DNA from: Streptomyces griseus subsp. griseus
GTDB taxonomy: Bacteria; Actinomycetota; Actinomycetes; Streptomycetales; Streptomycetaceae
NCBI RefSeq assembly: GCF_000720255.1
Contig: NZ_JOJE01000014.1
Location: 99,296-163,295 of the forward strand
Direction of reading: 5' to 3'
Length of the DNA stretch: 64,000 nt
A program made the position numbers and the translations under genes. Numbering within the stretch: position 1 is the first letter of the stretch; each line of letters opens with the position of its first letter. This document shows positions 1 through 64,000 of this stretch, in pieces. Under the pieces are notes generated by a model. That model ran no database searches. It was given only the letters and a program-made list of their open reading frames with translations, and was not told where the DNA came from.

Positions 1-696
1 CGTCACCGTGGGCACGGACACCCGGTTCCACAGCGCCAGGTACAACTGCTCGGCCGGACCGCTGAGTTCGCACTCGGCGTCACCGGACTCGCCCCGGGTG
101 GCGGCCGGCGGTTCCGACGACAGCCGTACGGTCCACACCGCGTCCGCGTCCGTGGCACGCACCCGCAGCAGCCGGGGTTCGTCCGTGCGGACCCGGCTCT
201 TCGGCCGGGTGTGAAAGCCACGCAGCAGCTCGTCGATGCCGTCCACCGCGAAGTCCGTGCCGATCGGATGCGGGGCACCGGAGAGCGCCGACTCGGCGTC
301 GTAGCGGTGCACCGCCGTCTCGTGCGCCTGGCGGCGACGCCAGAACGCCAGGGGCGAGGGAGCCGGAAGGAAGGCCCAGCACTCCGTGTCCGGCGCGGCC
401 GCGCTCAGGGTGTCGACCAGATGACGGTGGCTGTCCCGGTACCAGGCCACCAGCTCGGGGCCGTCGAGGTCAGGCGCGTCGCCCGGCGGCCGGGGCGAGG
501 TGTGGCGCTCGGCGACGAACCCCGCCGCCCAGCGGTGGACGGCCCCCGTGTGCCGCAGCAGGTCCCGCACCTGCCACTCCGGGCAGGTCGGCACCTTCGC
601 ATCGGTCCCGGCCCGCGCGGCGGCCGCGGCCAGCCACTGGCCCTCCTGGTCGAGGATCTCGACGAACTCGGCAGTCTCCATGGGGAGAGTCTGCAT
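1..696 (-). CDS. DinB-like / maleylpyruvate isomerase family protein, partial
   Basis: The frame leaves the window at its left edge, so 232 codons of the N-terminal part are visible. Two histidine-rich segments, LLRHTGAVHRWAA near residue 45 and HETAVHRYDAE near residue 125, are the metal-binding positions of the DinB / mycothiol-dependent maleylpyruvate isomerase superfamily. In this family a four-helix bundle binds a divalent metal and often mycothiol. The substrate cannot be told from sequence. Two in-frame starts compete, ATG at 696 and ATG at 681, and neither has a clear ribosome binding site. No neighbour points to a pathway. Confidence 0.75.
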   Translation of the reverse strand, partial: MQTLPMETAEFVEILDQEGQWLAAAAARAGTDAKVPTCPEWQVRDLLRHTGAVHRWAAGFVAERHTSPRPPGDAPDLDGPELVAWYRDSHRHLVDTLSAAAPDTECWAFLPAPSPLAFWRRRQAHETAVHRYDAESALSGAPHPIGTDFAVDGIDELLRGFHTRPKSRVRTDEPRLLRVRATDADAVWTVRLSSEPPAATRGESGDAECELSGPAEQLYLALWNRVSVPTVT

Positions 697-748
697 GATG
701 GAGTGGCGTCGAAGAACAGTGGTTTTCCGTGCCCCACCGTCATCGGAC

Positions 749-1351
749 TCACGTCCGCGAGTGGTCGTGCAAGCCGCGTCCCGACTTCCGGCCGAGCGGC
801 CCGGCCGCCACCATCACGGAGAGCAGGCAGGGCACCAGCAGGGCGTTCACCGCGAAGCCGGCCCGGTCCTGGGTGCGGATCACCTTCTTGCCGAGTACCC
901 GGGTGCCGAAGTCCTCCGCACGGGACTGAGCCTGAGCGTCCGTCAGCGAAGACGGCCTGACCTCCACGAGGTCCGGCACCGGGACCGGATTGAAGGAGTG
1001 CACCCCGATCACCTGCTGCGGGCGGGTGGTGGCCGTGCCCAGCTCCATGACGGGCAGCGAGGAGGTGTTCGACGCGAGCAGCGCGTCCTCCCGGGCGACG
1101 ACCTTGTCGAGCGCGGCGAACAAGTCCACCTTGACCGGCTCGTCCTCGGTCGCCGCCTCCACCACCAGGTCCCGGTCGGCCAGGTCCAGCAGATCGGTGC
1201 TGACCCGTACGCGGTCACATGCCGCGTCACGTTCCGCGCCAGTGAGCTTGCCGCGCCGTGCACCGCGCTCGTGCAAGGCGGTGAGCCGGGTGCGGCCCGC
1301 CGTGGCCGCGCCCTCGGGCGGGTCACCGGCGGCGACGGCGCCGATGTTCAC
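749..1351 (-). pseudogene. decayed 3-hydroxybutyryl-CoA dehydrogenase (FadB2/PaaH type)
   Basis: A stretch reading DRDLVVEAATEDEPVKVDLF, then ASNTSSLPVMEL, then GVHSFNPVPVPDLVEV is unmistakably the NAD-binding domain of 3-hydroxyacyl-CoA dehydrogenases, with the usual HxFNP motif present as HSFNP. The gene is dead. The N-terminal GxGxxG strand is unrecognisable upstream of VNIGAVAAGDPPEG. The C-terminal domain is cut internally: NALLVPCLLS jumps straight to VMVAAGPLGRKSGRG, so about 60 residues between these two conserved blocks are missing. The open frame continues upstream to 1540 but encodes low-complexity sequence with no family resemblance. An intact relative would be about 285 residues. 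Confidence 0.85.
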
Positions 1352-1582
1352 CTGACCTGGATGACCGCGGCACGGAGGGCCCGGGCGTGCGGGCGGGGGT
1401 TCGGAGGCGGGAGGCGTTCGCGGCGTACTGGACCTGACGCAACGAACGGCACTCCGGGCGTCACCGCGGCTGCTCAGGTCGCTGGGCGGTAATTCGGGAG
1501 ACCTCTGACGGGGCCGGTGATATGCCTGTTGCCGAACCACATGGCGACAGCCGCCAGTTCACCAGCCTGAGAGGTGCCCCCC

Positions 1583-2563
1583 GTGCAGAGCGCAGTCGAC
1601 TTCATCGCAGAGATCTACGCGCTTGACGCCGGACCGCGGACGGTGACCCCCGTGACCCGCGGCGCGCTCGGGCAGATCTGGAAGCTGACCGGGCACGGCT
1701 CCGCGTGGGCCGTGAAGGAGATGCTCTTCGGCTGCGACGAGGAGCAGGTCCGGCAGGAGGCCGCGCTGCGGGAGGCCGCGGAAGAACTGGGGATCTCCTC
1801 GCCGCGCCTTTTCCGGAACCGCGAGGGGGCGTACGTTTCACAGCTCCCCCCTGCGCTGGGCGGCTCCTGCGTGAAGCTCTACGACTGGGTGGACGGAACC
1901 CGGGCCGACCCCGCCGATCCGGAGATCCTGAGCTGGTGCGGCCGGACCCTGGCCCTCCTCCACCGGGCCGGAGAGGGCACGAGCGGGACACCGAACGCCT
2001 GGTACGAACAGTGCCGGCAGGCCGCCGACTGGGCGGAGCTGCACGAGGTGGTCCGCCGGGCGGGCGAGCCGTGGTCGGACGCGCTGGGCACGTTCATCGC
2101 GGGCCCCGCGGTGGAGCTCGCCCGCCATGTCACTCCGTCCGGCCGCGGAGGCCTCGTGCTGTCCCACCTCGACGTGCAGCCCCAGAACGTGCTGGTCGGC
2201 CCGGCCGGACCCGTTCTCCTCGACTGGGACAACGCCGGACCCATCGCGGCGGAACGCGAACTCGCGCAGGTGGTCTACGTGTGGGCGGGCGGGAACCAGT
2301 TCGACGCGCAAGCCGCCCGGCGGATGGTGCGCGCGTATGTGGACGCCGGTGGCCGGGCGGTCATCAAGAGCCTGGACTCGTTCTCGATGCTGTTCGCCAC
2401 TGCCCTGAACTACGTGTACGTGCAGGCCGAGGCCGCGGTCGACCCCGCGCTGACCGCCGCGCAGCGCGAGTTCGCGAGCGGGCAGGTGGTCGCCTCCCTG
2501 CGGAGCCTGCCCGAGGCGACGGCCGTCTCCCGGCTGGCGGAGGCCGTCGCGGGGGAGTGGTGA
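1583..2563 (+). CDS. APH-family phosphotransferase
   Basis: The 326-residue product has the aminoglycoside-phosphotransferase/choline-kinase fold. The catalytic loop HLDVQPQN (Brenner motif HxDxxxxN) lies near residue 195 and is followed by the metal-binding LLDWDNAGP. The N-terminal lobe has a nucleotide-binding lysine in AVKEM near residue 45. Such proteins transfer phosphate to small hydroxyl compounds; an antibiotic target is possible but nothing here shows it. GTG at 1583 is chosen because GAGAGG (1569-1574) lies 8 nt before it; GTG at 1574 would overlap that site. The gene stands alone on the plus strand. Confidence 0.85.
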   Translation: MQSAVDFIAEIYALDAGPRTVTPVTRGALGQIWKLTGHGSAWAVKEMLFGCDEEQVRQEAALREAAEELGISSPRLFRNREGAYVSQLPPALGGSCVKLYDWVDGTRADPADPEILSWCGRTLALLHRAGEGTSGTPNAWYEQCRQAADWAELHEVVRRAGEPWSDALGTFIAGPAVELARHVTPSGRGGLVLSHLDVQPQNVLVGPAGPVLLDWDNAGPIAAERELAQVVYVWAGGNQFDAQAARRMVRAYVDAGGRAVIKSLDSFSMLFATALNYVYVQAEAAVDPALTAAQREFASGQVVASLRSLPEATAVSRLAEAVAGEW

Positions 2564-2847
2564 CACGGCAACCGGTCGCCGGCGTCACAGCTGCAGCGGA
2601 TCACAGGTCCGTACCGGAAGGCCCGTCTCGAAGGAGCGGTTCGCGCCTCGCGCCGGCCGGCTCGTTCCGGTCCGCTCAGGAACCGGCCGGCGCATGGACG
2701 AACAGCCGGGCCAGGACCTTGAGCCCGACAATGGCGAAATAACGTCATGGTGAAATACCCCCGCCTCCGGACCCTGTCCGGACCGGGGCAAAAGGGCATG
2801 CGCGGCCGCCGCGCGGTCACACCTTGCTCGCTCTCGCCGCGCAGGGG

Positions 2848-2876
2848 TTGTCCTGACATGCACCAACGCCTAGGGT
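2848..2876 (+). promoter_or_regulatory. sigma-70-type promoter of the sugar operon
   Basis: TTGTCC (2848-2853) and TAGGGT (2871-2876) are separated by 17 nt. They lie just upstream of the LacI-type operator and 58 nt before the first start codon. Good match to the Streptomyces housekeeping consensus. Confidence 0.6.
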
Positions 2877-2884
2877 CAGCCGAG

Positions 2885-2898
2885 TGTAAGCGCTTTCT
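2885..2898 (+). promoter_or_regulatory. LacI/GalR-type operator
   Basis: TGTAAGCGCTTTCT is centred on the palindrome AAGCGCTT and matches the cre-like consensus of LacI-family repressors. It lies 8 nt after the -10 hexamer, over the expected transcription start, so a bound repressor would block initiation. The cognate repressor is not proven; the only LacI gene in the window is at 10879-11892, downstream of this operon. Confidence 0.6.
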
Positions 2899-2934
2899 GC
2901 GCGGCCGGGCAGCCGGCCGTCCGAGGAGGACCGC

Positions 2935-4056
2935 ATGTCTCCGTCCCCGTCCGCAACCCGTCGCCGCGTAGCCGTCGTCGGCACTGGCGCCATCGTCGGC
3001 GGCAGCCACCTGCCCGCCCTCAGAGCCCACTCCGACCGGGCGGAGCTCGTCGCCGCCGTCGACCTGGACGAGGGGCGCCTCGACGACTTCCGGGAGCTGG
3101 CGGGCGGGGACGTCGCCGGGTACACCTCCGTGGACGCGATGCTGGACGCCGTACGCCCCGATCTGGTCCTCATCGGCACGCCCCCGTCCCTGCACCGGGA
3201 GCAGACCGTGGCCGCGCTGAAGGCGGGCGCCTGGGTGCTGTGCGAGAAGCCGCTGTGTCTGTCGCTCGCCGAGTACGACGACATCACGGCGGCCGAAGAG
3301 GCGTCCGGCGCGTACGCGTCGGTCGTCTTCCAGCACCGCTACGGCTCCGGCGCCGTTCACGCCCGTGGGCTGATCACCAGTGGCGAGCTGGGCGCCCCGC
3401 GCGTGGCGCACTGCCAGACCACCTGGCACCGCGACGCCGCCTACTACGCGGTGCCCTGGCGGGGGCGGTGGGCGACCGAGGGCGGCGGTCCCACCATGGG
3501 CCACGGCATCCACCAGTACGACCTGCTGCTGCACCTCCTCGGCCCCTGGGCGGAGGTGCGGGCCATGGCGGCCCGCCTGGTCCACGACACCGAGAGCGAG
3601 GACGTCTCCACGGCTCTGGTCCGGTTCGAGAACGGCGCCCTGGCCACCGTCGTCAACAGCGTGCTGTCCCCCCACGAGGTGAGCCGCATCCGGATCGACT
3701 GCTCCGACGCCACGGTCGAGCTCACCCATCTCTACGGCCACCGCAACGAGGACTGGGTCTACACCCCCGCCCCGCACGTCGCCTCCGAGCGCGCCGCCGC
3801 CTGGACCACCCCCGCGGCCGACGTGCCCAGCTCGCACACCGCGCAGCTCGGCGCCCTCCTCGACGCCTACGACAACGGTGTCCGCCCCCCGGGCAGTGGC
3901 CCGGACGCCCGTGCCACCCTCGAGTTCGCCGCCGCCCTGTACAAGTCGGCGTTCACGGGAGCGCCCGTGCACGCGGGTGAGATCGCGCCGGGCGACCCCT
4001 TCTATCAGGCGATGCACGGAGACCACCCCCACTGGGCCCCCAAGGAGCGCGCATGA
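2935..4056 (+). CDS. Gfo/Idh/MocA family oxidoreductase
   Basis: The 373-residue protein opens with a Rossmann motif GTGAIVGGSH (near residue 15) and carries the family signature CEKPLCLS (near residue 105), whose lysine contacts NAD(P). The C-terminal half is the usual alpha/beta dimerisation domain, with GGGPTMGHGIHQYDLLLHL near residue 185. These enzymes oxidise or reduce sugars and cyclitols. GAGGAGGA at 2923-2930 sets the ATG start. The stop overlaps the next start (ATGA), so it is the first gene of a translationally coupled operon with a sugar ABC importer. It probably converts the imported sugar. Confidence 0.9.
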   Translation: MSPSPSATRRRVAVVGTGAIVGGSHLPALRAHSDRAELVAAVDLDEGRLDDFRELAGGDVAGYTSVDAMLDAVRPDLVLIGTPPSLHREQTVAALKAGAWVLCEKPLCLSLAEYDDITAAEEASGAYASVVFQHRYGSGAVHARGLITSGELGAPRVAHCQTTWHRDAAYYAVPWRGRWATEGGGPTMGHGIHQYDLLLHLLGPWAEVRAMAARLVHDTESEDVSTALVRFENGALATVVNSVLSPHEVSRIRIDCSDATVELTHLYGHRNEDWVYTPAPHVASERAAAWTTPAADVPSSHTAQLGALLDAYDNGVRPPGSGPDARATLEFAAALYKSAFTGAPVHAGEIAPGDPFYQAMHGDHPHWAPKERA

Positions 4057-4979
4057 GCATCCGAGTCAGCCACGTCCACGGCGAGCACATCGCGGTCGCG
4101 GCGGCGGACGGCACCGAGATCCTCCGATACGTCTACCGGCCCGACCCGGAGCCGTTCGAGTCGCGCAAGCCCTACGCCCACCCGGTGCGCACCCTCTCCG
4201 GGCGCACGGTCACCGGCTACCGGCCGAACGACCACCGCTGGCACAAGGGCCTGCAGATGACCGCCAGCCACCTCTCCGGCCAGAACTTCTGGGGCGGCAA
4301 CTCCTACGTCCACGGCCAGGGCTACCTCGCCCTCCCCGAGCGCGTCGGCTCCATGCGGCACGACGGCTTCCCCGAGTTCACGGTCGAGGACGACCGGTTC
4401 ACGTTCACAGAGGACCTCACCTGGGTCGCGAACGCGGGCGAGGAGTGGGCCCGCGAGGAGCGCGGCATCACCGTGCACTCGGTCGACGAGGAGGCCGGCG
4501 CCTGGGCCCTGGACTGGACGATCCGCCTCACCAACCTCCGCGCCGCGCCCCTCGCCTTCGGCTCCCCGACCACAGCCGGACGCGACATGGCCGGCTACAC
4601 CGGCCTCCAGTGGCGCGGCCCCCGCGACTTCACCGGCGGCTCCGCCTTCGCCCCCGACAGCGACGCCGGAGCCGAGAAGCTGATGGGTACCCAGGGCCCG
4701 TGGCTCGCCTTCACCACCGAGCACGACGACGTCGACGGCCACTCCACACTCGTCTTCGCGCACGCGCCCGAGAACCTGGACGAGCAGCGCGCCATCCACG
4801 AGTCGCACTGGTTCGTGCGCTCCGAGCCGATCCCCACGGTCGCGTTCTCCTGGGCGTTCTTCGAGGAGTTCGAGCTGCCGCCGGGGGAGTCCTTCGCGTA
4901 CCGCTACCGGATCGTCGTCGCGGACGGCGCCTGGGACCCGGAACGCGTCGGCACCCACCTGGAGGGCCTGCCGTGGTGA
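4053..4979 (+). CDS. DUF6807 (PmoA-like) family protein
   Basis: The 308-residue protein matches the DUF6807 family, often labelled PmoA-like although it is unrelated to membrane methane monooxygenase. Conserved features include the early KPYAHPVRTLSGR segment, the DHRWHKGLQM motif near residue 60, and GRDMAGYTGLQWRG near residue 175. No signal peptide or membrane segment is visible. Members commonly sit beside Gfo/Idh/MocA dehydrogenases in carbohydrate operons, as here, and a role in sugar-ring or lactone chemistry is inferred from that. The start overlaps the previous stop as ATGA. Confidence 0.8.
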   Translation: MSIRVSHVHGEHIAVAAADGTEILRYVYRPDPEPFESRKPYAHPVRTLSGRTVTGYRPNDHRWHKGLQMTASHLSGQNFWGGNSYVHGQGYLALPERVGSMRHDGFPEFTVEDDRFTFTEDLTWVANAGEEWAREERGITVHSVDEEAGAWALDWTIRLTNLRAAPLAFGSPTTAGRDMAGYTGLQWRGPRDFTGGSAFAPDSDAGAEKLMGTQGPWLAFTTEHDDVDGHSTLVFAHAPENLDEQRAIHESHWFVRSEPIPTVAFSWAFFEEFELPPGESFAYRYRIVVADGAWDPERVGTHLEGLPW

Positions 4980-5734
4980 ACGACCCCAAGCCGGTTCTCC
5001 CTCACCCCCTGCCCGGCGCCGTCGGCCTGTCCCACCTCAGCGCCTACGACTGGGAGGCCGCCGACGGAATCTGCGGCGGCAGCCCGCACCTGCACCTGGT
5101 GTGCACGGAGGCGTACGTCGTCACCGGCGGCCGCGGCGCGGTCCAGACGCTGAGCCCCGACGGCTACCGGGACATCCCCCTGGAGCCCGGCTCGGTCGCC
5201 TGGTTCACGCCGGGCACCGTACACCGCATGGTGCAGGGCGGAGATCTCCGCATCACCGTGCTGATGCAGAACAGCGGCCTGCCCGAGGCGGGCGACGCCG
5301 TCTTCACCTTCCCGCCCGAGGTGCTCGCCGACCCCGAGAGGTACGCGGCCGCGGCCGCCCTCCCCGCCGGCACCGGACCTGAGACCGCGGCGGCCGCGCG
5401 CCGCCGCCGGGACCTCGCCGTCGAGGGATACCTCGTCCTGCGCGAGGCCCTGGTCGCCGGCGACACCGGCCCGTACCTCGCCTTCCAACGCGCCGCCGCT
5501 CAACTGGTCCGCGACAAGGTGCCCACCTGGCGCGAGCTGTGGCGGGCCGGCGCCCTGGCGACCGCCGAACGCACCGGCGCCCAGCTCGACGCGCTGGCGG
5601 ACGGCGAGCCGGCGTACCTCGACGAGGCCACCGCGCACGAGAGCGCGCCCACCCGCCTGGGCGGCTTCGGCATGTGCGGGCGGCGCGACGAGTACGCGCT
5701 GCCGGGGACGACCCTGCCGTACCAGGGCGAGTAA
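4976..5734 (+). CDS. cupin-domain protein
   Basis: The first 110 residues of this 252-residue protein form a cupin barrel: HLHLVCTEAYVVTGGRGAVQ, then LEPGSVAWFTPGTVHRMVQG with the second-motif histidine. The C-terminal half is helical and Ala/Arg-rich (AAAARRRRDLAVEGYLVLRE) with no family I recognise. The GTG at 4976 overlaps the preceding stop as GTGA and has GGAGGG (4961-4966) 9 nt upstream; a second GTG at 4973 is too close for the same spacing. Being coupled to the oxidoreductase and PmoA-like genes, it probably acts as an isomerase or sugar sensor, but the substrate is unknown. Confidence 0.75.
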   Translation: MNDPKPVLPHPLPGAVGLSHLSAYDWEAADGICGGSPHLHLVCTEAYVVTGGRGAVQTLSPDGYRDIPLEPGSVAWFTPGTVHRMVQGGDLRITVLMQNSGLPEAGDAVFTFPPEVLADPERYAAAAALPAGTGPETAAAARRRRDLAVEGYLVLREALVAGDTGPYLAFQRAAAQLVRDKVPTWRELWRAGALATAERTGAQLDALADGEPAYLDEATAHESAPTRLGGFGMCGRRDEYALPGTTLPYQGE

Positions 5735-5798
5735 CAGATCAAGGGGGGCCGGAGGGGGGCCAACAGCAAGTCCGAGGAAAGGATGAGGTGACCTCGGC

Positions 5799-7082
5799 AT
5801 GCCCGGACACAGGACAAAGGGGTTCTGCGCGTCGGCTCTGACACTCGCGCTCTGCGCGGTGCTGGCCGGCTGCGGGGGATCCGGGGAATCGGTCGGCGGC
5901 GGCAAGGTCGTGCTGCGCTACACGTGGTGGGGCAACCCCGACCGCGCGGAACGCACCGAACAGGCCGTCGCCCTGTTCGAGAAACAGCACCCGAACGTCA
6001 CGGTGCAGACGTCGTTCTCCGGCTACGACGCCTACAAACAGAAGCTCGCCACCCAGGCCGCGGGCGGCGACGCCCCCGACGTGATGCAGCTCGACTACCG
6101 CCAGATCGACCAGTACGCCTCCGGAGGCGTGTTGCTGGACCTGGCGAAAGAGAAGGCCACACTCCGCACCTCCGAGATCGACCCCGGCCTGCTCGGCACC
6201 GGCCGGGTCGACGGCGCGCAGTACGCCGTCCCGCAGGGCCGCGGCACCGAGACCGTCGTCTACGACGTCCAGGCGTGGAAGGCGTCCGGGGTGCCGCTAC
6301 CGCGCCTGGGCTGGACCTGGACCGAATGGGCCGACGCCGTACGGGCGTTGGCGAGGAAGACCGGCAAGCCGGGGGCCACCGACCCCGGCCAGAGCGAGGA
6401 CGCCTTCGAGGTGTGGCTGCGCGGTAGGGGCAAGGCCCTCTACACCAAGGACGGCAGGCTCGGCTTCACCACCGACGACCTCACCCGCTGGTGGACCTTC
6501 ACCGACGGTCTCCGCCGCGAGGGCGCCGTCTCCCCGGCCGAGCAGACCACCCAGCTCGACGGCTCCGTCGAGAACACCCCCCTCGGACGCGGCAAGGCCA
6601 CCTCCGACACCAACTGGGACGCCCCGTCCAGCGGTTACCTCGCGATCGTCAAGGGCGGGGTGGCGCTGGCACCGATGCCGTCCGGGAAGGACGGCACACC
6701 CGGCCAGTACTTCAAGCCGTCGATGTTCCTCGGCGTCGCGGCCAACACCGGCCACCCGAAGGAGGCCGCCGAACTCGTCGACTTCATGATCAACAGCCGG
6801 GAGGCGGCGAAGATCCTCGGCGCCACCCGCGGCATCCCGGTCAACGAGACCATCCGCGAGGAGACCGCGTCCCAGCTGAAGGACTTCGACAAGACCGTCG
6901 CCGACTTCCAGGCCTCCCTGGAAGGCACCCTGAAGGACCCGCCGCAGGCTCCGCCCTCGGGTGACAACGCCCTGCAGACCACCTTCCAGCGCGACTACGA
7001 CCAGGTCTCCTACACGCGCATGTCGCCCCGCGAGGCGGCCGAGAACTACGTCACCGAGGCGAAGGCGGAGCTGAGGTCATGA
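5799..7082 (+). CDS. sugar ABC transporter substrate-binding lipoprotein
   Basis: The 427-residue protein has a basic N-terminus, a hydrophobic core and the lipobox LAGC with Cys25, so the mature protein is lipid-anchored outside the membrane. YTWWGNPDRAERTEQAV and the overall length match cluster-1 carbohydrate-binding proteins (SBP_bac_1). It should capture an oligosaccharide or sugar and deliver it to the two permeases that follow. It starts 64 nt after the cupin gene, behind GAGGTGA, and its end overlaps the first permease as ATGA. Confidence 0.92.
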   Translation: MPGHRTKGFCASALTLALCAVLAGCGGSGESVGGGKVVLRYTWWGNPDRAERTEQAVALFEKQHPNVTVQTSFSGYDAYKQKLATQAAGGDAPDVMQLDYRQIDQYASGGVLLDLAKEKATLRTSEIDPGLLGTGRVDGAQYAVPQGRGTETVVYDVQAWKASGVPLPRLGWTWTEWADAVRALARKTGKPGATDPGQSEDAFEVWLRGRGKALYTKDGRLGFTTDDLTRWWTFTDGLRREGAVSPAEQTTQLDGSVENTPLGRGKATSDTNWDAPSSGYLAIVKGGVALAPMPSGKDGTPGQYFKPSMFLGVAANTGHPKEAAELVDFMINSREAAKILGATRGIPVNETIREETASQLKDFDKTVADFQASLEGTLKDPPQAPPSGDNALQTTFQRDYDQVSYTRMSPREAAENYVTEAKAELRS

Positions 7083-8032
7083 CCACCACCGACATCCCCG
7101 CACCCACCGCACGCCCGTACCAACCGGCCGGCACCCCGAAACGCCGCCCCAAGCGCGAACGTGAGGGCGCCGCCTGGGTGTTCCTCTCCCCGTGGGTGCT
7201 CGGCGCGATCGTCCTCACGCTGCTGCCGATGGCCGTGTCGCTGTACCTCTCGTTCACCGACTACGACCTGTTCAACCCGCCCCGCTGGGTGGGCCTGCGC
7301 AACTACGTGCAGATGTTCACCGAGGACCCCCGCTACTGGCGGTCGGTCATCACCACCCTGACGTACGTCGTCATCGCCGTTCCCCTGCAACTGGCCCTCG
7401 CGCTCCTCGTCGCCCTCGCCCTGAAGTCCATGAAGCGCGGCCGGGCCTTCTACCGCTCGGCCTTCTACGCCCCTTCGCTGCTCGGCGCCTCCATGTCGAT
7501 CGCCCTCGTGTGGCGGGCGCTCTTCAACGACGGCGGAACCGTCGACAACCTGCTCGGCACCGGCGGCTGGGTCAACAAGCCGGGCTGGGCGCTGCTCGCC
7601 GTGGCGCTGCTGACGGTGTGGCAGTTCGGCGCGCCCATGGTCATCTTCCTCGCCGGTCTCCAGCAGATCCCCGCCGAGCTCTACGAGGCGGCCGCCGTCG
7701 ACGGTGCCGGACGATGGCGGCAGTTCAGGTCGGTCACCGTGCCGATGCTGTCCCCGGTGCTCTTCTTCAACCTGGTCCTCCAGACCATCCAGGCCTTCCA
7801 GGTCTTCACCCCCGCCTTCGCCGTCAGCGCGGGCAAGGGCGGCCCCGCCGACTCGACCCTCGTCTACACCATGTACCTCTACGACCGCGGCTTCGTCGCC
7901 TCCCACATGGGCTACGCCTCCGCCATGGCATGGGTGCTGCTGCTCGTCATCGGAGCCGTCACCGCGGTGCTGTTCCGCACCTCGCGCTCCTGGGTCTTCT
8001 ACGCGTCCGACGCAGATGGGGGAGTCCGATGA
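7079..8032 (+). CDS. sugar ABC transporter permease (MalF type)
   Basis: The 317-residue integral membrane protein has about six transmembrane helices and a charged N-terminal tail (RRPKREREGAAWVF). The cytoplasmic EAA loop, ELYEAAAVDGAGRWRQF near residue 200, docks with the ATPase. It is the first half of the translocation channel and overlaps both neighbours by 4 nt. No ATPase gene lies in the operon. In Streptomyces such importers are known to use the shared ATPase MsiK. Confidence 0.93.
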   Translation: MTTTDIPAPTARPYQPAGTPKRRPKREREGAAWVFLSPWVLGAIVLTLLPMAVSLYLSFTDYDLFNPPRWVGLRNYVQMFTEDPRYWRSVITTLTYVVIAVPLQLALALLVALALKSMKRGRAFYRSAFYAPSLLGASMSIALVWRALFNDGGTVDNLLGTGGWVNKPGWALLAVALLTVWQFGAPMVIFLAGLQQIPAELYEAAAVDGAGRWRQFRSVTVPMLSPVLFFNLVLQTIQAFQVFTPAFAVSAGKGGPADSTLVYTMYLYDRGFVASHMGYASAMAWVLLLVIGAVTAVLFRTSRSWVFYASDADGGVR

Positions 8033-8895
8033 CCACCGTATCGACCTCCGTGTCCCGCAAACCCGTTCGCTGGGGGCGGCTCGCCCTGCACCTCGGCTGC
8101 CTGGCCGCCCTGCTGATCATGCTCTACCCGCTGGCCTGGCTGCTCGCCACCTCGCTCAAGCCCGCCGACGAGGTGATCGCCAGCCTGAACCTGCTGCCCA
8201 GCCACCTGGAGTGGTCGAACTACAAGACGGCCTTCGAGGGCGTCAACGACGTCTCCATATGGCGGCTGCTGTCCAACTCCCTGCTGATCGCGGGCGGCGC
8301 GGTCCTCGGCAACGTCATCAGCTGCTCGCTCGCCGCCTACGCCTTCGCCCGCCTCAGGTTCCGTATGCGGGGACCCCTGTTCGCCTTCATGATCGCCACG
8401 ATCATGCTGCCGCACCACGCCGTGCTGATCCCGCAGTACATCATCTTCAACCAGCTCGGCCTGGTGAACACCTACTGGCCACTGATCCTGCCGAAGTTCC
8501 TCGCCACGGAGGCGTTCTTCGTCTTCCTCATCGTGCAGTTCATGCGGGGCCTCCCGCGCGAACTGGAGGAGGCGGCCCGCATCGACGGCTGCGGTCCCTT
8601 CCGAAGCTTCTTCCAGGTGGTGCTGCCGCTCACCCGGCCCGCGCTGATCACCACCGCGATCTTCACCTTCATCTGGACGTGGAACGACTTCTTCACCCAG
8701 CTCATCTACCTCTTCGACCCCGAGAAGTTCACCCTCACCCTCGCCCTGCGATCCTTCGTGGACGCCTCCAGCCAGTCGGCGTTCGGCCCCATGTTCGCGA
8801 TGTCGGTGATCGCGCTGCTGCCGATCGTGCTGTTCTTCCTCGCCTTCCAGAGGTTCCTGGTCGAGGGCATGGCCAGCTCCGGATTGAAGGGGTGA
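8029..8895 (+). CDS. sugar ABC transporter permease (MalG type)
   Basis: The 288-residue membrane protein is the second permease. It has an N-terminal helix (LALHLGCLAALLIMLYPLAW), SLKPADEV, and the EAA motif ELEEAARIDGCGPFRSF near residue 180, with five to six helices overall. With the 7079-8032 product it forms the channel heterodimer. The start overlaps the previous stop (ATGA). Confidence 0.93.
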   Translation: MTTVSTSVSRKPVRWGRLALHLGCLAALLIMLYPLAWLLATSLKPADEVIASLNLLPSHLEWSNYKTAFEGVNDVSIWRLLSNSLLIAGGAVLGNVISCSLAAYAFARLRFRMRGPLFAFMIATIMLPHHAVLIPQYIIFNQLGLVNTYWPLILPKFLATEAFFVFLIVQFMRGLPRELEEAARIDGCGPFRSFFQVVLPLTRPALITTAIFTFIWTWNDFFTQLIYLFDPEKFTLTLALRSFVDASSQSAFGPMFAMSVIALLPIVLFFLAFQRFLVEGMASSGLKG

Positions 8896-8900
8896 GCGGC

Positions 8901-9515
8901 GTGCGGACACGCGAGCCGGGTGAGGTCTTCGGACCCCGGACGACCCTCTTCGCCGACATGCTGAGCGTCGGCCTGGCCACGGCGGTGACTTGCCTGCCCC
9001 TCCTGACCGCACCGGCGGCGCTGTCCACCGCGTGCGCGGTGCTGCGGGGCGCGGGGGAGGGCCGACCGGCCACCGCCGGACGCTACTTCGCGCTGCTACG
9101 ACAGCGGCTGCGGGCCGGTGACCTGGTCGCCGGGGCCGTCGCCCTCGCGGGTGTGCTGCTGGGCGCGGCGGACCTCGCGCTGGCCGGAGCGGGGCTGCCG
9201 GGGGCATCGCTGTTCGCCGTGCCGGCCGCGTCGATCTGCGCGGGCGCCACGGTCGTGGGCCTGAGGGCAATCGCGCGCCCCGAGTCCCTCACCGACTGGC
9301 GGTCGGCGGTCCGCGCTGCCGCCCGGGACTCCGTACGGGACGCGGGCGGCAGCGCGCTGGTGCTGCTGGCGGTGATCACCGCCGCGCTGTGCGCCTGGAT
9401 GCTGCTGCCGCTCGCCTTCCTGGCGCCGGGGCCGCTGGCACTCGCGCTCACCGGGATCGACGTACGCCACGCCGCCGCCCGCACGGGAAGGGAGGACGTG
9501 CGGGAGACGGCGTGA
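8901..9515 (+). CDS. YesL/DUF624-like membrane protein
   Basis: About 204 residues with four to five hydrophobic segments (ADMLSVGLATAVTCLPLLTA; LVAGAVALAGVLLGAADLAL; GGSALVLLAVITAALCAWML). The pattern fits the YesL/DUF624 family, small membrane proteins encoded at the end of sugar ABC operons whose biochemical role is not established. AAGGGG (8887-8892) lies 8 nt before GTG 8901. An alternative GTG at 8892 would give a GTGA overlap but has no spacing to that site. It is the last gene of the operon and converges with the next gene. Confidence 0.7.
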   Translation: MRTREPGEVFGPRTTLFADMLSVGLATAVTCLPLLTAPAALSTACAVLRGAGEGRPATAGRYFALLRQRLRAGDLVAGAVALAGVLLGAADLALAGAGLPGASLFAVPAASICAGATVVGLRAIARPESLTDWRSAVRAAARDSVRDAGGSALVLLAVITAALCAWMLLPLAFLAPGPLALALTGIDVRHAAARTGREDVRETA

Positions 9516-9520
9516 GCCGG

Positions 9521-10093
9521 TCACCAGGTGTGGGCGACGTCCACCACGATGTGGTCGGTCAGCACCTGCACACGGAAGGGCAGCCGGGCGCGGACCCCCA
9601 GGCCGACCTGAGTGTCGCCCTCGAAGCTGACCCCGTACTTGGCGTCCCGGAAGGTGCGGTACCCGGTGAGGTTCACGCCCGGGAGGGGACGGCCGGACGC
9701 CCCGGGGTACGAGGCCTGCCCGGTCTCGGGGTCGTACGCCGGGGCGTGCACCCGCAGCTCGAGGATGGCGCCGCCACTGACCGGCACCTCGCGGCCCGAC
9801 CCGTCCAAGTAGAAGTGGTCGACGTACCCGACGGAGTACCCCAGCTCCCCGGCGCCCGCGCCGGGGATGTCGAAGACGAGCCGGTCGTAGCAGTCGTGGC
9901 GGCCGGTCCTGATGTTCTTCAGTGGCTTGGCGGTGGAAGCGGTGAACGACTTGTCGACGCTGCCCCAGCCGGTGGGGCAGGCGGTGGCCGCCGTGGTGGC
10001 GGCGACCGGAGTGGCTTCGGCCGGCACCGCCGCCACCGCGAGTGTCGCGGTCATGAGAGCGGCGGCGGCCCATGCGGTTCTGGTACGGATCAC
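9521..10093 (-). CDS. secreted AMIN-like domain protein
   Basis: The 190-residue product has a clear signal peptide (AAAALMTATLAVAAVPAEA) and a compact domain beginning CPTGWGSVDKSF. The DCYDRLVFDIPGAG, PAYDPETGQASYPG and GYRTFRDAKYGVSFEGDTQ segments are the conserved blocks of the Streptomyces AMIN-like family. The role is unknown; such domains are thought to bind cell-wall or surface polymers. The GTG start has GGGGGG about 6 nt upstream. Its 3' end meets that of the DUF624 gene with a 5-nt gap. Confidence 0.75.
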   Translation of the reverse strand: MIRTRTAWAAAALMTATLAVAAVPAEATPVAATTAATACPTGWGSVDKSFTASTAKPLKNIRTGRHDCYDRLVFDIPGAGAGELGYSVGYVDHFYLDGSGREVPVSGGAILELRVHAPAYDPETGQASYPGASGRPLPGVNLTGYRTFRDAKYGVSFEGDTQVGLGVRARLPFRVQVLTDHIVVDVAHTW

Positions 10094-10482
10094 GATGTCC
10101 CCCCGGGGTGTGCGGGTGTGTTGTCAGATGGGACACTCCGGACGCCCCAATGGTTGCACCGTTTCCGGCATCCCTCCGACGGGTGGTGTGCCGTCACTCT
10201 CCGGTGGACAGCCGTCTCTGCGGGTGCCCACCGACCGCTAGGGTGTCGCAGGCGGGACGGGGACGACAACGAAGAGGCGGGGCGGCCTGTAGACGGTCGT
10301 GGGGACGGGGGAGCCCTGAGCGGCGGAACCAGGAGTGCGTCGGGAAACAGCAGGGGGCGGCGGGGTGTACCTCCGCTGTGTCCCGACCTCAACTCGCCCA
10401 GGACGCCCGGACGTCGCCGGACCGGCTGGCTGACGAGGCGCCTCGCTCCGCTGTGCGGGAGGTGGCTCGTCCGGTAGGGCGG

Positions 10483-10645
10483 CCGGTGATTCGAGTCGGA
10501 GATTCGTCGGCAGTAGGCGGCGCCTTTGTCGAGGACCTCGTCGGCGGTCTTCGTCCAGACGAATGGCGCGGGTGCTCGTTCCAGTCGGCGAGCCAGGCGC
10601 GGGTGTCGCGTTCGAGGGCCTGGACGAAGCGGTGGACACCTCGCT
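10483..10645 (-). pseudogene. IS630-family transposase C-terminal remnant
   Basis: In one frame the minus strand reads RGVHRFVQALERDTRAWLA followed by DWNEHP; after a one-base deletion near 10570 it continues in another frame as APFVWTKTADEVLDKGAA then YCRRISDSNH. Together these are the last 50 or so residues of IS630-type DDE transposases. The rest of the element is absent. Confidence 0.85.
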
Positions 10646-10865
10646 CCGGACGGCCTGTCCGACGAGTCGTCGTGCGGTGACGCACCCAGCCCTCCAGCAC
10701 GACCCGTCGGGCATCGGTCACCGCAAGGGCGGAATCTTCGGACCCGGACGACTCATACCGAACCCACGGCGAATCCCCGACTCAGGTCGCCAGGCGGACC
10801 CGAGGCCCGACCGGCACCGGGCAGCGGAGGATATGCGCATGAGCAGGCTGAGCTGCGAGGTCGGG

Positions 10866-10871
10866 TACTGT
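10866..10871 (+). promoter_or_regulatory. -10 element of a leaderless lacI-type gene
   Basis: TACTGT ends 7 nt before the GTG start at 10879, and no ribosome binding site is present. The similar string GAGGTACTGTCAACG lies upstream of the neighbouring levansucrase (12001-12015). Confidence 0.45.
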
Positions 10872-10878
10872 AACGGCC

Positions 10879-11892
10879 GTGGGAGAGCGGGCGACCATCG
10901 GCGATGTCGCGGTCCGAGCCGGGGTGGGCGTCGGCACGGTTTCGCGCGTCCTGAACGACAGCCGGAATGTCAGCGAGGACACCCGCGAGCGGGTGCTGCG
11001 GGTGATCCGGGATCTGGACTACCGCCCCAACCGGCGGGCTCGCGCCCTGTCCACGGGACGCACCCAGAGCATCGCCGTCATCGCTCCCTTCGCCACCGAG
11101 CCGTCGGTCGTCGAGCGGCTGCGCGGCATCTCACACGTGCTGCACGGCAGCGACCACGACCTCACTCTGCTCGACGTGGCCACACCGGATCAGCGTGATC
11201 AGCAGTATCGGGCGGTGGCGGCCGGGGACCGCTTCGACGGGCTGCTGGCCATCTCGCTCTCTCCGACCGACGACGACGCGAAGCAGCTGGCACGGGCCGG
11301 TCTGCCCACGGTGCTGCTGGACTGTGAACACCCGGACCTGCCACGTGTGGTGATCGACGACGTGCGCGGCGGCATGCTGGCGACGCGTCATCTGCTGCAA
11401 CTCGGCCATCGTCGGATCGCGTTCATGGGCGAGGTCGCCGACGATCGTTTCCGTTTCAGCGCGAGCGCCCGTCGGCGCGAGGGCTGCGAACTGGCGCTGC
11501 AGGCGCACGGCCTTGCGCTGGAGGAGCCGTACGTCCGGGTCGGACCCCACGGCCGCGCGGTGGCGCACCGCCTCACCGACGAGTTGCTGGCCCTTCCGGA
11601 GCCCCCGAGCGCGATCGTCACCGCGTCCGACACCCAGGCGCTGGGGGTGATCGAAGCGGCGAGTTCGGCGGGCTTGAGGATCCCTCAGGAACTGTCCGTC
11701 GTCGGCTTCGACGACCTCGACGTGGCGGCCTACGTCGGGCTGACCACGGTACGCCAGCCCCTGCGCACCAGCGGTGGGATCGCCGCGCGCCTGCTGCTGG
11801 AACGCATCGGCCGGCCCCTTGGGGACCCCCTCGAGCAGATGCTGGAACTGGAGCTCGTGCCTCGGCGTACGACAGCCGCCGCGGGAGCCTGA
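10879..11892 (+). CDS. LacI-family transcriptional regulator
   Basis: The 337-residue protein has the LacI helix-turn-helix at its N-terminus (TIGDVAVRAGVGVGTVSRVL) with the hinge YRPNRRARAL, and a periplasmic-binding-protein-like effector domain (GLLAISLS, GHRRIAFMGE, SVVGFDDLDVAAY). The domain order and length are standard. It should repress carbohydrate genes until a sugar binds. The closest target is the levansucrase gene 178 nt downstream on the same strand; the operator at 2885 is another candidate. The transcript appears leaderless. Confidence 0.9.
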   Translation: MGERATIGDVAVRAGVGVGTVSRVLNDSRNVSEDTRERVLRVIRDLDYRPNRRARALSTGRTQSIAVIAPFATEPSVVERLRGISHVLHGSDHDLTLLDVATPDQRDQQYRAVAAGDRFDGLLAISLSPTDDDAKQLARAGLPTVLLDCEHPDLPRVVIDDVRGGMLATRHLLQLGHRRIAFMGEVADDRFRFSASARRREGCELALQAHGLALEEPYVRVGPHGRAVAHRLTDELLALPEPPSAIVTASDTQALGVIEAASSAGLRIPQELSVVGFDDLDVAAYVGLTTVRQPLRTSGGIAARLLLERIGRPLGDPLEQMLELELVPRRTTAAAGA

Positions 11893-12069
11893 TCCGCGGT
11901 ACGCCGACGGATCAGTTTCCACGATCTTCCACAGCGCAACTCCAACCGCTGCTCATATCTGAAACTCCGCCTCACAAGTGCGCTGTTTCGCAGGGGCATT
12001 GAGGTACTGTCAACGATGGAACCGGATCCACAGCTTCCATTCGTTCCCTCTTCCCCCCAAGGGTGACGT

Positions 12070-13404
12070 ATGTACAGAGCACGACGAGTGCTGCTCCGGC
12101 TGACGACGGGTCTGGCAGCCCTCGCGACGCTGAGCGGCATCGCTACTCCCGCTTCCGCCTCCCCCCACGAACCGTCCCGGACCGGGACACGGCAGTACAG
12201 CGCCGACGACGACTACACAGCCGTGTGGTCCCGCGCGGACGCCCTGAAACTCCGGCAGGACAGGACCAACACCGCCCCTCGCGTGTCGCCCGACTTCCCG
12301 GTGATGACCGACAAGGTGTGGGTGTGGGACACCTGGCCGCTCACCAAGCTCACCACCCAGACCGCCACCTACAAGGGCTGGCACGTCATCTTCTCGCTGA
12401 CGGCTCCACGCTCGGTGCCGTTCGGTGACCGGCACTGGTACGCGAAGATCGGCTACTTCTACTCGCGTGACGCCAAGAGCTGGAAGTACGGCGGCGACCT
12501 GTTCCAGCCGGGCACCTCGTTCGGGTCACGTGAGTGGGCCGGCTCGGCGGCGCTCATCGGCGACAAGGTGTACTCCTTCTACACCGCCTCCGGGCGCGAC
12601 GACGGCGGGGTCGACCCCAACGACGCCCTGCAGCGTCTGGCGCAGGCGACCGGCAAGATCCACGCGGACAAGAACCGCGTGTGGTTCACCGGCTTCCAGG
12701 ACCACCGCATCATCGCCCAGGCCGACGGCAAGCTGTACCAGACCCTCGAACAGTCGCAGCAAGGCCCGATCATCTACGCCTTCCGTGACCCGTTCGTCTT
12801 CCGCGACCCGCGGGACCGCAAGGTCCACCTGCTGTTCGAGGGCAACACGGGCGGTGCCGCGGGCACGTACCAGTGCACCAAGCGAGACATAGGTGATGTC
12901 CCGGCCGGCCACGAGGTGCCGGAGGACGCGAAGTACTACACGGGCAACATCGGGCTGGCCACGGCCGACGGCGACAGCATGGAGAACTGGAAGCTCCAGC
13001 CCCCGTTGCTCTCGGCCAACTGCGTGAACCAGCAGACCGAACGGCCGCACCTGGTCATCCGCGGCGGCAAGTACTACCTGTTCACGATCAGCCACAAGTT
13101 CACGTTCGCGCCGGGGCTGAGCGGCTGGGACGGCCTCTACGGGTTCGTCGGCGCGGGGCTGCGCAGCGACTACCGGCCGCTCAACGGCAGCGCGCTGGTC
13201 CTGGGCAACCCCGAGGACGCCCCGACACAGCAGTACTCGCACTACGTGATGCCCAACGGGCTGGTGGAGAGCTTCATCGACACGGTCCCGACCGCCGACG
13301 GCGGGACCCGCTTCGGCGGCACCCTCGCACGCACGCTCGCGCTGTCTCTGAAGGACGACCGGACGAAGCTGGTCGGCCAGTTGGGCTACGGCTTCATACC
13401 GTAA
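12070..13404 (+). CDS. secreted GH68 levansucrase
   Basis: The 444-residue protein has a signal peptide ending near ASA (residue 30) and the GH68 five-bladed propeller. The catalytic triad is visible: nucleophile Asp87 in VWDTWP, the transition-state stabiliser in FRDPFVF (Asp240), and acid/base Glu324 in QTERPHLV. Family members split sucrose and transfer fructose to build levan or fructo-oligosaccharides outside the cell. AAGGGTGA precedes the ATG. A strong hairpin follows the stop. The adjacent LacI gene is the likely regulator. Confidence 0.92.
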   Translation: MYRARRVLLRLTTGLAALATLSGIATPASASPHEPSRTGTRQYSADDDYTAVWSRADALKLRQDRTNTAPRVSPDFPVMTDKVWVWDTWPLTKLTTQTATYKGWHVIFSLTAPRSVPFGDRHWYAKIGYFYSRDAKSWKYGGDLFQPGTSFGSREWAGSAALIGDKVYSFYTASGRDDGGVDPNDALQRLAQATGKIHADKNRVWFTGFQDHRIIAQADGKLYQTLEQSQQGPIIYAFRDPFVFRDPRDRKVHLLFEGNTGGAAGTYQCTKRDIGDVPAGHEVPEDAKYYTGNIGLATADGDSMENWKLQPPLLSANCVNQQTERPHLVIRGGKYYLFTISHKFTFAPGLSGWDGLYGFVGAGLRSDYRPLNGSALVLGNPEDAPTQQYSHYVMPNGLVESFIDTVPTADGGTRFGGTLARTLALSLKDDRTKLVGQLGYGFIP

Positions 13405-13425
13405 TCCCGTCTGAGCGTCGGGGGA

Positions 13426-13456
13426 GGGGGGCGGCTAGTGCGATCAGCCGCCCCCC
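13426..13456 (+). terminator. hairpin terminator after the levansucrase gene
   Basis: GGGGGGCGGCT (13426-13436) and AGCCGCCCCCC (13446-13456) form an 11-bp perfect stem with a 9-nt loop, about 22 nt after the stop codon. No U-tract follows, as is common in Streptomyces. Confidence 0.75.
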
Positions 13457-13615
13457 TGTCCGTCGTGGCACTGCTCGCCTGCGGGTGAGGGGGAGCAGCC
13501 ATACGCTCTGAATGGCCCGAACTGTGGCGAGGGCGACGGACAACGCGAGAAATCACCACTTCTTGGCTTCACGGGGGTTACGGACCATCCGCGGGTCGGG
13601 CACAAAGGGCACTAC

Positions 13616-13648
13616 GGACCGGCGCCCGCCCCACTCGGGCGCCGGTCC
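13616..13648 (-). terminator. hairpin terminator after the GH15 gene
   Basis: GGACCGGCGCCCG (13616-13628) pairs with CGGGCGCCGGTCC (13636-13648), a 13-bp perfect stem with a 7-nt loop, 24 nt beyond the GH15 stop. It also separates that gene from the converging levansucrase. Confidence 0.75.
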
Positions 13649-13671
13649 CCCCGCAGTCGTCCGAGGCACCT

Positions 13672-15489
13672 TCAGCCCAGTGCCCGGTCCAGGTTGAACG
13701 CGGCACTGATGAGGGCCAGATGGGTGAAGGCCTGGGGGAAATTGCCCTGTTGCTCACCACGGTGGCTGATCTCCTCGGCGTACAGGCCGAGATGGTTGGC
13801 GTAGGTGAGCATCTTCTCGAAGGCCAGGCGCGCCTCGTCCACCCGGCCCGCGTGCACGAGCGCCTCGACGAACCAGAACGAGCAGATGGAGAACGTGCCC
13901 TCGTCGCCGCGCAACCCGTCCGGACTCGCCGCCGGGTCGTAGCGGTACACCAGCGAGTCGGACACCAATTCCTCGGTGAGCGCGTCCAGCGTGGACAGCC
14001 ACTTGGGATCAGTGGGCGCGATGAACTTGCTCAGCGGCATCATGAGCAGGGCCGCGTCGAGCACATCGCCGTCCTCGTGCTGCACGAAGGCCCCGCGCCG
14101 CTCGGACCAGCCCCGGGTCATGATCCGCCGGTAGATCGTGTCCCGGCACTCCCGCCAGCGCACCAGGTCGGCGGGCAGGCCGCGCCGGTTCGCCATCCGG
14201 ATGGCCCGCTCGATGGCCACCCAGCACATCAGGCGCGAGTACAGGAAGTTCTTGCGGCCACCCCGCGTCTCCCAGATGCCCTCGTCGGGCTGGTCCCAGT
14301 GCGCGCACACCCAGTCGACCAACGCGCACACGTCGTCCCACTGGCCGCTGGAGATGGGCTGCGCCCACTTGTCGTAGAGGTAGATGGAGTCGATGAGCGC
14401 GCCGTAGATGTCGAGCTGGAGCTGATCGGCGGCCGCGTTGCCGACCCGTACCGGCGCGGACCCGACGTGCCCCTCCAGATGGGCAAGTTCGCGCTCGGGC
14501 AGATCGGCGCGGCCGTCGATGCCGTACATGATCTGCAGCGGTCCGGAGGCCTTGCCGTCACCCGGACTGATGTGCCGGGTCACGAACCGCATGAACGCCT
14601 CGGCCTCGCCGCTGAACCCCAGCCGCAGCAGCGCGTAGACACAGAACGCGGCGTCGCGCACCCACAGGTACCGGTAGTCCCAGTTGCGGTCGCCGCCGAA
14701 CGTCTCGGGCAGACTCGTCGTGGGCGCCGCCACGATCGCGCCCGTGGGCGCGTAGGTGAGCAGCTTCAGCGTGAGCGCCGAGCGGTGCACCATCTCCCGC
14801 CAGCGGCCACGGTACTTGGACGCGGACAGCCAGTGCCGCCAGTACGCCACCGTCGCGGAGAACTGCTCGTCCGCCTCCGTCCGCGCGCATCGGCGCGGCG
14901 ACACCTCACCGCCGACCTGGTCCAGCGCGAACACCGTCGACTCGCCCTCGGCCAGCTTGAACTCCGCCCGCACGTCCGGCCCTTCGGCCTCCAGCGGAAC
15001 GGTCGCGGTGAGAGCCAGCGACAGTTCGCCGGAGTCGAAGACCGCCACGTCACCGACGAAGCGCAGGGTGTGCTCCCGGGCGCCGTAGTCGAACCGCGGC
15101 GCCACCCGTGCCCGGAACGGCAGCGAACCGCGCACGCACACCAAGCGCCGGATCAGCCGATGCCGCTCGGCCTCCGCCGCACCGCCGCCGGCCGGCATGA
15201 AGTCCTGCACCTCGCCGACCCCGTCATCGGTGAAGAAGCGGGTGATCAGGACGTTGGTGTCGGGGAAGTAGAACTGCTTCGTCCGCGCCGGCCCGACCGC
15301 CGTCAGCTCGAAGGACCCGCCGCGCTCCGCGTCCAGGATCGAACCGAAGACGCTGGGGGCGTCGAAGGACGGGCAGCAGTACCAGTCGATCGTGCCGTCG
15401 GTGCCCACCAGGGCCACACTGCGAAGATCACCGATCAGCCCGTGCTCGGAGATCGGCAGATAGCGACCGCCCCCCGACCTCTCCGTCAT
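13672..15489 (-). CDS. glycoside hydrolase family 15 protein
   Basis: At 605 residues it has the usual two-part layout: an N-terminal beta-sandwich beginning PISEHGLIGDLRSVALVG and DGTIDWYCCPSFDAPSVF, then an (alpha/alpha)6 barrel with RNWDYRYLWVRDAAFCVYAL near residue 265. The family includes glucoamylases and, in mycobacteria, a trehalase. Which substrate this protein uses cannot be decided from sequence. There is no signal peptide, so it acts in the cytoplasm, pointing to trehalose or glycogen-derived sugars. GGGAGG precedes the ATG by about 5 nt. Confidence 0.88.
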   Translation of the reverse strand: MTERSGGGRYLPISEHGLIGDLRSVALVGTDGTIDWYCCPSFDAPSVFGSILDAERGGSFELTAVGPARTKQFYFPDTNVLITRFFTDDGVGEVQDFMPAGGGAAEAERHRLIRRLVCVRGSLPFRARVAPRFDYGAREHTLRFVGDVAVFDSGELSLALTATVPLEAEGPDVRAEFKLAEGESTVFALDQVGGEVSPRRCARTEADEQFSATVAYWRHWLSASKYRGRWREMVHRSALTLKLLTYAPTGAIVAAPTTSLPETFGGDRNWDYRYLWVRDAAFCVYALLRLGFSGEAEAFMRFVTRHISPGDGKASGPLQIMYGIDGRADLPERELAHLEGHVGSAPVRVGNAAADQLQLDIYGALIDSIYLYDKWAQPISSGQWDDVCALVDWVCAHWDQPDEGIWETRGGRKNFLYSRLMCWVAIERAIRMANRRGLPADLVRWRECRDTIYRRIMTRGWSERRGAFVQHEDGDVLDAALLMMPLSKFIAPTDPKWLSTLDALTEELVSDSLVYRYDPAASPDGLRGDEGTFSICSFWFVEALVHAGRVDEARLAFEKMLTYANHLGLYAEEISHRGEQQGNFPQAFTHLALISAAFNLDRALG

Positions 15490-15574
15490 GGCAGCCTCCC
15501 TGGGGTCGGCCCGCGCAGCGCAATTTCCAGCTTAGGTGGAATCGACCAGGTGGGCCCGGGCGAGGAGCGTGATG

Positions 15575-16354
15575 TCAGACGGTCACGACCCGCACGCCCG
15601 CCTCCTCGAACGCCCGCACCGTCTCCGTCCCGGCCGCCGAGTCCGTGACCAGCGTGTCCACCGACTCCGTCGCGCAGATCCGGGCGAACGCCCGCCGGCC
15701 CAGCTTGCTGGAGTCCGCGGCGACGACGACCCGCTCGGCGCGCTCGCACAGCAGCCGGTTGATCGCGGCCTCCTCCTCGTCGTGCGCGGCGGCGCCGTGC
15801 GTGACGTCGAGGGAGACCACCCCGAGCACCGCCACGTCGAGTGTGATCTGCCCCAGCACACCGTCCGCGAGTGGCCCGACCAGCTCGTACGACTGCGCCC
15901 GCGCCACCCCGCCGGTCACCACGATCTTGAACTGGGGCCGCACGGCCAGCTCGTTGGCGATGTTGAGCGCGTTGGTGACGACCGTCAGCGCGGGCGAACC
16001 GGAGGTCAGATCACCGCGCACGGCCAGGGCCCGCGCCACCTCGGTCGTGGTCGTCCCGCCGGTCAGCCCGACCGCCTCGCCGGGCGCGATCAGATCCGCC
16101 ACCGCCTTGGCGATGCGCTGCTTCTCGGAGGCGCGGCGGGCCGTCTTGTACCGCAGCGGCAGCTCGTACGACACCCCGTGCACGACCGCGCCACCCCGTG
16201 TGCGCACCAGCATCTGCTGCTCGGCGAGCTGGTCGAAGTCACGCCGGATCGTCGCGGCCGATACCGACAGCTCGGCCGCCGCCTCCTCGACGTCCAGCCG
16301 GCCGCGCTCGACGAGCACCTCCAGCAGCGCCTTCCACCGGGCGTCGCGCGACAT
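15575..16354 (-). CDS. DeoR/GlpR-family regulator (AgaR-like)
   Basis: The 259-residue protein has the DeoR helix-turn-helix (GRLDVEEAAAELSVSAATIR then RDFDQL) and a sugar-phosphate-sensing domain of the isomerase fold (GLTGGTTTTEVARAL, TVVTNALNIANEL, VVAADSSKLGRRAF). GGAGGG lies 6 nt upstream of ATG 16354, which is preferred over GTG 16360. It is divergent from the SIS/aldolase genes and should repress them until a phosphorylated sugar accumulates. Confidence 0.88.
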   Translation of the reverse strand: MSRDARWKALLEVLVERGRLDVEEAAAELSVSAATIRRDFDQLAEQQMLVRTRGGAVVHGVSYELPLRYKTARRASEKQRIAKAVADLIAPGEAVGLTGGTTTTEVARALAVRGDLTSGSPALTVVTNALNIANELAVRPQFKIVVTGGVARAQSYELVGPLADGVLGQITLDVAVLGVVSLDVTHGAAAHDEEEAAINRLLCERAERVVVAADSSKLGRRAFARICATESVDTLVTDSAAGTETVRAFEEAGVRVVTV

Positions 16355-16407
16355 CCGCACCCTCCGTTCACCGACCTCCCGGCGACCCTAGCGCACACTT
16401 TCCCTCT

Positions 16408-16445
16408 TCGAATGCTTGATCGTGCTCGAAAGTGCGTTGTATCTT
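16408..16445 (+). promoter_or_regulatory. promoter and operator of the SIS/aldolase operon
   Basis: TTGATC (16416-16421) and TATCTT (16440-16445) have an 18-nt spacer. TTCGA and TCGAA half-sites (around 16408 and 16426) flank and enter the promoter, suitable for the divergent DeoR-type repressor. Confidence 0.45.
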
Positions 16446-16475
16446 GCAGGAAAAATCAAGCGGGAGGGTGTCGGC

Positions 16476-17369
16476 ATGAGCCATGTCGAGGACGAGCTGA
16501 ACAGCCAGCCCGAGTGCTGGGCGCGCGCCGCCACACAGGCGAAGGAGTGCGGCGGCCTGCTGCCGGTGCCGGGGGAGCGTGTCGCGGTGGTCGGCTGCGG
16601 CACCTCGTACTTCATGGCGCAGGCCGTGGCCGCGCTGCGCGAGGGGGCGGGCCAAGGGGAGACGGACGCCTTCGCCGCCTCGGAGTTCCCCCACGGCCGG
16701 ACCTACGACCGGGTCGTCGCCCTCACCCGCTCCGGCACCACCACCGAGGTCATCGACCTGCTGGAGCGCCTGAAGGGCCGCAGCCGCACGACCGCCCTCA
16801 CCGCCGACCCGCACACCCCCGTGATGACGGCCGCCGACGACGTGGTCGTCCTCGACTACGCGGACGAACGCTCCGTCGTCCAGACCAGGTTCGCCACCAC
16901 GGCGCTCACCCTGCTCCGCGCCCGCCTGGGGCTGCACTCCGAAGCCGTCGTCGCCGACGCCCGCACCGCACTGGACGCGGAACTGCCCCAAGGGCTGGTG
17001 GAGTGCGCCCAGTTCACCTTCCTCGGACGCGGCTGGACCGTGGGCCTCGCCCACGAGGCCGCGCTGAAGACCCGCGAGGCGTCGCAGTCCTGGGCCGAGT
17101 CCTACCCGGCGATGGAGTACCGGCACGGCCCCATCAGTGTCACCACCACCAAAACGGCCACCTGGATGTTCGGCACGGCGCCGGAAGGGCTGGCCCGACA
17201 GGTCGGCGAGACGGGCGCGTTGTGGATCGAGGGCGGCCTCGACCCGCTCGCCGAACTGGTCCGCGCCCAGCGGCTCGCCGTGGCCGTCGCCGAGTCCCGC
17301 GGTCTGGACCCCGACCGGCCGCGCCACCTCACCCGCTCGGTGATCCTCACCCCCTCACCGGCTCGCTGA
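16476..17369 (+). CDS. SIS-domain sugar isomerase/deaminase (AgaS-like)
   Basis: The 297-residue protein has two SIS sugar-phosphate-binding domains: VAVVGCGTSYFMAQAVAAL and RVVALTRSGTTTEVIDLL in the first, FLGRGWTVGLAHEAALKTRE and YPAMEYRHGPISV in the second. The GP.S and SGTT loops bind phosphate. AgaS-type enzymes convert galactosamine-6-phosphate to tagatose-6-phosphate, which fits the aldolase that follows. GGGAGGG at 16462-16468 selects ATG 16476 over the longer frame from 16416. It lies 34 nt before the aldolase gene. Confidence 0.85.
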   Translation: MSHVEDELNSQPECWARAATQAKECGGLLPVPGERVAVVGCGTSYFMAQAVAALREGAGQGETDAFAASEFPHGRTYDRVVALTRSGTTTEVIDLLERLKGRSRTTALTADPHTPVMTAADDVVVLDYADERSVVQTRFATTALTLLRARLGLHSEAVVADARTALDAELPQGLVECAQFTFLGRGWTVGLAHEAALKTREASQSWAESYPAMEYRHGPISVTTTKTATWMFGTAPEGLARQVGETGALWIEGGLDPLAELVRAQRLAVAVAESRGLDPDRPRHLTRSVILTPSPAR

Positions 17370-17403
17370 TCCTCGCCCCCCTGACCCCGAGGAAGGACCG
17401 GCC

Positions 17404-18252
17404 GTGCCCCTCACCACCACCGGCGAGCTCGTCACCGGCGCCGCCGCGGCCCGCTCCGCCGTCGCCGCCTTCAATGTCGTCACCCTGGAACACGTCGAGG
17501 CCGTCATCACCGGAGCCGAGTCCGTGGCATCGCCCGTCGTGCTCCAAGTCAGCGAGAACGCGGTGAAGTTCCACCACGGACGCCTGCTGCCCCTTGCCCG
17601 CGCCGCCGTGGCCGCCGCCGAACAGGCCGGTGTCCCCGTCGCGTTGCACCTGGACCACGTACAGAGCGACGCCCTGCTGCACCAGGCCGCGGACGCCGGC
17701 TTCGGCTCCGTGATGTACGACGCCTCCCGTCTGCCGTACGCCGAGAACCTCGCCGCGACCCAGGCCGCCGCCGACTGGGCACACGGTCAAAATCTTTGGA
17801 TCGAGGCGGAGTTGGGAGAAGTCGGCGGGAAGGACGGCCGGCCGCCGCCCGACCCGCACGCCCCCGGGGCCCGTACCGACCCGGCGGCCGCCCGGGCCTT
17901 TGTCGCGGACTCGGGGGTCGACGCCCTCGCCGTGGCCGTCGGCAGCGTGCACGCCATGACGACCCGCACCGCCACCCTGGACCACGCCCTCCTCGAGCGT
18001 CTCTCCGCCGCGCTCGACGTCCCCCTCGTCCTGCATGGCTCCTCGGGCCTGCCGGACGCCGAGCTGTCCGCAGCCGTCGCCGGCGGCATCACCAAGGTCA
18101 ACATCGGCACCGCCCTCAACCTCGCCCTCACCGGCGCGGTGCGGGAGTTCCTGCACACGCATCCCGAGGCGGTCGATCCGCGCAAGTACCTCACAGCGGG
18201 GCGGGAGGAGATGGCACGCACGGTGGCGGGACTCATCCGGGCGCTGCGCTGA
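17404..18252 (+). CDS. class II ketose-bisphosphate aldolase (KbaY/GatY-like)
   Basis: The 282-residue protein keeps the class II zinc and catalytic motifs: ALHLDHVQSD (zinc His and catalytic Asp), IEAELGEVGG, AVAVGSVH, LVLHGSSGL and KVNIGTALN. Family members cleave tagatose- or fructose-1,6-bisphosphate to triose phosphates. AGGAAGGA lies 6 nt before the GTG. Next to the AgaS-like enzyme, tagatose-bisphosphate is the likelier substrate. The 6-phosphate kinase needed between these two steps is not encoded here. Confidence 0.88.
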   Translation: MPLTTTGELVTGAAAARSAVAAFNVVTLEHVEAVITGAESVASPVVLQVSENAVKFHHGRLLPLARAAVAAAEQAGVPVALHLDHVQSDALLHQAADAGFGSVMYDASRLPYAENLAATQAAADWAHGQNLWIEAELGEVGGKDGRPPPDPHAPGARTDPAAARAFVADSGVDALAVAVGSVHAMTTRTATLDHALLERLSAALDVPLVLHGSSGLPDAELSAAVAGGITKVNIGTALNLALTGAVREFLHTHPEAVDPRKYLTAGREEMARTVAGLIRALR

Positions 18253-18298
18253 ACACCGGAACGCGGCTGTCCGACCCGACCCCGCCGCGGGGCTCCGC

Positions 18299-19447
18299 TC
18301 ACCCCCGTTTGACGGCCTTGACCACCACGAACTTGGGGTCGCTCGCCACCAGATGGCTGTTGCCGAAGAGCTTGCGGAGCTTGACGTGGTAGCCGAGGTG
18401 CCGGTTGCCCACCACCCACAGCTCGCCGCCCGGCCGTAGCGCCCGCCGCGCCCCGGTGAACATCCGCCACGCCGTCGCGTCCGTCGTCGCCTGATGGGAA
18501 TGGAACGGGGGGTTGTTGAGCACCACGTCCACGCTCCCGGACGGCACCCCGTCGAGCCCGTCCCCGACCCGGAACTCGGCGTGCCCGGCAGCCCCGTTCG
18601 CCTTGTACGTCGCCTCCGCCGACGCCACGGCCTGGAACGACTCGTCGGTGAACAGCACCTCGGCCTCGGGGTTGGCGAGCGCCACCGCCGTCCCCACGAT
18701 GCCGTTGCCGCACCCCAGGTCCACCACCCGGCGCGGCCCGCGCGTCCCGGGCAGGTGCCGCAGGAAGAACCGGGTGCCGATGTCGAGGCGGTCGGCGCAG
18801 AACACGCCCGCGTGGTTGACGACGGTCCGCCCGGAGACGAGGCCGGCATCGCCCGGCAGTGCGTAGCTGTACGGCCAGGGGTTGGCGGTCCGCGTCAGCG
18901 CGGGGTCCGGCGTGCAGAAGATCAACCGGGCCTTCTTCTCGGCGAGCGAGGTGCGGGTGGGGCCGAGGACGCGCTCGAACAGCGTCAGCGTCGAGGTGTG
19001 GATCTCCTTCACCATGCCGGTGCCGACGACGACCGTGCCCGCGTGCACCGAGGGCGCCAGCCGCAGCAACTGGTCCTCGAGCAGCGCCAGACTCTTCGGC
19101 ACCCGTACCAGAAGGACGTCCACCCGCCCGGGCGGCGGGTCCTGGGTGGTGAGCAGCCGTACGGCACCGGCTTCGACGCCGTTGCGTACGAGGTTCGCCC
19201 GGGTCGCCTCCCGCGTGAGGAAGGAGTCGGTGATCTGCGTCGGGCGGTGCGCCGCGAGCGCCGTGACCAGCGCGCCCCAGCGGTCCCCGACGGCCACCAC
19301 CGTGCCGTGCAGCGGGACCTCCCGCTCCGCGAGATGCCTGAGGAGGTAGTCGTCGGAGGCGTCCCAGGCGCGCAGCCTGTCGCGCGGGTCCTCGGGGAAG
19401 CGGGTCAGCGCGACCTCGCCCCACGGCGTCGTCATACGGTCGTCCAT
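18299..19447 (-). CDS. RlmG/RsmC-type rRNA guanine methyltransferase
   Basis: The 382-residue protein has the twin-domain layout of RlmG. A degenerate N-terminal domain (residues 1-190) precedes an active C-terminal Rossmann domain with VVDLGCGNGIVGTAVAL (SAM motif I, near residue 235) and VVLNNPPFHSHQAT (motif IV NPPF, near residue 305). Enzymes of this family make N2-methylguanosine in 23S or 16S rRNA. Another ATG lies at 19435. It is divergent from alkB with only 64 nt between the starts. Confidence 0.85.
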   Translation of the reverse strand: MDDRMTTPWGEVALTRFPEDPRDRLRAWDASDDYLLRHLAEREVPLHGTVVAVGDRWGALVTALAAHRPTQITDSFLTREATRANLVRNGVEAGAVRLLTTQDPPPGRVDVLLVRVPKSLALLEDQLLRLAPSVHAGTVVVGTGMVKEIHTSTLTLFERVLGPTRTSLAEKKARLIFCTPDPALTRTANPWPYSYALPGDAGLVSGRTVVNHAGVFCADRLDIGTRFFLRHLPGTRGPRRVVDLGCGNGIVGTAVALANPEAEVLFTDESFQAVASAEATYKANGAAGHAEFRVGDGLDGVPSGSVDVVLNNPPFHSHQATTDATAWRMFTGARRALRPGGELWVVGNRHLGYHVKLRKLFGNSHLVASDPKFVVVKAVKRG

Positions 19448-19511
19448 CGTGCGTCAAGGCTAACCGAGCAGCAGCTCAGGGCCTGGTGGGCCGGTGAGGG
19501 AGGATGGGGCC

Positions 19512-20180
19512 ATGGACACCTTCGACCCCGAGCTGTTCCCCAGGCAGCGGGAGGAGGTCGCTCCGGGCGCGGTGCACGTACCGGACTGGCTGGACGCCGG
19601 GCGCCAGCGGGAGCTGCTGGCGGCCTGCCGTGCGTGGGCCCGCCCCCCGGCCGGCCTGCGCACGGTCCGCACACCCGGCGGCGGCACCATGACCGCCCGC
19701 CAGGTCTGCCTGGGCTGGCACTGGTACCCGTACGCCTACGCCCGTACGGTCGTCGACGGTGACCAAGCGCCGGTGAAACCCTTCCCGTACTGGCTCGGCG
19801 AGCTGGGCCGCCGCGCGGTCACCGACGCGCTCGGACCGGGGTCGGCCACGGCGGCGTACGACATCGCGCTGATGAACTTCTATGACGGCGACGCGCGCAT
19901 GGGCATGCACCGCGACAGCGAAGAGCAGTCCGAAGCCCCGGTGGTCTCACTGAGCCTCGGCGACACGTGCGTCTTCCGCTTCGGCAACACCCGGACCCGG
20001 TCCCGGCCCTACACGGACGTCGAGCTGCGCAGCGGTGACCTGTTCGTGTTCGGCGGTCCGTCGCGGCTCGCGTACCACGGGGTGCCACGGGTGCTCCCCG
20101 GCACCGCGCCGGTTTGGCTGGGCCTGACCGGACGCCTCAACATCACGCTGCGGGTGAGCGGCTTCCCCGACGCCCGCTGA
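19512..20180 (+). CDS. alkB: AlkB-type 2-oxoglutarate/Fe(II) dioxygenase
   Basis: The 222-residue protein has the full AlkB active site: iron ligands in MGMHRDSEEQ (HxD) and AYHGVPRV, and 2-oxoglutarate-binding arginines in TGRLNITLR. AlkB oxidatively removes methyl groups from 1-methyladenine and 3-methylcytosine in DNA or RNA. GGGAGGA about 8 nt upstream selects ATG 19512 over the GTG at 19494. A regulator of the ROK family follows 50 nt later. Confidence 0.92.
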   Translation: MDTFDPELFPRQREEVAPGAVHVPDWLDAGRQRELLAACRAWARPPAGLRTVRTPGGGTMTARQVCLGWHWYPYAYARTVVDGDQAPVKPFPYWLGELGRRAVTDALGPGSATAAYDIALMNFYDGDARMGMHRDSEEQSEAPVVSLSLGDTCVFRFGNTRTRSRPYTDVELRSGDLFVFGGPSRLAYHGVPRVLPGTAPVWLGLTGRLNITLRVSGFPDAR

Positions 20181-20214
20181 GGAACGGATCAGACGCCATC
20201 CCAGGAACGGATCA
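20180..20214 (+). repeat. direct repeat upstream of the ROK gene
   Basis: AGGAACGGATCA occurs at 20180-20191 and again at 20203-20214, a 23-bp period (about two helical turns). The first copy overlaps the alkB stop and the second precedes the ROK start by 16 nt. It could be an operator for autoregulation. Confidence 0.55.
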
Positions 20215-20230
20215 TGGGAGACTCCCCCTC

Positions 20231-21475
20231 ATGAGCGGCAAGGCGGACCCCCGGTCGACGGGGGAAGGGACCACCTCGAGGACGCGGTTGGACCGGGGGC
20301 GCGGTGTGCTCGGGCCCGCGCTGGCCCTCGTCCACACCGGTCGGGCGCCCACCCGTGCCGTGCTCACCGCGGAGCTCGGGGTGACCCGGGCGACGGCGGG
20401 CGCGGTCGCCGCGGAGCTGGAGGCGCTCGGGCTGATCCGGGTCGACGCGCGGCCCGGTGCCGCCGCCGGATCCCAGGGCCGGCCCTCGCACCGGCTCTCC
20501 CTCGCCGAGGACGGTCCCGTCGCGCTGGCCGCCCAGGTGCACGCCGATGGATTCCGGGCCGCGCTGGTCGGGCTCGGCGGCCGGATCGTCGCGACGGCGC
20601 CCGGCTGCGAGACCGTCGACGCGGACCCGGCGAAGGTGCTCGGTTCCGTCGTCGACGCGGGCGCCGAACTGCTGCGGGAGACAGGGCGCCGTTGCGTGGG
20701 CGCCGGGCTGGCCGTGCCCTCCGCCGTCGCCGAACCGGAGGGCCTGGCGCTCAACCCCCTGCATCTGGCCTGGCCGGCCGGGGCAGCGGTGCGGGACACC
20801 TTCGCCGAGCGGGTCCGCGCGGCGGGCATCACCGGCCCCGCCTTCGCTGCGAACGACGTCAACCTCGCCGCGCTCGCCGAACACCGCCACGGTGCCGGAC
20901 GTGGGGCCCGGGACCTGCTGTGCGTGGCCACCGGACACCGCGGGGTCGGCGGTGCGCTGGTGCTCGACGGGCGTCTGCACACCGGCAGTTCGGGTCTCGC
21001 CCTCGAAGTCGGTCACCTCACCGTCAACCCCGAGGGCCGCCCCTGCCACTGCGGCAGCCGTGGCTGCCTCGACGTCGAGGCCGACCCGCTCGCCCTGCTG
21101 ACGACGGCGGGACGGGCGCCGGGACCCGAGGTGTCCCTGCTCCAGCAGGGCATGGACCTGCTCCGCCACGAGTACGACGACCCCGCCGTCCGCACCGCCG
21201 CCGAGACGCTGATCGACCGACTGGGCCTGGGCCTCGCGGGCCTGGTGAACATCCTCAACCCCGACCGCATCATCCTCGGCGGCCTGCACCGTACCCTCCT
21301 TGACACCGACCCCGAGCGCCTGCGCGCGGTCGTCGCCGACCGCAGCCTGTGGGGTCAGAGCGGCGGCGTCCCCATCCTCGCCTGCACCCTCGACCACAAC
21401 AGCCTCGTGGGTGCGGCGGAACTGGCCTGGCAGCCAGTACTGGACGATCCGCTCACCGCCCTGACCGGGAGCTGA
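20231..21475 (+). CDS. ROK-family transcriptional regulator
   Basis: The 414-residue protein has an N-terminal winged helix (RAPTRAVLTAELGVTRATAG) and a ROK sugar-kinase-like domain with the zinc motif CHCGSRGC near residue 280. In ROK repressors this zinc site holds the DNA-binding and sugar-binding parts together. The kinase ATP motif is weak, consistent with a regulator. GGGAG precedes the ATG by 10 nt. It may share a transcript with alkB, although nothing links their functions. Confidence 0.88.
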   Translation: MSGKADPRSTGEGTTSRTRLDRGRGVLGPALALVHTGRAPTRAVLTAELGVTRATAGAVAAELEALGLIRVDARPGAAAGSQGRPSHRLSLAEDGPVALAAQVHADGFRAALVGLGGRIVATAPGCETVDADPAKVLGSVVDAGAELLRETGRRCVGAGLAVPSAVAEPEGLALNPLHLAWPAGAAVRDTFAERVRAAGITGPAFAANDVNLAALAEHRHGAGRGARDLLCVATGHRGVGGALVLDGRLHTGSSGLALEVGHLTVNPEGRPCHCGSRGCLDVEADPLALLTTAGRAPGPEVSLLQQGMDLLRHEYDDPAVRTAAETLIDRLGLGLAGLVNILNPDRIILGGLHRTLLDTDPERLRAVVADRSLWGQSGGVPILACTLDHNSLVGAAELAWQPVLDDPLTALTGS

Positions 21476-21485
21476 GAACCGCTTT

Positions 21486-22253
21486 CTACAGCGCCGCCCC
21501 GCCGTCGATCACCAAGTCGGCGCCCACGACGGAGGCGGCCGCGTCCGACGCCAGATACAGCACGGCCTCCGCCACCTCCTCCGTCGACGAGACCCTGCCC
21601 AGCGGCGACTGCTCCTTCATCCGGGCGGCGCGGTCCGCCGCCGACTCGCCCGGACGCAACGACATCGCGGTGTCGGACGGGCCGGGGCTGACGGCGTTGA
21701 TCCGGACACCGTCCGCGATGTGGTCGAGCGCCACCCCGTGGGTGAGTGAGCTGACGGCGGCCTTGGTCGCGGCGTAGGCGGCGGTGCCGCGCGCCTGCCG
21801 GTGGGGGCCCAGGTTGGACGAGACGTTGACGATGGCGCCGCCGCCCGGCTGCGTGCGCATCTGCCGCACCTGGGCCCGCAGGGCGAGGAAGACGCCGGTG
21901 ACGTTGGTGTCGACCAGGTCCCGCCACTCCTCGTCCGTGAGCTCCGCGAAGGCCCGGCCGCCGCGGAAGACGCCCGCGTTGTTGACCGCCACGTCCAGGG
22001 AGCCGAACTCGTCGACGATCGCCCTGACGAGCGCGTCCACGTCGGCGGCGCGTGCCACGTCGGCCACCCGGGCCACGGCGGTGCCGCCGGCCTCCTCGAC
22101 GAGAGCCACGGTCTCCTCCAGCGACTCCCGGGACCGCCCCGCGACGACGACTCGGGCCCCCTCCGCGGCCAACGCGAGGGCGATGGCCCGTCCGATCCCG
22201 GAGCCGCCGCCGGTGACGAGGGCGGAGCGGCCGGGGAAGCGGTGCAGTAACAT
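21486..22253 (-). CDS. SDR-family oxidoreductase
   Basis: The 255-residue protein is a classical short-chain dehydrogenase: TGGGSGIGRAIAL nucleotide-binding motif, NNAG, catalytic Ser in VNVSSNLG, and YAATKAA with the active-site Tyr and Lys. ARG-type residues after the second strand (VAGRSRESL) suggest NADPH preference. GGAAGGGA precedes the ATG. It follows the TetR gene by 19 nt on the same strand, so the two form a regulator-enzyme operon. The substrate is unknown. Confidence 0.9.
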   Translation of the reverse strand: MLLHRFPGRSALVTGGGSGIGRAIALALAAEGARVVVAGRSRESLEETVALVEEAGGTAVARVADVARAADVDALVRAIVDEFGSLDVAVNNAGVFRGGRAFAELTDEEWRDLVDTNVTGVFLALRAQVRQMRTQPGGGAIVNVSSNLGPHRQARGTAAYAATKAAVSSLTHGVALDHIADGVRINAVSPGPSDTAMSLRPGESAADRAARMKEQSPLGRVSSTEEVAEAVLYLASDAAASVVGADLVIDGGAAL

Positions 22254-22272
22254 AGGTTCCCTTCCAGAACGG

Positions 22273-22857
22273 TCAGTTCAATATTTCCAGGGCCTGCTCA
22301 GCCGCGTCCCGCACGCGCGCGGGATCCGACGACGCCTTGCCGACCACACGGAGCCCCTGCATCAGCACCAGCAGCATGCGTGCCAGGGCACGGGGATCCC
22401 GCTCGCCCGGCAACTCGCCCTGTGCCTGCGCCCGTACGAGCGACGAGTGCAGGAGCGTCTCCACGTGTTCCCAGGTCAGCTCCACCCGGCGGGCCGCCGC
22501 CGGGTCGTGCGGGGCCAGCTCGGCCGCCGTGTTGGTGACGAAGCAGCCGTTGGCGCGGTCCTCCTCGTCCGCCGCCTCCGCGGCGAACCGCCGCACCAGC
22601 GCGCGTACGGCGGGCAGTGCGGGTCCCGGCTGGGACAGGTCCCGTACGAGTTGCGGGCTCTGCTGTTCCCCGTAGCGGTCCAGCGCCTTGAGGTACAGGT
22701 CGTGCTTGTTGCCGTAGGTGGCGTAGATGCTGGCGCGCCCGATGCCCAGGTGTGCCACGAGGTCCGCCATCGACGTCGCTTCGTAGCCCTGTCGCCAGAA
22801 CAGCTCCAGCGCCGACTGCAACACGGCGTCGGGGTCGAACTCCTTGTTCCTGGCCAT
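22273..22857 (-). CDS. TetR/AcrR-family regulator
   Basis: The 194-residue protein has an N-terminal TetR helix-turn-helix (YEATSMADLVAHLGIGRASIYATYGNK spans residues 25-51) and a C-terminal ligand domain with a cysteine in RANGCFVTNTAAEL. It should repress its own promoter and thereby the SDR gene behind it. The start codon lies 6 nt after a -10 hexamer with no ribosome binding site, so the transcript looks leaderless. Confidence 0.9.
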   Translation of the reverse strand: MARNKEFDPDAVLQSALELFWRQGYEATSMADLVAHLGIGRASIYATYGNKHDLYLKALDRYGEQQSPQLVRDLSQPGPALPAVRALVRRFAAEAADEEDRANGCFVTNTAAELAPHDPAAARRVELTWEHVETLLHSSLVRAQAQGELPGERDPRALARMLLVLMQGLRVVGKASSDPARVRDAAEQALEILN

Positions 22858-22863
22858 GCCGAG

Positions 22864-22893
22864 ACGCTAGATCAATCGAGAATGATCGGTCAA
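22864..22893 (-). promoter_or_regulatory. promoter with operator in its spacer (TetR/SDR operon)
   Basis: Read on the minus strand, TTGACC (22893-22888) and TAGCGT (22869-22864) are 18 nt apart. That spacer, 22870-22887, begins with GATCA and ends with TGATC on the plus strand, an inverted repeat that fills the gap exactly. The -10 ends 6 nt before the ATG at 22857. Confidence 0.7.
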
Positions 22894-23033
22894 GTAAAGG
22901 AGCTTCTACTGCCGCGCAGGCCCAGGAACGCCCCGATCCCCTGCCCAACGGACACCGGGCACGGCTCGACGGACTGGTTCGCGCCGGTTCGGGGCAGGCG
23001 AGCGAGACGCACGCACGGATCAGGAGGAGCCCC

Positions 23034-23453
23034 ATGTCGAAGCCGCCCCTGCCCCCCGAGGCCGAGGCTCTGCTGCGCCGCCCCAACCCCGGCGTCATGG
23101 CCACCCTGCGCTCGGACGGCACGCCCGTCTCCACGCCCACCTGGTACGTGTGGGCGGACGGCCGCGCGCTGATCAGCCTGGACGAGGGCCGGGTGCGCCT
23201 GAGGCACCTGCGCCGCGATCCGCGCGTGACCCTCACGGTCCTCGACGCGGACGACTGGTACACGCACGTCACCCTCATCGGCCGGGTCGTCGACATGTAC
23301 GAGGACGAGGGCCTGGTCGACATCGACCGCATCGCCACGCACTACACCCGCAAGCCGTACCCCGAGCGGTCCCGCGCCCGGGTCAGCGTCTGGGTCGAGG
23401 TGGATCGCTGGCACGGTTGGGGCGAGTTGAAGGACAGCGACCAGTCCGGGTGA
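23034..23453 (+). CDS. PPOX-class F420-dependent oxidoreductase
   Basis: The 139-residue protein is a small split-barrel flavin/F420 protein: GVMATLRSDGTPVSTPTWYV at the N-terminus, LRHLRRDPRVTLTVLD in the middle, and a C-terminal VWVEVDRWHGWG. Actinobacterial members mostly bind F420 rather than FMN, which is inferred here. They reduce or oxidise diverse small molecules. AGGAGGAG lies 4 nt before the ATG. It is a single-gene unit. Confidence 0.85.
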   Translation: MSKPPLPPEAEALLRRPNPGVMATLRSDGTPVSTPTWYVWADGRALISLDEGRVRLRHLRRDPRVTLTVLDADDWYTHVTLIGRVVDMYEDEGLVDIDRIATHYTRKPYPERSRARVSVWVEVDRWHGWGELKDSDQSG

Positions 23454-23474
23454 CCGGTACCGTCGCCGCCCCCG

Positions 23475-23660
23475 TCACGCCCCGACCGCGCGCCGGGGCC
23501 TGGCCACCAGCTCGCCGCCGCAGTTGGGGCAGACACCCCGCAAGGCCGCGCCGCACGGCACGCAGAAGGTGCACTCGTAGGAGCAGATGAGGGCCGCCGC
23601 GTCGTGCGGCAGGGCCGCCGTCGTACAGCTCTCGCACGTGTCGCGCATGTCCAGTGCCAT
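23475..23660 (-). CDS. DUF1272 zinc-ribbon protein
   Basis: The 61-residue protein has four cysteine pairs in the DUF1272 pattern: DTCESC, CSYECTFCVPC and CPNCGGEL. It probably folds around zinc; no function is known. ATG 23660 is preferred because the family begins MALDMRD; an in-frame GTG/ATG extension to 23699 adds unrelated residues. It lies between two transcription units and converges with the F420 enzyme. Confidence 0.8.
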   Translation of the reverse strand: MALDMRDTCESCTTAALPHDAAALICSYECTFCVPCGAALRGVCPNCGGELVARPRRAVGA

Positions 23661-23774
23661 CGTTCCCCAGCCCTTGCTCCCCGGCCCGACGCCACCCATC
23701 CTGCGCGTGCCCGGAGAGGGCGACAGCGCTCCCGCGGGACAGGGAACGACACGATCGGGCCACCCCGGCCCGCG

Positions 23775-24686
23775 TCAGCCCCACTCCACGGCGAACGCCC
23801 GGCCGGGGTTCTCCGTCAGGATGCGCGCCACCAGTTCCTCACCCACGGCGAGCGCCAGCCGGGGCGCGACCCGGCGCAGCAGGTACGGCATTCCCGGACC
23901 GCCGTTGACGGAGCGGCCCGCGTCGGTCGTGGTGTCGCCGCCGAGCAACAGTCGGTCGCCGAAACCGGCCTCGGCCAGGGCCCGTACGGCGTCCGGCATC
24001 CGCCAGTCGGTGGCGTGGTGGGCGCGGGACGGCCCGTCGAAGGCGAGGTAGCAGCCCGCTTCGGCGGCCTGCCGATGCCCGGCGAAGTCGGGGGAGCGGT
24101 TGAGGTGTCCGAGGATCACCCGGTGCGGTGGCACGGCCAACTCCCCGCACAGCAGGTCGAGTACGTCGAGGGCGCCGGTGCCGTGCTCCAGATGGACGCT
24201 GACGGGCGCCCCCGTCGCACGGTGGGCCTCGGCCGCCGCGGTCATCGTCCAGCGGGCGTGCGCGTCGAGGGCGTGGAAGCCGCCCGCGACCTTGATCAGC
24301 CCCGCGCGGACCCCCGACGTGCCGATTCCCTCGGTCAGTTCGGCGACGAAGACCTCGGCGAGCCTCCCGCGCAGTTCATCGATCACCGCGTCGGCGTACT
24401 GGGCGCGCTGGTGCAGCCCGGTCGCTGCCACCACGTGGACCCCGCTCTCCCGGGACAGCGCCGGCAGATCGGCGGCGCGCCGCCCCATCCCGTACGGGGT
24501 CCACTGCACCACGCTGCCCCCGCCCCGCGCGCGGAACGCGGCCAGTTCGGCCCGCGCCGCGGACACCTTGTGCAGCTCCTGCCCGGGCAGCGCGGGACTG
24601 CTCAGGAACAGGTGGTCATGGGCGTCACACACCCCCAGTCGCTCGGGAGGCACGTCCCCGAGCACCGTACGGACCGCGTTCACCAC
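23775..24686 (-). CDS. phosphotriesterase-family amidohydrolase
   Basis: The 303-residue TIM-barrel protein keeps the binuclear metal ligands of the family: CDAHDHLF (His23, His25), the bridging lysine in GLIKVAGG, histidines in SVHLEHGTG and ILGHLNRSPD, and Asp in LLLGGDTT. Natural substrates of this family are often lactones. The start overlaps the end of the DUF4865 gene, so the two are translationally coupled. Confidence 0.88.
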   Translation of the reverse strand: MVNAVRTVLGDVPPERLGVCDAHDHLFLSSPALPGQELHKVSAARAELAAFRARGGGSVVQWTPYGMGRRAADLPALSRESGVHVVAATGLHQRAQYADAVIDELRGRLAEVFVAELTEGIGTSGVRAGLIKVAGGFHALDAHARWTMTAAAEAHRATGAPVSVHLEHGTGALDVLDLLCGELAVPPHRVILGHLNRSPDFAGHRQAAEAGCYLAFDGPSRAHHATDWRMPDAVRALAEAGFGDRLLLGGDTTTDAGRSVNGGPGMPYLLRRVAPRLALAVGEELVARILTENPGRAFAVEWG

Positions 24687-25264
24687 TGCCGCCCCCGCGG
24701 CAGCCGGTCGAGGCCCGGCGCCGACAGGTGCAGGACGTGGAAGACCTCACCGTCGGTCTTCGGGCTGTCGTGCTCCCAGAGCGAGAAGTGGACGAGCTCC
24801 CACCGGTCACTGTCCACGGCCGCCGCCGCGAGCACGGCACCGTCCTCCCGCGCCACCCGCCTGGCCTCGTCCACCGCGTCCGCCATGACCTCCGACAGCG
24901 TCACCCCGTCCGGTACCCGCTCCCGTCGCCGTACCGCGAACCGCGCGGGCGAACCCGCGGCCCCGCCCTCCTCGTACGCCAGTCCCGTCCACTGCCGCAC
25001 CGCCGGGCGCCCGAAGTCGTCGCTGAGCCCCTGGAAGGGGCCTCCCCACAGGAAGGCGTTCATGCCCTCGACGGAGTTCCACAGGTAGAACGGCGCGTAC
25101 TGGTTGACGGGCGACCCGCGCATCCCTCGCTCACGCATCAGATACGCCTTGAGCGCCAGCCCCTCCCAGTCGTCGAGCAGGTGCCCGACGCGAGCCACGC
25201 GCGCGCGGATGACCCCCATGTCGTAATCGGCGGGGAGTGTGAGCTCGTACTGCATGGCGTGCAA
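24680..25264 (-). CDS. DUF4865 family protein
   Basis: The roughly 194-residue protein fits the DUF4865 family (MQYELTLPADYDMGVIRARV, LKAYLMRERGMRGSPVNQYA, PFYLWNSVEGMNAFLWGG), which resembles antibiotic-biosynthesis monooxygenase-like folds. No function is established. A TTG at 25264 has a perfect AGGAGG 6 nt upstream, while the in-frame ATG at 25255 lies 15 nt away, so the TTG is probably the real start. It is the first gene of a pair with the phosphotriesterase-like enzyme. Confidence 0.78.
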   Translation of the reverse strand: MHAMQYELTLPADYDMGVIRARVARVGHLLDDWEGLALKAYLMRERGMRGSPVNQYAPFYLWNSVEGMNAFLWGGPFQGLSDDFGRPAVRQWTGLAYEEGGAAGSPARFAVRRRERVPDGVTLSEVMADAVDEARRVAREDGAVLAAAAVDSDRWELVHFSLWEHDSPKTDGEVFHVLHLSAPGLDRLPRGRQW

Positions 25265-25294
25265 CGGATGCCTCCTCGGCTGCGATGTGGGTCG

Positions 25295-25894
25295 TCACGG
25301 GGCGGACGGGGCGATCGGCCCGGCCGGGGCGACCGGCGTCGTCGGGGTGAGCAGGCTGAGCAGTCCGCGGATGCCGGTCTCGAAGAGGGCCGGCGAACCG
25401 GCCGCGCGAGCCAGGACGTAACCGCCCTGAATGGTGGCGAGGATCGTCGCGGCGATCTCCTCGCCGTCGAGCTCCGGGGCGAACTCGCCCTGCTCCTTGC
25501 CCTCCTCCACGAGCCCGGCGAGCCGCTCGCGGATCCAGTCGAGCGTCTCGTCGACGGGAGCGCGCAGCTCGTCGCTGGCGACGACGTCCGGATCCATCGT
25601 CAGCCGCCCGACGGGGCAGCCGCGCAACACGTCCCGCTCGCGCAGGAGATAGGCCCGGACCCGCTCGGCCGGAGTCCCCGGCCCGTCGAGCAGCCGACCC
25701 ACCCGGGTCCGCATCTCCTCGGCCGTGCGCGTGATCGCGGCCAGGGCGAGGTCGGGCTTGCCCTTGAAGTGGTGGTACATGCTGCCCTGGCCCGCACCCG
25801 CGCGCTCCAGGATCGCCTTGGGGCTGGTGCCCACGTAACCGCGCTCCCAGAGCAGCTCACGAGTGGACTCGATCAGTCGGTCCGAAGTGCTCAT
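25295..25894 (-). CDS. TetR-family regulator
   Basis: The 199-residue protein has a TetR helix-turn-helix (LLWERGYVGTSPKAILERAG then SMYHHFKGK) and a C-terminal effector domain ending in a Pro/Ala tail. A 20-bp palindrome covers its promoter. The ATG lies 6 nt after a TACAGT hexamer, suggesting a leaderless message. It is followed 30 nt later by the DUF4865/phosphotriesterase pair on the same strand and is divergent from the SHOCT gene; either may be the target. Confidence 0.88.
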   Translation of the reverse strand: MSTSDRLIESTRELLWERGYVGTSPKAILERAGAGQGSMYHHFKGKPDLALAAITRTAEEMRTRVGRLLDGPGTPAERVRAYLLRERDVLRGCPVGRLTMDPDVVASDELRAPVDETLDWIRERLAGLVEEGKEQGEFAPELDGEEIAATILATIQGGYVLARAAGSPALFETGIRGLLSLLTPTTPVAPAGPIAPSAP

Positions 25895-25900
25895 GCGAGC

Positions 25901-25922
25901 ACTGTACATACTAGTAGTTACA
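25901..25922. promoter_or_regulatory. TetR operator and leaderless promoter
   Basis: The 20 bp at 25903-25922 form a palindrome TGTA-NN-TACTAGTA-NN-TACA. On the minus strand TACAGT (25906-25901) is the -10 element, 6 nt before the TetR ATG. It lies midway in the divergent gap to the SHOCT gene. Confidence 0.7.
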
Positions 25923-26046
25923 GAAGTCGAGGTACTCCCTGGGAGTACGCGCGCTGTCGCCGGACGTACGACGACCCGGACCCCTCTGCCGAGCCAGTCT
26001 CGAAGCACACCGGAAGACCGAGAACCCCTCTGGGAGATGAACCGAC

Positions 26047-26334
26047 ATGCAGACCCTCGCGCACTGGGGCGGCGGCCCCGGCCCCTGGATCCTCTTCCTC
26101 CCGCTGATCTGGGCCGCCGTCGTGCTCGGCGCTGTCACCGTCCTGCGCCGCACCGCCTGGCGCGGCCGCCGTGGACCGTGGCGGGACATGGCCGATCGGC
26201 GCCCGTCCGGCGACTCACCCCTCGCCGTCCTGGGCCGCCGCTTCGCCTCCGGCGAGATCGACGAGGACGAGTACTGGCGCCGGCTGTCCGTGCTGGACGA
26301 GCAGTTCGGCCGGACCAAGGGCGGTGCCCTGTGA
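26047..26334 (+). CDS. SHOCT-domain small membrane protein
   Basis: The 95-residue protein has one transmembrane helix (WILFLPLIWAAVVLGAVTVL) and a C-terminal SHOCT motif (LAVLGRRFASGEIDEDEYWR). SHOCT domains are short helical modules found on membrane proteins and are thought to mediate oligomerisation. GGGAG lies about 10 nt upstream. It is divergent from the TetR gene and shares its operator region, so it is a plausible regulatory target. Confidence 0.85.
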   Translation: MQTLAHWGGGPGPWILFLPLIWAAVVLGAVTVLRRTAWRGRRGPWRDMADRRPSGDSPLAVLGRRFASGEIDEDEYWRRLSVLDEQFGRTKGGAL

Positions 26335-26499
26335 CCGCCGCCGCCGTGCGGACGCACCCGTGAGAACGCCCGCCGCGGGCTCTCGGTGCCTCCCGTCGCC
26401 GGGTCCACGCCGCGCCTCGGGGAGGCGAGCACCCCGGCGACACGGCACAGCTTGCGACAGCGCCTTCACCACCGAGGAGAAAGGGTGGTCACCGCCCGG

Positions 26500-27039
26500 T
26501 CAGCCGGCAACGGCGGACCGGGCGGGAGCATGTGCGGGCCTGCGGCTGTCCGCCGCGAGCTCGACGTCGACCTCCGCGAACCTGCGCGCGGACTTCTCGG
26601 AGACCGGCCGGCGCAGCAGCCGCGCGGGCTGGGTCAGCGCGGGCAGGGCCGTCGGGAGCGTGAACCACACGACTTTGCCGGACTCACCGTCCGGCCGCGC
26701 GCCCCAGCTCTCGCTGACCGCCGCCACCATGGCGAGGCCCCGGCCGCACGTCGCGAGCGAGTCGGCGTCCTCCACCACGGGGAGGCGGGGGTCGTGGTCG
26801 CGCACCGAGACCGTGAGCCGGTCGAGCAGCAGCTCCATCTCCACGGTGCACGTCTTGTCGGGCTGGGCATGCCGGTGGACGTTGCTCAGCAACTCCGTCA
26901 CACCGAGCGCGGCTCGGTCGATGAGGGCGTCCAAATGCCAGTAGCGCAACTGCGCCGATACGATTCTGCGGACCTGCCCGATCCGCGACGGCAGGGCTTG
27001 GAGCTCCACCGTGCAGTGCCTGCTTGGGTTGGTGATCAC
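26500..27039 (-). CDS. ATP-binding anti-sigma-factor-like kinase (HATPase_c_2)
   Basis: The 179-residue protein has a Bergerat ATP-binding fold: the N box ELLSNVHRH and the glycine-rich GRGLAMV box. It resembles the RsbW/SpoIIAB-like regulators that are numerous in Streptomyces and phosphorylate anti-anti-sigma partners. The last 40 residues are a disordered Arg/Ala tail. GTG 27039 is chosen because GGGGAG lies 8 nt before it; the frame extends to 27075. No partner sigma factor or antagonist is adjacent. Confidence 0.82.
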   Translation of the reverse strand: MITNPSRHCTVELQALPSRIGQVRRIVSAQLRYWHLDALIDRAALGVTELLSNVHRHAQPDKTCTVEMELLLDRLTVSVRDHDPRLPVVEDADSLATCGRGLAMVAAVSESWGARPDGESGKVVWFTLPTALPALTQPARLLRRPVSEKSARRFAEVDVELAADSRRPAHAPARSAVAG

Positions 27040-27252
27040 GGCTGCGACTCCCCGACGTGAGGTCCGGAAGAACACGGAGTTCGGATCGGATCCAGCAGAA
27101 CGTCTGCGCGGGGCGGCCGCCTGCTGTCGTGGCCGGCGGGCTGGTTCGCAGCGTTATCGCCGGTAAACCCAGAGTGACGTGTGAACAGCGTGACTCAAGG
27201 GGTGAGGTACCGCAACTCGCGGTCCGGTCCACTCGCCCCGGCGCCCTACGGG

Positions 27253-27576
27253 TCAGCCGCCGCGGCCGGCCGCCCTGCGCACGGCCTCGATGAACCGGCG
27301 GGCCGCGGGCGGCCCCGGCTCCCCGGGGGCGGGGTCGTGGTCACCCAGGGTCAGCAGGTACCGCTTGCCGTTCAGGTCCGCCAGGGCCCGGTCGTCCGCG
27401 GCGAACCACGGCTTGGAGGCGCGCACCGCCTGCACCGGCGCGCTGTCGATCTCACTGCCGTAGCTCGTGAGCAGCTCCAGCCGGCCATCGCTGATGCGGA
27501 CCTGCCCGGCCCGGGTGAGCGAGCGCAGCCTCTTCCCGATCCGCACGCCCCTGGCCCTGAACTCCGGCTCCGCCAT
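27253..27576 (-). CDS. hypothetical protein (107 aa)
   Basis: I do not recognise the family. The protein begins MAEPEFRARGVRIGKRLRSL, contains SDGRLELLTSYGSEIDSAPV and ends in a basic RRFIEAVRRAAGRGG tail. Beta-rich character and a KRYLLTLGDHDP turn suggest a small PH-like domain, which is only a guess. There is no signal peptide or membrane segment. ATG 27576 is preferred over a longer Cys-rich extension to 27750 that reads like shadow sequence. Confidence 0.65.
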   Translation of the reverse strand: MAEPEFRARGVRIGKRLRSLTRAGQVRISDGRLELLTSYGSEIDSAPVQAVRASKPWFAADDRALADLNGKRYLLTLGDHDPAPGEPGPPAARRFIEAVRRAAGRGG

Positions 27577-27766
27577 GCCGTTCCGCCCCCTTGTGCCCGC
27601 TGTCGCAGTCGCTCCTCGTACGGTGTCCGTCCGCCGAGCAGTCTGCCCGCGTACGGAGTCGAGCACCAGTACGCACGACACGCACAAGGGGGCGCCCGAA
27701 GCGCTCGGCGCGTGCGCCCCCACGCACACGTGCCACCGGGGGGCGCACACCTGCCCCCAGGGCTGT

Positions 27767-27783
27767 CTTTGAGAGCCTCAAAG
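27767..27783 (+). promoter_or_regulatory. palindrome upstream of the cysteine desulfhydrase gene
   Basis: CTTTGAG-AGC-CTCAAAG is a 17-bp perfect inverted repeat about 100 nt before the GTG start at 27882 and 41 nt before a possible -10, TATGAT (27824-27829). It may be an operator. Confidence 0.4.
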
Positions 27784-27881
27784 CAGCGTTTATGCAGGTG
27801 GGGTGGGGTGACGGAAGGTGTCTATGATCGAGACACAGGCCGCGCGACCCGCCGCGGGCGCGCAGCGAGAAGGAGCCCGCC

Positions 27882-29006
27882 GTGAGCACCACCCAGCAGA
27901 CCCGCACCGGCGCGACCCTCGACGTCGACCACAGCGACTCCGCCTACCGCGGGTGGCTCAAAGAGGCCGTCCGCAAGGTGCAGGCCGACGCCAACCGCTC
28001 GGCCGACACCCACCTGCTGCTGTTCCCGCTGCCCGAGCGGTGGGGCATCGACCTGTACCTGAAGGACGAGTCCACCCACCCCACCGGCAGCCTCAAGCAC
28101 CGCCTCGCCCGCTCCCTCTTCCTCTACGGCCTGTGCAACGGCTGGATCCGGCCGGACCGCCCGGTGATCGAGGCGTCCAGCGGCTCCACGGCCGTCTCCG
28201 AGGCGTACTTCGCCAAGCTGATCGGCGTCCCCTTCATCGCCGTCATGCCGCGCACGACGAGCACGGAGAAGGTCCGCCTCATCGAGTTCCACGGCGCCCG
28301 GTGCCACTTCGTGGACGACCCGCGCTCGATGTACGAGGAGTCGGCCCGCCTCGCTGCGGAGACCGGCGGCCACTACATGGACCAGTTCACTTACGCCGAA
28401 CGCGCCACGGACTGGCGCGGCAACAACAACATCGCCGAGTCGATCTTCCGCCAGCTGCGGCTGGAGAGGTTCCCGGAGCCCGCCTGGATCGTCGCCACCG
28501 CCGGCACGGGCGGCACCTCCGCGACCCTCGCGCGCTACGTCCACTACATGCAGTACGACACCCGCATCTGCGTCGCCGACCCGGAGAACTCGTGCTTCTT
28601 CGAGGGCTGGACCACCGGTGACCCCGGCGTCACGTGCGACTGCGGCTCACGCATCGAGGGCATCGGCAGGCCGCGCATGGAACCCAGCTTCGTGCCGGGC
28701 GCCGTCGACCGGATGATGAAGGTGCCCGACGCGGCGAGTGTGGCCGCCGTAAGGGCCCTGGAGCGGGCCATCGGCCGCAAGGCGGGCGGTTCCACCGGCA
28801 CCGGGCTGTGGAGCGCACTGAAGATCGTCGCCGAGATGGTGGCCGCCGGCCGCCGGGGCAGCGTCGTGACCCTCCTGTGCGACCCGGGCGACCGCTATCT
28901 CGACAAGTACTACTCCGACACCTGGCTCACCGAGCAGGGCCTCGACATCGCGCCGTACGCCGAGGCGATCGACTCGCTGCTGGCGACGGGGGTCTGGCCG
29001 GAGTGA
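27882..29006 (+). CDS. cds1: PLP-dependent L-cysteine desulfhydrase (Cds1-like)
   Basis: The 374-residue protein is a fold-type II PLP enzyme of the cysteine-synthase family. It has the PLP lysine in [11 protein letters not shown], the substrate loop [11 protein letters not shown] and the phosphate-binding [14 protein letters not shown]. The overall form matches Cds1 of mycobacteria, which breaks cysteine into sulfide, ammonia and pyruvate. A pair of cysteines in [11 protein letters not shown] is distinctive. AGGAG precedes the GTG. It ends 8 nt from the converging SRPBCC gene. Confidence 0.82.
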
Positions 29007-29013
29007 ACGCCCC

Positions 29014-29484
29014 TCAGGCCGCGAGCCGGCGGTCCAAGGCCGTCATCGCCTCGCGGAACGTGCGGCCGAGTCCGGCGCGGGCGAGCCGGAGGACCAGCCT
29101 GAACGGCGCCGGGCCGTCGGCCGTGAACGTCCACCGCACGCGCGTGCCGGTCCCGGCCGGGGTGAGGCGCCACTCCTCGACCAGGGCGCGGGGCCCCGGC
29201 GCGTTGGTGACGTCCACGCGATAGACGTACAGCTCGGGCTCCTTGGCCACGAGGACGGTCTCCTCGAAGCGGACACCGCCCCTGAGCCGTATCTCCCGGC
29301 CCTCGCAGCCGTCGACCGGCCGGGCGCGCGCCACCGCCGAGAACCACTCGGCCCAGCCCGGCACGTCCTCGGCGAGCGCCGGGTACACCGCCTCGGGGGC
29401 GGCCGCGATCTCCTCGGTGAACACCAGTCGCACGGGAGCCGTGTCGACGAAGTCGAGCTCGACCGGGCGCAGACGACGAGCCAT
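29014..29484 (-). CDS. SRPBCC (START-like) family protein
   Basis: The 156-residue protein has the helix-grip fold of polyketide cyclase/dehydrase-like proteins: FTEEIAAAPEAVYPALAEDV, WAEWFSAV, then RVRWTFTADGPAPF and a long C-terminal helix. Such proteins bind hydrophobic ligands in a cavity; the ligand is unknown. AAGGGGG lies 8 nt before ATG 29484, favouring it over ATG 29502. It is followed on the same strand by a DeoR gene. Confidence 0.82.
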   Translation of the reverse strand: MARRLRPVELDFVDTAPVRLVFTEEIAAAPEAVYPALAEDVPGWAEWFSAVARARPVDGCEGREIRLRGGVRFEETVLVAKEPELYVYRVDVTNAPGPRALVEEWRLTPAGTGTRVRWTFTADGPAPFRLVLRLARAGLGRTFREAMTALDRRLAA

Positions 29485-29532
29485 GAGTGACGCCCCCTTC
29501 ATGGAGTGGGCGTCACCTTAGCTGGCACATCG

Positions 29533-30363
29533 TCAGATGTCTGCGTCCTCTTCGGCCTCGCCGGCGACCATCAGCCGCCGCAGATGATCCGAGACCTCCG
29601 AGCGAGCCTTGTCGGGCAGCCCGGCGTCGGTCACCAGCGTGTCGACCTGGTCCAGCGCCGCGAACGAACTCAGGCCCACCACACCCCACTTGGTGTGGTC
29701 GGCGACCACGACCACCCGCCGCGCCGAGTGCACCAGACGACGGTTGGTCTCGGCCTCCGCGAGGTTCGGCGTCGACAGGCCGGCCTCCACCGATATGCCG
29801 TGCACCCCGAGGAACAGCAGGTCGAAGTGGAGCGCCGCGATCGCCTGGTCGGCGACCGGACCCACCAGCGAGTCGGACGGGGTGCGCACCCCACCGGTCA
29901 GCACCACCGTCGCCGCGCCCTGGCGCGGACCCGACGTGCGCTGCGCCGCGTGGAAGACATCGGCGACCCGCACCGAGTTGGTGACCACCGTGAGGTCAGG
30001 CACCTCCACCAGCTGATGGGCCAGCGCGAACGTCGTCGTACCGCCCGACAGTGCGATCGCGCTGCCCGGGGACACCAGATCCGCCGCGGCCCGGGCGATG
30101 TCCTCCTTGGCCGTCAGCTCCAGGCCGGACTTGGCCTCGAACCCCGGCTCGTGCGTGCTCGCCTCCACGATCGGCACCGCGCCGCCGTGCACCTTCTCCA
30201 GAACGCCCTGCCGGGCCAGCGCATCCAGATCACGGCGGACCGTCATGTCCGACACGCCCAGTTTGCGTGTCAGCTCGTTGACGCGGACGCCACCGCGGCG
30301 TCGCACCTCGTCCAGGATCAGGGCGCGGCGCTGCTCCGCGAGGAGGTTCTGATTCTCGCTCAC
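29533..30363 (-). CDS. DeoR-family regulator
   Basis: The 276-residue protein has a DeoR winged helix (GGVRVNELTRKLGVSDMTVR then RDLDAL) and the sugar-phosphate sensor domain (ALSGGTTTFALAHQL, TVVTNSVRVADVF, VVVADHTKWGVVG). GGAG 5 nt before the GTG sets the start. No sugar genes adjoin it, so its regulon is probably elsewhere. It is divergent from the membrane hydrolase gene. Confidence 0.87.
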   Translation of the reverse strand: MSENQNLLAEQRRALILDEVRRRGGVRVNELTRKLGVSDMTVRRDLDALARQGVLEKVHGGAVPIVEASTHEPGFEAKSGLELTAKEDIARAAADLVSPGSAIALSGGTTTFALAHQLVEVPDLTVVTNSVRVADVFHAAQRTSGPRQGAATVVLTGGVRTPSDSLVGPVADQAIAALHFDLLFLGVHGISVEAGLSTPNLAEAETNRRLVHSARRVVVVADHTKWGVVGLSSFAALDQVDTLVTDAGLPDKARSEVSDHLRRLMVAGEAEEDADI

Positions 30364-30646
30364 GTACGCTCCAGGTCCTTTCGCCGCAATCCGTCCGACA
30401 GGCCCGCCCACCTGCTCCGACGAGGTGATTTCGTCAAACCCGGTGTGCGGGCGTCCCATCCTCGCACGGGATGGCGCGCACGGTACCACCGCCCCGTAGC
30501 GCTCATGTCACCGAGCGCGCCCCACACGCTACGGTCACACGGATCGGGGAGATTCGGTGACAGGGGGTGTGCATCGCCCCAGGAAGGGACATCCTGGTGC
30601 CCGCACAGGCACATATCGACGGCGTGTCACGGGGGAAGTGCGAACA

Positions 30647-32977
30647 GTGGAACGTGCCTCAGCCACCTCACCGGGCTCAGCGACCTCAACCGGCAGAGCC
30701 GCCCTGGAACTCCTGGTCCACGGAGTCGGCGGCACCACACCCGACAAGATGCTCAACGATCCGCGCACCGTGCGGATCACCGGCGACGACACGGCGGCCG
30801 TCTTCCGGCGCGCCGACGACGTCGACGCGGACGACGGACCCGACGGGCACCGCACCACGCCCGTGCCCGAGGCGTACGTCTGGTGCAACCTCACCTCCGG
30901 AAACGGCACCCGCGCCCTGTGGCTGCTGCTGCTGCCCTTCATGGTGGTCAACCTCGCCCACTGGATGCGCCCCGCCGCCCACGGCCGGGTGCGGGCGGTG
31001 CGGCTGTACGGCCTTCTGGTGCGGCTCGCCGGTCTGACCCTGACCGTGCTGCTCGTCGCGGCGGTCTGCGAGGTCGCCCTCGACCTGACGGCCTGGCAGT
31101 GCGCGGGCACCCCGGCGTGCGCGGCCCGCCACTCCTGGCTGGGATTCCTCTCGCCCGAGGCCTCGGGCAACGGATGGTGGAGCCGGCCCGGCCGCAGGCT
31201 CGCCCTCGCGGCACTGCTGCCCATCGCCCTCACCGCCCTGCTGTGGTACCTGTCCCACCGCACCTGGCGGGCGTACGAGTCCCAGGAACCCATGGACCCC
31301 ACCGCCGAACCCGAGAAGGAGACCCGCACCGCCCTGAACCGCCCCGGCTTCTGGTACGGACGCCGGCTGGTGGCCCGTCTGCGCGCCGCGCACACCGCCG
31401 CCGGCCTGCTGACGGTGACCGCCGCGGTCGGCACCGCGGCCGCCCGCTTCGACCGCGAGCCCGGCGGGCCGGCGGCCCTCGACGTACTCGGCCGGCTGCT
31501 GGAGGCGGCGCTCGTCATCGGCGGGATGGTCGTGCTGTGGGTGGTCTGCCGCCGAGGCCGCAGCGAGAAACACCTCGACCGGGAACCCGACACGCGCCTC
31601 GCACGCCTCCTGCCGCTCGGCGCCCTCGTCCTGCTGGCCCTCACCCTCCTCTACGCCGGCTGGGGGCGCCCGGGCTGGACCTCCACCGGACGGCTGCAGG
31701 GCGACATGACCTTCGGGGCCATCGCCCTGGGCCAGGGCGTGCTGGTCATCACCCTCGCCGTGGTCGCCCACGTCCTGCATCGCGCCCTGCCCGACCCGCG
31801 CGCCGCGATGCGCGGCCTGGCCGGTCCCGCCGTCGCCATGCTGGCCTGCGCCCTCGGCGGAGTGATGTCGGGAGGGGTGTCCCAGCGCGTCTCCGACTGG
31901 CTGGACGGCACCCACGCCACCATCGAAGGCCCCTCGGTACTGCTCACCTGGCAGGCGTCGGTGATCCCGGTGCTGCTCCTTGTCCTGCTCGTGCTCTGCG
32001 CCCGTCTCGGGCGCGGTGCCCTGCGGCTGGCCAGGACCGAGCGCGAGGCGGTGCGGCGCGACTACCGGGTCGAGACCGACGACGCGGCCCACATCGGCCG
32101 TATCGCACGAGCCCGCGCGATGGCCACGCTCACCGACAAGGGCCCCCTCGTCCTGGCTGTGACCTCCACCGCGACCCTGCTGCTCGGCGCCGGAGCACTC
32201 GTCGGCGCCCTCAGGACCGAGGAGACGCCGGTCGGGGCGGCCACGCACGCGTACGCCTTCGTCCAGGGCGCCGCGCACACCGCCCAGGCCCTCGGCTCCT
32301 GGCTCATAGGGTTCGGCTTCATCCTCTTCGTCACCTGGGGCCGACGCGCCTACAAGGACCCCTCGGCGCGGCGCACCATCGGCATCCTCTGGGACGTCGG
32401 CACCTTCTGGCCCCGCGCCGCCCACCCCTTCGCACCGCCCTGCTACGCCGAGCGTGCGGTCCCCGACCTGACCTGGCGGATGGCCACCTGGACGCAGACC
32501 ACCGGCGGACGTCTGGTGATCTCCGGGCACTCCCAGGGCAGCGTCCTCGCGGCCGCCGCGGCCTGGCAATTACCGCCGTCCGTCCGCAAACGCGTCGCCC
32601 TCCTCACCTACGGCTCCCCGATCGAGCGCCTCTACGGCCGCTGGTTCCCGGCCCACTTCGGCCCCGAGGCGCTGGCCGCCCTGCACCGCGACGTCGACTG
32701 CTGGCGCAACCTGTACCGCCTCACCGACCCCATCGGCGGCCCCGTACGCCTGCCCGGCGACTGCGGCCCCGCGGTCGACCGAGCCCCACTCAAGGACCCG
32801 ACGGCCTACGGCCGCAGCCCCGAACAGCCGTTGCCCGCACCGCTCCTCGGCCACTCCGACTACCAGGCCGACCCGGCCTTCGCCGAGGAACGCGAACTAC
32901 TGCTGGGCCGACTGCGGCCCGACGTGCCGGTACAACGCCTGGAACCCTGCCACCAGGAGTTCGAACAGACGGTGTAG
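30647..32977 (+). CDS. polytopic membrane protein with alpha/beta-hydrolase motifs
   Basis: The 776-residue protein has about ten transmembrane helices (residues 85 to 560). Flanking them are soluble parts that look like one alpha/beta hydrolase: an oxyanion-type LLVHGVGG at residues 23-30, and the nucleophile elbow ISGHSQGSVL with Ser629, then YGSP, a possible acid in LTDPIGG and a possible base in LLGHSDY near residue 736. I infer a membrane-embedded lipase or esterase; the family has no assigned role that I know. GTG 30647 has GGGGGA 10 nt upstream; GTG 30638 is the alternative. Confidence 0.7.
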   Translation: MERASATSPGSATSTGRAALELLVHGVGGTTPDKMLNDPRTVRITGDDTAAVFRRADDVDADDGPDGHRTTPVPEAYVWCNLTSGNGTRALWLLLLPFMVVNLAHWMRPAAHGRVRAVRLYGLLVRLAGLTLTVLLVAAVCEVALDLTAWQCAGTPACAARHSWLGFLSPEASGNGWWSRPGRRLALAALLPIALTALLWYLSHRTWRAYESQEPMDPTAEPEKETRTALNRPGFWYGRRLVARLRAAHTAAGLLTVTAAVGTAAARFDREPGGPAALDVLGRLLEAALVIGGMVVLWVVCRRGRSEKHLDREPDTRLARLLPLGALVLLALTLLYAGWGRPGWTSTGRLQGDMTFGAIALGQGVLVITLAVVAHVLHRALPDPRAAMRGLAGPAVAMLACALGGVMSGGVSQRVSDWLDGTHATIEGPSVLLTWQASVIPVLLLVLLVLCARLGRGALRLARTEREAVRRDYRVETDDAAHIGRIARARAMATLTDKGPLVLAVTSTATLLLGAGALVGALRTEETPVGAATHAYAFVQGAAHTAQALGSWLIGFGFILFVTWGRRAYKDPSARRTIGILWDVGTFWPRAAHPFAPPCYAERAVPDLTWRMATWTQTTGGRLVISGHSQGSVLAAAAAWQLPPSVRKRVALLTYGSPIERLYGRWFPAHFGPEALAALHRDVDCWRNLYRLTDPIGGPVRLPGDCGPAVDRAPLKDPTAYGRSPEQPLPAPLLGHSDYQADPAFAEERELLLGRLRPDVPVQRLEPCHQEFEQTV

Positions 32978-33010
32978 CCGCACGACATCACCCCGACGGT
33001 GGCCGGACCC

Positions 33011-35446
33011 TCATGGCAGCTCCGGCAGATCCTCCGCGTACAGCAGCGTGAGGTCGTCCGTAGTGGGCTCCTCCAGCTGGGCGACGCGGCTCGCGTGGCG
33101 TTCCACCATCGCCTCGAACGTCTGGCGGGCCGTGCGGCCGTTGCCGAAGGCAGGCCCCTTCGGGAGCGCCGTGAAGTACTTCAGCAGGGCCTCGGGCGCG
33201 CCCTCCGCCAGCCGGTACTCGTGCTCCTCGGCCTGCTGCTCCACGATCCGCAGCAGCTCCTCGGCGCCGTAGTCGGTGAAGGTGATGGTCCGGGAGAAGC
33301 GGGACGCCACACCCGGGTTGACGGAGAGGAAGCGCTCCATCTCGGCCGTGTAACCAGCCACGATCACCACCACGGCGTCCCGGTGGTCCTCCATCAGCTT
33401 CACCAGCGTGTCGATGGCCTCCTTGCCGAAGTCCCGGCCCGAGTCCTCCGGGGACAGCGCGTACGCCTCGTCGATGAACAGGACGCCCCCGCGCGCCCTG
33501 TCGAAGGCCTCCTGGGTGCGGATCGCGGTGGAGCCGATGTGCTCGCCGACCAGGTCGACGCGGGACACCTCGACGAGATGGCCCTTCTCCAGCACACCGA
33601 GCGAGGCGAGGATCTCGCCGTACAGCCGCGCGACCGTCGTCTTGCCGGTGCCCGGGGAGCCCGTGAACACCAGATGGCGCTTGACCGAGGCCGCCTTGAG
33701 CCCCGCCTGCTGACGGCGCCGGCCCACCTCGATCATGTCCGTGAGCGCCCGCACCTCACGCTTGACGCTGTCCAGGCCCACCAGAGCGTCGAGTTCACCC
33801 ATCACGGCCTTCGAGGTCCGCGCCGGCGGCTCGGACGGGGCGATCACCGGCGGCTGCGGAGCGTCCACGCGCTGCTCGGGGATGGCACCGAGCAGACCGG
33901 GGGAGTGGCTCACCGTCTGTATGGCCGTCTCCGGTGCCGTCGGCTGCCTCGGCGCCGCGCTCTCGTCGCTCGTGCAGTCCTCGACCACGGGACCCGCGTC
34001 GGGCCCCCCGTCCGCACCGCCGTCCGCGAACTCGTACCCACCGCGCGCACACCGCTCCGTGCGGCACCTGCGCAGCGTCGTACGGCAGCCGTCGATCACA
34101 TGGAAGCCGTAGCCCCCGCTGCCCGTCACCCGGCAGTTCAGGAAGGAGCCGCGGCCCCCGGCCGAGACGTAGAAACCGGCCTCCGCGGGGGAGTCGACCG
34201 TGCAGCGCTCGACGGTGGGGTCGGCACCCTTGGTGACGATCACGCCGGTCTGGGTGCCGTCCAGCGTGCAGTTGTTGAGCGTGCCGCCGCTGCCGTGGTC
34301 GCGGAACCAGGCACCCGTCGCCGCGTCCCGGATCCGGCAGTCGTCGAGCTGCGCGGTCGCGCCGTCGCTCACCGACACCGCCGTGTTGCGCACCTGGGAG
34401 AGGTCGCTGTCGACGACGTCCGCGCGGGAGCCCCGGTCGAGGACGAACAACGCGTCCGGCACGTCGTGCACCCGGCAGGAGTCCAGGACTGCCGTGGCAC
34501 CGTCGCTCACCCACACGGCCGGGTAGTCGCCGGTGCTGTCGAAGATCTCGCACTGGTTCGCGTCCACGCGGGTGCCCGGGTCCCACACCGACAGGCCGTT
34601 GCGCCCGAACTGACGCACCGTCGTGCGCGTCAGCGTGAGCACGGAGCGCGAACGCAGGTCGACCGCGTTCTCCGGGATGTCGTGAATGCGGCAGTCGGCC
34701 AGGGTGAGCACGGCGTCGGTGTCGAGGGTGACCCCGTCGGCGGTCGTCCGGTGCACATCGCAGTCGGTGAGGTGCGCGGTGGCCCGGCCGGTGATCTGGA
34801 CACCGCTGCCCCGCACCTCGTAGACCTCGCAGCCGACCGCTTCCAGGGCGGAGTTCTCACCGGTCGCGGTCAGCCCGGAGCCGGAGGCGTGGTGCACCCG
34901 GCAGCGTTCCAGACGGGGGCGGGCGCCGCCGCGTACGGCGACACCCGCCTGGGCGGCCGCGACGACCTCGCACTCCTCGAACACCCCGCCCCCGCCGTCG
35001 ACCACGGCGATACCGATGCCCGCCGGGTTGTCGACGGTGCAGCGCCGAACGGTCGGCCGCGCGTTCGCGCGCACCTCGATCCCGGCCGACGAGCGTGTGA
35101 CGATCCGCAGGTCCGTCAGCTCCGGAGTGCCGTCCTCGACGAGCAGGGCGGGCGCCGCCGCGTCCTGCCCCTCCACATGCAGGTCCTGCACCACCGCGGA
35201 GGCTCGCACCGTCAACGGCACCCCGTCCACGGGCGCGATGCGCACGGAGCCCGGGGAGCCCTCGGGACCGCGCAGCGTCACCGACCGCTGGACGACGAGG
35301 TTCTCCCGGTAGGTACCGGGGGCGATGGTGAGCACATCACCCTCCGCCGCGGCCTCCAGGGCGGCGGCGAGCGATGCGTACTCACCCGTGCGGCGGCGCC
35401 ACCTCGATGTGCCGGTGTGCGTCACCTGGACCGTGCCCTGTGCCAT
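33011..35446 (-). CDS. beta-helix repeat protein fused to an EccA/CbxX-like AAA ATPase
   Basis: The 811-residue protein has two halves. Residues about 20-500 are right-handed parallel beta-helix repeats of roughly 23 residues (DSTGDYPAVWVSDGATAVLD, then similar turns). Residues 545-811 are a CbxX/CfqX AAA ATPase with Walker A GSPGTGKT near 596, Walker B VLFIDEAYAL near 655 and the sensor arginine region ASRFSRTITF. The ATPase is of the type used as EccA in type VII secretion, but no EsxA/B, EccC or other ESX gene is nearby. No signal peptide is seen, so it is cytoplasmic. Confidence 0.85.
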   Translation of the reverse strand: MAQGTVQVTHTGTSRWRRRTGEYASLAAALEAAAEGDVLTIAPGTYRENLVVQRSVTLRGPEGSPGSVRIAPVDGVPLTVRASAVVQDLHVEGQDAAAPALLVEDGTPELTDLRIVTRSSAGIEVRANARPTVRRCTVDNPAGIGIAVVDGGGGVFEECEVVAAAQAGVAVRGGARPRLERCRVHHASGSGLTATGENSALEAVGCEVYEVRGSGVQITGRATAHLTDCDVHRTTADGVTLDTDAVLTLADCRIHDIPENAVDLRSRSVLTLTRTTVRQFGRNGLSVWDPGTRVDANQCEIFDSTGDYPAVWVSDGATAVLDSCRVHDVPDALFVLDRGSRADVVDSDLSQVRNTAVSVSDGATAQLDDCRIRDAATGAWFRDHGSGGTLNNCTLDGTQTGVIVTKGADPTVERCTVDSPAEAGFYVSAGGRGSFLNCRVTGSGGYGFHVIDGCRTTLRRCRTERCARGGYEFADGGADGGPDAGPVVEDCTSDESAAPRQPTAPETAIQTVSHSPGLLGAIPEQRVDAPQPPVIAPSEPPARTSKAVMGELDALVGLDSVKREVRALTDMIEVGRRRQQAGLKAASVKRHLVFTGSPGTGKTTVARLYGEILASLGVLEKGHLVEVSRVDLVGEHIGSTAIRTQEAFDRARGGVLFIDEAYALSPEDSGRDFGKEAIDTLVKLMEDHRDAVVVIVAGYTAEMERFLSVNPGVASRFSRTITFTDYGAEELLRIVEQQAEEHEYRLAEGAPEALLKYFTALPKGPAFGNGRTARQTFEAMVERHASRVAQLEEPTTDDLTLLYAEDLPELP

Positions 35447-35674
35447 GGCGTTGCTGTGCCCCCGCCTCGTCGTACCTGTGGCTCGTTCGCCCTCGGGGCG
35501 CTTCGGCCGGTCTCCCAACCGCGATCACGCTCGGCCCCTCGGGCCCAGCGCGCTCGCACTCGCGAAAACCGGCGCGTCCCTGTGGCTCCCTCACGCGCGC
35601 GTCGATGCCGAAGAGTTCGGCCGGTCCACCGTAGCGTGCGCGCGGGCGGTGGGTTGACCGGAGCCGGAAGGCCG

Positions 35675-36280
35675 TCAGCAGCCGTGACCGGTCCGGCCCC
35701 AGTCCGGACCCGCCCGGTCCCAGGCCTGGTCCCAACGGGTATACCGGCGACGGACCATGCGCCAGACGATCAGTCGCCTGCCGCTCTCGACGATCCCCGC
35801 GGTCAGCAGGGCGGCGCCCACACCGGCGAGGACGGCGTGCGTGGTCGCCGTCGCGGAGTCCAGCGGACGGGCCACCAGCGTTCCGTGCGCGTCCGTCCAT
35901 ATCGTGAAGTGGTCGCCCGTGTGCGGGGTCTTGAGGTCGGCCATGGCCGTGGCGTGATGCGCGGTGCCGTCGGGCGCGGTCCAGTCGGCGAGGACCTGGG
36001 TGCGTGCCTCCCGCCCGGTGGAACTCTCGGGGTCGGCCTCCAGCGGGGAGCGGTCCAGCTCGCGCACCACGGTGGCCCTGACCAGATGCCGGGACTGGCG
36101 TTGATCCTTGACCGACTGCTGCAGGGCGTCCTCGGCGACGGAGCCGATGACGAAACCGATCACAGGCGTGACGAGGAGGACCAGCAGCAGGGCCGCCAGG
36201 GCCACCCAGGCCTCGACCAGATCGGTCCTGCGGCGCAGCGGATTGTGCCGCCAACGCCAGAGTCCGCTGATTGTCCGCAC
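35675..36280 (-). CDS. Rv1733c-like membrane protein
   Basis: The 201-residue protein begins RTISGLWRWRHNPLRRRTDL, the signature of the Rv1733c family, and has two transmembrane helices (AWVALAALLLVLLVTPVIGF near residue 25 and VLAGVGAALLTAGIV near residue 155). Between them lies an extracytoplasmic domain. The role is unknown; the mycobacterial relative is a latency antigen. AAAGGGGG 8 nt upstream of GTG 36280 selects that start over the longer frame from 36331. Confidence 0.82.
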   Translation of the reverse strand: MRTISGLWRWRHNPLRRRTDLVEAWVALAALLLVLLVTPVIGFVIGSVAEDALQQSVKDQRQSRHLVRATVVRELDRSPLEADPESSTGREARTQVLADWTAPDGTAHHATAMADLKTPHTGDHFTIWTDAHGTLVARPLDSATATTHAVLAGVGAALLTAGIVESGRRLIVWRMVRRRYTRWDQAWDRAGPDWGRTGHGC

Positions 36281-36471
36281 GCTCCGCACCCCCTTTCCCG
36301 CTCCGTGATAACCCCTGGCGGAGTCGTTCACGTGCCCACCCGGTCAAAGAGAGAGGGAAATCACCTGAGACCGGGCCTCTCATGAACTTCTCACGAAAAT
36401 GCCAACGGCCGGACCCCGGCAGGTGGTTCCCGTCCACCGACGCCTTCGCCCCGTCGGCGGCGTGCCCCCGG

Positions 36472-37296
36472 CTACGCGAGGACGGTGACGGGATCGCCGA
36501 CCCGGATCGTGCCGCGGTCGAGGGGCACCAAATTCTGTCCGAAGATCAGCTTGCCATCGATGCGGCGGTGCCGCCCCAGCGTGTACAGAGGCTCCTTGCC
36601 ACGTCCCGCGGTCTCCTGGTCGGTCGTGGTGACCACGCACCGGCCGCACGGCTTGGCGACGCGGAAGCCGACCTCGCCGATGACGATCCGCGACCAGCCG
36701 TCCTCGGCCCAGGCGTCCGTGCCCGACACGACCACGTTCGGCCGGAAGCGGTTCATCGGCAGCGGGCCCTCGTCCGCGTGCGCGTTCCGCGCGATCAGGG
36801 AATTGAGGGCGTCGAGCGAGGCGGCACCGGTGAGCAGCAGCGGATAGCCGTCCGCGAACGTGACGGTCTCGCCGGGCAGCGCGAACTCCGGGTCGACGGC
36901 ACGGCGCGTGGCGGGGTTGTCCATGTGCACCAGGCGCACATCGGCGCCCAGAAAAGCACTGCACCAGGTGTGCGCTGCCGCGCCGGCGAGGACGCCTTCC
37001 ACCTTGTCGCGGAAGATCTCCACCGTCGTGGTGCTGATCGGCGGCGGCACGTCCACGGTCAGCGGCTCGAGGCCGGGTGCGGACAGACGAACGCCGTCGC
37101 CGGGCAGAAGCTCGGCGACGGCCGTCGCGAGGCGCGGTTGCTGACGTTGCGTGACGACCTTTCCCCCGTCGTCGATCAGCGCCCAGCGTCGGTCTCCGGC
37201 CAGCCCCCAGGGCTCCACGACGGCCTCCCGGGGCGACAGGCCCCGGAACGCCTTGACCGGATGAACATGAATCGACAGCAGTTGCGCGTTCCCCAT
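36472..37296 (-). CDS. MOSC-domain protein
   Basis: The 274-residue protein has an N-terminal beta-barrel (SIHVHPVKAFRGLSPREAVV) and a C-terminal MOSC domain with the conserved cysteine in KPCGRCVVTTTDQETAG. MOSC proteins carry sulfur or molybdenum cofactor; relatives such as YcbX detoxify N-hydroxylated bases. FRPNVVVSG and the final LVPLDRGTIRVGDPV are typical. A CAGGAT hexamer ends 6 nt before the ATG, so it too may be leaderless. Confidence 0.88.
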   Translation of the reverse strand: MGNAQLLSIHVHPVKAFRGLSPREAVVEPWGLAGDRRWALIDDGGKVVTQRQQPRLATAVAELLPGDGVRLSAPGLEPLTVDVPPPISTTTVEIFRDKVEGVLAGAAAHTWCSAFLGADVRLVHMDNPATRRAVDPEFALPGETVTFADGYPLLLTGAASLDALNSLIARNAHADEGPLPMNRFRPNVVVSGTDAWAEDGWSRIVIGEVGFRVAKPCGRCVVTTTDQETAGRGKEPLYTLGRHRRIDGKLIFGQNLVPLDRGTIRVGDPVTVLA

Positions 37297-37338
37297 GGAC
37301 TCATCCTGCCAGGTGGCACGGACAGTCCTGGGAACGGC

Positions 37339-37770
37339 TCAGTAGCCGCGGTACGACTGCTGGTTGTACGGATCCTGCTGCGGGGTCGGGCCGGGACGCG
37401 GCGCCGCGGGGCGCATCGCCTCGTAGCCCATGTTCTGCATGGGCGGGCGCGGCTGCTGAGCCTGCGGGCCCGGGTAACCGCGAGGGGCGCCGGCCTGCTG
37501 CGGGATGTACGCGGCGGGCGCCTGCTGGAGGGGGGCCGGCTGAGGCGCCTGCGGATAGCCGTAGGAGGCCTGGGAGGGACCCGACGGGAGGGCGGGCAGT
37601 GCCGACGGGAGCGCGGGCAGGTTGCTGTTGCCCGTGTCGTACGCGGCGGGGACCCGGATCGGGGCGATCTGCGGGGTACCCCGCTCGGCCACGAGCGAGT
37701 CGTAGATCGGGGTGTCCGGGAAGGAGGCGGAGTAGTAGCCGCCGCCATAAGTGGAGCGGGGGGAGGTCAT
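37339..37770 (-). CDS. DUF6643 family protein
   Basis: The 143-residue protein starts MTSPRSTYGGGYYSASFPDT and carries IYDSLVAERGTPQIAPIRVP, the conserved part of the Streptomyces DUF6643 family. The remainder is Pro/Gln/Ala-rich and disordered (YGYPQAPQPAPLQQAPAAYI). Function unknown. ATG 37770 lies 7 nt after TAACTT on the minus strand with no ribosome binding site, suggesting a leaderless message; longer frames to 37893 add nothing conserved. Confidence 0.78.
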   Translation of the reverse strand: MTSPRSTYGGGYYSASFPDTPIYDSLVAERGTPQIAPIRVPAAYDTGNSNLPALPSALPALPSGPSQASYGYPQAPQPAPLQQAPAAYIPQQAGAPRGYPGPQAQQPRPPMQNMGYEAMRPAAPRPGPTPQQDPYNQQSYRGY

Positions 37771-37777
37771 GGCACAT

Positions 37778-37783
37778 AAGTTA
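37778..37783 (-). promoter_or_regulatory. -10 element of a leaderless DUF6643 transcript
   Basis: TAACTT on the minus strand ends 7 nt before the ATG at 37770. No Shine-Dalgarno sequence lies between. Confidence 0.4.
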
Positions 37784-38067
37784 AGCCCACGATGTGCTGG
37801 TTGGGGAGACCGATAAGAGGGTTGTTTTCCGTGTCGGCGGTGACGTGCGCCCCCCAATGCGAGCGAACGTGGGGAAAAGGGACGCCGGGGCATGTTGGGA
37901 TCCTGTAAAGGCCGAGTTCCGAAGGGGTTACCGGCGGGTCGGACACCCCGTTTCCGGACTCCTCATGGGACTTCGACGGCATCCGCAATAGGTTGGCCCG
38001 GTACGCGGAACCCGAGGGCCGGTCAAAGCCGCGCCGGCGCGGAGGGTGACAGGGGATGGGGGAAGAC

Positions 38068-39372
38068 ATGTCGATGCCGAAAGGGTCGAACGTTCCGGTG
38101 CCCACGACGGCACTGCGGGTCGAACTGGGCTGGCGCTCCGGACCGGGCGTCCCGGACGCGGACGCCTCGGCCCTGCTGCTGGTGGCCGGAAAGGTCCGTT
38201 CCGACGCGGACTTCGTCTTCTACAACCAGCCCGCCCACACCTCCGGCGCCGTCCGCCACGAGGGCAAGCGCGACGCCGGCGGCCGGGTGACCGACACCCT
38301 GGTCGTCGACCTCGCGCGCGTGGAGCCCGCGATCGAGACCGTGGTCCTGGCCGCCTCCGCCGACGGCGGTACGTTCGGACAGGTCCCCGACCTCTACATC
38401 GAGGTCCGGGACGCCGTGCGGGGAACGGTGGCCGCCCGTTTCGACAGCACCGGCGCGAGTGTCGAAACCGCTTTCGTGCTCGGGGAGTTCTACCGCCGCC
38501 AGGGCGCCTGGAAATTCCGCGCCGTCGGACAGGGTTACAGCAGCGGACTCGAGGGCCTGGCCAGGGACTTCGGCATCACGGTCGACGAGCCCCAGCACAA
38601 GGCGACGTCGACGGCCCCCGCCCCGCCGGTCATGCCTCCGGTCACCATGCCTGCGCCCGTGGCTCCTCCGGTCACCGCACCTCCGCCGCTCCACAACGCC
38701 CCGCCCCCGCCGTCCGCGCCGCCCACGGCACCCGTGAGCCTGAGCAAGGTCACGCTGACCAAGGCCGCCCCATCGGTCTCGCTCACCAAACAGGGCGGCA
38801 CGTCCGGCGCACTGCGCGTGAACCTCAACTGGGAAGTGCGCAAACAGTTCTCGGGATGGGGCAGCAAACGCGGCCGGGCGGTGGCGCTCCACGCCGACCT
38901 CGACCTCGATCTGTGCGCCCTGTTCGAACTCGCCGACGGCCGCAAGGGTGTCGTACAGGCGCTGGGCAACGCCTTCGGGGCCCTGCACCGGCCGCCGTAC
39001 ATCCATCTCGACGGCGACGACCGCACGGGTGCCGTCTCCAGTGGCGAGAACCTCACCGTCAACCTCGACCACATCCGGGACTTCCGGCGCATCCTCGTCT
39101 TCGTGACCATCTACGAGGGCGCCCGCTCGTTCGCCGACCTGCACGCCACGGTCACGCTCCAGCCGCAGCACGGCGCAGCCATCGACTTCTCCCTGGACGA
39201 GTGCACCGTCCCGTCCACGGTATGCGCGCTCGCGCTCCTCACCAACACCGGCAACGACCTCGTCGTCCAGCGCGAGGCCCGCTACCTGGTGCCCGAGCAC
39301 GGAGTCAGCCCCCAGCGGACGGTCGACCACGCGTACGGGTGGGGCATGAACTGGACTCCGGGCAGGAAGTGA
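38068..39372 (+). CDS. double TerD-domain protein
   Basis: The 434-residue protein has two TerD domains joined by a Pro/Ala linker. The first (residues 1-170) starts [20 protein letters not shown] and carries [10 protein letters not shown] and [20 protein letters not shown]; the second (245-430) has [20 protein letters not shown]. TerD domains bind calcium through acidic loops and belong to tellurite/stress-response systems widespread in Streptomyces. No other ter gene is adjacent. ATG 38068 has GGGGGA just upstream; ATG 38056 is also possible. Confidence 0.87.
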
Positions 39373-39390
39373 CCGGCGCGTCGACGAGGC

Positions 39391-40605
39391 TCAGCCCTCG
39401 TCGGGAACCGTCTCAGGACCGGCGTAGGTGCGGCCCTTCCAGGCCGCGCCGCGCCCCCGGTGATGCTGCACCGCGGAATCGACCGTCATCAGCAGGTACA
39501 GGAACGCGGTGAACGGCAGCAGTGGGGCGAGCCACAGCGGCTGGCGGTAGTAGCGGAGCATCGGCACGTACGTCCCCGTCATCACCAGCCACGCGAGCAT
39601 GCCGAGCACCGCGGCCGTCGCACTCCCCGCGATCAGACCGACGACCACGGCCACGGGCGGCACCAGGTACACCAGCGCGAGCCCGGCCACCGTTCCGGCC
39701 AGCAGCACAAGGCTGTGCCGCAGCTGGGCGTAGGCACTGCGCGAGACCATCCGCCACAGGTCGTGCAGACGCGGATACGGGCGCACGCTGTCGACGCGGT
39801 CGGCCAGCCCCAGCCAGATGTGCCCCCCGCCGCCCTTGACCGCACGGGCCAGTGCCACGTCGTCGATGACCGCCTGCCGGATGGCGTCGGGGATCCGCGC
39901 CCGCGCGGCCGCGTCGGCGCGCAGCAGGACGCAGCCGCCGGCCGCGGCCGCTGTCCGGGCCCCCCGCCTGCCGATCCGGCGGAACGGATACAACTGAGCG
40001 AAGAAGTAGACGAAGGCCGGCACCACGAGCCGCTCCCACAGGCTCTCCACCCGCAGCCGAGCCATCTGTGAGACGACGTCGAAGCCACCGGTGCGCGCCG
40101 CCGCCACCAGTGCGCGCAGGCTGTCGGGCGCGTGCGCGATGTCGGCGTCGGTGAGCAGGAGGTATTCGGGGTCACGCGCGCGTGCCAGGCCGATCCCGTG
40201 GCGCACGGCCCACAGCTTGCCGGTCCAGCCCGCGGGCGGCTCGCCCGGCGAGACCACCGTGAGAGGCAGTCCGCCGGGGTGCCGGGCCAGTTCGCGAGCG
40301 AGTTCCCCGGTGCCGTCCGTACTGCCGTCGTCGACGAGGAAGACCTCCGCGCGGCCCGGATAGTCCTGGGCGAGCAGCGACGGCAGGCTCAACGGCAGGA
40401 CGGCGGCCTCGTCGCGCGCGGGGACGACGACACAGACGGAGGGCCACTCCGACTCACCACCCGACGTCGGGTCGGGTGGTTCGGGGAGGGGCGGCTCACC
40501 GTGAGGCGGCAGCCGCACGTCCGTGCGCCAGAAGAAGCCCTGGCAGAGCAGCAGCCACAGCCAGGCGGCGAGGGAGGTGGCGGCGGTCCACACGAAGGCG
40601 CTCAC
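39391..40605 (-). CDS. GT2 glycosyltransferase, HpnB-like
   Basis: The 404-residue membrane protein has an N-terminal helix (TAATSLAAWLWLLLCQGFFW), a GT-A domain with VVVPARDEAAVLPLSLPSLL, VDDGSTDGT and the metal-binding LLLTDADIAH, and a helical C-terminus. This order matches hopene-associated glycosyltransferase HpnB, whose product in vivo is uncertain. No hopanoid genes are near. The frame runs far upstream, but GTG 40605 is where homology begins. It is divergent from the racemase-like gene with 57 nt between starts. Confidence 0.83.
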   Translation of the reverse strand: MSAFVWTAATSLAAWLWLLLCQGFFWRTDVRLPPHGEPPLPEPPDPTSGGESEWPSVCVVVPARDEAAVLPLSLPSLLAQDYPGRAEVFLVDDGSTDGTGELARELARHPGGLPLTVVSPGEPPAGWTGKLWAVRHGIGLARARDPEYLLLTDADIAHAPDSLRALVAAARTGGFDVVSQMARLRVESLWERLVVPAFVYFFAQLYPFRRIGRRGARTAAAAGGCVLLRADAAARARIPDAIRQAVIDDVALARAVKGGGGHIWLGLADRVDSVRPYPRLHDLWRMVSRSAYAQLRHSLVLLAGTVAGLALVYLVPPVAVVVGLIAGSATAAVLGMLAWLVMTGTYVPMLRYYRQPLWLAPLLPFTAFLYLLMTVDSAVQHHRGRGAAWKGRTYAGPETVPDEG

Positions 40606-40650
40606 TCGCGCAGTGTGCCCCACCCGCCCGGCCGATCGGGGGACATCGTC

Positions 40651-40656
40651 TATCGT
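40651..40656 (+). promoter_or_regulatory. -10 element of a leaderless racemase-like gene
   Basis: TATCGT ends exactly 6 nt before the GTG at 40663. No convincing ribosome binding site precedes the start. Confidence 0.45.
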
Positions 40657-40662
40657 GGCCGG

Positions 40663-41448
40663 GTGAAGATCGCGCTCATGGACTCCGGAATCGGTCTGTT
40701 GGCGGCCACCGCCGCGGTACGGCGTCTGCGACCCGACGCGGATCTCGTGCTCTCCCTCGACCCCGACGGCATGCCCTGGGGGCCGCGCACCCCACAAGAT
40801 CTCACCGAGCGTGCCGTGGCCGTCGCAGAGGCCGCCGCCGCCCACGGGCCCGACGCCCTCATCGTCGGCTGCAACACCGCGACCGTGCACGCCCTGCCCG
40901 CCCTGCGTGCCCGCCTGGAACCCGAGGTGCCGGTGATCGGCACGGTCCCGGCGATCAAGCCGGCCGCGGCCGGCGGCGGCCCCGTCGCGATCTGGGCCAC
41001 CCCCGCCACCACCGGCAGCCCGTACCAGAAGGCCCTCATCCGGGACTTCGCCGACGGCGTGCACGTCGCCGAGGTGCCCTGCTGGGGTCTTGCCGAGGCC
41101 GTGGAGCATGCGGACGAGGCGGCGATCGACGCGGCCATCACCGCGGCCGCCGCTCTCACCCCGGAGGATGTGACGACCGTCGTCCTCGGCTGCACCCATT
41201 ACGAGCTGGTCGCCGAGCGCATCCGCACCGCCGTGCAGCGCCCGGACCGGCCTCCGCTGGTCCTGCACGGTTCCGCCGGGGCGGTCGCCGCGCAGGCGCT
41301 GCGCCGCATCGGCTCCGGCCCGGCACCGGGGGCCGCTCCCGTCGGTACGGTGACGGTCCTGCTCAGCGGTCGCGAGGGCGTGCTGCCCGACCCCGCCCTG
41401 GCCTACGAGGAAGGCCGTCTCCTCCAGGCCGTCACCCCGGCCCAGTGA
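40663..41448 (+). CDS. Asp/Glu racemase family protein (MurI-like)
   Basis: The 261-residue protein has the two catalytic cysteines of glutamate racemases, in IVGCNTATVHAL and VVLGCTHYEL, and the N-terminal KIALMDSGIGLLA motif (MurI: DSG.GGL). Lys/Ala replaces part of the usual GGLTV loop, so it may be a paralogue and not the essential cell-wall racemase. It would act in the cytoplasm on D/L-glutamate or a similar amino acid. The gene is monocistronic. Confidence 0.8.
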   Translation: MKIALMDSGIGLLAATAAVRRLRPDADLVLSLDPDGMPWGPRTPQDLTERAVAVAEAAAAHGPDALIVGCNTATVHALPALRARLEPEVPVIGTVPAIKPAAAGGGPVAIWATPATTGSPYQKALIRDFADGVHVAEVPCWGLAEAVEHADEAAIDAAITAAAALTPEDVTTVVLGCTHYELVAERIRTAVQRPDRPPLVLHGSAGAVAAQALRRIGSGPAPGAAPVGTVTVLLSGREGVLPDPALAYEEGRLLQAVTPAQ

Positions 41449-41538
41449 CCCACGGCCCCGGCCCATCGGTCCCGCCGTACGGGTCCACGGCCGCGCGGTC
41501 ACGCTCCGCGACGGGGTACCCGCGCAGCGAAACATGAG

Positions 41539-41544
41539 TAACCT
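41539..41544 (+). promoter_or_regulatory. -10 element of a leaderless membrane-protein gene
   Basis: TAACCT ends 7 nt before ATG 41552, and the intervening GCTAGGC is a poor ribosome binding site. Confidence 0.35.
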
Positions 41545-41551
41545 GCTAGGC

Positions 41552-42085
41552 ATGGACCACCCCTACAGCGGGGCCACACCGCACCCCGATGTCTGGACCG
41601 GGCGCGCCACGAACCGGGTCCAATGGTTGCTGGCGCTTTTCGGCGCGGCCTGCATGGCACTCGGCATCGAGCTCGCCGTCGACTCCGCCTGGAGCTCCGG
41701 ACTCGCCCTCGTCGTCTCCGTCGTGGGCTGCATCGCGGCCGGGCTGATGGTCCTCTTCGGCACCCTCGCCTTCGTCCATGTCGATCTCAGGCTCGACCGG
41801 GAGTGCGTGGAGGTGCGCTGCGGCCACATCGGCGTCCCGCGCCGCCGGATCCCCCTCTCACACGTCGCCGGCGCCGACTTCGACCCGCACGTCAACCCAC
41901 GTCACTGGGGTGGCTGGGGCTACCGGTGGCGGCCCGAGAAGGGCACCGCGGTCGTCGTCCGGCGCGGCGAGGGGGTGGTGCTGCGCCTGTGGAACGGACA
42001 CACCTTCACGATCACCGTGGACAACGCGGAGGCAGCGGTGCAGGCCATCAGGTCCCGCCTGCGGCCGACGACGCCGGCGCTTTGA
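41552..42085 (+). CDS. two-helix membrane protein with PH-like domain
   Basis: The 177-residue protein has two transmembrane helices (WLLALFGAACMALGIELAV; LALVVSVVGCIAAGLMVLFG) and a C-terminal beta domain beginning FVHVDLRLDRECVEVRCG. The latter resembles the bacterial PH-like membrane domain (IPLSHVAGADFDPHVNPRHW, RLWNGHTFTITVDNAEAAVQ). The family is common in Streptomyces without known role. ATG 41552 is preferred over ATG 41534 because similar proteins begin MDHPY or MEHPY. Confidence 0.75.
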   Translation: MDHPYSGATPHPDVWTGRATNRVQWLLALFGAACMALGIELAVDSAWSSGLALVVSVVGCIAAGLMVLFGTLAFVHVDLRLDRECVEVRCGHIGVPRRRIPLSHVAGADFDPHVNPRHWGGWGYRWRPEKGTAVVVRRGEGVVLRLWNGHTFTITVDNAEAAVQAIRSRLRPTTPAL

Positions 42086-42196
42086 GGCCGAGGGCCGGCC
42101 GTCGGACGCCGGCGTGGCAGCGCCGCTGCAGCAAAACGCCGCCGCACGCACGTGTGCCGTTCATGGGGCAACGGTCATTGATCACTGGCACTGAGC

Positions 42197-43330
42197 TCAT
42201 GGACAGGTGCCTTCCCGCACGCGTGCCTCCCGCGCCCCCGCCTCCTCGGTGAGCGGGCGGGCCGTGGCCAGGCCGGCCAGGAGTCCCGCGCCCACCGACA
42301 CCGGGGTGAAGCTCAGCGCGTTGCCCACGGTCGCGATGGCGGCGAGGGCGGTCAGCGCCGCGCCCGCGGTCAGCGCGACCGGAGTGGTGCGGGATGTGTG
42401 CCACAGCGCGAGCAGCACCCAGCAGAACGCCGCCGCGAGGAGTGCTACGCCGACGAACCCCTGCTCGGCGGCCTGCTGCAGGAGCGCCGAGTGCGGCTTG
42501 CCGTCGGACGACAGTGACTCGCCGACCGTCGAACTGAGCTCCCCGAACCGGCCGGGCCCCACACCCAGGGCCGCGTCCTGACGTGCCAGGTGCAGGGCGT
42601 CGTGCCACAAATGCATCCGGTACGGGGTGAACGCGTCCTCCAGGGTCGCCGCGAGCCCGCCCGGGAGGGCTCTCCCGGCCGCCGCCCAGGTCAGCCCGGT
42701 CACCAGGGCCGTCGCCAGTGCCAGTCCGGCCAGGCCGACACCGCGGTGCATGCGTCCGGCGGCGACTGAGCTCAGCAGCACCGCGGCACAGGTGACCACG
42801 GCGGTCGTCGAGCCGAGGGCGGCCGCTGTCACGGCGATCGCCACGGCCAGGAGGCGCAGCGCGAGACGCAGCGCGGTCACCGGCGTGGCCCAGGCGGCGC
42901 AGCAGGCGGCACCGGCGGAGAGGGTCAGGACGGCCGCGGTGGCCCCCGCGTGCCCGAGCGGTCCGACGATCTCGGGCCCCGCGGAGAGATGCGGGACCGC
43001 CACGGTCAGGGCGACGCCGGCGAGCGCCGCCACGCAGGGCGCCGCGAGGGGCAGGATCGCGCCGAAGATCCGCCCGGCGGCATAGCCGGCGGCCACCGCG
43101 AGCACCGCGAGCAGCATGCCCTCGGGGCGGCCTTCGTGCGCGGTCGCCGTGATCAGGGACCAGGCGGCGCAAGCCCCGAGCACCACCACGCCCGCCGCGT
43201 CAGAAACGTTTCGTCTTGCGCCGACCGCGTCCGGACCGGCTACAGAGGTCACTCCCGTGGAACCCACCCCGCCCCCCCTGAACCCGGCCGCCCCACCGAC
43301 CGCGAACCCAACGCTCCCGCGACTGATCAC
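42197..43330 (-). CDS. O-antigen-ligase-like membrane protein
   Basis: The 377-residue protein has about nine transmembrane helices and one large external loop (GLTWAAAGRALPGG through DAALGVGPGRFGEL) typical of the Wzy/O-antigen-ligase (Wzy_C) family, where arginines in that loop act on lipid-linked sugars. GVGPGRF and KPHSALLQQAAEQGFVGV are the characteristic segments. It may polymerise or transfer a surface glycan, but no glycan cluster is adjacent. GTG 43330 follows GGGGG by about 8 nt; longer frames exist. Confidence 0.75.
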   Translation of the reverse strand: MISRGSVGFAVGGAAGFRGGGVGSTGVTSVAGPDAVGARRNVSDAAGVVVLGACAAWSLITATAHEGRPEGMLLAVLAVAAGYAAGRIFGAILPLAAPCVAALAGVALTVAVPHLSAGPEIVGPLGHAGATAAVLTLSAGAACCAAWATPVTALRLALRLLAVAIAVTAAALGSTTAVVTCAAVLLSSVAAGRMHRGVGLAGLALATALVTGLTWAAAGRALPGGLAATLEDAFTPYRMHLWHDALHLARQDAALGVGPGRFGELSSTVGESLSSDGKPHSALLQQAAEQGFVGVALLAAAFCWVLLALWHTSRTTPVALTAGAALTALAAIATVGNALSFTPVSVGAGLLAGLATARPLTEEAGAREARVREGTCP

Positions 43331-43553
43331 AGCCACGGCCCCCGGGCACACCGTAACCGCTGATGAGCCGTTTGTGGATGTGTTGGACCGAGTTGCGGAG
43401 AAACGATGCGTCTCAAGCGGGCCGGGAGCCCCGGCGTGGCGCCCGGGGTGTCGCTCGCCGGGCACCCGAGCGTCCCGTGCCGCCGATCCGCAGCCGCCCG
43501 CCTGCGGCTGCGGTGGGCACGGACCGCGCTGTCGGCGCGGTCGTCACCCGCCG

Positions 43554-43559
43554 TACACT
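43554..43559 (+). promoter_or_regulatory. -10 element of a leaderless lnt gene
   Basis: TACACT ends exactly 6 nt before GTG 43566; the spacer CCCGGA cannot serve as a standard ribosome binding site at that distance. Confidence 0.5.
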
Positions 43560-43565
43560 CCCGGA

Positions 43566-45176
43566 GTGACCGTCACCGCAACCTCCGTCGACCAGTCGGA
43601 CCAGGCGCGACCTGAGTCGGCGACCGCATCGCGCGGCGCGCGGCTCCTGCGCTTCGTCCCGGCCGCCGCCGCGGCGCTCTCCGGAGTGCTGCTGTACGTC
43701 AGTTTCCCGCCGCGCACCTTGTGGTGGCTGGCCCTGCCGGCCTTCGCGATCTTCGGCTGGGTGCTGCGCGGCCGCAGCTGGAAGGCGGGCCTGGGGCTCG
43801 GCTACCTCTTCGGCCTGGGGTTCCTCCTGCCGCTGCTGGTGTGGACCGGTGTGGAGGTCGGCCCCGCCCCCTGGATCGCGCTGGTGGCCATCGAAGCGGT
43901 CTTCGTCGCTCTGGTCGGCGCGGGAGTCGCCGCGGTGTCGAAGCTGCCCGCCTGGCCGCTGTGGGCGGCCGCGGTGTGGATCGCCGGTGAGGCGGTACGC
44001 GCACGCGTACCGTTCCGCGGCTTCCCCTGGGGCAAGATCGCCTTCGGCCAGGCGGACGGCGTCTTCCTGCCGCTCGCGGCCCTCGGCGGCACCCCGGTGC
44101 TCGGCTTCGCGGTCGTCCTGTGCGGCTTCGGCCTGTACGAGGTCGTCCGTCTCGTCCTCGACGGACGCCGCACGCGCGCGGTACGCCGGTCGGCCGCGGC
44201 GTTGGCCCTCCTGAGCGTCGCCGTACCGGTGGTGGGCGCCGTGGCGGCGCGTCCGCTGGTCAGCGACAAGGCGGAGAACGGCACCACCACCGTCGCCCTC
44301 ATCCAGGGCAACGTGCCCCGCCTCGGGCTGGACTTCAACGCCCAACGGCGTGCCGTGCTCGACTACCACGCGCGCGAGACCCTGCGGCTGGCCGCGCGCG
44401 TCAAGGCCGGCGAGGTGGCCCGGCCGGACCTCGTGCTGTGGCCGGAGAACTCCTCCGACATCGACCCGTTCGCCAACGCCGACGCGCGCGCGGTCATCGA
44501 CGGTGCCGCCAAGGCGATCGGCGCGCCCATCTCGGTCGGGGGCGTCGTCGAACGGGACGGCAAGTGGTACAACGAGCAGATCCTCTGGGACCAGGTCAAG
44601 GGCCCGGTCGACACCTACGACAAGCGGCAGATCCAGCCCTTCGGCGAGTACCTCCCGCTGCGTTCGTTCATCGGCGCCATCAACAAGAACTGGACCAGCA
44701 TGGTCCGCCAGGGCTTCAGCCGGGGCACCAAGCCGGGCGTCTTCGCCATGGCCAACGCCAAGGTCGGCCTCGTCACCTGCTACGAGGCGGCCTTCGACTG
44801 GGCGGTCCGCGACACGGTCACCGACGGCGCGCAGATCATCTCCGTGCCCAGCAACAACGCCACCTTCGACCGCAGCGAGATGACCTACCAGCAACTCGCC
44901 ATGTCCCGCGTCCGCGCCGTCGAACACAGCCGGACCGTCACGGTGCCGGTGACCAGCGGCGTCAGTGCGATCATCCTGCCGGACGGCAGGATCACCCAGA
45001 AGACCGGCATGTTCGTCGCCGACTTCCTGGTGCAGAAGGTGCCGCTGCGCTCCTCGCAGACTCCCGCCACCACGCTGGGCATCCTGCCGGAGATCGCGCT
45101 GGTGCTGGTCGCCGCGGGCGGACTCGGCTGGGCGATCGGCGCAGGTGTGCGCGGGAGGCGCGCCCGTGGCGTGTAG
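43566..45176 (+). CDS. lnt: apolipoprotein N-acyltransferase
   Basis: The 536-residue protein has six or more N-terminal transmembrane helices and an external nitrilase-like domain with the full catalytic triad: Glu294 in LWPENSSD, Lys353 in YDKRQIQPFGEYLPLR and Cys405 in VTCYEAAFDWAV. Lnt adds the third acyl chain to the N-terminal cysteine of lipoproteins in the cytoplasmic membrane. Streptomyces often encode two such proteins; which one this is cannot be told. The message appears leaderless. Confidence 0.92.
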   Translation: MTVTATSVDQSDQARPESATASRGARLLRFVPAAAAALSGVLLYVSFPPRTLWWLALPAFAIFGWVLRGRSWKAGLGLGYLFGLGFLLPLLVWTGVEVGPAPWIALVAIEAVFVALVGAGVAAVSKLPAWPLWAAAVWIAGEAVRARVPFRGFPWGKIAFGQADGVFLPLAALGGTPVLGFAVVLCGFGLYEVVRLVLDGRRTRAVRRSAAALALLSVAVPVVGAVAARPLVSDKAENGTTTVALIQGNVPRLGLDFNAQRRAVLDYHARETLRLAARVKAGEVARPDLVLWPENSSDIDPFANADARAVIDGAAKAIGAPISVGGVVERDGKWYNEQILWDQVKGPVDTYDKRQIQPFGEYLPLRSFIGAINKNWTSMVRQGFSRGTKPGVFAMANAKVGLVTCYEAAFDWAVRDTVTDGAQIISVPSNNATFDRSEMTYQQLAMSRVRAVEHSRTVTVPVTSGVSAIILPDGRITQKTGMFVADFLVQKVPLRSSQTPATTLGILPEIALVLVAAGGLGWAIGAGVRGRRARGV

Positions 45177-45231
45177 TCGTACGCCGGTTGCCCGCCCCCC
45201 GCACCCGGCCGGACCCGCCTGACCGGCCCGT

Positions 45232-45237
45232 TAAGGT
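45232..45237 (+). promoter_or_regulatory. -10 element of a leaderless NUDIX gene
   Basis: TAAGGT ends 6 nt before ATG 45244. Confidence 0.45.
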
Positions 45238-45243
45238 CGGTCC

Positions 45244-45723
45244 ATGGCTACTCCTGACTTCATCCGCACGCTCCGGGAGACCGCCGGGCGCCAACTCCTC
45301 TGGCTGCCAGGGGTCACCGCCATCGTCTTCGACGACGACGGCCGAGTCCTGCTCGGCCGCCGATCCGACAACGGCAAGTGGTCGGTGATCGGAGGCATCC
45401 CGGATCCGGGGGAGCAGCCGGCGGCCTGCGCGGCCCGCGAGGTCTACGAGGAGACCGCGGTGCGCTGTGTCGTCGAGCGGGTCGTACTCGTCCAGGCGCT
45501 GGAGCCCGTCACCTACGACAATGGCGATGTCTGCCAGTACATGGACGTCACCTTCCGCTGTCGCGCCGTGGGCGGCGAAGCCCGCGTCAACGACGACGAG
45601 TCGCTTGAGGTGGCGTGGTTCGACGTGGACGCCCTGCCGGAACTGAACGAGTTCGGGCTGTTCCGGATCAAGGCGGCGATGTCGGACGCGCCCACATGGT
45701 TCGACACCACGGGTCCGCTCTGA
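45244..45723 (+). CDS. NUDIX hydrolase
   Basis: The 159-residue protein has a clean NUDIX box, GIPDPGEQPAACAAREVYEE followed by T, which binds metal and cleaves nucleoside-diphosphate-linked substrates. The N-terminal extension (DFIRTLRETAGRQLLWLPGV) is typical of Streptomyces ADP-ribose/ADP-sugar type members. The exact substrate is unknown. It lies between lnt and the 3-hydroxybutyrate genes as its own transcript. Confidence 0.9.
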   Translation: MATPDFIRTLRETAGRQLLWLPGVTAIVFDDDGRVLLGRRSDNGKWSVIGGIPDPGEQPAACAAREVYEETAVRCVVERVVLVQALEPVTYDNGDVCQYMDVTFRCRAVGGEARVNDDESLEVAWFDVDALPELNEFGLFRIKAAMSDAPTWFDTTGPL

Positions 45724-45725
45724 AG

Positions 45726-45771
45726 TATGGATGGTGACCATATGGGGCGGGGTGTGGTCGCTGCCTAGGGT
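45726..45771 (+). promoter_or_regulatory. operator and leaderless promoter of the 3-hydroxybutyrate gene
   Basis: TAGGGT (45766-45771) ends 6 nt before ATG 45778. Further upstream TATGG (45726-45730) and CCATA (45738-45742) form an inverted repeat with a 7-nt centre, next to the expected -35 position. Confidence 0.5.
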
Positions 45772-45777
45772 CGAGAC

Positions 45778-46584
45778 ATGACCCCGCCCAGCGCCCCTCC
45801 CGGCCTCCCCGCCCCCACACTCGACCTCGGCGGCCGTACCGCCCTCGTCACCGGTGCCGCCGGCGGCATCGGCCGCGCCTGTGCGCTGCGGCTGGCGGCC
45901 GCCGGGGCGAAGGTGAGAGCGGTCGACCGCGACGCCACGGGCCTGGAGACACTCGCCGAGCGGTCCGCGTCCGCGGGGCTGCCGGGCAGTGTCGAACCGC
46001 ACGTCCTCGACCTCACCGACCTGGACGCCACCGAGCTCACCGCCGCGGGCACGGACATCCTCGTCAACAACGCCGGACTGCAACTGGTACGCCCCATCGA
46101 GGAGTTCCCGCCGGACGTCTTCCACACCGTGCTCACCGTGATGCTGGAGGCACCCTTCCGGCTCATCCGCGGCGCCCTGCCCCACATGTACGGGCAGGGG
46201 TGGGGCCGTATCGTCAACGTCTCCTCGGTGCACGGACTGCGCGCCTCGGCCTACAAGTCGGCGTACGTCGCCGCCAAGCACGGCCTGGAGGGACTGTCCA
46301 AGACCGCGGCACTCGAAGGCGCGTCCCACGGCGTCACCTCCAACTGCGTGAACCCCGGCTACGTGCGCACACCACTGGTCGAGAAACAGCTCACCGACCA
46401 GGCACGGGCGCACGGCATCCCCGAGGAACGCGTGCTGACCGAGGTGCTGCTCCAGGACAGCGCGGTGAAGCGGCTCGTCGAACCGGAGGAGGTCGCCGAG
46501 GCCGTGGCATATCTCTGCGGGCCGCAGGCGTCCTTCGTCACCGGAACCTCGCTGGTCCTCGACGGCGGCTGGACCGCGCACTGA
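45778..46584 (+). CDS. 3-hydroxybutyrate dehydrogenase (SDR)
   Basis: The 268-residue SDR has TGAAGGIGRACAL, NNAGLQLV, catalytic Ser in VNVSSVHGL and YVAAKHGLEGLSKT. The substrate-recognition part TSNCVNPGYVRTPLVEKQ is the hallmark of D-3-hydroxybutyrate dehydrogenases. It would oxidise 3-hydroxybutyrate to acetoacetate with NAD. The adjacent PucR regulator and MHS symporter support uptake and use of a hydroxy acid. Confidence 0.87.
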   Translation: MTPPSAPPGLPAPTLDLGGRTALVTGAAGGIGRACALRLAAAGAKVRAVDRDATGLETLAERSASAGLPGSVEPHVLDLTDLDATELTAAGTDILVNNAGLQLVRPIEEFPPDVFHTVLTVMLEAPFRLIRGALPHMYGQGWGRIVNVSSVHGLRASAYKSAYVAAKHGLEGLSKTAALEGASHGVTSNCVNPGYVRTPLVEKQLTDQARAHGIPEERVLTEVLLQDSAVKRLVEPEEVAEAVAYLCGPQASFVTGTSLVLDGGWTAH

Positions 46585-46642
46585 GCACGGTGCGGCCCGT
46601 GACACCCGGAGTTATCCACAGGGCTGACGGGACGGGCCGGTC

Positions 46643-48610
46643 ATGGTGAATCCTGTGAGCATGCCCAGCGATCACGTTCCGTCAGCACAGCGCACCAGCG
46701 GCGAAGCTCCGGCATCCGAGCACAGCGGTGCCGAGGCACCATTCCTGGAGCTGCTGGCCCGAGGAGCGGGCGCCGAAGCCTACGAGCGGCCGGTGCTGCT
46801 CGCCCGGGCCCGGGGTGAGCCGGCCGAGCAGGTCGAGGCGCTCGAACAAGCCAAGCGGCTCGCCCTGCGCGTGCGCTCGGAGCTGGAGGGACGCCGCCGC
46901 CGGGAAGCCGAACTGTCCGCGCTCTTCGAGACCGCCCACGACCTCGCGGGGCTGCGGGATCTGGACGCCGTCCTCCAGGCGATCGTGCAGCGCGCACGGT
47001 CGCTGCTCGCCACGGACGTCGCCTACCTCAGCCTGAACGACCCGGCCAGGGGCGACACCTACATGCGGGTCACCGAGGGCTCGGTCGCGGCCCGCTTCCA
47101 GCAACTGCGGCTCGGCATGGGGGAGGGGCTCGGCGGCCTCGTCGCCCAGACGGCCCGCCCCTACGTCACCGACGACTACTTCCAGGACGCACGCTTCCAG
47201 CACACCACCACCATCGACGCGGGCGTGCACGACGAGGGACTGGTGGCCATCTGCGGGGTCCCCCTGATGATCGGGCCCCACGTCATCGGCGTGCTCTTCG
47301 CCGCCGACCGCCGGGCCCGGGTCTTCGAGCGGGAGCAGATCGCCCTGCTCGGCTCCTTCGCCGCGCTCGCCGCGGCCGCCATCGACACCGCCAACCTCCT
47401 CACCGAGACCCGCTCCGCAGTGGCCGACCTGGAGCGGGCCAACGAGATCATCCGGGACCGCAGCGCGGTCATCGAGCGCGCCTCCGACGTCCACGACCGG
47501 CTCGCCGAACTCGTCCTGCGCGGCGGAGGCGTCCACGACGTGGCCGCCGCGGTCTCCCAGGTCCTCGACGGCGCGGTGGAGTTCGCCGAGGCCGCCGCCG
47601 CGCCGGCCGCCGCCCTGGAGGCGTCCCGCGCCGACGGGCACGCGGTGCTGTACGAGGACGACTGGATCGCCGCCGTCACGGCGGGCGGCGAACTGCTCGG
47701 CGCACTCGTCCTGCACGGGCACCCCGGCCTCGACCCCGTCGACCAGCGCACCCTGGAGCGCGCCGCGATGGTCACCTCGCTGGTCCTGCTGGCCAGACGC
47801 TCCGCGGCCGAGGCCGAACAGCGCGTACGCGGCGAGCTCCTCGACGACCTGCTCGACGCCCGCGACCGCGACCCCCGCCTGCTGCGCGACCGCGCCTCCC
47901 GACTGCACGCCGACCTCGACGCCACCCACGTCGTCCTCGCCGCCCGCCTCGACGGCACGGCAGCCGACGCCGAACAGGAGGCGGCCGCCCGCAGACGCCT
48001 GTGGTCCGCGGCCTCCCATCTCGCCGCGACCCGGCACGGTCTCGCCGCCGCCCGCGACGGAGGCACCGTCCTGTTGCTGCCCCTCACCTCCCACGACACC
48101 GCCAGCGACCTGGCCCGTCGCACCGCACGGCAGCTGGGCACGGCCGTCCACGAGGCGGTCACCGTCGGCGCCTCCGGCCCGGTGGAGAACCTCGCCGCCC
48201 ACCCGGACACCGTGGCCGCCGCCTACGCCGAGGGCCGCCGCTGCCTCGACGCCCTGCGCCTGCTCGGCCGCTCGGGGGACGGCGCCACCGCCCAGGAGTT
48301 CGGCTTCCTGGGGCTGCTGCTCGGGGGCGACCGAGACGTGGCCGGCTTCGTCGACCGCACCATCGGCCGTGTGGTCGCCTACGACGAACGACGCGGCACC
48401 GATCTGCTGCGCACTCTGGAAGCGTACTTCTCCTGCGGCATGAGCCCCGCCCGCACGAAGGACGAACTGCACGTCCACGTCAACACGGTCGCCCAGCGCC
48501 TGGAACGCGTCGCCCGACTCCTCGGCGAGGACTGGCAGAGCCCGTCCCGCGCCCTGGAGATACAACTCGCCCTGCGGCTCAACCGATTGTCGACCCCGAT
48601 ACAGCACTGA
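46643..48610 (+). CDS. GAF-domain PucR-family regulator
   Basis: The 655-residue protein has a coiled-coil start (EQVEALEQAKRLALRVRSEL), a GAF domain (residues about 95-260, with LRLGMGEGLGGLVAQTARPY and GVPLMIGPHVIGVLFAADRR), a GGDEF-like CdaR middle region, and a C-terminal PucR helix-turn-helix (DELHVHVNTVAQRLERVARL). Such proteins sense small molecules and usually regulate adjacent catabolic genes, here the hydroxybutyrate dehydrogenase upstream and the symporter downstream. ATG 46661 is an alternative start. Confidence 0.88.
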   Translation: MVNPVSMPSDHVPSAQRTSGEAPASEHSGAEAPFLELLARGAGAEAYERPVLLARARGEPAEQVEALEQAKRLALRVRSELEGRRRREAELSALFETAHDLAGLRDLDAVLQAIVQRARSLLATDVAYLSLNDPARGDTYMRVTEGSVAARFQQLRLGMGEGLGGLVAQTARPYVTDDYFQDARFQHTTTIDAGVHDEGLVAICGVPLMIGPHVIGVLFAADRRARVFEREQIALLGSFAALAAAAIDTANLLTETRSAVADLERANEIIRDRSAVIERASDVHDRLAELVLRGGGVHDVAAAVSQVLDGAVEFAEAAAAPAAALEASRADGHAVLYEDDWIAAVTAGGELLGALVLHGHPGLDPVDQRTLERAAMVTSLVLLARRSAAEAEQRVRGELLDDLLDARDRDPRLLRDRASRLHADLDATHVVLAARLDGTAADAEQEAAARRRLWSAASHLAATRHGLAAARDGGTVLLLPLTSHDTASDLARRTARQLGTAVHEAVTVGASGPVENLAAHPDTVAAAYAEGRRCLDALRLLGRSGDGATAQEFGFLGLLLGGDRDVAGFVDRTIGRVVAYDERRGTDLLRTLEAYFSCGMSPARTKDELHVHVNTVAQRLERVARLLGEDWQSPSRALEIQLALRLNRLSTPIQH

Positions 48611-48634
48611 CCCCCGTACCAGGGGGTACGGGGG
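48611..48634. terminator. bidirectional hairpin terminator
   Basis: CCCCCGTACC (48611-48620) pairs with GGTACGGGGG (48625-48634) across a 4-nt loop. It starts at the PucR stop and serves both converging genes. Confidence 0.75.
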
Positions 48635-48663
48635 CCGGTGCCGGAAGTGGTCTCGGCTGGGGG

Positions 48664-50052
48664 TCAGGCGGTACGGGCGGTGTCCGCCGCCCCGGCAGTG
48701 GCGGGCTCGGCACCGACTGCGGGCTCGACATCGGCCAGATCCCGGTGACGGGTCTCCTTCGCCACTCCCACGGCGACGAGCGTCAGCACGGCCGCCGCGA
48801 TCACGTACAGGGCGATCGGCGTGGAGCTGCCGTAGTCGGACAACAACGCGGTGGCGATCAGCGGGGCCGGCGCACCCGCGGCGACCGAGGCGAACTGCGC
48901 GCCGATGGAGGCACCGGAGTAGCGCATCCGGGTCGCGAACATCTCGGAGAAGAAGGCGGCCTGGGGCGCGTACATGGCCCCGTGCAGCACCAGCCCCACG
49001 GTCACGGCGAGGATCAGGCTCCCGAAGCCACCGGTGTCGACGAGCGCGAAGAAGGGAAACATCCACAGCCCCACACCCGCCGCGCCGACCAGGTACACGG
49101 GCCGCCGACCGATCCGGTCGGACAACGCGCCCCAGGCCGGAATCACCGCGAAGTGCACGGCGGAGGCGATGAGTACGGCGTTGAGCGCGGTCTGCTTGGA
49201 GACGCCGGCCGAGGTGGTGGCGTATACGAGGATGAAGGCGGTGATGACGTAGTAGGAGATGTTCTCCGCCATACGCGCGCCCATCGCGACCAGCACGTCC
49301 CGCCAGTGGTCGCGGAGCACGGAAACGATGGGCAACTTCTCGGCGGCGCCCGACCGAGCCGCCTGGCGCGCCTCGGCCTGTTCCAACGCCTGCTGGAAGA
49401 CGGGCGATTCATCGACGGACAGACGAATCCACAAACCGACGATCACCAGCACCCCGGAGAGCAGGAACGGGACGCGCCAGCCCCAAGTGCCGAAGGCTTC
49501 GTCGGAGAGGACCGCGGTGAGCAAGGACAGCACACCGGTCGCGAGAAGCTGCCCGGCCGGGGCGCCGGTCTGCGGCCACGACGCCCAGAACCCACGCCGC
49601 CGCGCGTCCCCGTGCTCGGACACCAGCAACACGGCGCCGCCCCACTCCCCGCCGAGCGCGAACCCCTGCACCAGACGCAGCAGGGTCAGCAACACAGGCG
49701 CGGCGGTCCCGACGGTGGCATGCGTCGGCAGCAACCCGATCGCGAAGGTCGCCCCACCCATCAGCAACAGACTCAGTACCAGCAGCTTCTTGCGCCCCAG
49801 CCGGTCACCGAAATGCCCGAACACCAGCGCACCCAACGGCCGCGCCGCGAACCCCACGGCGTACGTCAGAAACGACAGCAACGTACCGACCAACGGATCG
49901 GAGCCCGGAAAGAACAGCTCATTGAACACGAGCGCCGCAGCCGAGCCGTACAGGAAGAAGTCGTACCACTCGATGGTGGTGCCGATGAGGCTGGCTGCGA
50001 CGATGCGTTTGAGGTTGGCGGGGGGTGGGGGAGCGGTTGCTGCGGAGGCCAT
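48664..50052 (-). CDS. MHS-family metabolite:H+ symporter
   Basis: The 462-residue protein has 12 predicted transmembrane helices and the MHS signature: SLIGTTIEWYDFFLYGSAAA in helix 1, GHFGDRLGRKK between helices 2 and 3, FALGGEWGGAVLLVSEH and SDRIGRRPVYLVGA. MHS transporters import carboxylates such as shikimate, citrate or hydroxy acids with protons. GAGGAAG lies 8 nt before ATG 50052. Sharing a locus with hydroxybutyrate dehydrogenase, it is a plausible hydroxybutyrate importer. Confidence 0.9.
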   Translation of the reverse strand: MASAATAPPPPANLKRIVAASLIGTTIEWYDFFLYGSAAALVFNELFFPGSDPLVGTLLSFLTYAVGFAARPLGALVFGHFGDRLGRKKLLVLSLLLMGGATFAIGLLPTHATVGTAAPVLLTLLRLVQGFALGGEWGGAVLLVSEHGDARRRGFWASWPQTGAPAGQLLATGVLSLLTAVLSDEAFGTWGWRVPFLLSGVLVIVGLWIRLSVDESPVFQQALEQAEARQAARSGAAEKLPIVSVLRDHWRDVLVAMGARMAENISYYVITAFILVYATTSAGVSKQTALNAVLIASAVHFAVIPAWGALSDRIGRRPVYLVGAAGVGLWMFPFFALVDTGGFGSLILAVTVGLVLHGAMYAPQAAFFSEMFATRMRYSGASIGAQFASVAAGAPAPLIATALLSDYGSSTPIALYVIAAAVLTLVAVGVAKETRHRDLADVEPAVGAEPATAGAADTARTA

Positions 50053-50264
50053 GTGCGCCACTTCCTCGTGTGCGGTGGGGACGGGTGGGTGTCCGGATAC
50101 CGTAGGAAGGTGCAGGTCAGGGGCACATGTGGTGGGGCAACATAGTTCGCGGGCGGTGTGTGCGTGCCGCCCCTATGTCGGTTCGTGGGCCGTTTCGAGG
50201 GCTTGCATCGGTGGCAGACCGGACGGTGTCTGTGTTGCGTGATGCGGGATGATTTGGCGATGGC

Positions 50265-50350
50265 GTGCTGACTCCCGTGCTGGTTCGGTGCTGACTGAAA
50301 GCGCACGTCATCACCTGTCTCCACCTCTCCCTTGCTGACTTGGTGCTGAC
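50265..50350 (+). repeat. TGCTGAC motif cluster (left)
   Basis: Four same-orientation copies: GTGCTGAC at 50265 and 50288, TTGCTGAC at 50332 and GTGCTGAC at 50343. The last two are 11 bp apart. A matching cluster lies at 51426-51453. The layout resembles arm-type integrase sites, but no integrase remains. Confidence 0.55.
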
Positions 50351-50374
50351 TACGCTGCGTTGAACTCGGGCATC

Positions 50375-50386
50375 CGTCTTCAAAGT
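50375..50386 (+). repeat. 12-bp direct repeat, left copy
   Basis: CGTCTTCAAAGT here recurs at 50994-51005 in the same orientation, flanking the gene at 50477-50989. The right copy is adjacent to the IS5 remnant and may be its end. Confidence 0.55.
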
Positions 50387-50476
50387 GGATACCGGGTAGC
50401 ACACACCGCCACCCTCATCCCTGCCGCGAACGGCTCGACGGAGCCGCGTCAGTGCGGATGGCGATAGGGTCCGGGC

Positions 50477-50989
50477 ATGTCAGACGCGATAGCGACCGCG
50501 ATCACTGCGGCGGCGGGCCTCGGCGGAGCGCTTCTCGGCTCGGTACTCCCGCAACGCTTCAACGCCCGCGAACGCGCCGCCGAGGCCGAAATCGCCGACC
50601 GGAGAAGATCCTTCGAGGAGCGGCGAGAGGCATACACGGCCATGAACCGTGCCGCCGAGCAATTCCACACGCTCCTCAAGGACGCCCTGCACCGCATCCG
50701 TGACGGCGTCTATGCCGAGGAGGACCGCACCCGTCTTGAGGATTCCCGCAGGGAGTACCGCGACCGCTACGCGGCAGCCCAAATGATCGTCCCCTTGCGG
50801 ATCATGGAGGCCTCGCGAGAACTCAACAAGGTGCTCGCTGAGGTCGACGCGGCGGCCAAACGCAATGACCGCGGCCTCGCGCGTGACGGCGAGAGTGCAG
50901 AGCGCCTACTCGTCGAGGTAAGGCAGGCGGAGCCCCGGCTGGTAGCGATGCGGACACTGATGAGGGAAGACCTGGGGATCCGGGACTAG
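50477..50989 (+). CDS. hypothetical membrane-anchored coiled-coil protein
   Basis: The 170-residue protein has a short hydrophobic N-terminus (SDAIATAITAAAGLGGALLG) that may anchor it, followed by a long charged helix region (RAAEAEIADRRRSFEERREA) likely to form coiled coils. No Pfam family is recognised. Proteins of this shape recur on actinomycete genomic islands without known role. The TAG stop overlaps the sequence CTAG directly at the presumed IS5 end. Confidence 0.6.
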   Translation: MSDAIATAITAAAGLGGALLGSVLPQRFNARERAAEAEIADRRRSFEERREAYTAMNRAAEQFHTLLKDALHRIRDGVYAEEDRTRLEDSRREYRDRYAAAQMIVPLRIMEASRELNKVLAEVDAAAKRNDRGLARDGESAERLLVEVRQAEPRLVAMRTLMREDLGIRD

Positions 50990-50993
50990 AGAT

Positions 50994-51005
50994 CGTCTTC
51001 AAAGT
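50994..51005 (+). repeat. 12-bp direct repeat, right copy (possible IS end)
   Basis: Second copy of CGTCTTCAAAGT, preceded by GAGAT. It lies just outside the end of the IS5 transposase remnant, where a terminal inverted repeat would be expected. Confidence 0.5.
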
Positions 51006-51006
51006 T

Positions 51007-51415
51007 CAGATCCAGAGCAGGATTGAGGCGATGGTGACGGCGGCCTGGAAGGACTCGCGGGCCTTTGGCGTAGCGGGTGGCCAGGCCGCGCCATTGCCTG
51101 AGGCGGTTGAAGCAGCGTTCGACGACGTTGCGGAGGCGGTAGACGGCCCTATCGACGCCGGGCGGTCGGCCGCCGGCGGGTGTACGTCGGCGGCGGCCGG
51201 CGGCTTGGTCCCTGCCATTCGGGGATCGTGTGGCGGATGCCGCGTCTGCGCAGGTAGGTGCGGATCCTGCGAGAGCTGTACCCCTTGTCGGCGATCACGT
51301 GGTCCGGTGTCGTGCGGGGTCGGCCGGGACCGGTGCGAGGGACGTGGATCTCGGTCATGACCTGCTCGAACCGAGTGCAGTCGTTGGTGTTGCCGCCGGT
51401 GAGGTGGGCAGCTGT
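51007..51415 (-). pseudogene. IS5-family transposase C-terminal remnant
   Basis: The minus strand reads AHLTGGNTNDCTRFEQVM, then HVIADKGYSSRRIRTYLRRR and GIRHTIPE in one frame. It shifts to VYRLRNVVERCFNRLRQWRG then LATRYAK in another, and to ESFQAAVTIASILLWI in a third. This is the C-terminal third of an IS5-group transposase, with the DDE glutamate region VVERCFNRL present, broken by at least two frameshifts. The N-terminal two thirds are absent. Confidence 0.88.
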
Positions 51416-51425
51416 GGCAGGGCTT

Positions 51426-51453
51426 TTGCTGACCTAATGCTGACTCTGCTGAC
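51426..51453 (+). repeat. TGCTGAC motif cluster (right)
   Basis: TTGCTGAC (51426), ATGCTGAC (51437) and CTGCTGAC (51446) follow each other at 11- and 9-bp intervals, mirroring the cluster at 50265-50350. It directly abuts the truncated end of the IS5 remnant. Confidence 0.55.
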
Positions 51454-51455
51454 AC

Positions 51456-51671
51456 ATGGTCAGACGCGCACGGCGCCCCGCCGCCGCCCGGCGCGGAGCC
51501 TTGCACGCAGGCGTCGCCGACATCCGGGCCCGCAGCACGGACGGTGCCAACCCGGCCTGGACCGCCCGTACCGCGCACGAATGGGAGTACTGCTTCGCCG
51601 CGCAGGCCCACGAAGCGCGGGGCCGTACCTGCTCGGACTGCCGTGCCGCACCGGGCGAGAAGTGCGTCTGA
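51456..51671 (+). CDS. small zinc-finger-like protein
   Basis: The 71-residue protein ends in [13 protein letters not shown], a CxxCxxxPGxxC zinc-finger motif common in short proteins of actinomycete plasmids and phages. The first half is Arg/Ala-rich ([20 protein letters not shown]). No RBS of note precedes the ATG. It is followed 55 nt later by the truncated gene at 51727. The context suggests mobile-element cargo. Confidence 0.6.
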
Positions 51672-51726
51672 CCGTGCCGGGCGCTCCCAGCTGCACCGGG
51701 GCCGGACCCGGGACGCCGAACAGGCC

Positions 51727-52110
51727 ATGCAGGTGCCCGCGCACCGCATTCTGCCGCCGGACGCCGACCGTTACTTCATGCCGCTGGACCCCGACTGCGC
51801 CGACACTCTGGTGGTGTCGCTGCACAAGGACGTGGCCACGGAGCTGGCCCGTTCTCACTACGAGGCTGCGGTGCTGCTGTGGCTTGTGCTGGAACAGGCG
51901 GGACAGCGACGGGCCACCGTGCTGAACGTGAAGAACCTCCAGGTGGCGTTCTTCCTCATGCCGCTCGACTACCTGGCGTCTGGTGAGGTGCTGGAGGCCG
52001 TCGACCGGCTGGCCGCCCGCGGCTTCGTCGAGCGGGTCGGCGACAGGGGCGTGCGCGTCAACTCCGCGGCGCCCTGCCTGCCTGTCACCGTCCACAACCT
52101 CCCGGGACAG
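51727..52110 (+). pseudogene. truncated winged-helix-like hypothetical gene
   Basis: From ATG 51727 the frame reads as real protein: MQVPAHRILPPDADRYFMPL, HYEAAVLLWLVLEQAGQRRA, and a wing-like EAVDRLAARGFVERVGDRGV. Near 52110 it runs antisense into the ribosome-inactivating-protein gene, where the sequence loses protein character although the frame stays open to 52935. I read it as a gene that lost its 3' end when the neighbouring DNA arrived. The family is unknown; a MarR-like or plasmid-associated winged helix is possible. Confidence 0.5.
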
Positions 52111-52116
52111 AACACC

Positions 52117-52959
52117 TTAGAGCTGGGCGATGGACCCGTTCAGCTCCACGAACGACAGGCGCTGCCGCAGCTGGTCGAAGGACCTGACGATCGCGCCGAG
52201 GAGGTTGATGGACGCGCCCTGGCCGTTGCGCAGGTTGCGGGCGAACTGGGAGAGGGAGCCCCACTGGTTTTCCAGCCCCGCGTAGTCGATGCCCAGTTGC
52301 CGCGAGTTTCCGGGGTGGTAGATGTTGTTGTAGACAAGGTCGAAGATCGGCCCGAAGCGGGCTGCCTCGGAGAACGCCTGGATCATGATGACGAGGGCGC
52401 GGCCCACGCTGTCGTTGTACCCCCGCGAGGTCCCGAGATTGCGTGCCGCGTTGTAGATGGCCTGCGGGTTGATCGTCAGGCTCTCCCGGGTGTTCCCGGT
52501 CGGCAGGGTGGAGTAGTTACCGGTCTGCCTGAGGGAAATCGAGTTGCCGATGCCCAGCGCCCGCTGGAACTCGGCCGCGCGGCCGTCGTCGAAGACGTAG
52601 TGCTGTTGGTCCCCGCGCGAAGTGTAGAAACCCGCCACGTAGAGGTTGTTGGCCCACAGGTAGATGGAGACGAGGTCGTTGCCCCCGGTATCGCGGATCC
52701 GCACCTGGATGAGCCGGCCCCGCTCCTCCGTGGTCTGCGTGACGGCGCGTTCTTCCGTGGGCTCTCCGTAGCTGAGCCGGTGGATGGCGTCGACGACGTG
52801 GTAGTACGCGAGGGCGTGGTCCTGGCCCCCGGCGGTGATGTCGGAGATGTTGTAGTCGATGATCTGATAGTTGGCTGCCGAGGCCGTCGAGCTGAGCCCC
52901 GTTACGAGACCCATTGCCACGGCCAGGGACAGTAACGCGGCGCAGAGTTTTCTTGTCAC
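52117..52959 (-). CDS. secreted ribosome-inactivating protein (ricin A-chain/Shiga family)
   Basis: The 280-residue protein has a signal peptide (LCAALLSLAVAMGLVTGLSS then TASA) and an rRNA N-glycosidase domain. The catalytic motif is IMIQAFSEAARF with Glu198 and Arg201; supporting residues are NLYVAGFY, YVFDDGR and NQWGSLS (matching the ricin active-site tryptophan). Family members remove one adenine from the sarcin-ricin loop of large-subunit rRNA. There is no B-chain or lectin part, so it is type 1-like. GTG 52959 follows AAAAGGCG at 7 nt. No immunity gene is adjacent. Confidence 0.9.
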   Translation of the reverse strand: MTRKLCAALLSLAVAMGLVTGLSSTASAANYQIIDYNISDITAGGQDHALAYYHVVDAIHRLSYGEPTEERAVTQTTEERGRLIQVRIRDTGGNDLVSIYLWANNLYVAGFYTSRGDQQHYVFDDGRAAEFQRALGIGNSISLRQTGNYSTLPTGNTRESLTINPQAIYNAARNLGTSRGYNDSVGRALVIMIQAFSEAARFGPIFDLVYNNIYHPGNSRQLGIDYAGLENQWGSLSQFARNLRNGQGASINLLGAIVRSFDQLRQRLSFVELNGSIAQL

Positions 52960-53462
52960 AGAATTCGCCTTTTCGAGCCAGATCGCCGGACCAGGTGTCC
53001 GGCCGCATGTCATTCCTGCGGAACGCTACGGCCGTCGGCTGTTCGGTCGTTGCCTCTGCGTGCACCGCCTCTTCCCTGTCCGCGCACAGCGCCGCCGTAG
53101 CCGGCCAGGCGCGTCGCCACACGCCGGCCAGGTCCGTTCCTGCGCTTGGGGATTTGCCACGGGTGCTCTCTGCGGGCAGGCCGTCGCCTCCGCTAGGGCG
53201 GACAGCGAAGCGCAGCCTGCGGCACCCGCTGGCCGAGCTGCGTCAGGCGAACGGTCCCGGATCGCCGCCGGGTTCGTGGGGGAACCGTTGATCTGCGACG
53301 CTCGCCGAGACGGGGCACTCTGACGCGACATCTCGGTGCGCACGAGCGGCTCGGCGACGAGCGCGTCCGTGCCCTGCGCTGGCTCCTGAGTGGTCGTAAT
53401 GGCACCGGATTGCAGGGTTTTTTGAAGGCTCCGAAGGGACTGCGACCCGTCGAGAGCGATCT

Positions 53463-53483
53463 TCAGAAAACGAGTTTTTCTGA
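53463..53483. terminator. AT-rich hairpin
   Basis: TCAGAAAA and TTTTCTGA form an 8-bp perfect stem around a 5-nt loop (53471-53475), unusual in this GC-rich DNA. It could be a terminator or a protein-binding site. Confidence 0.35.
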
Positions 53484-53578
53484 CAGTTCCCCGGCTGGGC
53501 AGCGGGTGGGTGAGCTTTGGCAGAAGGCCTCGCGCGCCGGACAGCAGATTCTGGAGGTCCGCGCGAAATCCCCTTGCT

Positions 53579-53604
53579 CAATGGTCAAGAATCGTTGACC
53601 ATTG
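53579..53604. promoter_or_regulatory. 26-bp palindromic operator of the arsR-MFS operon
   Basis: CAATGGTCAA (53579-53588) and TTGACCATTG (53595-53604) are perfect 10-bp inverted arms with a 6-nt centre. The site ends 5 nt before the ArsR start, as expected for autorepression. Confidence 0.75.
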
Positions 53605-53609
53605 CTCGC

Positions 53610-54146
53610 ATGCCTACCGACGATCTTCCCGAGACGTTTCACGTCACCACGGACGAGCAGCTGCGCGCCGTCTCCAATCTCACGCGCCACCGGATCATGG
53701 CCGTGCTCCGCTTCGAGCCGGCGACGATTACGCAGATCGCCGAGCGGGTGGGCCTTGCGAAGGGGAGTTCCAGCTATCACGTGCGGCTGCTGGAGCGGGC
53801 AGGCCTGGTGAAGGTGGTACGGACGCGGAAGGTGCGGGGTGTCACCGAGCGGTACTACGCGATGGCCGCACGGTCGATCGAGCTGCCGGATCCGGGCAAG
53901 GGAGGGCCGGATGTGCTGATGCGCCATGCGGTGGCGGACCTGGAGTCGTCACCGGTGGATGAGCGGCACGTACGGATGGCGCATCTGCGGCTCACCGAGG
54001 AGCAGTTCGCGCAGCTTGGGGCGCGGCTGCAGGCACTGGCGGACGAGTACCGGGAGCTGTCCGATCCGTCGCTGCCGGACGCGTCACTCGTCTTCGCACT
54101 GTTCCACCCGGCACCGCGCGAGCAGGCTGAGCGGGGCGCCAAGTGA
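53610..54146 (+). CDS. ArsR-family winged-helix regulator
   Basis: The 178-residue protein has a winged helix with ITQIAERVGLAKGSSSYHVR as the recognition region and a helical C-terminal half (RMAHLRLTEEQFAQLGARLQ). No metal-binding cysteine pair is present, so it probably senses an organic ligand. ATG 53610 sits directly after the 26-bp palindrome and has no ribosome binding site. The end overlaps the MFS gene as GTGA, so repressor and exporter are made together. Confidence 0.88.
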   Translation: MPTDDLPETFHVTTDEQLRAVSNLTRHRIMAVLRFEPATITQIAERVGLAKGSSSYHVRLLERAGLVKVVRTRKVRGVTERYYAMAARSIELPDPGKGGPDVLMRHAVADLESSPVDERHVRMAHLRLTEEQFAQLGARLQALADEYRELSDPSLPDASLVFALFHPAPREQAERGAK

Positions 54147-55438
54147 CCTCAGACGTTCGGAAGTTGCCGACCGGGTTCGGACGGCTGTGGACTGCGCAGA
54201 CGGTGTCCTCACTCGGTGACGGGGTGTCGCATGCCGCGCTGCCGCTGCTCGCGTTGACGTTGACGCGGAATCCGATGGCGCTCGCCGTCGTCACGGCCGC
54301 CGGAACGCTGCCGTGGCTGCTCTTCGGCGTGCTCGGCGGTGCGCTGGTGGACCGCTGGGACCGCCGACGCACGATGTGGGTGACAGACGCGGCGCGTGCG
54401 GTGCTGCTCGCGATACCGGCGGCAGCGGCCGCGCTCGACGTGCTGAGTATTCCGCTGCTCGCGGCCGTCGCCTTCTTGCTCGGCCTCGGCGGACTCTTCT
54501 TCGACACGGCCGCCACGGCCTACCTGCCCGATCTGCTCGGCCGCGAACCCGCACTCTTGGAGCGCGCCAACTCCCGCTTGCGCGGAGCCCAGACCGCCAT
54601 GTCCGGCTTCGCGGGGCCGCCTGCGGGCAGTGCGCTGCTCGCGCTCGGGCGGGCGGTTCCGCTGCTCGCCGACGCGGTGTCGTTCATGCTCTCCGCACTG
54701 CTCGTACGGTCACTTCCTGCCATGCCCCGGCCCGTGCCGGAGACCCGCGAGTCGCTGCTTCGGCAGGCGCGGGCCGGGGCTTCGTACGTCTTCCGGGACC
54801 GGCTGCTGCTCGGGCTCGCGCTCCGCCCAGCGGTCGGGAACGTCGCCTTCCTCGCTGTGGAGACCGTCCTCGCCCTCTTCGCGCACGACCGCCTCGGCAT
54901 CGACACCTACGGCTTCGGCCTGCTTCTCACGGCGGAGGCCACCGGCGGCCTGCTCGGTGCGGGCATCGCCTCCTACCTTGGCCGGCGACTCGGTACCGGC
55001 ACCGCACTGACCTGCACGGCCGCCGTCGAAGGGCTTGCCATCCTGGGCCTTGCCGCTGCCCCGAACCCGTACGTGGCCGGGCTTGCGCTCGCCGTCTGCG
55101 GGGCCGGCATGGGCGCCACGATGGTGCTCGGGCCCTCCCTCCGGCAGGCGATCGTCCCGGCCCACCTCATGGGCCGGGTCGCCTCCACCTCCCGCATGCT
55201 GGCCATGTGCGCCGCCCCCATCGGGGCCTTCCTCGGCGGCTGGCTGGCCACCACCTATGACATCCGTACCCCGCTCTACGCCGCAGCCGTCCTCCTCCTG
55301 GCGATGACGGCCGTCACGGCATCCATGACCAGCAACCGCCGGGTCGAAGCGGCGCTGCGTGCAGCCGCCCCTACCGGCGGTCCAGATCACCCGGCATCCA
55401 AGGAACCCGCCCAGGAGAGTGCACCCGACTTGTTGTGA
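54143..55438 (+). CDS. MFS exporter (DHA3/enterobactin-exporter-like)
   Basis: The 431-residue protein has 12 transmembrane helices and the MFS motif LVDRWDRRRTMWVTDAARAV between helices 2 and 3. The form matches the MFS_3 group (macrolide efflux and EntS-like exporters). It is translationally coupled to the ArsR gene, a common arrangement for a drug- or metabolite-inducible pump. The stop codon lies inside a long hairpin. Confidence 0.88.
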   Translation: MTSDVRKLPTGFGRLWTAQTVSSLGDGVSHAALPLLALTLTRNPMALAVVTAAGTLPWLLFGVLGGALVDRWDRRRTMWVTDAARAVLLAIPAAAAALDVLSIPLLAAVAFLLGLGGLFFDTAATAYLPDLLGREPALLERANSRLRGAQTAMSGFAGPPAGSALLALGRAVPLLADAVSFMLSALLVRSLPAMPRPVPETRESLLRQARAGASYVFRDRLLLGLALRPAVGNVAFLAVETVLALFAHDRLGIDTYGFGLLLTAEATGGLLGAGIASYLGRRLGTGTALTCTAAVEGLAILGLAAAPNPYVAGLALAVCGAGMGATMVLGPSLRQAIVPAHLMGRVASTSRMLAMCAAPIGAFLGGWLATTYDIRTPLYAAAVLLLAMTAVTASMTSNRRVEAALRAAAPTGGPDHPASKEPAQESAPDLL

Positions 55439-55473
55439 CGCCTGCCGCGAAGCGTCACAACAAGTCGGGTGCC
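55422..55473. terminator. 21-bp perfect hairpin spanning the MFS stop codon
   Basis: 55422-55442 (starts GCACCCGACTTG, ends TGTGACGC) is exactly complementary to 55453-55473, with a 10-nt loop. The MFS stop TGA is at 55436-55438, inside the left arm. It can terminate both the exporter and the converging Tn3 remnant. Confidence 0.7.
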
Positions 55474-55509
55474 AGGCCCCCGCGGGGCGCAACGAGTGGC
55501 AGGTCGGTC

Positions 55510-56445
55510 TCGTGCGCCGACCGTCAATCCTCGTCGTTCTCGTCGTCCTCGGCGACGTCCGGGTCCCGGAAAGGGCGCAGGCCTTGGTCGGGGCCGCTGG
55601 CTTTGATGTTGAACAGGTAGCGGCCCAGGAAGTTGATGTGCCGGTCCTAGAGTGGGGAGAGGCGGGCAACGTCTGCGTCCTTGATGTCGTGGCCCTCGGC
55701 ACGGAGCCGGACAACGGCGGCGTCCAGGTAGCGGGTGTTCCACAGGATCACGGCGTTGAGGACCAGGCCGAGAGCGGCGAGCTGGTCTTCCTGGCCTTCG
55801 CGGTACGCCTGGCGGATCTGGCCGCGGCCGGCGTGGCAGATCGCGCGGGCGAGGCGGTGGCGGGATTCCTACACGGTGAGCTGCCGGTTCATCAGGCGCC
55901 AGTAGGTGTCGTCGACCGGGTCGACCAGAGCGAGCAGGTGCATGGTCTTGTCGATGCGCCCCTACTCGGCGAACGCGGCCCCCAGCGGGGTCGGGTGCCC
56001 TTCGCGGCCGAACATCCGCAGCAGGTCGTAGGCCCGGACCTGGTTGGTGATGAGCGACCCGGCCACGCGGAGCATGTCCGGCCAGTGCGTGGCGATCTTC
56101 TTCAGGTTGACCTTGCTGCAGGCCACGGCCTCCAGCGGCCCGTACCCGTCGGCCGGCTTCTCGCCGTCGGGCAGGTCGGCTCGCCAGAATCGCTGGTCGG
56201 CTAGGTCGCGGCAGCGTCAGGGACTCCGGTTCGCCCACCGCGCCAAGTTTGTCCACGCTCAGCCGGGCACGTCCCCCGCCTTCGGGGACGACGATCTCCG
56301 CCTTCGCGCCGGCGCCGGCCTCCTCCAGGCGGTCGGCCATCTGCCGCCAAGCCGCGTCGAGTTCGCGGGTCAGCTGGGCCAGGTGCTCGGCCGCGTCCTC
56401 GGTCAGGAACAGTCCACGAACCCAAGCGGCAGCCGCATCCCGTGT
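55510..56445 (-). pseudogene. Tn3-family transposase remnant
   Basis: The minus strand carries long blocks of a Tn3 TnpA: EEAGAGAKAEIVVPEGGGRA, RIDKTMHLLALVDPVDDTYW, ARAICHAGRGQIRQAYREGQ, QLAALGLVLNAVILWNTRYL and NFLGRYLFNIKASG. At least one frameshift separates the first block from the rest. Three in-frame TAG codons interrupt it at 55647-55649, 55869-55871 and 55962-55964. The N-terminal two thirds are missing and no 38-bp Tn3 inverted repeat was found. Confidence 0.9.
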
Positions 56446-56658
56446 GCTAGCCGACCATGATCAATTTCAGCGGCACTTTCTGTACCGCAACTACTCACGC
56501 CCGGGTGCGCAGGCATGCGGGTCATTCCCCGCGCCGACTCTGGTCATGGACATGCAAAACTGGATAGTGTGTGGCGCGCCACAGACCACCCGCTCCGAAT
56601 CGGGGTGGAGCCCAGTCCGTAAGGAACTCACAGCAACGTTTCTTCGATTGGAGACACA

Positions 56659-57183
56659 GTGCGTCGCAAATTCACAGCCGCAGCCCTCGCCATTCTGTCG
56701 GTGACCGGCCTCCTCGCTTCCAGCGCGACGGCACACGCCTCCGTCTCCAACGGCTACATCTCCGGATCTGGCTCGCTGCTCGACGACCTCGGCGACGAAG
56801 GAGACATCCACCCGGGGAACATCAGCGGCGCGACGGCGGTGTGGCAGGCGATCCTCTGGGCCGACGGCTACCTCGACTTCTCCTACGCTTCTTCGGTGGA
56901 CTGTAACTTCGGCCCCGCGACCAAGGCTGCTACGAAGGCATGGCAGGCGGACCACGACCTCGATGACGACGGCATCGTGGGGAAGAAGACCTTCTCCGCT
57001 GCGGGCAAGTACCTCATCGACGCGGGGCTGAGTGCGACGAACCGCAACATGCGAATCGTCGAATACGACTCCCCTAAATCCTCCCTGCGCGTCATCGCGC
57101 AGCGCAACGAGACGAATGGCCGCTGGCTGGTCATGATCGGAAGCAGCGCCACCTATCGCTACGCCTCCTATACCAGCTGCTGA
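56659..57183 (+). CDS. secreted peptidoglycan-binding-domain protein
   Basis: The 174-residue protein has a signal peptide (KFTAAALAILSVTGLLASSA then TAHA) and a peptidoglycan-binding-like repeat (DCNFGPATKAATKAWQADHD then LDDDGIVGKKTF). Two further regions, ATAVWQAILWADGYLDF and MRIVEYDSPKSSLRVIAQRN, are unassigned. There is no catalytic domain, so it probably binds the cell wall only. GGAGA lies 5 nt before the GTG start. Codon use is less GC-biased than in the first 50 kb. Confidence 0.8.
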   Translation: MRRKFTAAALAILSVTGLLASSATAHASVSNGYISGSGSLLDDLGDEGDIHPGNISGATAVWQAILWADGYLDFSYASSVDCNFGPATKAATKAWQADHDLDDDGIVGKKTFSAAGKYLIDAGLSATNRNMRIVEYDSPKSSLRVIAQRNETNGRWLVMIGSSATYRYASYTSC

Positions 57184-57260
57184 GCAGGAAGGCGCCTCGC
57201 GAGAGTCCTTCCAGGCAAGCCCGGGGGATTCGGGAGGTTATCACCGCCCGCTGTTCAGAC

Positions 57261-57587
57261 ATGAGTCATGGCCGCTACCGGGCGGCAAGGAGTCGGCCGA
57301 CCGGCTCCGCCGGCGTGGTGTCCGCGCTGGCGTGCACGGTGCTGGACGGCCGGCCAGTCACCGTGACCGGCTCACATGACGGAACAGTGCGAATAGTGGA
57401 TCTATTCACCGGCCGGCCCGTCAGCCGGCCCATGACCGGTCACACCGACGCGGTTGATGCGGTGGCGTGCATGGAGCTGGAAGGCCGGCCGGAGCTCCAG
57501 TTCAGGACGATTGCGGGGTCGGCTGCGGCTCGCCGTCAGCCTTTGGACCGCCGGCGAGAGACCCGAAGTACCCGTCGAGCAATATGA
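57261..57587 (+). pseudogene. WD40-repeat protein fragment
   Basis: Residues VVSALACTVLDGRPVTVTGS, HDGTVRIVDLFTGRPVSRPM and TGHTDAVDAVACMELEGRPE are one and a half WD40 blades as found in large Streptomyces WD40/NACHT proteins. Both ends are missing. The frame then runs antisense through the next fragment. Confidence 0.75.
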
Positions 57588-57737
57588 GCAGTTGATCCAC
57601 GGCGTGCTGGTCGTCCTCGGGTGACCACGGTTCCGCGGGGCGGCCCTCGGGAAAGGCAAGATTCAGGACCAAGCCCGTCCAGACCAGGTTCGTCCCAAAA
57701 CCCAGTTTGGCGGCGAGCCACTCCTGAGAGGACGTTC
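57502..57737 (-). pseudogene. truncated hypothetical gene at the IS edge
   Basis: The minus strand reads SSQEWLAAKLGFGTNLVWTG, FPEGRPAEPWSPEDDQHAVD and LLILLDGYFGSLAGGPKADG up to a stop at 57502. The upstream part is replaced by the IS5 element, so this is a C-terminal remnant of an unknown protein. Confidence 0.6.
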
Positions 57738-57828
57738 TGAGCCGGTATGACTGTCTTGTGGTCGCCTGATCGTGTGGGTTTGGGCGGTTGGGGCTGGTCG
57801 AGCGGCTTGGTCCTGCTGCGCTGTTCGG

Positions 57829-58659
57829 GTGAGTGACCGCAAGCCCTACAAGAGCGACCTGTCCGATGAACGTTGGGCGCTGATCGAACCAGTGATCTCG
57901 GCATGGAAGGCCGAACACCCTTCTCCGACGGGCCATCAAGGCCGGTACGAGATACGGGAGATCGTGAACGCAATCCTGTACCAGGGCAGGACCGGCTGCC
58001 AGTGGGAATACCTCCCGCACGATCTGCCGCCGAAGTCGGCCGTCTACTACTACTTCGCGGCCTGGCGCGATGACGGCACGGACGTGAAGATCAACGACCT
58101 GCTGCGCTGGCAGGTCCGGGAGAGGGCCGGGAGGTCGGAGGATCCGAGCCTGGTCGTGATCGACACGCAGAGCGTCCACGCAGCGGTGAACGTGCCCGCG
58201 GCCACGACCGGGAAGGACGCGGCCAAGAAGGTGCCGGGTCGCAAGCGCGGACTTGCGGTGGACGTCCTCGGCCTGGTCATCGCCGTGACCGTGCTGGCCG
58301 CGAGCGCCCACGACAACGCCTTCGGGGTCGCTCTGCTCGGCCAGGTCGCCCCCATCGGCACCATCAAGAAGGCCCTGGTGGACCAGGGCTTCAAGAAGAC
58401 CGTCGTCGATCACGGCACCACGGTCGGCATCGACGTCGAGATCGTCGAGCGCAACCCCTCGGACAAGGGCGCCGGCTTCGTTCCGCAGGCCAAGAGGTGG
58501 ATCGTGGAGCAGACGCTCGGCATCCTTATGCTGTTCCGCCGGCTCGTACGGGACTACGAGAGCCGCCCGAAGACCTCCGAGTCCAGGGTACGTTGGGCCA
58601 TGATCGACGTGATAGCGCGCCGACTCACCGGCCAGACCACGCCCACCTGGCGCGGGTGA
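57829..58659 (+). CDS. IS5-family transposase
   Basis: The 276-residue protein is apparently complete. It has the N-terminal DUF4096 domain (YKSDLSDERWALIEPVISAW; GRTGCQWEYLPHDLPPKSAV) and a DDE catalytic core with the first Asp in VVIDTQSVHA and the Glu in RWIVEQTLGILMLFRRLVRD. GTG 57829 is the start supported by homology; the frame extends to 57772. The gene truncates a minus-strand gene to its left and lies 4 nt before the passenger gene. Confidence 0.9.
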   Translation: MSDRKPYKSDLSDERWALIEPVISAWKAEHPSPTGHQGRYEIREIVNAILYQGRTGCQWEYLPHDLPPKSAVYYYFAAWRDDGTDVKINDLLRWQVRERAGRSEDPSLVVIDTQSVHAAVNVPAATTGKDAAKKVPGRKRGLAVDVLGLVIAVTVLAASAHDNAFGVALLGQVAPIGTIKKALVDQGFKKTVVDHGTTVGIDVEIVERNPSDKGAGFVPQAKRWIVEQTLGILMLFRRLVRDYESRPKTSESRVRWAMIDVIARRLTGQTTPTWRG

Positions 58660-58663
58660 CCGC

Positions 58664-59080
58664 GTGGACGCCCAGGTCACACCGCTCCTGGAGCGGATCG
58701 ACGCACGCGAACGCGAGCTCGGCACCGCCGCGGAACAGCTCCGCACGCAGATCGACGAACTCACCGCGCGCCTGCGTGAACTCGACGAGGAGATCGAAAA
58801 CCTGGCGGTGACCCGCAAGACGCTCCTCGCCCTCCCGCCGACCGCCCCGGAACCGACCGAGGAGCCGCCCGCCCTGCCGGCCCACCCGGCCTACCAGCAG
58901 ATCCTCGGCACCTTCGCCGAGGCTCCCGGACCGAAGCGCGCCCGCGACCTGTGCCAGGCCCTGGACCTCCCGCTCACGGCGAAGAACATCGAGAGCATCC
59001 GACACAAGCTCAAGCGCCTGGTCAGCCTGGGTGTTCTTGCCGAGACCGAACCGGGCCTGTTTGCCCAGCGCCGCCCGTAG
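58664..59080 (+). CDS. coiled-coil/winged-helix passenger protein
   Basis: The 138-residue protein has an N-terminal coiled coil (LGTAAEQLRTQIDELTARLR) and a C-terminal winged-helix-like part (RARDLCQALDLPLTAKNIES, KLKRLVSLGVLAETEPGLFA). Closely similar proteins are familiar in Streptomyces, often next to IS transposases. Its GTG lies 4 nt after the transposase stop, suggesting one transcript. A regulatory or DNA-binding role in transposition is possible but unproven. Confidence 0.7.
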   Translation: MDAQVTPLLERIDARERELGTAAEQLRTQIDELTARLRELDEEIENLAVTRKTLLALPPTAPEPTEEPPALPAHPAYQQILGTFAEAPGPKRARDLCQALDLPLTAKNIESIRHKLKRLVSLGVLAETEPGLFAQRRP

Positions 59081-59149
59081 CAGCCCTCCAGCCCGGGCCA
59101 CCCGTCCGTCACGGCTGCCGCACTCGCCAGCCGGCTCACGACGCGATCG

Positions 59150-59800
59150 CTAGTGACCCGTCATGCGGAGCCACTGCATCGTTGTGACGAGCTCTTCGCC
59201 GAAGCCCTCGCAGAGCGCGAGCAACTCGCGACCCGTGGACGAGTCGAGCAGCCCTGCGGAATCGGGGAGAACCCCAAGAGCACCGTGGCAGGCTGTCTCG
59301 ACTGCGAAGTGGCGCGACGCGAAGTAGCCCTCGCCCGCCCGGTCCGCCAGGTCGGCGAGGTACTGACGGTGGGCTTCCTCCGCGGGGTGAGAGTAGAAGG
59401 AGCCCTCGACGAGACCGTCCAGGTAGTTCGCCAGGCCGGCCGACGCTTCGACCACTCGCCCGACTTCGTCCACGCCAGGCTTGTCCAGCAGTTCGCCGAA
59501 GGTCAGCAGGTTGCTGATGGTCTCCAACTGGAAAAGCTGGACCGTGTCCGGGTCGACTTCAGATGTGAAGAGCGGAGCCGTGCACAGCTCGGCGATTGCT
59601 CGCCGGTATGCGCCATCCGACTGTTCACCAGCGGGTGATGCTGCCAGTCGGAACAGCGACTCCAGCACAAACTGGTCGACGCCCCACTCTGCATCCAATT
59701 CGAACGCGAGTATCGGCGCGCGCCACCGCCACAGGGCCAGGACGGCCGCCTGCCGCTGGTGGACGGGCTTCAGGTCCGCCAATCGTTCGATCCGCACCAC
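59150..59800 (-). CDS. hypothetical protein (216 aa)
   Basis: I do not recognise the family. The protein is all-helical and acidic: VHQRQAAVLALWRWRAPILA, FELDAEWGVDQFVLESLFRL, then ASAGLANYLDGLVEGSFYSH. No signal peptide, membrane helix or catalytic motif is visible. Its size and neighbourhood resemble immunity-type proteins of polymorphic toxin loci. The GTG start has no clear ribosome binding site. Confidence 0.6.
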   Translation of the reverse strand: MVRIERLADLKPVHQRQAAVLALWRWRAPILAFELDAEWGVDQFVLESLFRLAASPAGEQSDGAYRRAIAELCTAPLFTSEVDPDTVQLFQLETISNLLTFGELLDKPGVDEVGRVVEASAGLANYLDGLVEGSFYSHPAEEAHRQYLADLADRAGEGYFASRHFAVETACHGALGVLPDSAGLLDSSTGRELLALCEGFGEELVTTMQWLRMTGH

Positions 59801-59940
59801 GTTTCTTGAGCCAGCCCTTCTGATCTACCGGCCCCCAGCCGCCCCCTTTACCTCGGGACACTGTAGAAGCCGCTGAAGGACCACGTGACCGCCAGGACCG
59901 CGCCTGGCACAAGCCAACTACGGGAATCGGTCATACCGGT

Positions 59941-60552
59941 TCAGAATGCCCTCTGAAACCCGTTCAGCAGGTCCCCTGCTGCCGCGACGTTGTAGCCGTT
60001 GAGGAACCCGGTCACCGACTCGAAGGTGACGCGGCCTACGAACATGCCCGGACGCGTCTTGAAGTCTTCCCAGAAATCCTGGCGGGACTGCACTGGCTTG
60101 CGCATGGCACGCCCCGCACGACTCCAGGCAGTGGGAATGTCCGACAGATCGCTGCCGACCCCCCACGTGGAGTACGAGACCACCTCCGGCCCCACGCCAA
60201 GCGCGGCAAGGAGCCTGCCCGCGCGCGCGGCCGAGTCGACCGGACCGCCCTTCCGGGTCCAGATGTGCGTTCCCGGAGCGTCCCCTTCGTGATGGGTAGC
60301 GACGAAATCCGTGCCCTCCACCACGAAGAACGCCGCCCGGACCCTGCCGTGTCCGTCCCACGAGGTCTCAAGAGTCAGCCTCAGCCGACGGGCCACCGCG
60401 TCCAAGTCCACCGAGAGACAGGCGAACGAGTACAAGGGCCACCCGACGCTTTGGAACATCGAGACTTGCCGGGCCGGATTGGGTCCGCCCGGGGGTTCTG
60501 TCGCGGGCTCCCAGCCGTCCTCCGCATCCGGTACGTACATCAGTTCAGTCAC
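59941..60552 (-). CDS. hypothetical protein (203 aa)
   Basis: Family not recognised. The N-terminal domain contains ARQVSMFQSVGWPLYSFACL and FVATHHEGDAPGTHIWTRKG. The C-terminal end DFWEDFKTRPGMFVGRVTFE then SVTGFLNGYN resembles a motif seen in small actinomycete proteins of toxin/immunity type. GTG 60552 gives VTELMYVP as the start; the frame is open to 60582. It is on the same strand as the 59150-59800 gene with a 140-nt gap. Confidence 0.55.
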   Translation of the reverse strand: MTELMYVPDAEDGWEPATEPPGGPNPARQVSMFQSVGWPLYSFACLSVDLDAVARRLRLTLETSWDGHGRVRAAFFVVEGTDFVATHHEGDAPGTHIWTRKGGPVDSAARAGRLLAALGVGPEVVSYSTWGVGSDLSDIPTAWSRAGRAMRKPVQSRQDFWEDFKTRPGMFVGRVTFESVTGFLNGYNVAAAGDLLNGFQRAF

Positions 60553-60651
60553 AGGGACAGTCAACCAGCACGCGGCGGCCACGATGTGACGGCCGACAGC
60601 AGTCTTGCAGCACCCACGACCAGCTGTTCACGCAACTACGGCCAGAGCCGC

Positions 60652-60802
60652 TTTCAAAGAGCGTCATCAGGGGTAGCTCGGTGGCCATGGGGGCCATCGG
60701 GATCCGCATGGCGTCGTCCCCGCGCCCGCGGGGGTAGCTCCACGCGGTCGACCTTGCCGGCGGTGGTGCCCGTGTCGTCCCCACGCCCGCGGGTGTCTGT
60801 AA
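60652..60802. CRISPR. fossil type I-E CRISPR array (three repeats, two spacers)
   Basis: One intact 29-bp repeat at 60713-60741 (starts GTCGTCCCCGCGCCCGCGGG, ends GGTAGCTCC) has the dyad GCGCCCGCG typical of actinomycete I-E repeats. At exactly +61 lies a repeat whose 5' part is kept (60774-60802), and at -61 one whose 3' part is kept (60652-60680, AGGGGTAGCTC). The two spacers, 60681-60712 and 60742-60773, are both 32 nt. No cas gene is in the window. Confidence 0.8.
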
Positions 60803-60936
60803 GCACTTCCTTGGGCTCCACCGCACGGAACTGAAGTGGCTCCCCGCGTGAGAAGTTGATCTGGCTCCACTCTGCGCTCATGGCGCTTCATGGATCTTGG
60901 ACGTCGGGATAGGGTCCGGCGGGAGGTGCGGGGGAA

Positions 60937-61410
60937 ATGAGTTTCCGACTGGCGGCGTATGCCGTGTGCATTGAGGGCGGGCGGGTACTGCTCGCCCGTC
61001 ACGTGCCGTTGAAGGGCGAGAGCAACTGGACCCTTCCGGGCGGCAGGGTCGAGCACGCGGAGGATCCGTTCGACGCGGTGATCAGGGAAGTCGCTGAGGA
61101 GACCGGCTGTGATGCGGTGGTCGAACGCCTGCTGGGAGTGGACTCCCGTGTGATCCCGGCGGCTGAACGTGCCGTCCCCGGCGGACCGGAGCATCAGAAT
61201 GTCGGCGTCTTCTACCAGGTTCGTATCACCGGCGGCCAGCTGCGGCCCGAGCCGAACGGCAAAATTGTTGAGTCGGTCTGGACTCCGATTCCCGATGTTG
61301 CTTGCCTGCGCCGGTCATCGCTGGTCGACATCGGCCTCGCCCTGGCTCAGACGCTTCCGGCAACCGGCCACGTCGCTCCCGTCCCGGTCGGCGGCCTGAT
61401 CCAGCACTGA
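60937..61410 (+). CDS. NUDIX hydrolase
   Basis: The 157-residue protein has the NUDIX box GGRVEHAEDPFDAVIREVAE followed by ETG, embedded in a standard fold starting FRLAAYAVCIEGGRVLLARH. The acidic residues bind magnesium for hydrolysis of nucleoside-diphosphate-type substrates. GGGGG lies 3-4 nt before the ATG. It is unrelated by strand or spacing to the CRISPR relic upstream. Confidence 0.87.
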   Translation: MSFRLAAYAVCIEGGRVLLARHVPLKGESNWTLPGGRVEHAEDPFDAVIREVAEETGCDAVVERLLGVDSRVIPAAERAVPGGPEHQNVGVFYQVRITGGQLRPEPNGKIVESVWTPIPDVACLRRSSLVDIGLALAQTLPATGHVAPVPVGGLIQH

Positions 61411-61805
61411 GGCGCCATCAACAATCCGAACTGGCTTCCCCGCAGACGGCGCCGTTCGCCGGTGGGCCGGTCGGCAGTACCGCGACGCCCTTTGGGGTGA
61501 ATGCACTGGTCCGTCCGCTCAGCAACGGCAGGGATTGTGCGTCGATCACGGTCATGTCGGAGTCCGTGTTGCTTGATCACGGTCATGTCGGGAGGCCGCC
61601 CCAGTCGCCAACCCAGTCCGCAATTGGCTCTTCGGCTCGAGGACCTCGTTGCTTCCGGCGCCGATAGCGACCAGCACAGGTGAAGCTCAGCTCCACCGCT
61701 ATCGGTGCCCCTGCTCGGCGGGGGCCTCGATAGGCGTCTCAGCCCCAGACCAAGAGCGTCGATGACCAGGCCGCACCCGTTGGTAACAGTTGTTACCATG
61801 CATGA
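61411..61805. other. 395-bp interval with a short direct repeat
   Basis: No gene is supported. GATCACGGTCATGTCGG occurs at 61544-61560 and again at 61575-61591 (period 31). The right end carries the promoter and operator of the following gene pair. Confidence 0.55.
61781..61799 (+). promoter_or_regulatory. palindromic operator and leaderless promoter of the TA-like operon
   Basis: TGGTAACA-GT-TGTTACCA (61781-61798) is a perfect inverted repeat with a 2-nt centre. Its right arm contains the -10 hexamer TACCAT (61794-61799), which ends 6 nt before ATG 61806. Binding would block transcription directly. Confidence 0.7.
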
Positions 61806-62045
61806 ATGGCAAAGACTCAGCTTGGCGTACGCATCGACCCCGAGGTCAAGAAACTTGCCCAGGCCCGGGCCAAGGACCGCGGCCTGGACCTCGGGGACTA
61901 CATCGCCGGTCTCGTCCGTGACGACGCCGACGGCCTGCGCCAGCGCGGCCTGGACGCCGCTCGCCGCTTCCTCGACGAGCACCAGCAGCTCTTCGACGAG
62001 GCCGAGGACACCGACCGCAACGCGCCGGGAGCACACGCCGCGTAA
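61806..62045 (+). CDS. ribbon-helix-helix-like antitoxin candidate
   Basis: The 79-residue protein starts AKTQLGVRIDPEVKKLAQAR, the beta-strand/helix pattern of ribbon-helix-helix regulators, continues with GLDLGDYIAGLVRDDADGLR and ends in an acidic tail (DEHQQLFDEAEDTDRNAPGA) suited to covering a toxin. It overlaps the next gene by one base. The palindrome over its promoter fits autoregulation. Antitoxin identity is inferred from this arrangement. Confidence 0.72.
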   Translation: MAKTQLGVRIDPEVKKLAQARAKDRGLDLGDYIAGLVRDDADGLRQRGLDAARRFLDEHQQLFDEAEDTDRNAPGAHAA

Positions 62046-62422
62046 TGGAACTGCACATCGACGTCCCCTGGATCCTCCAAGTCGCAGAAATGGCCGGCGC
62101 AGGAGACCCGGCCCCCGACGACTACGGCGTGCCGGTAGCCGCCGTCGCCTGCCACAAAGCCGAACTGCTGGAGCAGCCGGTTTACGACGGCCCCTACGCC
62201 CGAGCTGCGGCGTTGGTCCACGTCCTCGGCCGCTGCCGCTGGCTGGAGCGCTCCAACATGGCGGTCGCCGCGGCCACAGGCGTCATGTACCTGGAAGCCT
62301 CCGGGATCCCGGTCAAACCCACCCGCGAGGACGCGCTTGCCTTGCGTGACCTGCTACGCAACCCCGCCTGCGCTGCTACCGGGATCACCGCCCTGCTGCG
62401 CACATGGCCCGTTGCCAGCTGA
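62045..62422 (+). CDS. toxin candidate, Fic/Doc-like in size and context
   Basis: The 125-residue protein follows the antitoxin candidate with a one-base overlap (TAATG). It is helical with the central block PYARAAALVHVLGRCRWLER then SNMAVAAATGVMYLEASG. This placement of an N and an aromatic-rich helix recalls Doc-type toxins (Doc: small Fic-fold kinases of EF-Tu), but the canonical HxFx(D/N)GNKR loop is not intact: SNMAVAAATG stands in its place. Its biochemical activity is therefore open. Confidence 0.62.
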   Translation: MELHIDVPWILQVAEMAGAGDPAPDDYGVPVAAVACHKAELLEQPVYDGPYARAAALVHVLGRCRWLERSNMAVAAATGVMYLEASGIPVKPTREDALALRDLLRNPACAATGITALLRTWPVAS

Positions 62423-63129
62423 CCCCAGCACGGCCCTGCTGCGGTTCCCGGCTGAGGAGGCTCCCGGCCTGGCCGTGCAGGTGATGACCGGGATGTAGAC
62501 GTGCAAGCCCAGCAGGAAGCCTCAACGAGTCCGGGGTGTGGAACGCGAGGACAGTGGCGGGGAGAGCATGGCGGGTGGTCGGATAGGGCGGATCTGGCGT
62601 CGACCCCGCCAGCGCCCCCGGTCGCCCAACAGCCGTGAGACATGCGGGAGGGGTTCCGCGCTACGTGAGGACGGCAGGATGCCCGAAGCGCTGGTGGCGT
62701 CGGGCTGCGCAGACGCCTCCCGCAGCTTGGCCACGTATTCGTCGGGGCAGGCTGCGAACACCTCTTGGCCAATGCCGCCGGGGCTGCCCCTACGTTCAGT
62801 GCAATGCCCAAGCCAGACAAGCCCAGATGCCGACGGAGCTGATCGCGCACGAAGGGCAGTACGCGGCAATGTTCGCGGCGCAGCCGAGGGCTACCAGTCC
62901 GGGACCGCAGGGTCGGAGGAGACCGTTCTGGCACAACCCGTGAAGGCGAGAAGGTGACATGGCTCCTCGCCGCCGTGGCGGTTTTTCTGCGGGTGATCGA
63001 GCGTCATGGCCAGCGATGACGGCGATGAGCCGGATCTTGCTGATGGTCGGCCTGCCTCGCTGCTGCCCCGGAGAGCGCATCCAGCCGGATTCGTGGTGCC
63101 CCGAGCGGTGCGCTGGATAGGTTGCTCCG
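62423..63129. other. 707-bp interval without a recognised gene
   Basis: Several open frames exist on both strands, but none has protein character I can support. A minus-strand stretch around 62600-62760 (EYVAKLREASAQPDATSASG) may be a decayed gene. The right end holds a TAGGTT hexamer before the next gene. Confidence 0.5.
63118..63123 (+). promoter_or_regulatory. -10 element of a leaderless hypothetical gene
   Basis: TAGGTT ends exactly 6 nt before ATG 63130, with no ribosome binding site. Confidence 0.4.
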
Positions 63130-63816
63130 ATGAAGCTGCCCGCGTACTGGATGACGCGTCCTGCTCCACCCCCGGACCGCAGAACATCAACATCCTTCGA
63201 CCGACTGCTGGAGCAAGCGCTCGCGAACGGTCCCGATGAGCCCATCGACTACCGGCTCGATGCGCCGAGATGGCAGTTCCTCTGCCATGCCGCAGACCGC
63301 GGCAGGCTGCTGTTGCACGGCTCGGGTGACCCGGCGATCAGCCGCTTCGAACCGCGGCAGCCGGATGACAGCAGTGAGTTCGGCAACCGGCGCGCGGTCT
63401 TCGCCGCCGGCGACGGGCTCTGGCCGATGTACTACGCGATCCTGGACCGGGCCCGCCACCCGATGTCGTTGATCAATGGCTGCGCCCGTCTCGCCAATGG
63501 CAGCGAGCGGCTCGGCGAGCCGCACTACTACTTCTCCATCAGCGCGCAGGCGCTGAAGCAGCAGCCCTGGCGTCCCGGCACGGTGTACCTGCTGCCGGCC
63601 AGCACCTTTGAGCTGCAGCCGCGGATGCGGGTCGGCGATGTCTCGGTGCAGCCAGCCCAATGGGCAAGTCCCGTACCAGTGACCCCTGTCGCCAAACTGG
63701 CCGTGCGGCCGGAGGACTTCCCGTTCCTGGACCAGATTCGCGGCCATGACGATGAGCGGGTCTGGGCTCGTGCCGCCGCGGACCCGGATGGCTTCCCCTG
63801 GCATGAGAGGGCGTGA
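63130..63816 (+). CDS. hypothetical protein (228 aa)
   Basis: Family not recognised. The conserved-looking core is RGRLLLHGSGDPAISRFEPR, DDSSEFGNRRAVFAAGDGLW and PMYYAILDRARHPMSLINGC, followed by YYFSISAQALKQQPWRPGTV and YLLPASTFELQ. The order LLHG, FGNRRAVFA and aromatic strands recalls the single-domain ADP-ribosyltransferase-like folds, but no complete catalytic R-S-E set can be shown. It has no signal peptide and a probable leaderless start. The stop lies 78 nt from the converging mycoredoxin-like gene. Confidence 0.65.
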   Translation: MKLPAYWMTRPAPPPDRRTSTSFDRLLEQALANGPDEPIDYRLDAPRWQFLCHAADRGRLLLHGSGDPAISRFEPRQPDDSSEFGNRRAVFAAGDGLWPMYYAILDRARHPMSLINGCARLANGSERLGEPHYYFSISAQALKQQPWRPGTVYLLPASTFELQPRMRVGDVSVQPAQWASPVPVTPVAKLAVRPEDFPFLDQIRGHDDERVWARAAADPDGFPWHERA

Positions 63817-63894
63817 CACATGCGGTGCGGCGCGGCTGAGCCCGCTTGGGTTGCCGGGCCCTGAGCTTGTCTTTTAACCTCGGTTGCGTTCCGA

Positions 63895-64000
63895 TCACGC
63901 GGAACGGGAGAGTTGCTCGCGCACCCATGCGGGATCGGGATTGGTGTGCGGCTGACCCGCCACGACGACGGTCGGCACGGTCTCGTTGCCGTCGTTGGCT
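63895..64000 (-). CDS. glutaredoxin/mycoredoxin-like protein, C-terminal part
   Basis: Only the last 35 codons are in the window: ANDGNETVPTVVVAGQPHTN then PDPAWVREQLSRSA and a stop. GNETVPTVVV with the cis-proline is the conserved second half of mycoredoxin-type glutaredoxins, which reduce mycothiol mixed disulfides in actinobacteria. The CxxC active site lies beyond the edge. Confidence 0.75.
   Translation of the reverse strand, partial: ANDGNETVPTVVVAGQPHTNPDPAWVREQLSRSA

Follow-up and report, generated by a model that had tools for sequence, protein, structure and literature searches.

A short type I-E CRISPR remnant held between two mobile-element ends in Streptomyces griseus

When a bacterial genome holds only one whole CRISPR repeat, with partial copies on either side, two questions arise: whether these letters ever belonged to a CRISPR array, and what reduced the array to so little. 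Such a case lies in a 64,000-nt stretch of Streptomyces griseus subsp. griseus (contig NZ_JOJE01000014.1, positions 99,296 to 163,295), referred to here as the window, in which positions refer to its forward strand. A first-pass annotation, made from the letters alone, regarded the site as a fossil type I-E array with half-decayed outer repeats. Herein, the repeat, its borders and its spacers were compared with related genomes, plasmids and phages.

The geometry described in that annotation was confirmed. A perfect 29-bp repeat occupies 60713-60741, and partial repeats start at 60652 on the left and 60774 on the right, so that the three repeat registers are spaced exactly 61 and 61 bp from start to start. 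Across 2 x 63,973 window registers on both strands, the last ten bases of the 28-mer (positions 19-28) were matched only in the registers starting at 60652 and 60713, and at least 17 of its first 20 bases only in those at 60713 and 60774, each with at least 19; no other in-register partial matches of such quality occur in the window. With up to three mismatches allowed, the full 29-mer had one match in the window, against none in 100 shuffles, and the same single match in the whole genome. Neither an intact array with the same repeat nor a second copy of the repeat at that threshold was therefore found in the genome, and with fewer than two whole repeats the locus is filed as a remnant rather than an array. 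Repeat positions 1-19 were also used to look for a second array piece elsewhere, and none stood out: at up to three mismatches they matched 131 places genome-wide (86 for a backwards control), and among the matches listed only the two window sites had at most one mismatch, the others having two or three.

The 61-bp period was correctly recognised by the first reading, which divided it into a 29-bp repeat and 32-nt spacers. Since repeat position 29 is variable in 10 of 10 related array strands, from nine loci, a division into 28 bp of repeat and 33 nt of spacer describes the unit more accurately. On this basis the CRISPR letters proper comprise 124 bp (60670-60793), all read on the plus strand. 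They begin with the 3' part of a repeat (60670-60679, positions 19-28, 10/10 match, 61 bp before the whole repeat), followed by spacer 1 of 33 nt, placed by geometry (60680-60712), the intact 28-bp repeat (60713-60740), spacer 2 of 33 nt (60741-60773, to which base 60741, the former position 29, is assigned) and the 5' part of a repeat (60774-60793, positions 1-20, 19/20 match with an A at 60783, 61 bp after the whole repeat). The adjoining letters, 60652-60669 and 60794-60802, are mobile-element end letters and lie outside the CRISPR remnant.

The type I-E assignment is borne out by related arrays. The window's 28-mer recurs exactly in 49 of 49 repeats of one array in a related genome, G101 (locus L033), in 34 of 37 of an array in genome G377 (L034), and in 23 of 26 of an array on plasmid NZ_CP108855.1 (L121). 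It accounts for 5 of 20 repeats in L027 and 4 of 10 in L092; in the five remaining strands every repeat is a near variant and none is the exact 28-mer. Arrays with the same 28-mer have a 61-bp period and 33-nt spacers. In G101, genes for Cse1, Cas7e, Cas6e and Cas3 adjoin arrays carrying this 28-mer, and on NZ_CP108855.1 the order cas3-casA-casB-cas7e-cas5e-cas6e lies beside an array with the window's repeat. This plasmid is a linear Streptomyces plasmid; cas1 and cas2 are absent from the gene table of the stretch, which is itself incomplete. As this 28-mer makes up cas-adjacent arrays both in G101 and on a plasmid of Streptomyces, 60670-60793 is, as judged by sequence comparison, a genuine piece of a type I-E array. 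Compared with the arrays of G101 and NZ_CP108855.1, with which it shares the 28-bp repeat, the period and the spacer length, the remnant has only two spacers and a single whole repeat; a leader is missing from the window, no cas family was found, and both of its outer repeats are cut by mobile elements. The intact repeat is predicted to fold as a hairpin (-13.7 kcal/mol, z -1.36; -5.9 and -4.9 kcal/mol for the partial repeats), and an Rfam search of 60400-61000 returned no family at E up to 1, a result counted on the side of a chance resemblance or an unrelated hairpin family. Against an exact I-E repeat, 61-bp spacing on both sides and long cas-adjacent arrays of the same 28-mer, that explanation is already refuted and retains practically no probability; the repeat did not turn out to belong to a conserved gene or hairpin family outside CRISPR, as the first-pass annotation had allowed it might, and its likeness to I-E repeats is complete.

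The borders of the remnant tell how its outer repeats became partial. On the left, the cut falls at 60669|60670, where the repeat gives way to an ISL3-type element end (GGCCAGAGCCGCTTTCAAAGAGCGTCATCA, 60640-60669, plus strand), which has one mismatch to an end shared with other loci. This end recurs at L035 7180-7209, at L036 7180-7209 and, inverted, 5137-5166, and at L039 5385-5414; these four ends (at most four mismatches) stop at the same TCATCA letters, and the letters outside them differ. In L035, an ISL3 transposase ORF (NF033550, 319 bits against a cut-off of 180) lies between two such ends, the second with nine mismatches. The window resembles these transposase-bearing ISL3 elements in its end and differs from them in having that one end only and no identified ISL3 transposase, which was seen in relatives only; no second ISL3-type end occurs in the window at up to nine mismatches, and in the genome as a whole only the window copy is full-length, besides seven short weak matches. 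The ISL3 assignment of the left side is a putative one, taken from the shared end and nothing further. The gene beside this end (59944-60582) has no Pfam or NCBIfam match. Among relatives the left boundary is uneven: similarity to L026 ends at 60655, whereas that to L025 continues to 60673, and L030 can be aligned, weakly and with gaps, as far as 60698.

On the right, the repeat is cut at 60793|60794 by the end of an IS21-family element (TGTCTGTAAGCACTTCC..., 60794-60870, plus strand). The same end is present in 20 loci of other genomes, with different upstream letters in all of them. In L016 such an end adjoins an IS21 transposase (NF033546, 224 bits against a cut-off of 160). In L044 there is a copy of 3,044 bp whose two ends are inverted and which shows, as read by eye, a 6-bp direct repeat. 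The window shares its end with these transposase-bearing IS21 elements and differs from them in holding one end only: no second IS21-type end was found across 59001 to 64000 at up to nine mismatches, and no IS21 transposase was identified in the window. The idea that both sides were ends of a single element was dropped, as the transposase families differ (ISL3 versus IS21).

These findings change the reading of the two partial repeats, which had been called half-decayed. Their missing parts coincide with mobile-element ends and their surviving parts match the repeat at 10/10 (left) and 19/20 (right) bases; because those same ends are found at unrelated sites elsewhere, the partial repeats are best regarded as cut rather than mutated. 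In Escherichia and Salmonella, terminal repeats are almost always 3'-degenerate, as described in the part of PMC2886076 considered here, and the orientation of the remnant fits a right partial repeat that is simply the natural terminal repeat of the array, with the element merely adjacent. From 60794 onward, though, the letters are those of the IS21-type end common to the 20 loci, so no degenerate letters are left to explain; this account is also silent on the left cut, and it is highly improbable.

Altogether, the remnant is very probably the last piece of a type I-E array that was cut on both sides by mobile-element ends. An ISL3-type element end would have cut the array inside one repeat on the leader side, and an IS21-family element end inside a repeat 122 bp further on; the leader, the remaining spacers and the cas genes would then have been lost through insertion and element-adjacent deletion, or through later rearrangement. 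We infer the order of these events, the deletion step and the former presence of the locus at this site. Since both flanking elements lack a second end in the searched stretch, no target-site duplication can be read there, and cutting in place stays unproven. With no second recognisable element end in that stretch, the piece could stem from either of the two origins proposed at first, a decayed locus or a fragment carried by recombination. A related view holds that erosion did not happen at this site and that the piece arrived as a fragment flanked by two mobile elements, for example by recombination between copies or by capture at a break. The mobile-element ends on both sides would fit such transport, as would an IS5-family insertion close by (57772-58656) and the occurrence of similar arrays on Streptomyces plasmids and near the end of the 9.26-Mb contig of G101 (54.7-74.4 kb). 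Searches for the predicted traces speak against it: neither the fragment nor its junctions turned up a second time, each spacer is unique to its own genome among 392 genomes of the genus (at most three mismatches), and no place on a plasmid covers 80% of the stretch. Transport of a fragment is, on balance, rather unlikely. The nearby IS5-family element spans about 57728-59952, has similar inverted ends and encodes a transposase at 57772-58656 (NF033580, 153.5 bits) together with further ORFs without known function; genome G221 (L026) preserves the uninterrupted site of this insertion, with a 4-base overlap.

The cutting of the array by two elements is accompanied by a lack of the machinery that would use it. 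Cse1, Cas1, Cas7e and Cas3-HD had no match in the draft genome (265 contigs, 99.82% complete), so that the original remark on the absence of cas genes from the window extends genome-wide for the four families tested, within this draft. Of 14 control genomes, just 2 were positive with PF09481 and 2 with PF09344, and E. coli was missed by both, so a very divergent I-E set could escape them, and PF09481 was positive in 25 of 60 same-genus relatives (37 of 100 genomes overall), which indicates that the search works in this group. The contig ends with the window, 3.2 kb from the remnant. In addition, the leader-repeat junction of related arrays had no match in the window at up to three mismatches. 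Since a leader, cas genes and further whole repeats are all missing, the remnant is almost certainly inert and would yield no guide RNA.

According to the first-pass annotation, the remaining spacers may record an old invader, and this probably holds for one of them. At up to three mismatches, each spacer matched only its own genome among the 392 genomes of the genus, and neither is shared with the 281 spacers of related arrays (best 20/33 for spacer 1 and 19/33 for spacer 2). The suggested BLAST comparisons gave nothing significant for either: for spacer 1 the best E was 3 against phages and, among the matches listed, 0.2 against plasmids; for spacer 2 the best values among the matches listed were 0.08 and 0.2, respectively. 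In three scans of viral contigs with 19-21-nt parts, spacer 1 had no hits, and no source was found for it. Three scans of viral contigs with spacer 2 gave one hit each (L099, L100 and L130), and one backwards 20-mer gave none. Two of the three were rejected as chance-like, namely L099 (26/33, flank GC in place of AA) and L100 (22/33), from which it follows that a 20-mer match alone proves nothing for this spacer.

In L130 (4,982 bp, about 71% GC), positions 1280-1312 are identical to spacer 2 at 28 of 33 bases, including 26 of the first 27, and carry an AA flank. Two of the five mismatches are synonymous third-codon bases and the other three fall within one codon, so that the encoded peptides (TGTTAGKVDRV and DGTTAGKVDRV) share 10 of their 11 residues. 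The L130 gene, a virion-region gene, is homologous to gene 9 of the Streptomyces phages Hiyaa, Keanu and Spocter (55-57% identical), which in Hiyaa and Keanu is separated from the major capsid gene by one gene. Among 27 loci with a gene-9 homologue, the corresponding site was the best strand match to spacer 2 in seven, all seven preceded by AA. The seven flanks do not count as independent observations, since their AA derives from a conserved TTC codon, and for the remaining 20 loci the best match lay elsewhere. On the same loci, the highest values were 25/33 and 21/27 for 269 spacers of related arrays, 25 and 22 for 300 shuffles of spacer 2, and 22 and 19 for spacer 1, a control that is lenient because L130 was picked for its match. 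The AA flank is consistent with one of two phage matches of a G377 array spacer: in the primase gene of phage Spernnie this spacer matches at 30/33 with GGAA before the first C, hence the same AA, and in phage GreenWeasel at 30/33 with GTA. Two phage matches of the G101 array failed as flank evidence, reaching 18-22 of 33. Taken from sequence similarity, a phage origin of spacer 2 is likely, with a tailed phage akin to the Hiyaa group as the probable donor.

Orphan CRISPR remnants are already known, and each part of the present one is of a known kind. In the portion of PMC9071438 considered here, orphan arrays on plasmids and chromosomes are described as possible remnants of decaying systems; these are likewise short, with array letters and no cas genes, whereas the remnant falls short of two whole repeats, and an IS family can be named for each of its ends and a phage gene for one of its spacers. 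Similarly, the part of PMC2886076 considered here describes degraded CRISPR/cas loci with IS insertions in Escherichia and Shigella, where single-repeat and transposase-interrupted CRISPRs were recognised. The remnant shares with these the insertion elements in a degraded CRISPR-Cas locus, but it stems from another genus and nothing of the cas operon was found. Among the titles and abstract openings retrieved in a literature search, none dealt with IS21 ends in Streptomyces I-E arrays, which is not proof of absence in print. The remnant suggests that a CRISPR-Cas locus can end by cuts that leave the repeat letters nearly intact and not only through slow mutation of the repeats. As such scars fall below the usual two-repeat detection limit, the loss of CRISPR immunity may be undercounted. 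Furthermore, a defunct spacer whose phage gene can still be recognised would be a small fossil record of a past infection.

Whether IS21-type ends meet CRISPR arrays more often was assessed across the genus. The exact 16-mer of the end had 24 matches in 18 of 392 genomes, and three of the 24 lie within I-E arrays, that of the window and two in G101, which cut one array after repeat position 12 and another 29 nt into a spacer. The G101 locus (C1, 54.7-74.4 kb; L033 and L092) is a complete-looking I-E locus near a contig end, bracketed by two outward-facing IS21-type ends. A junction scan of genome contigs added one more candidate, L090 of Streptomyces sp. A3M-1-3 (NZ_JANAVP010000024.1), which has one repeat-like stub (GTCGTCCCCACGCGTGCC) and, directly after it, a palindromic stub of IS21-type ends 35 bp long; judged by eye, an apparent tRNA gene lies nearby. 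A preference of this group of IS21-family elements for CRISPR arrays, in the sense of a targeted and recurrent attack, could be read from three of 24 ends lying in arrays although arrays make up only about 0.04% of G101, with L090 as one further candidate. It is nonetheless very unlikely: 21 of the 24 ends are outside arrays and the window was the starting point; the other two array ends come from one genome, 54-74 kb from a contig end in an insertion-rich region; no two of the three cut points are alike; among the 24 are two pairs, in G218 and G299, each from one genome and identical in their flanks, as well as some ends with little IS21 similarity beyond the 16-mer; and the 8 kb of L090 contain no further repeat. 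The recurrence may instead reflect insertion-rich chromosome arms, and a tendency of IS21 ends to cut arrays is suggestive only. The broader claim, that IS21-family elements recurrently sever I-E arrays in the genus and are a regular cause of CRISPR loss that leaves short two-sided scars, is likewise unlikely. If it were true, mobile elements that are normally targets of CRISPR would regularly bring it to an end, and some of the scars would hold a readable memory of phages.

The IS21-type end at the right border is also linked to a gene. A NUDIX gene lies behind it (60937-61410, plus strand; PF00293, 60 bits), and end and gene occur together in other genomes: similarity is unbroken from the IS21-type end to at least 61408 in eight other loci (L003-L008, L014 and L022), and L017 shares part of the stretch. 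Further on, the region 61490-61598 (plus strand) is found in L016 just before the start of the istA/transposase gene, and the window's IS21 similarity halts at 61598. In genome G386 (L043, 6232-7255), the NUDIX gene sits in an element of 1,024 bp that is bounded by two inverted IS21-type ends and is too small to accommodate istAB; it is possibly a passenger-only mobile element.
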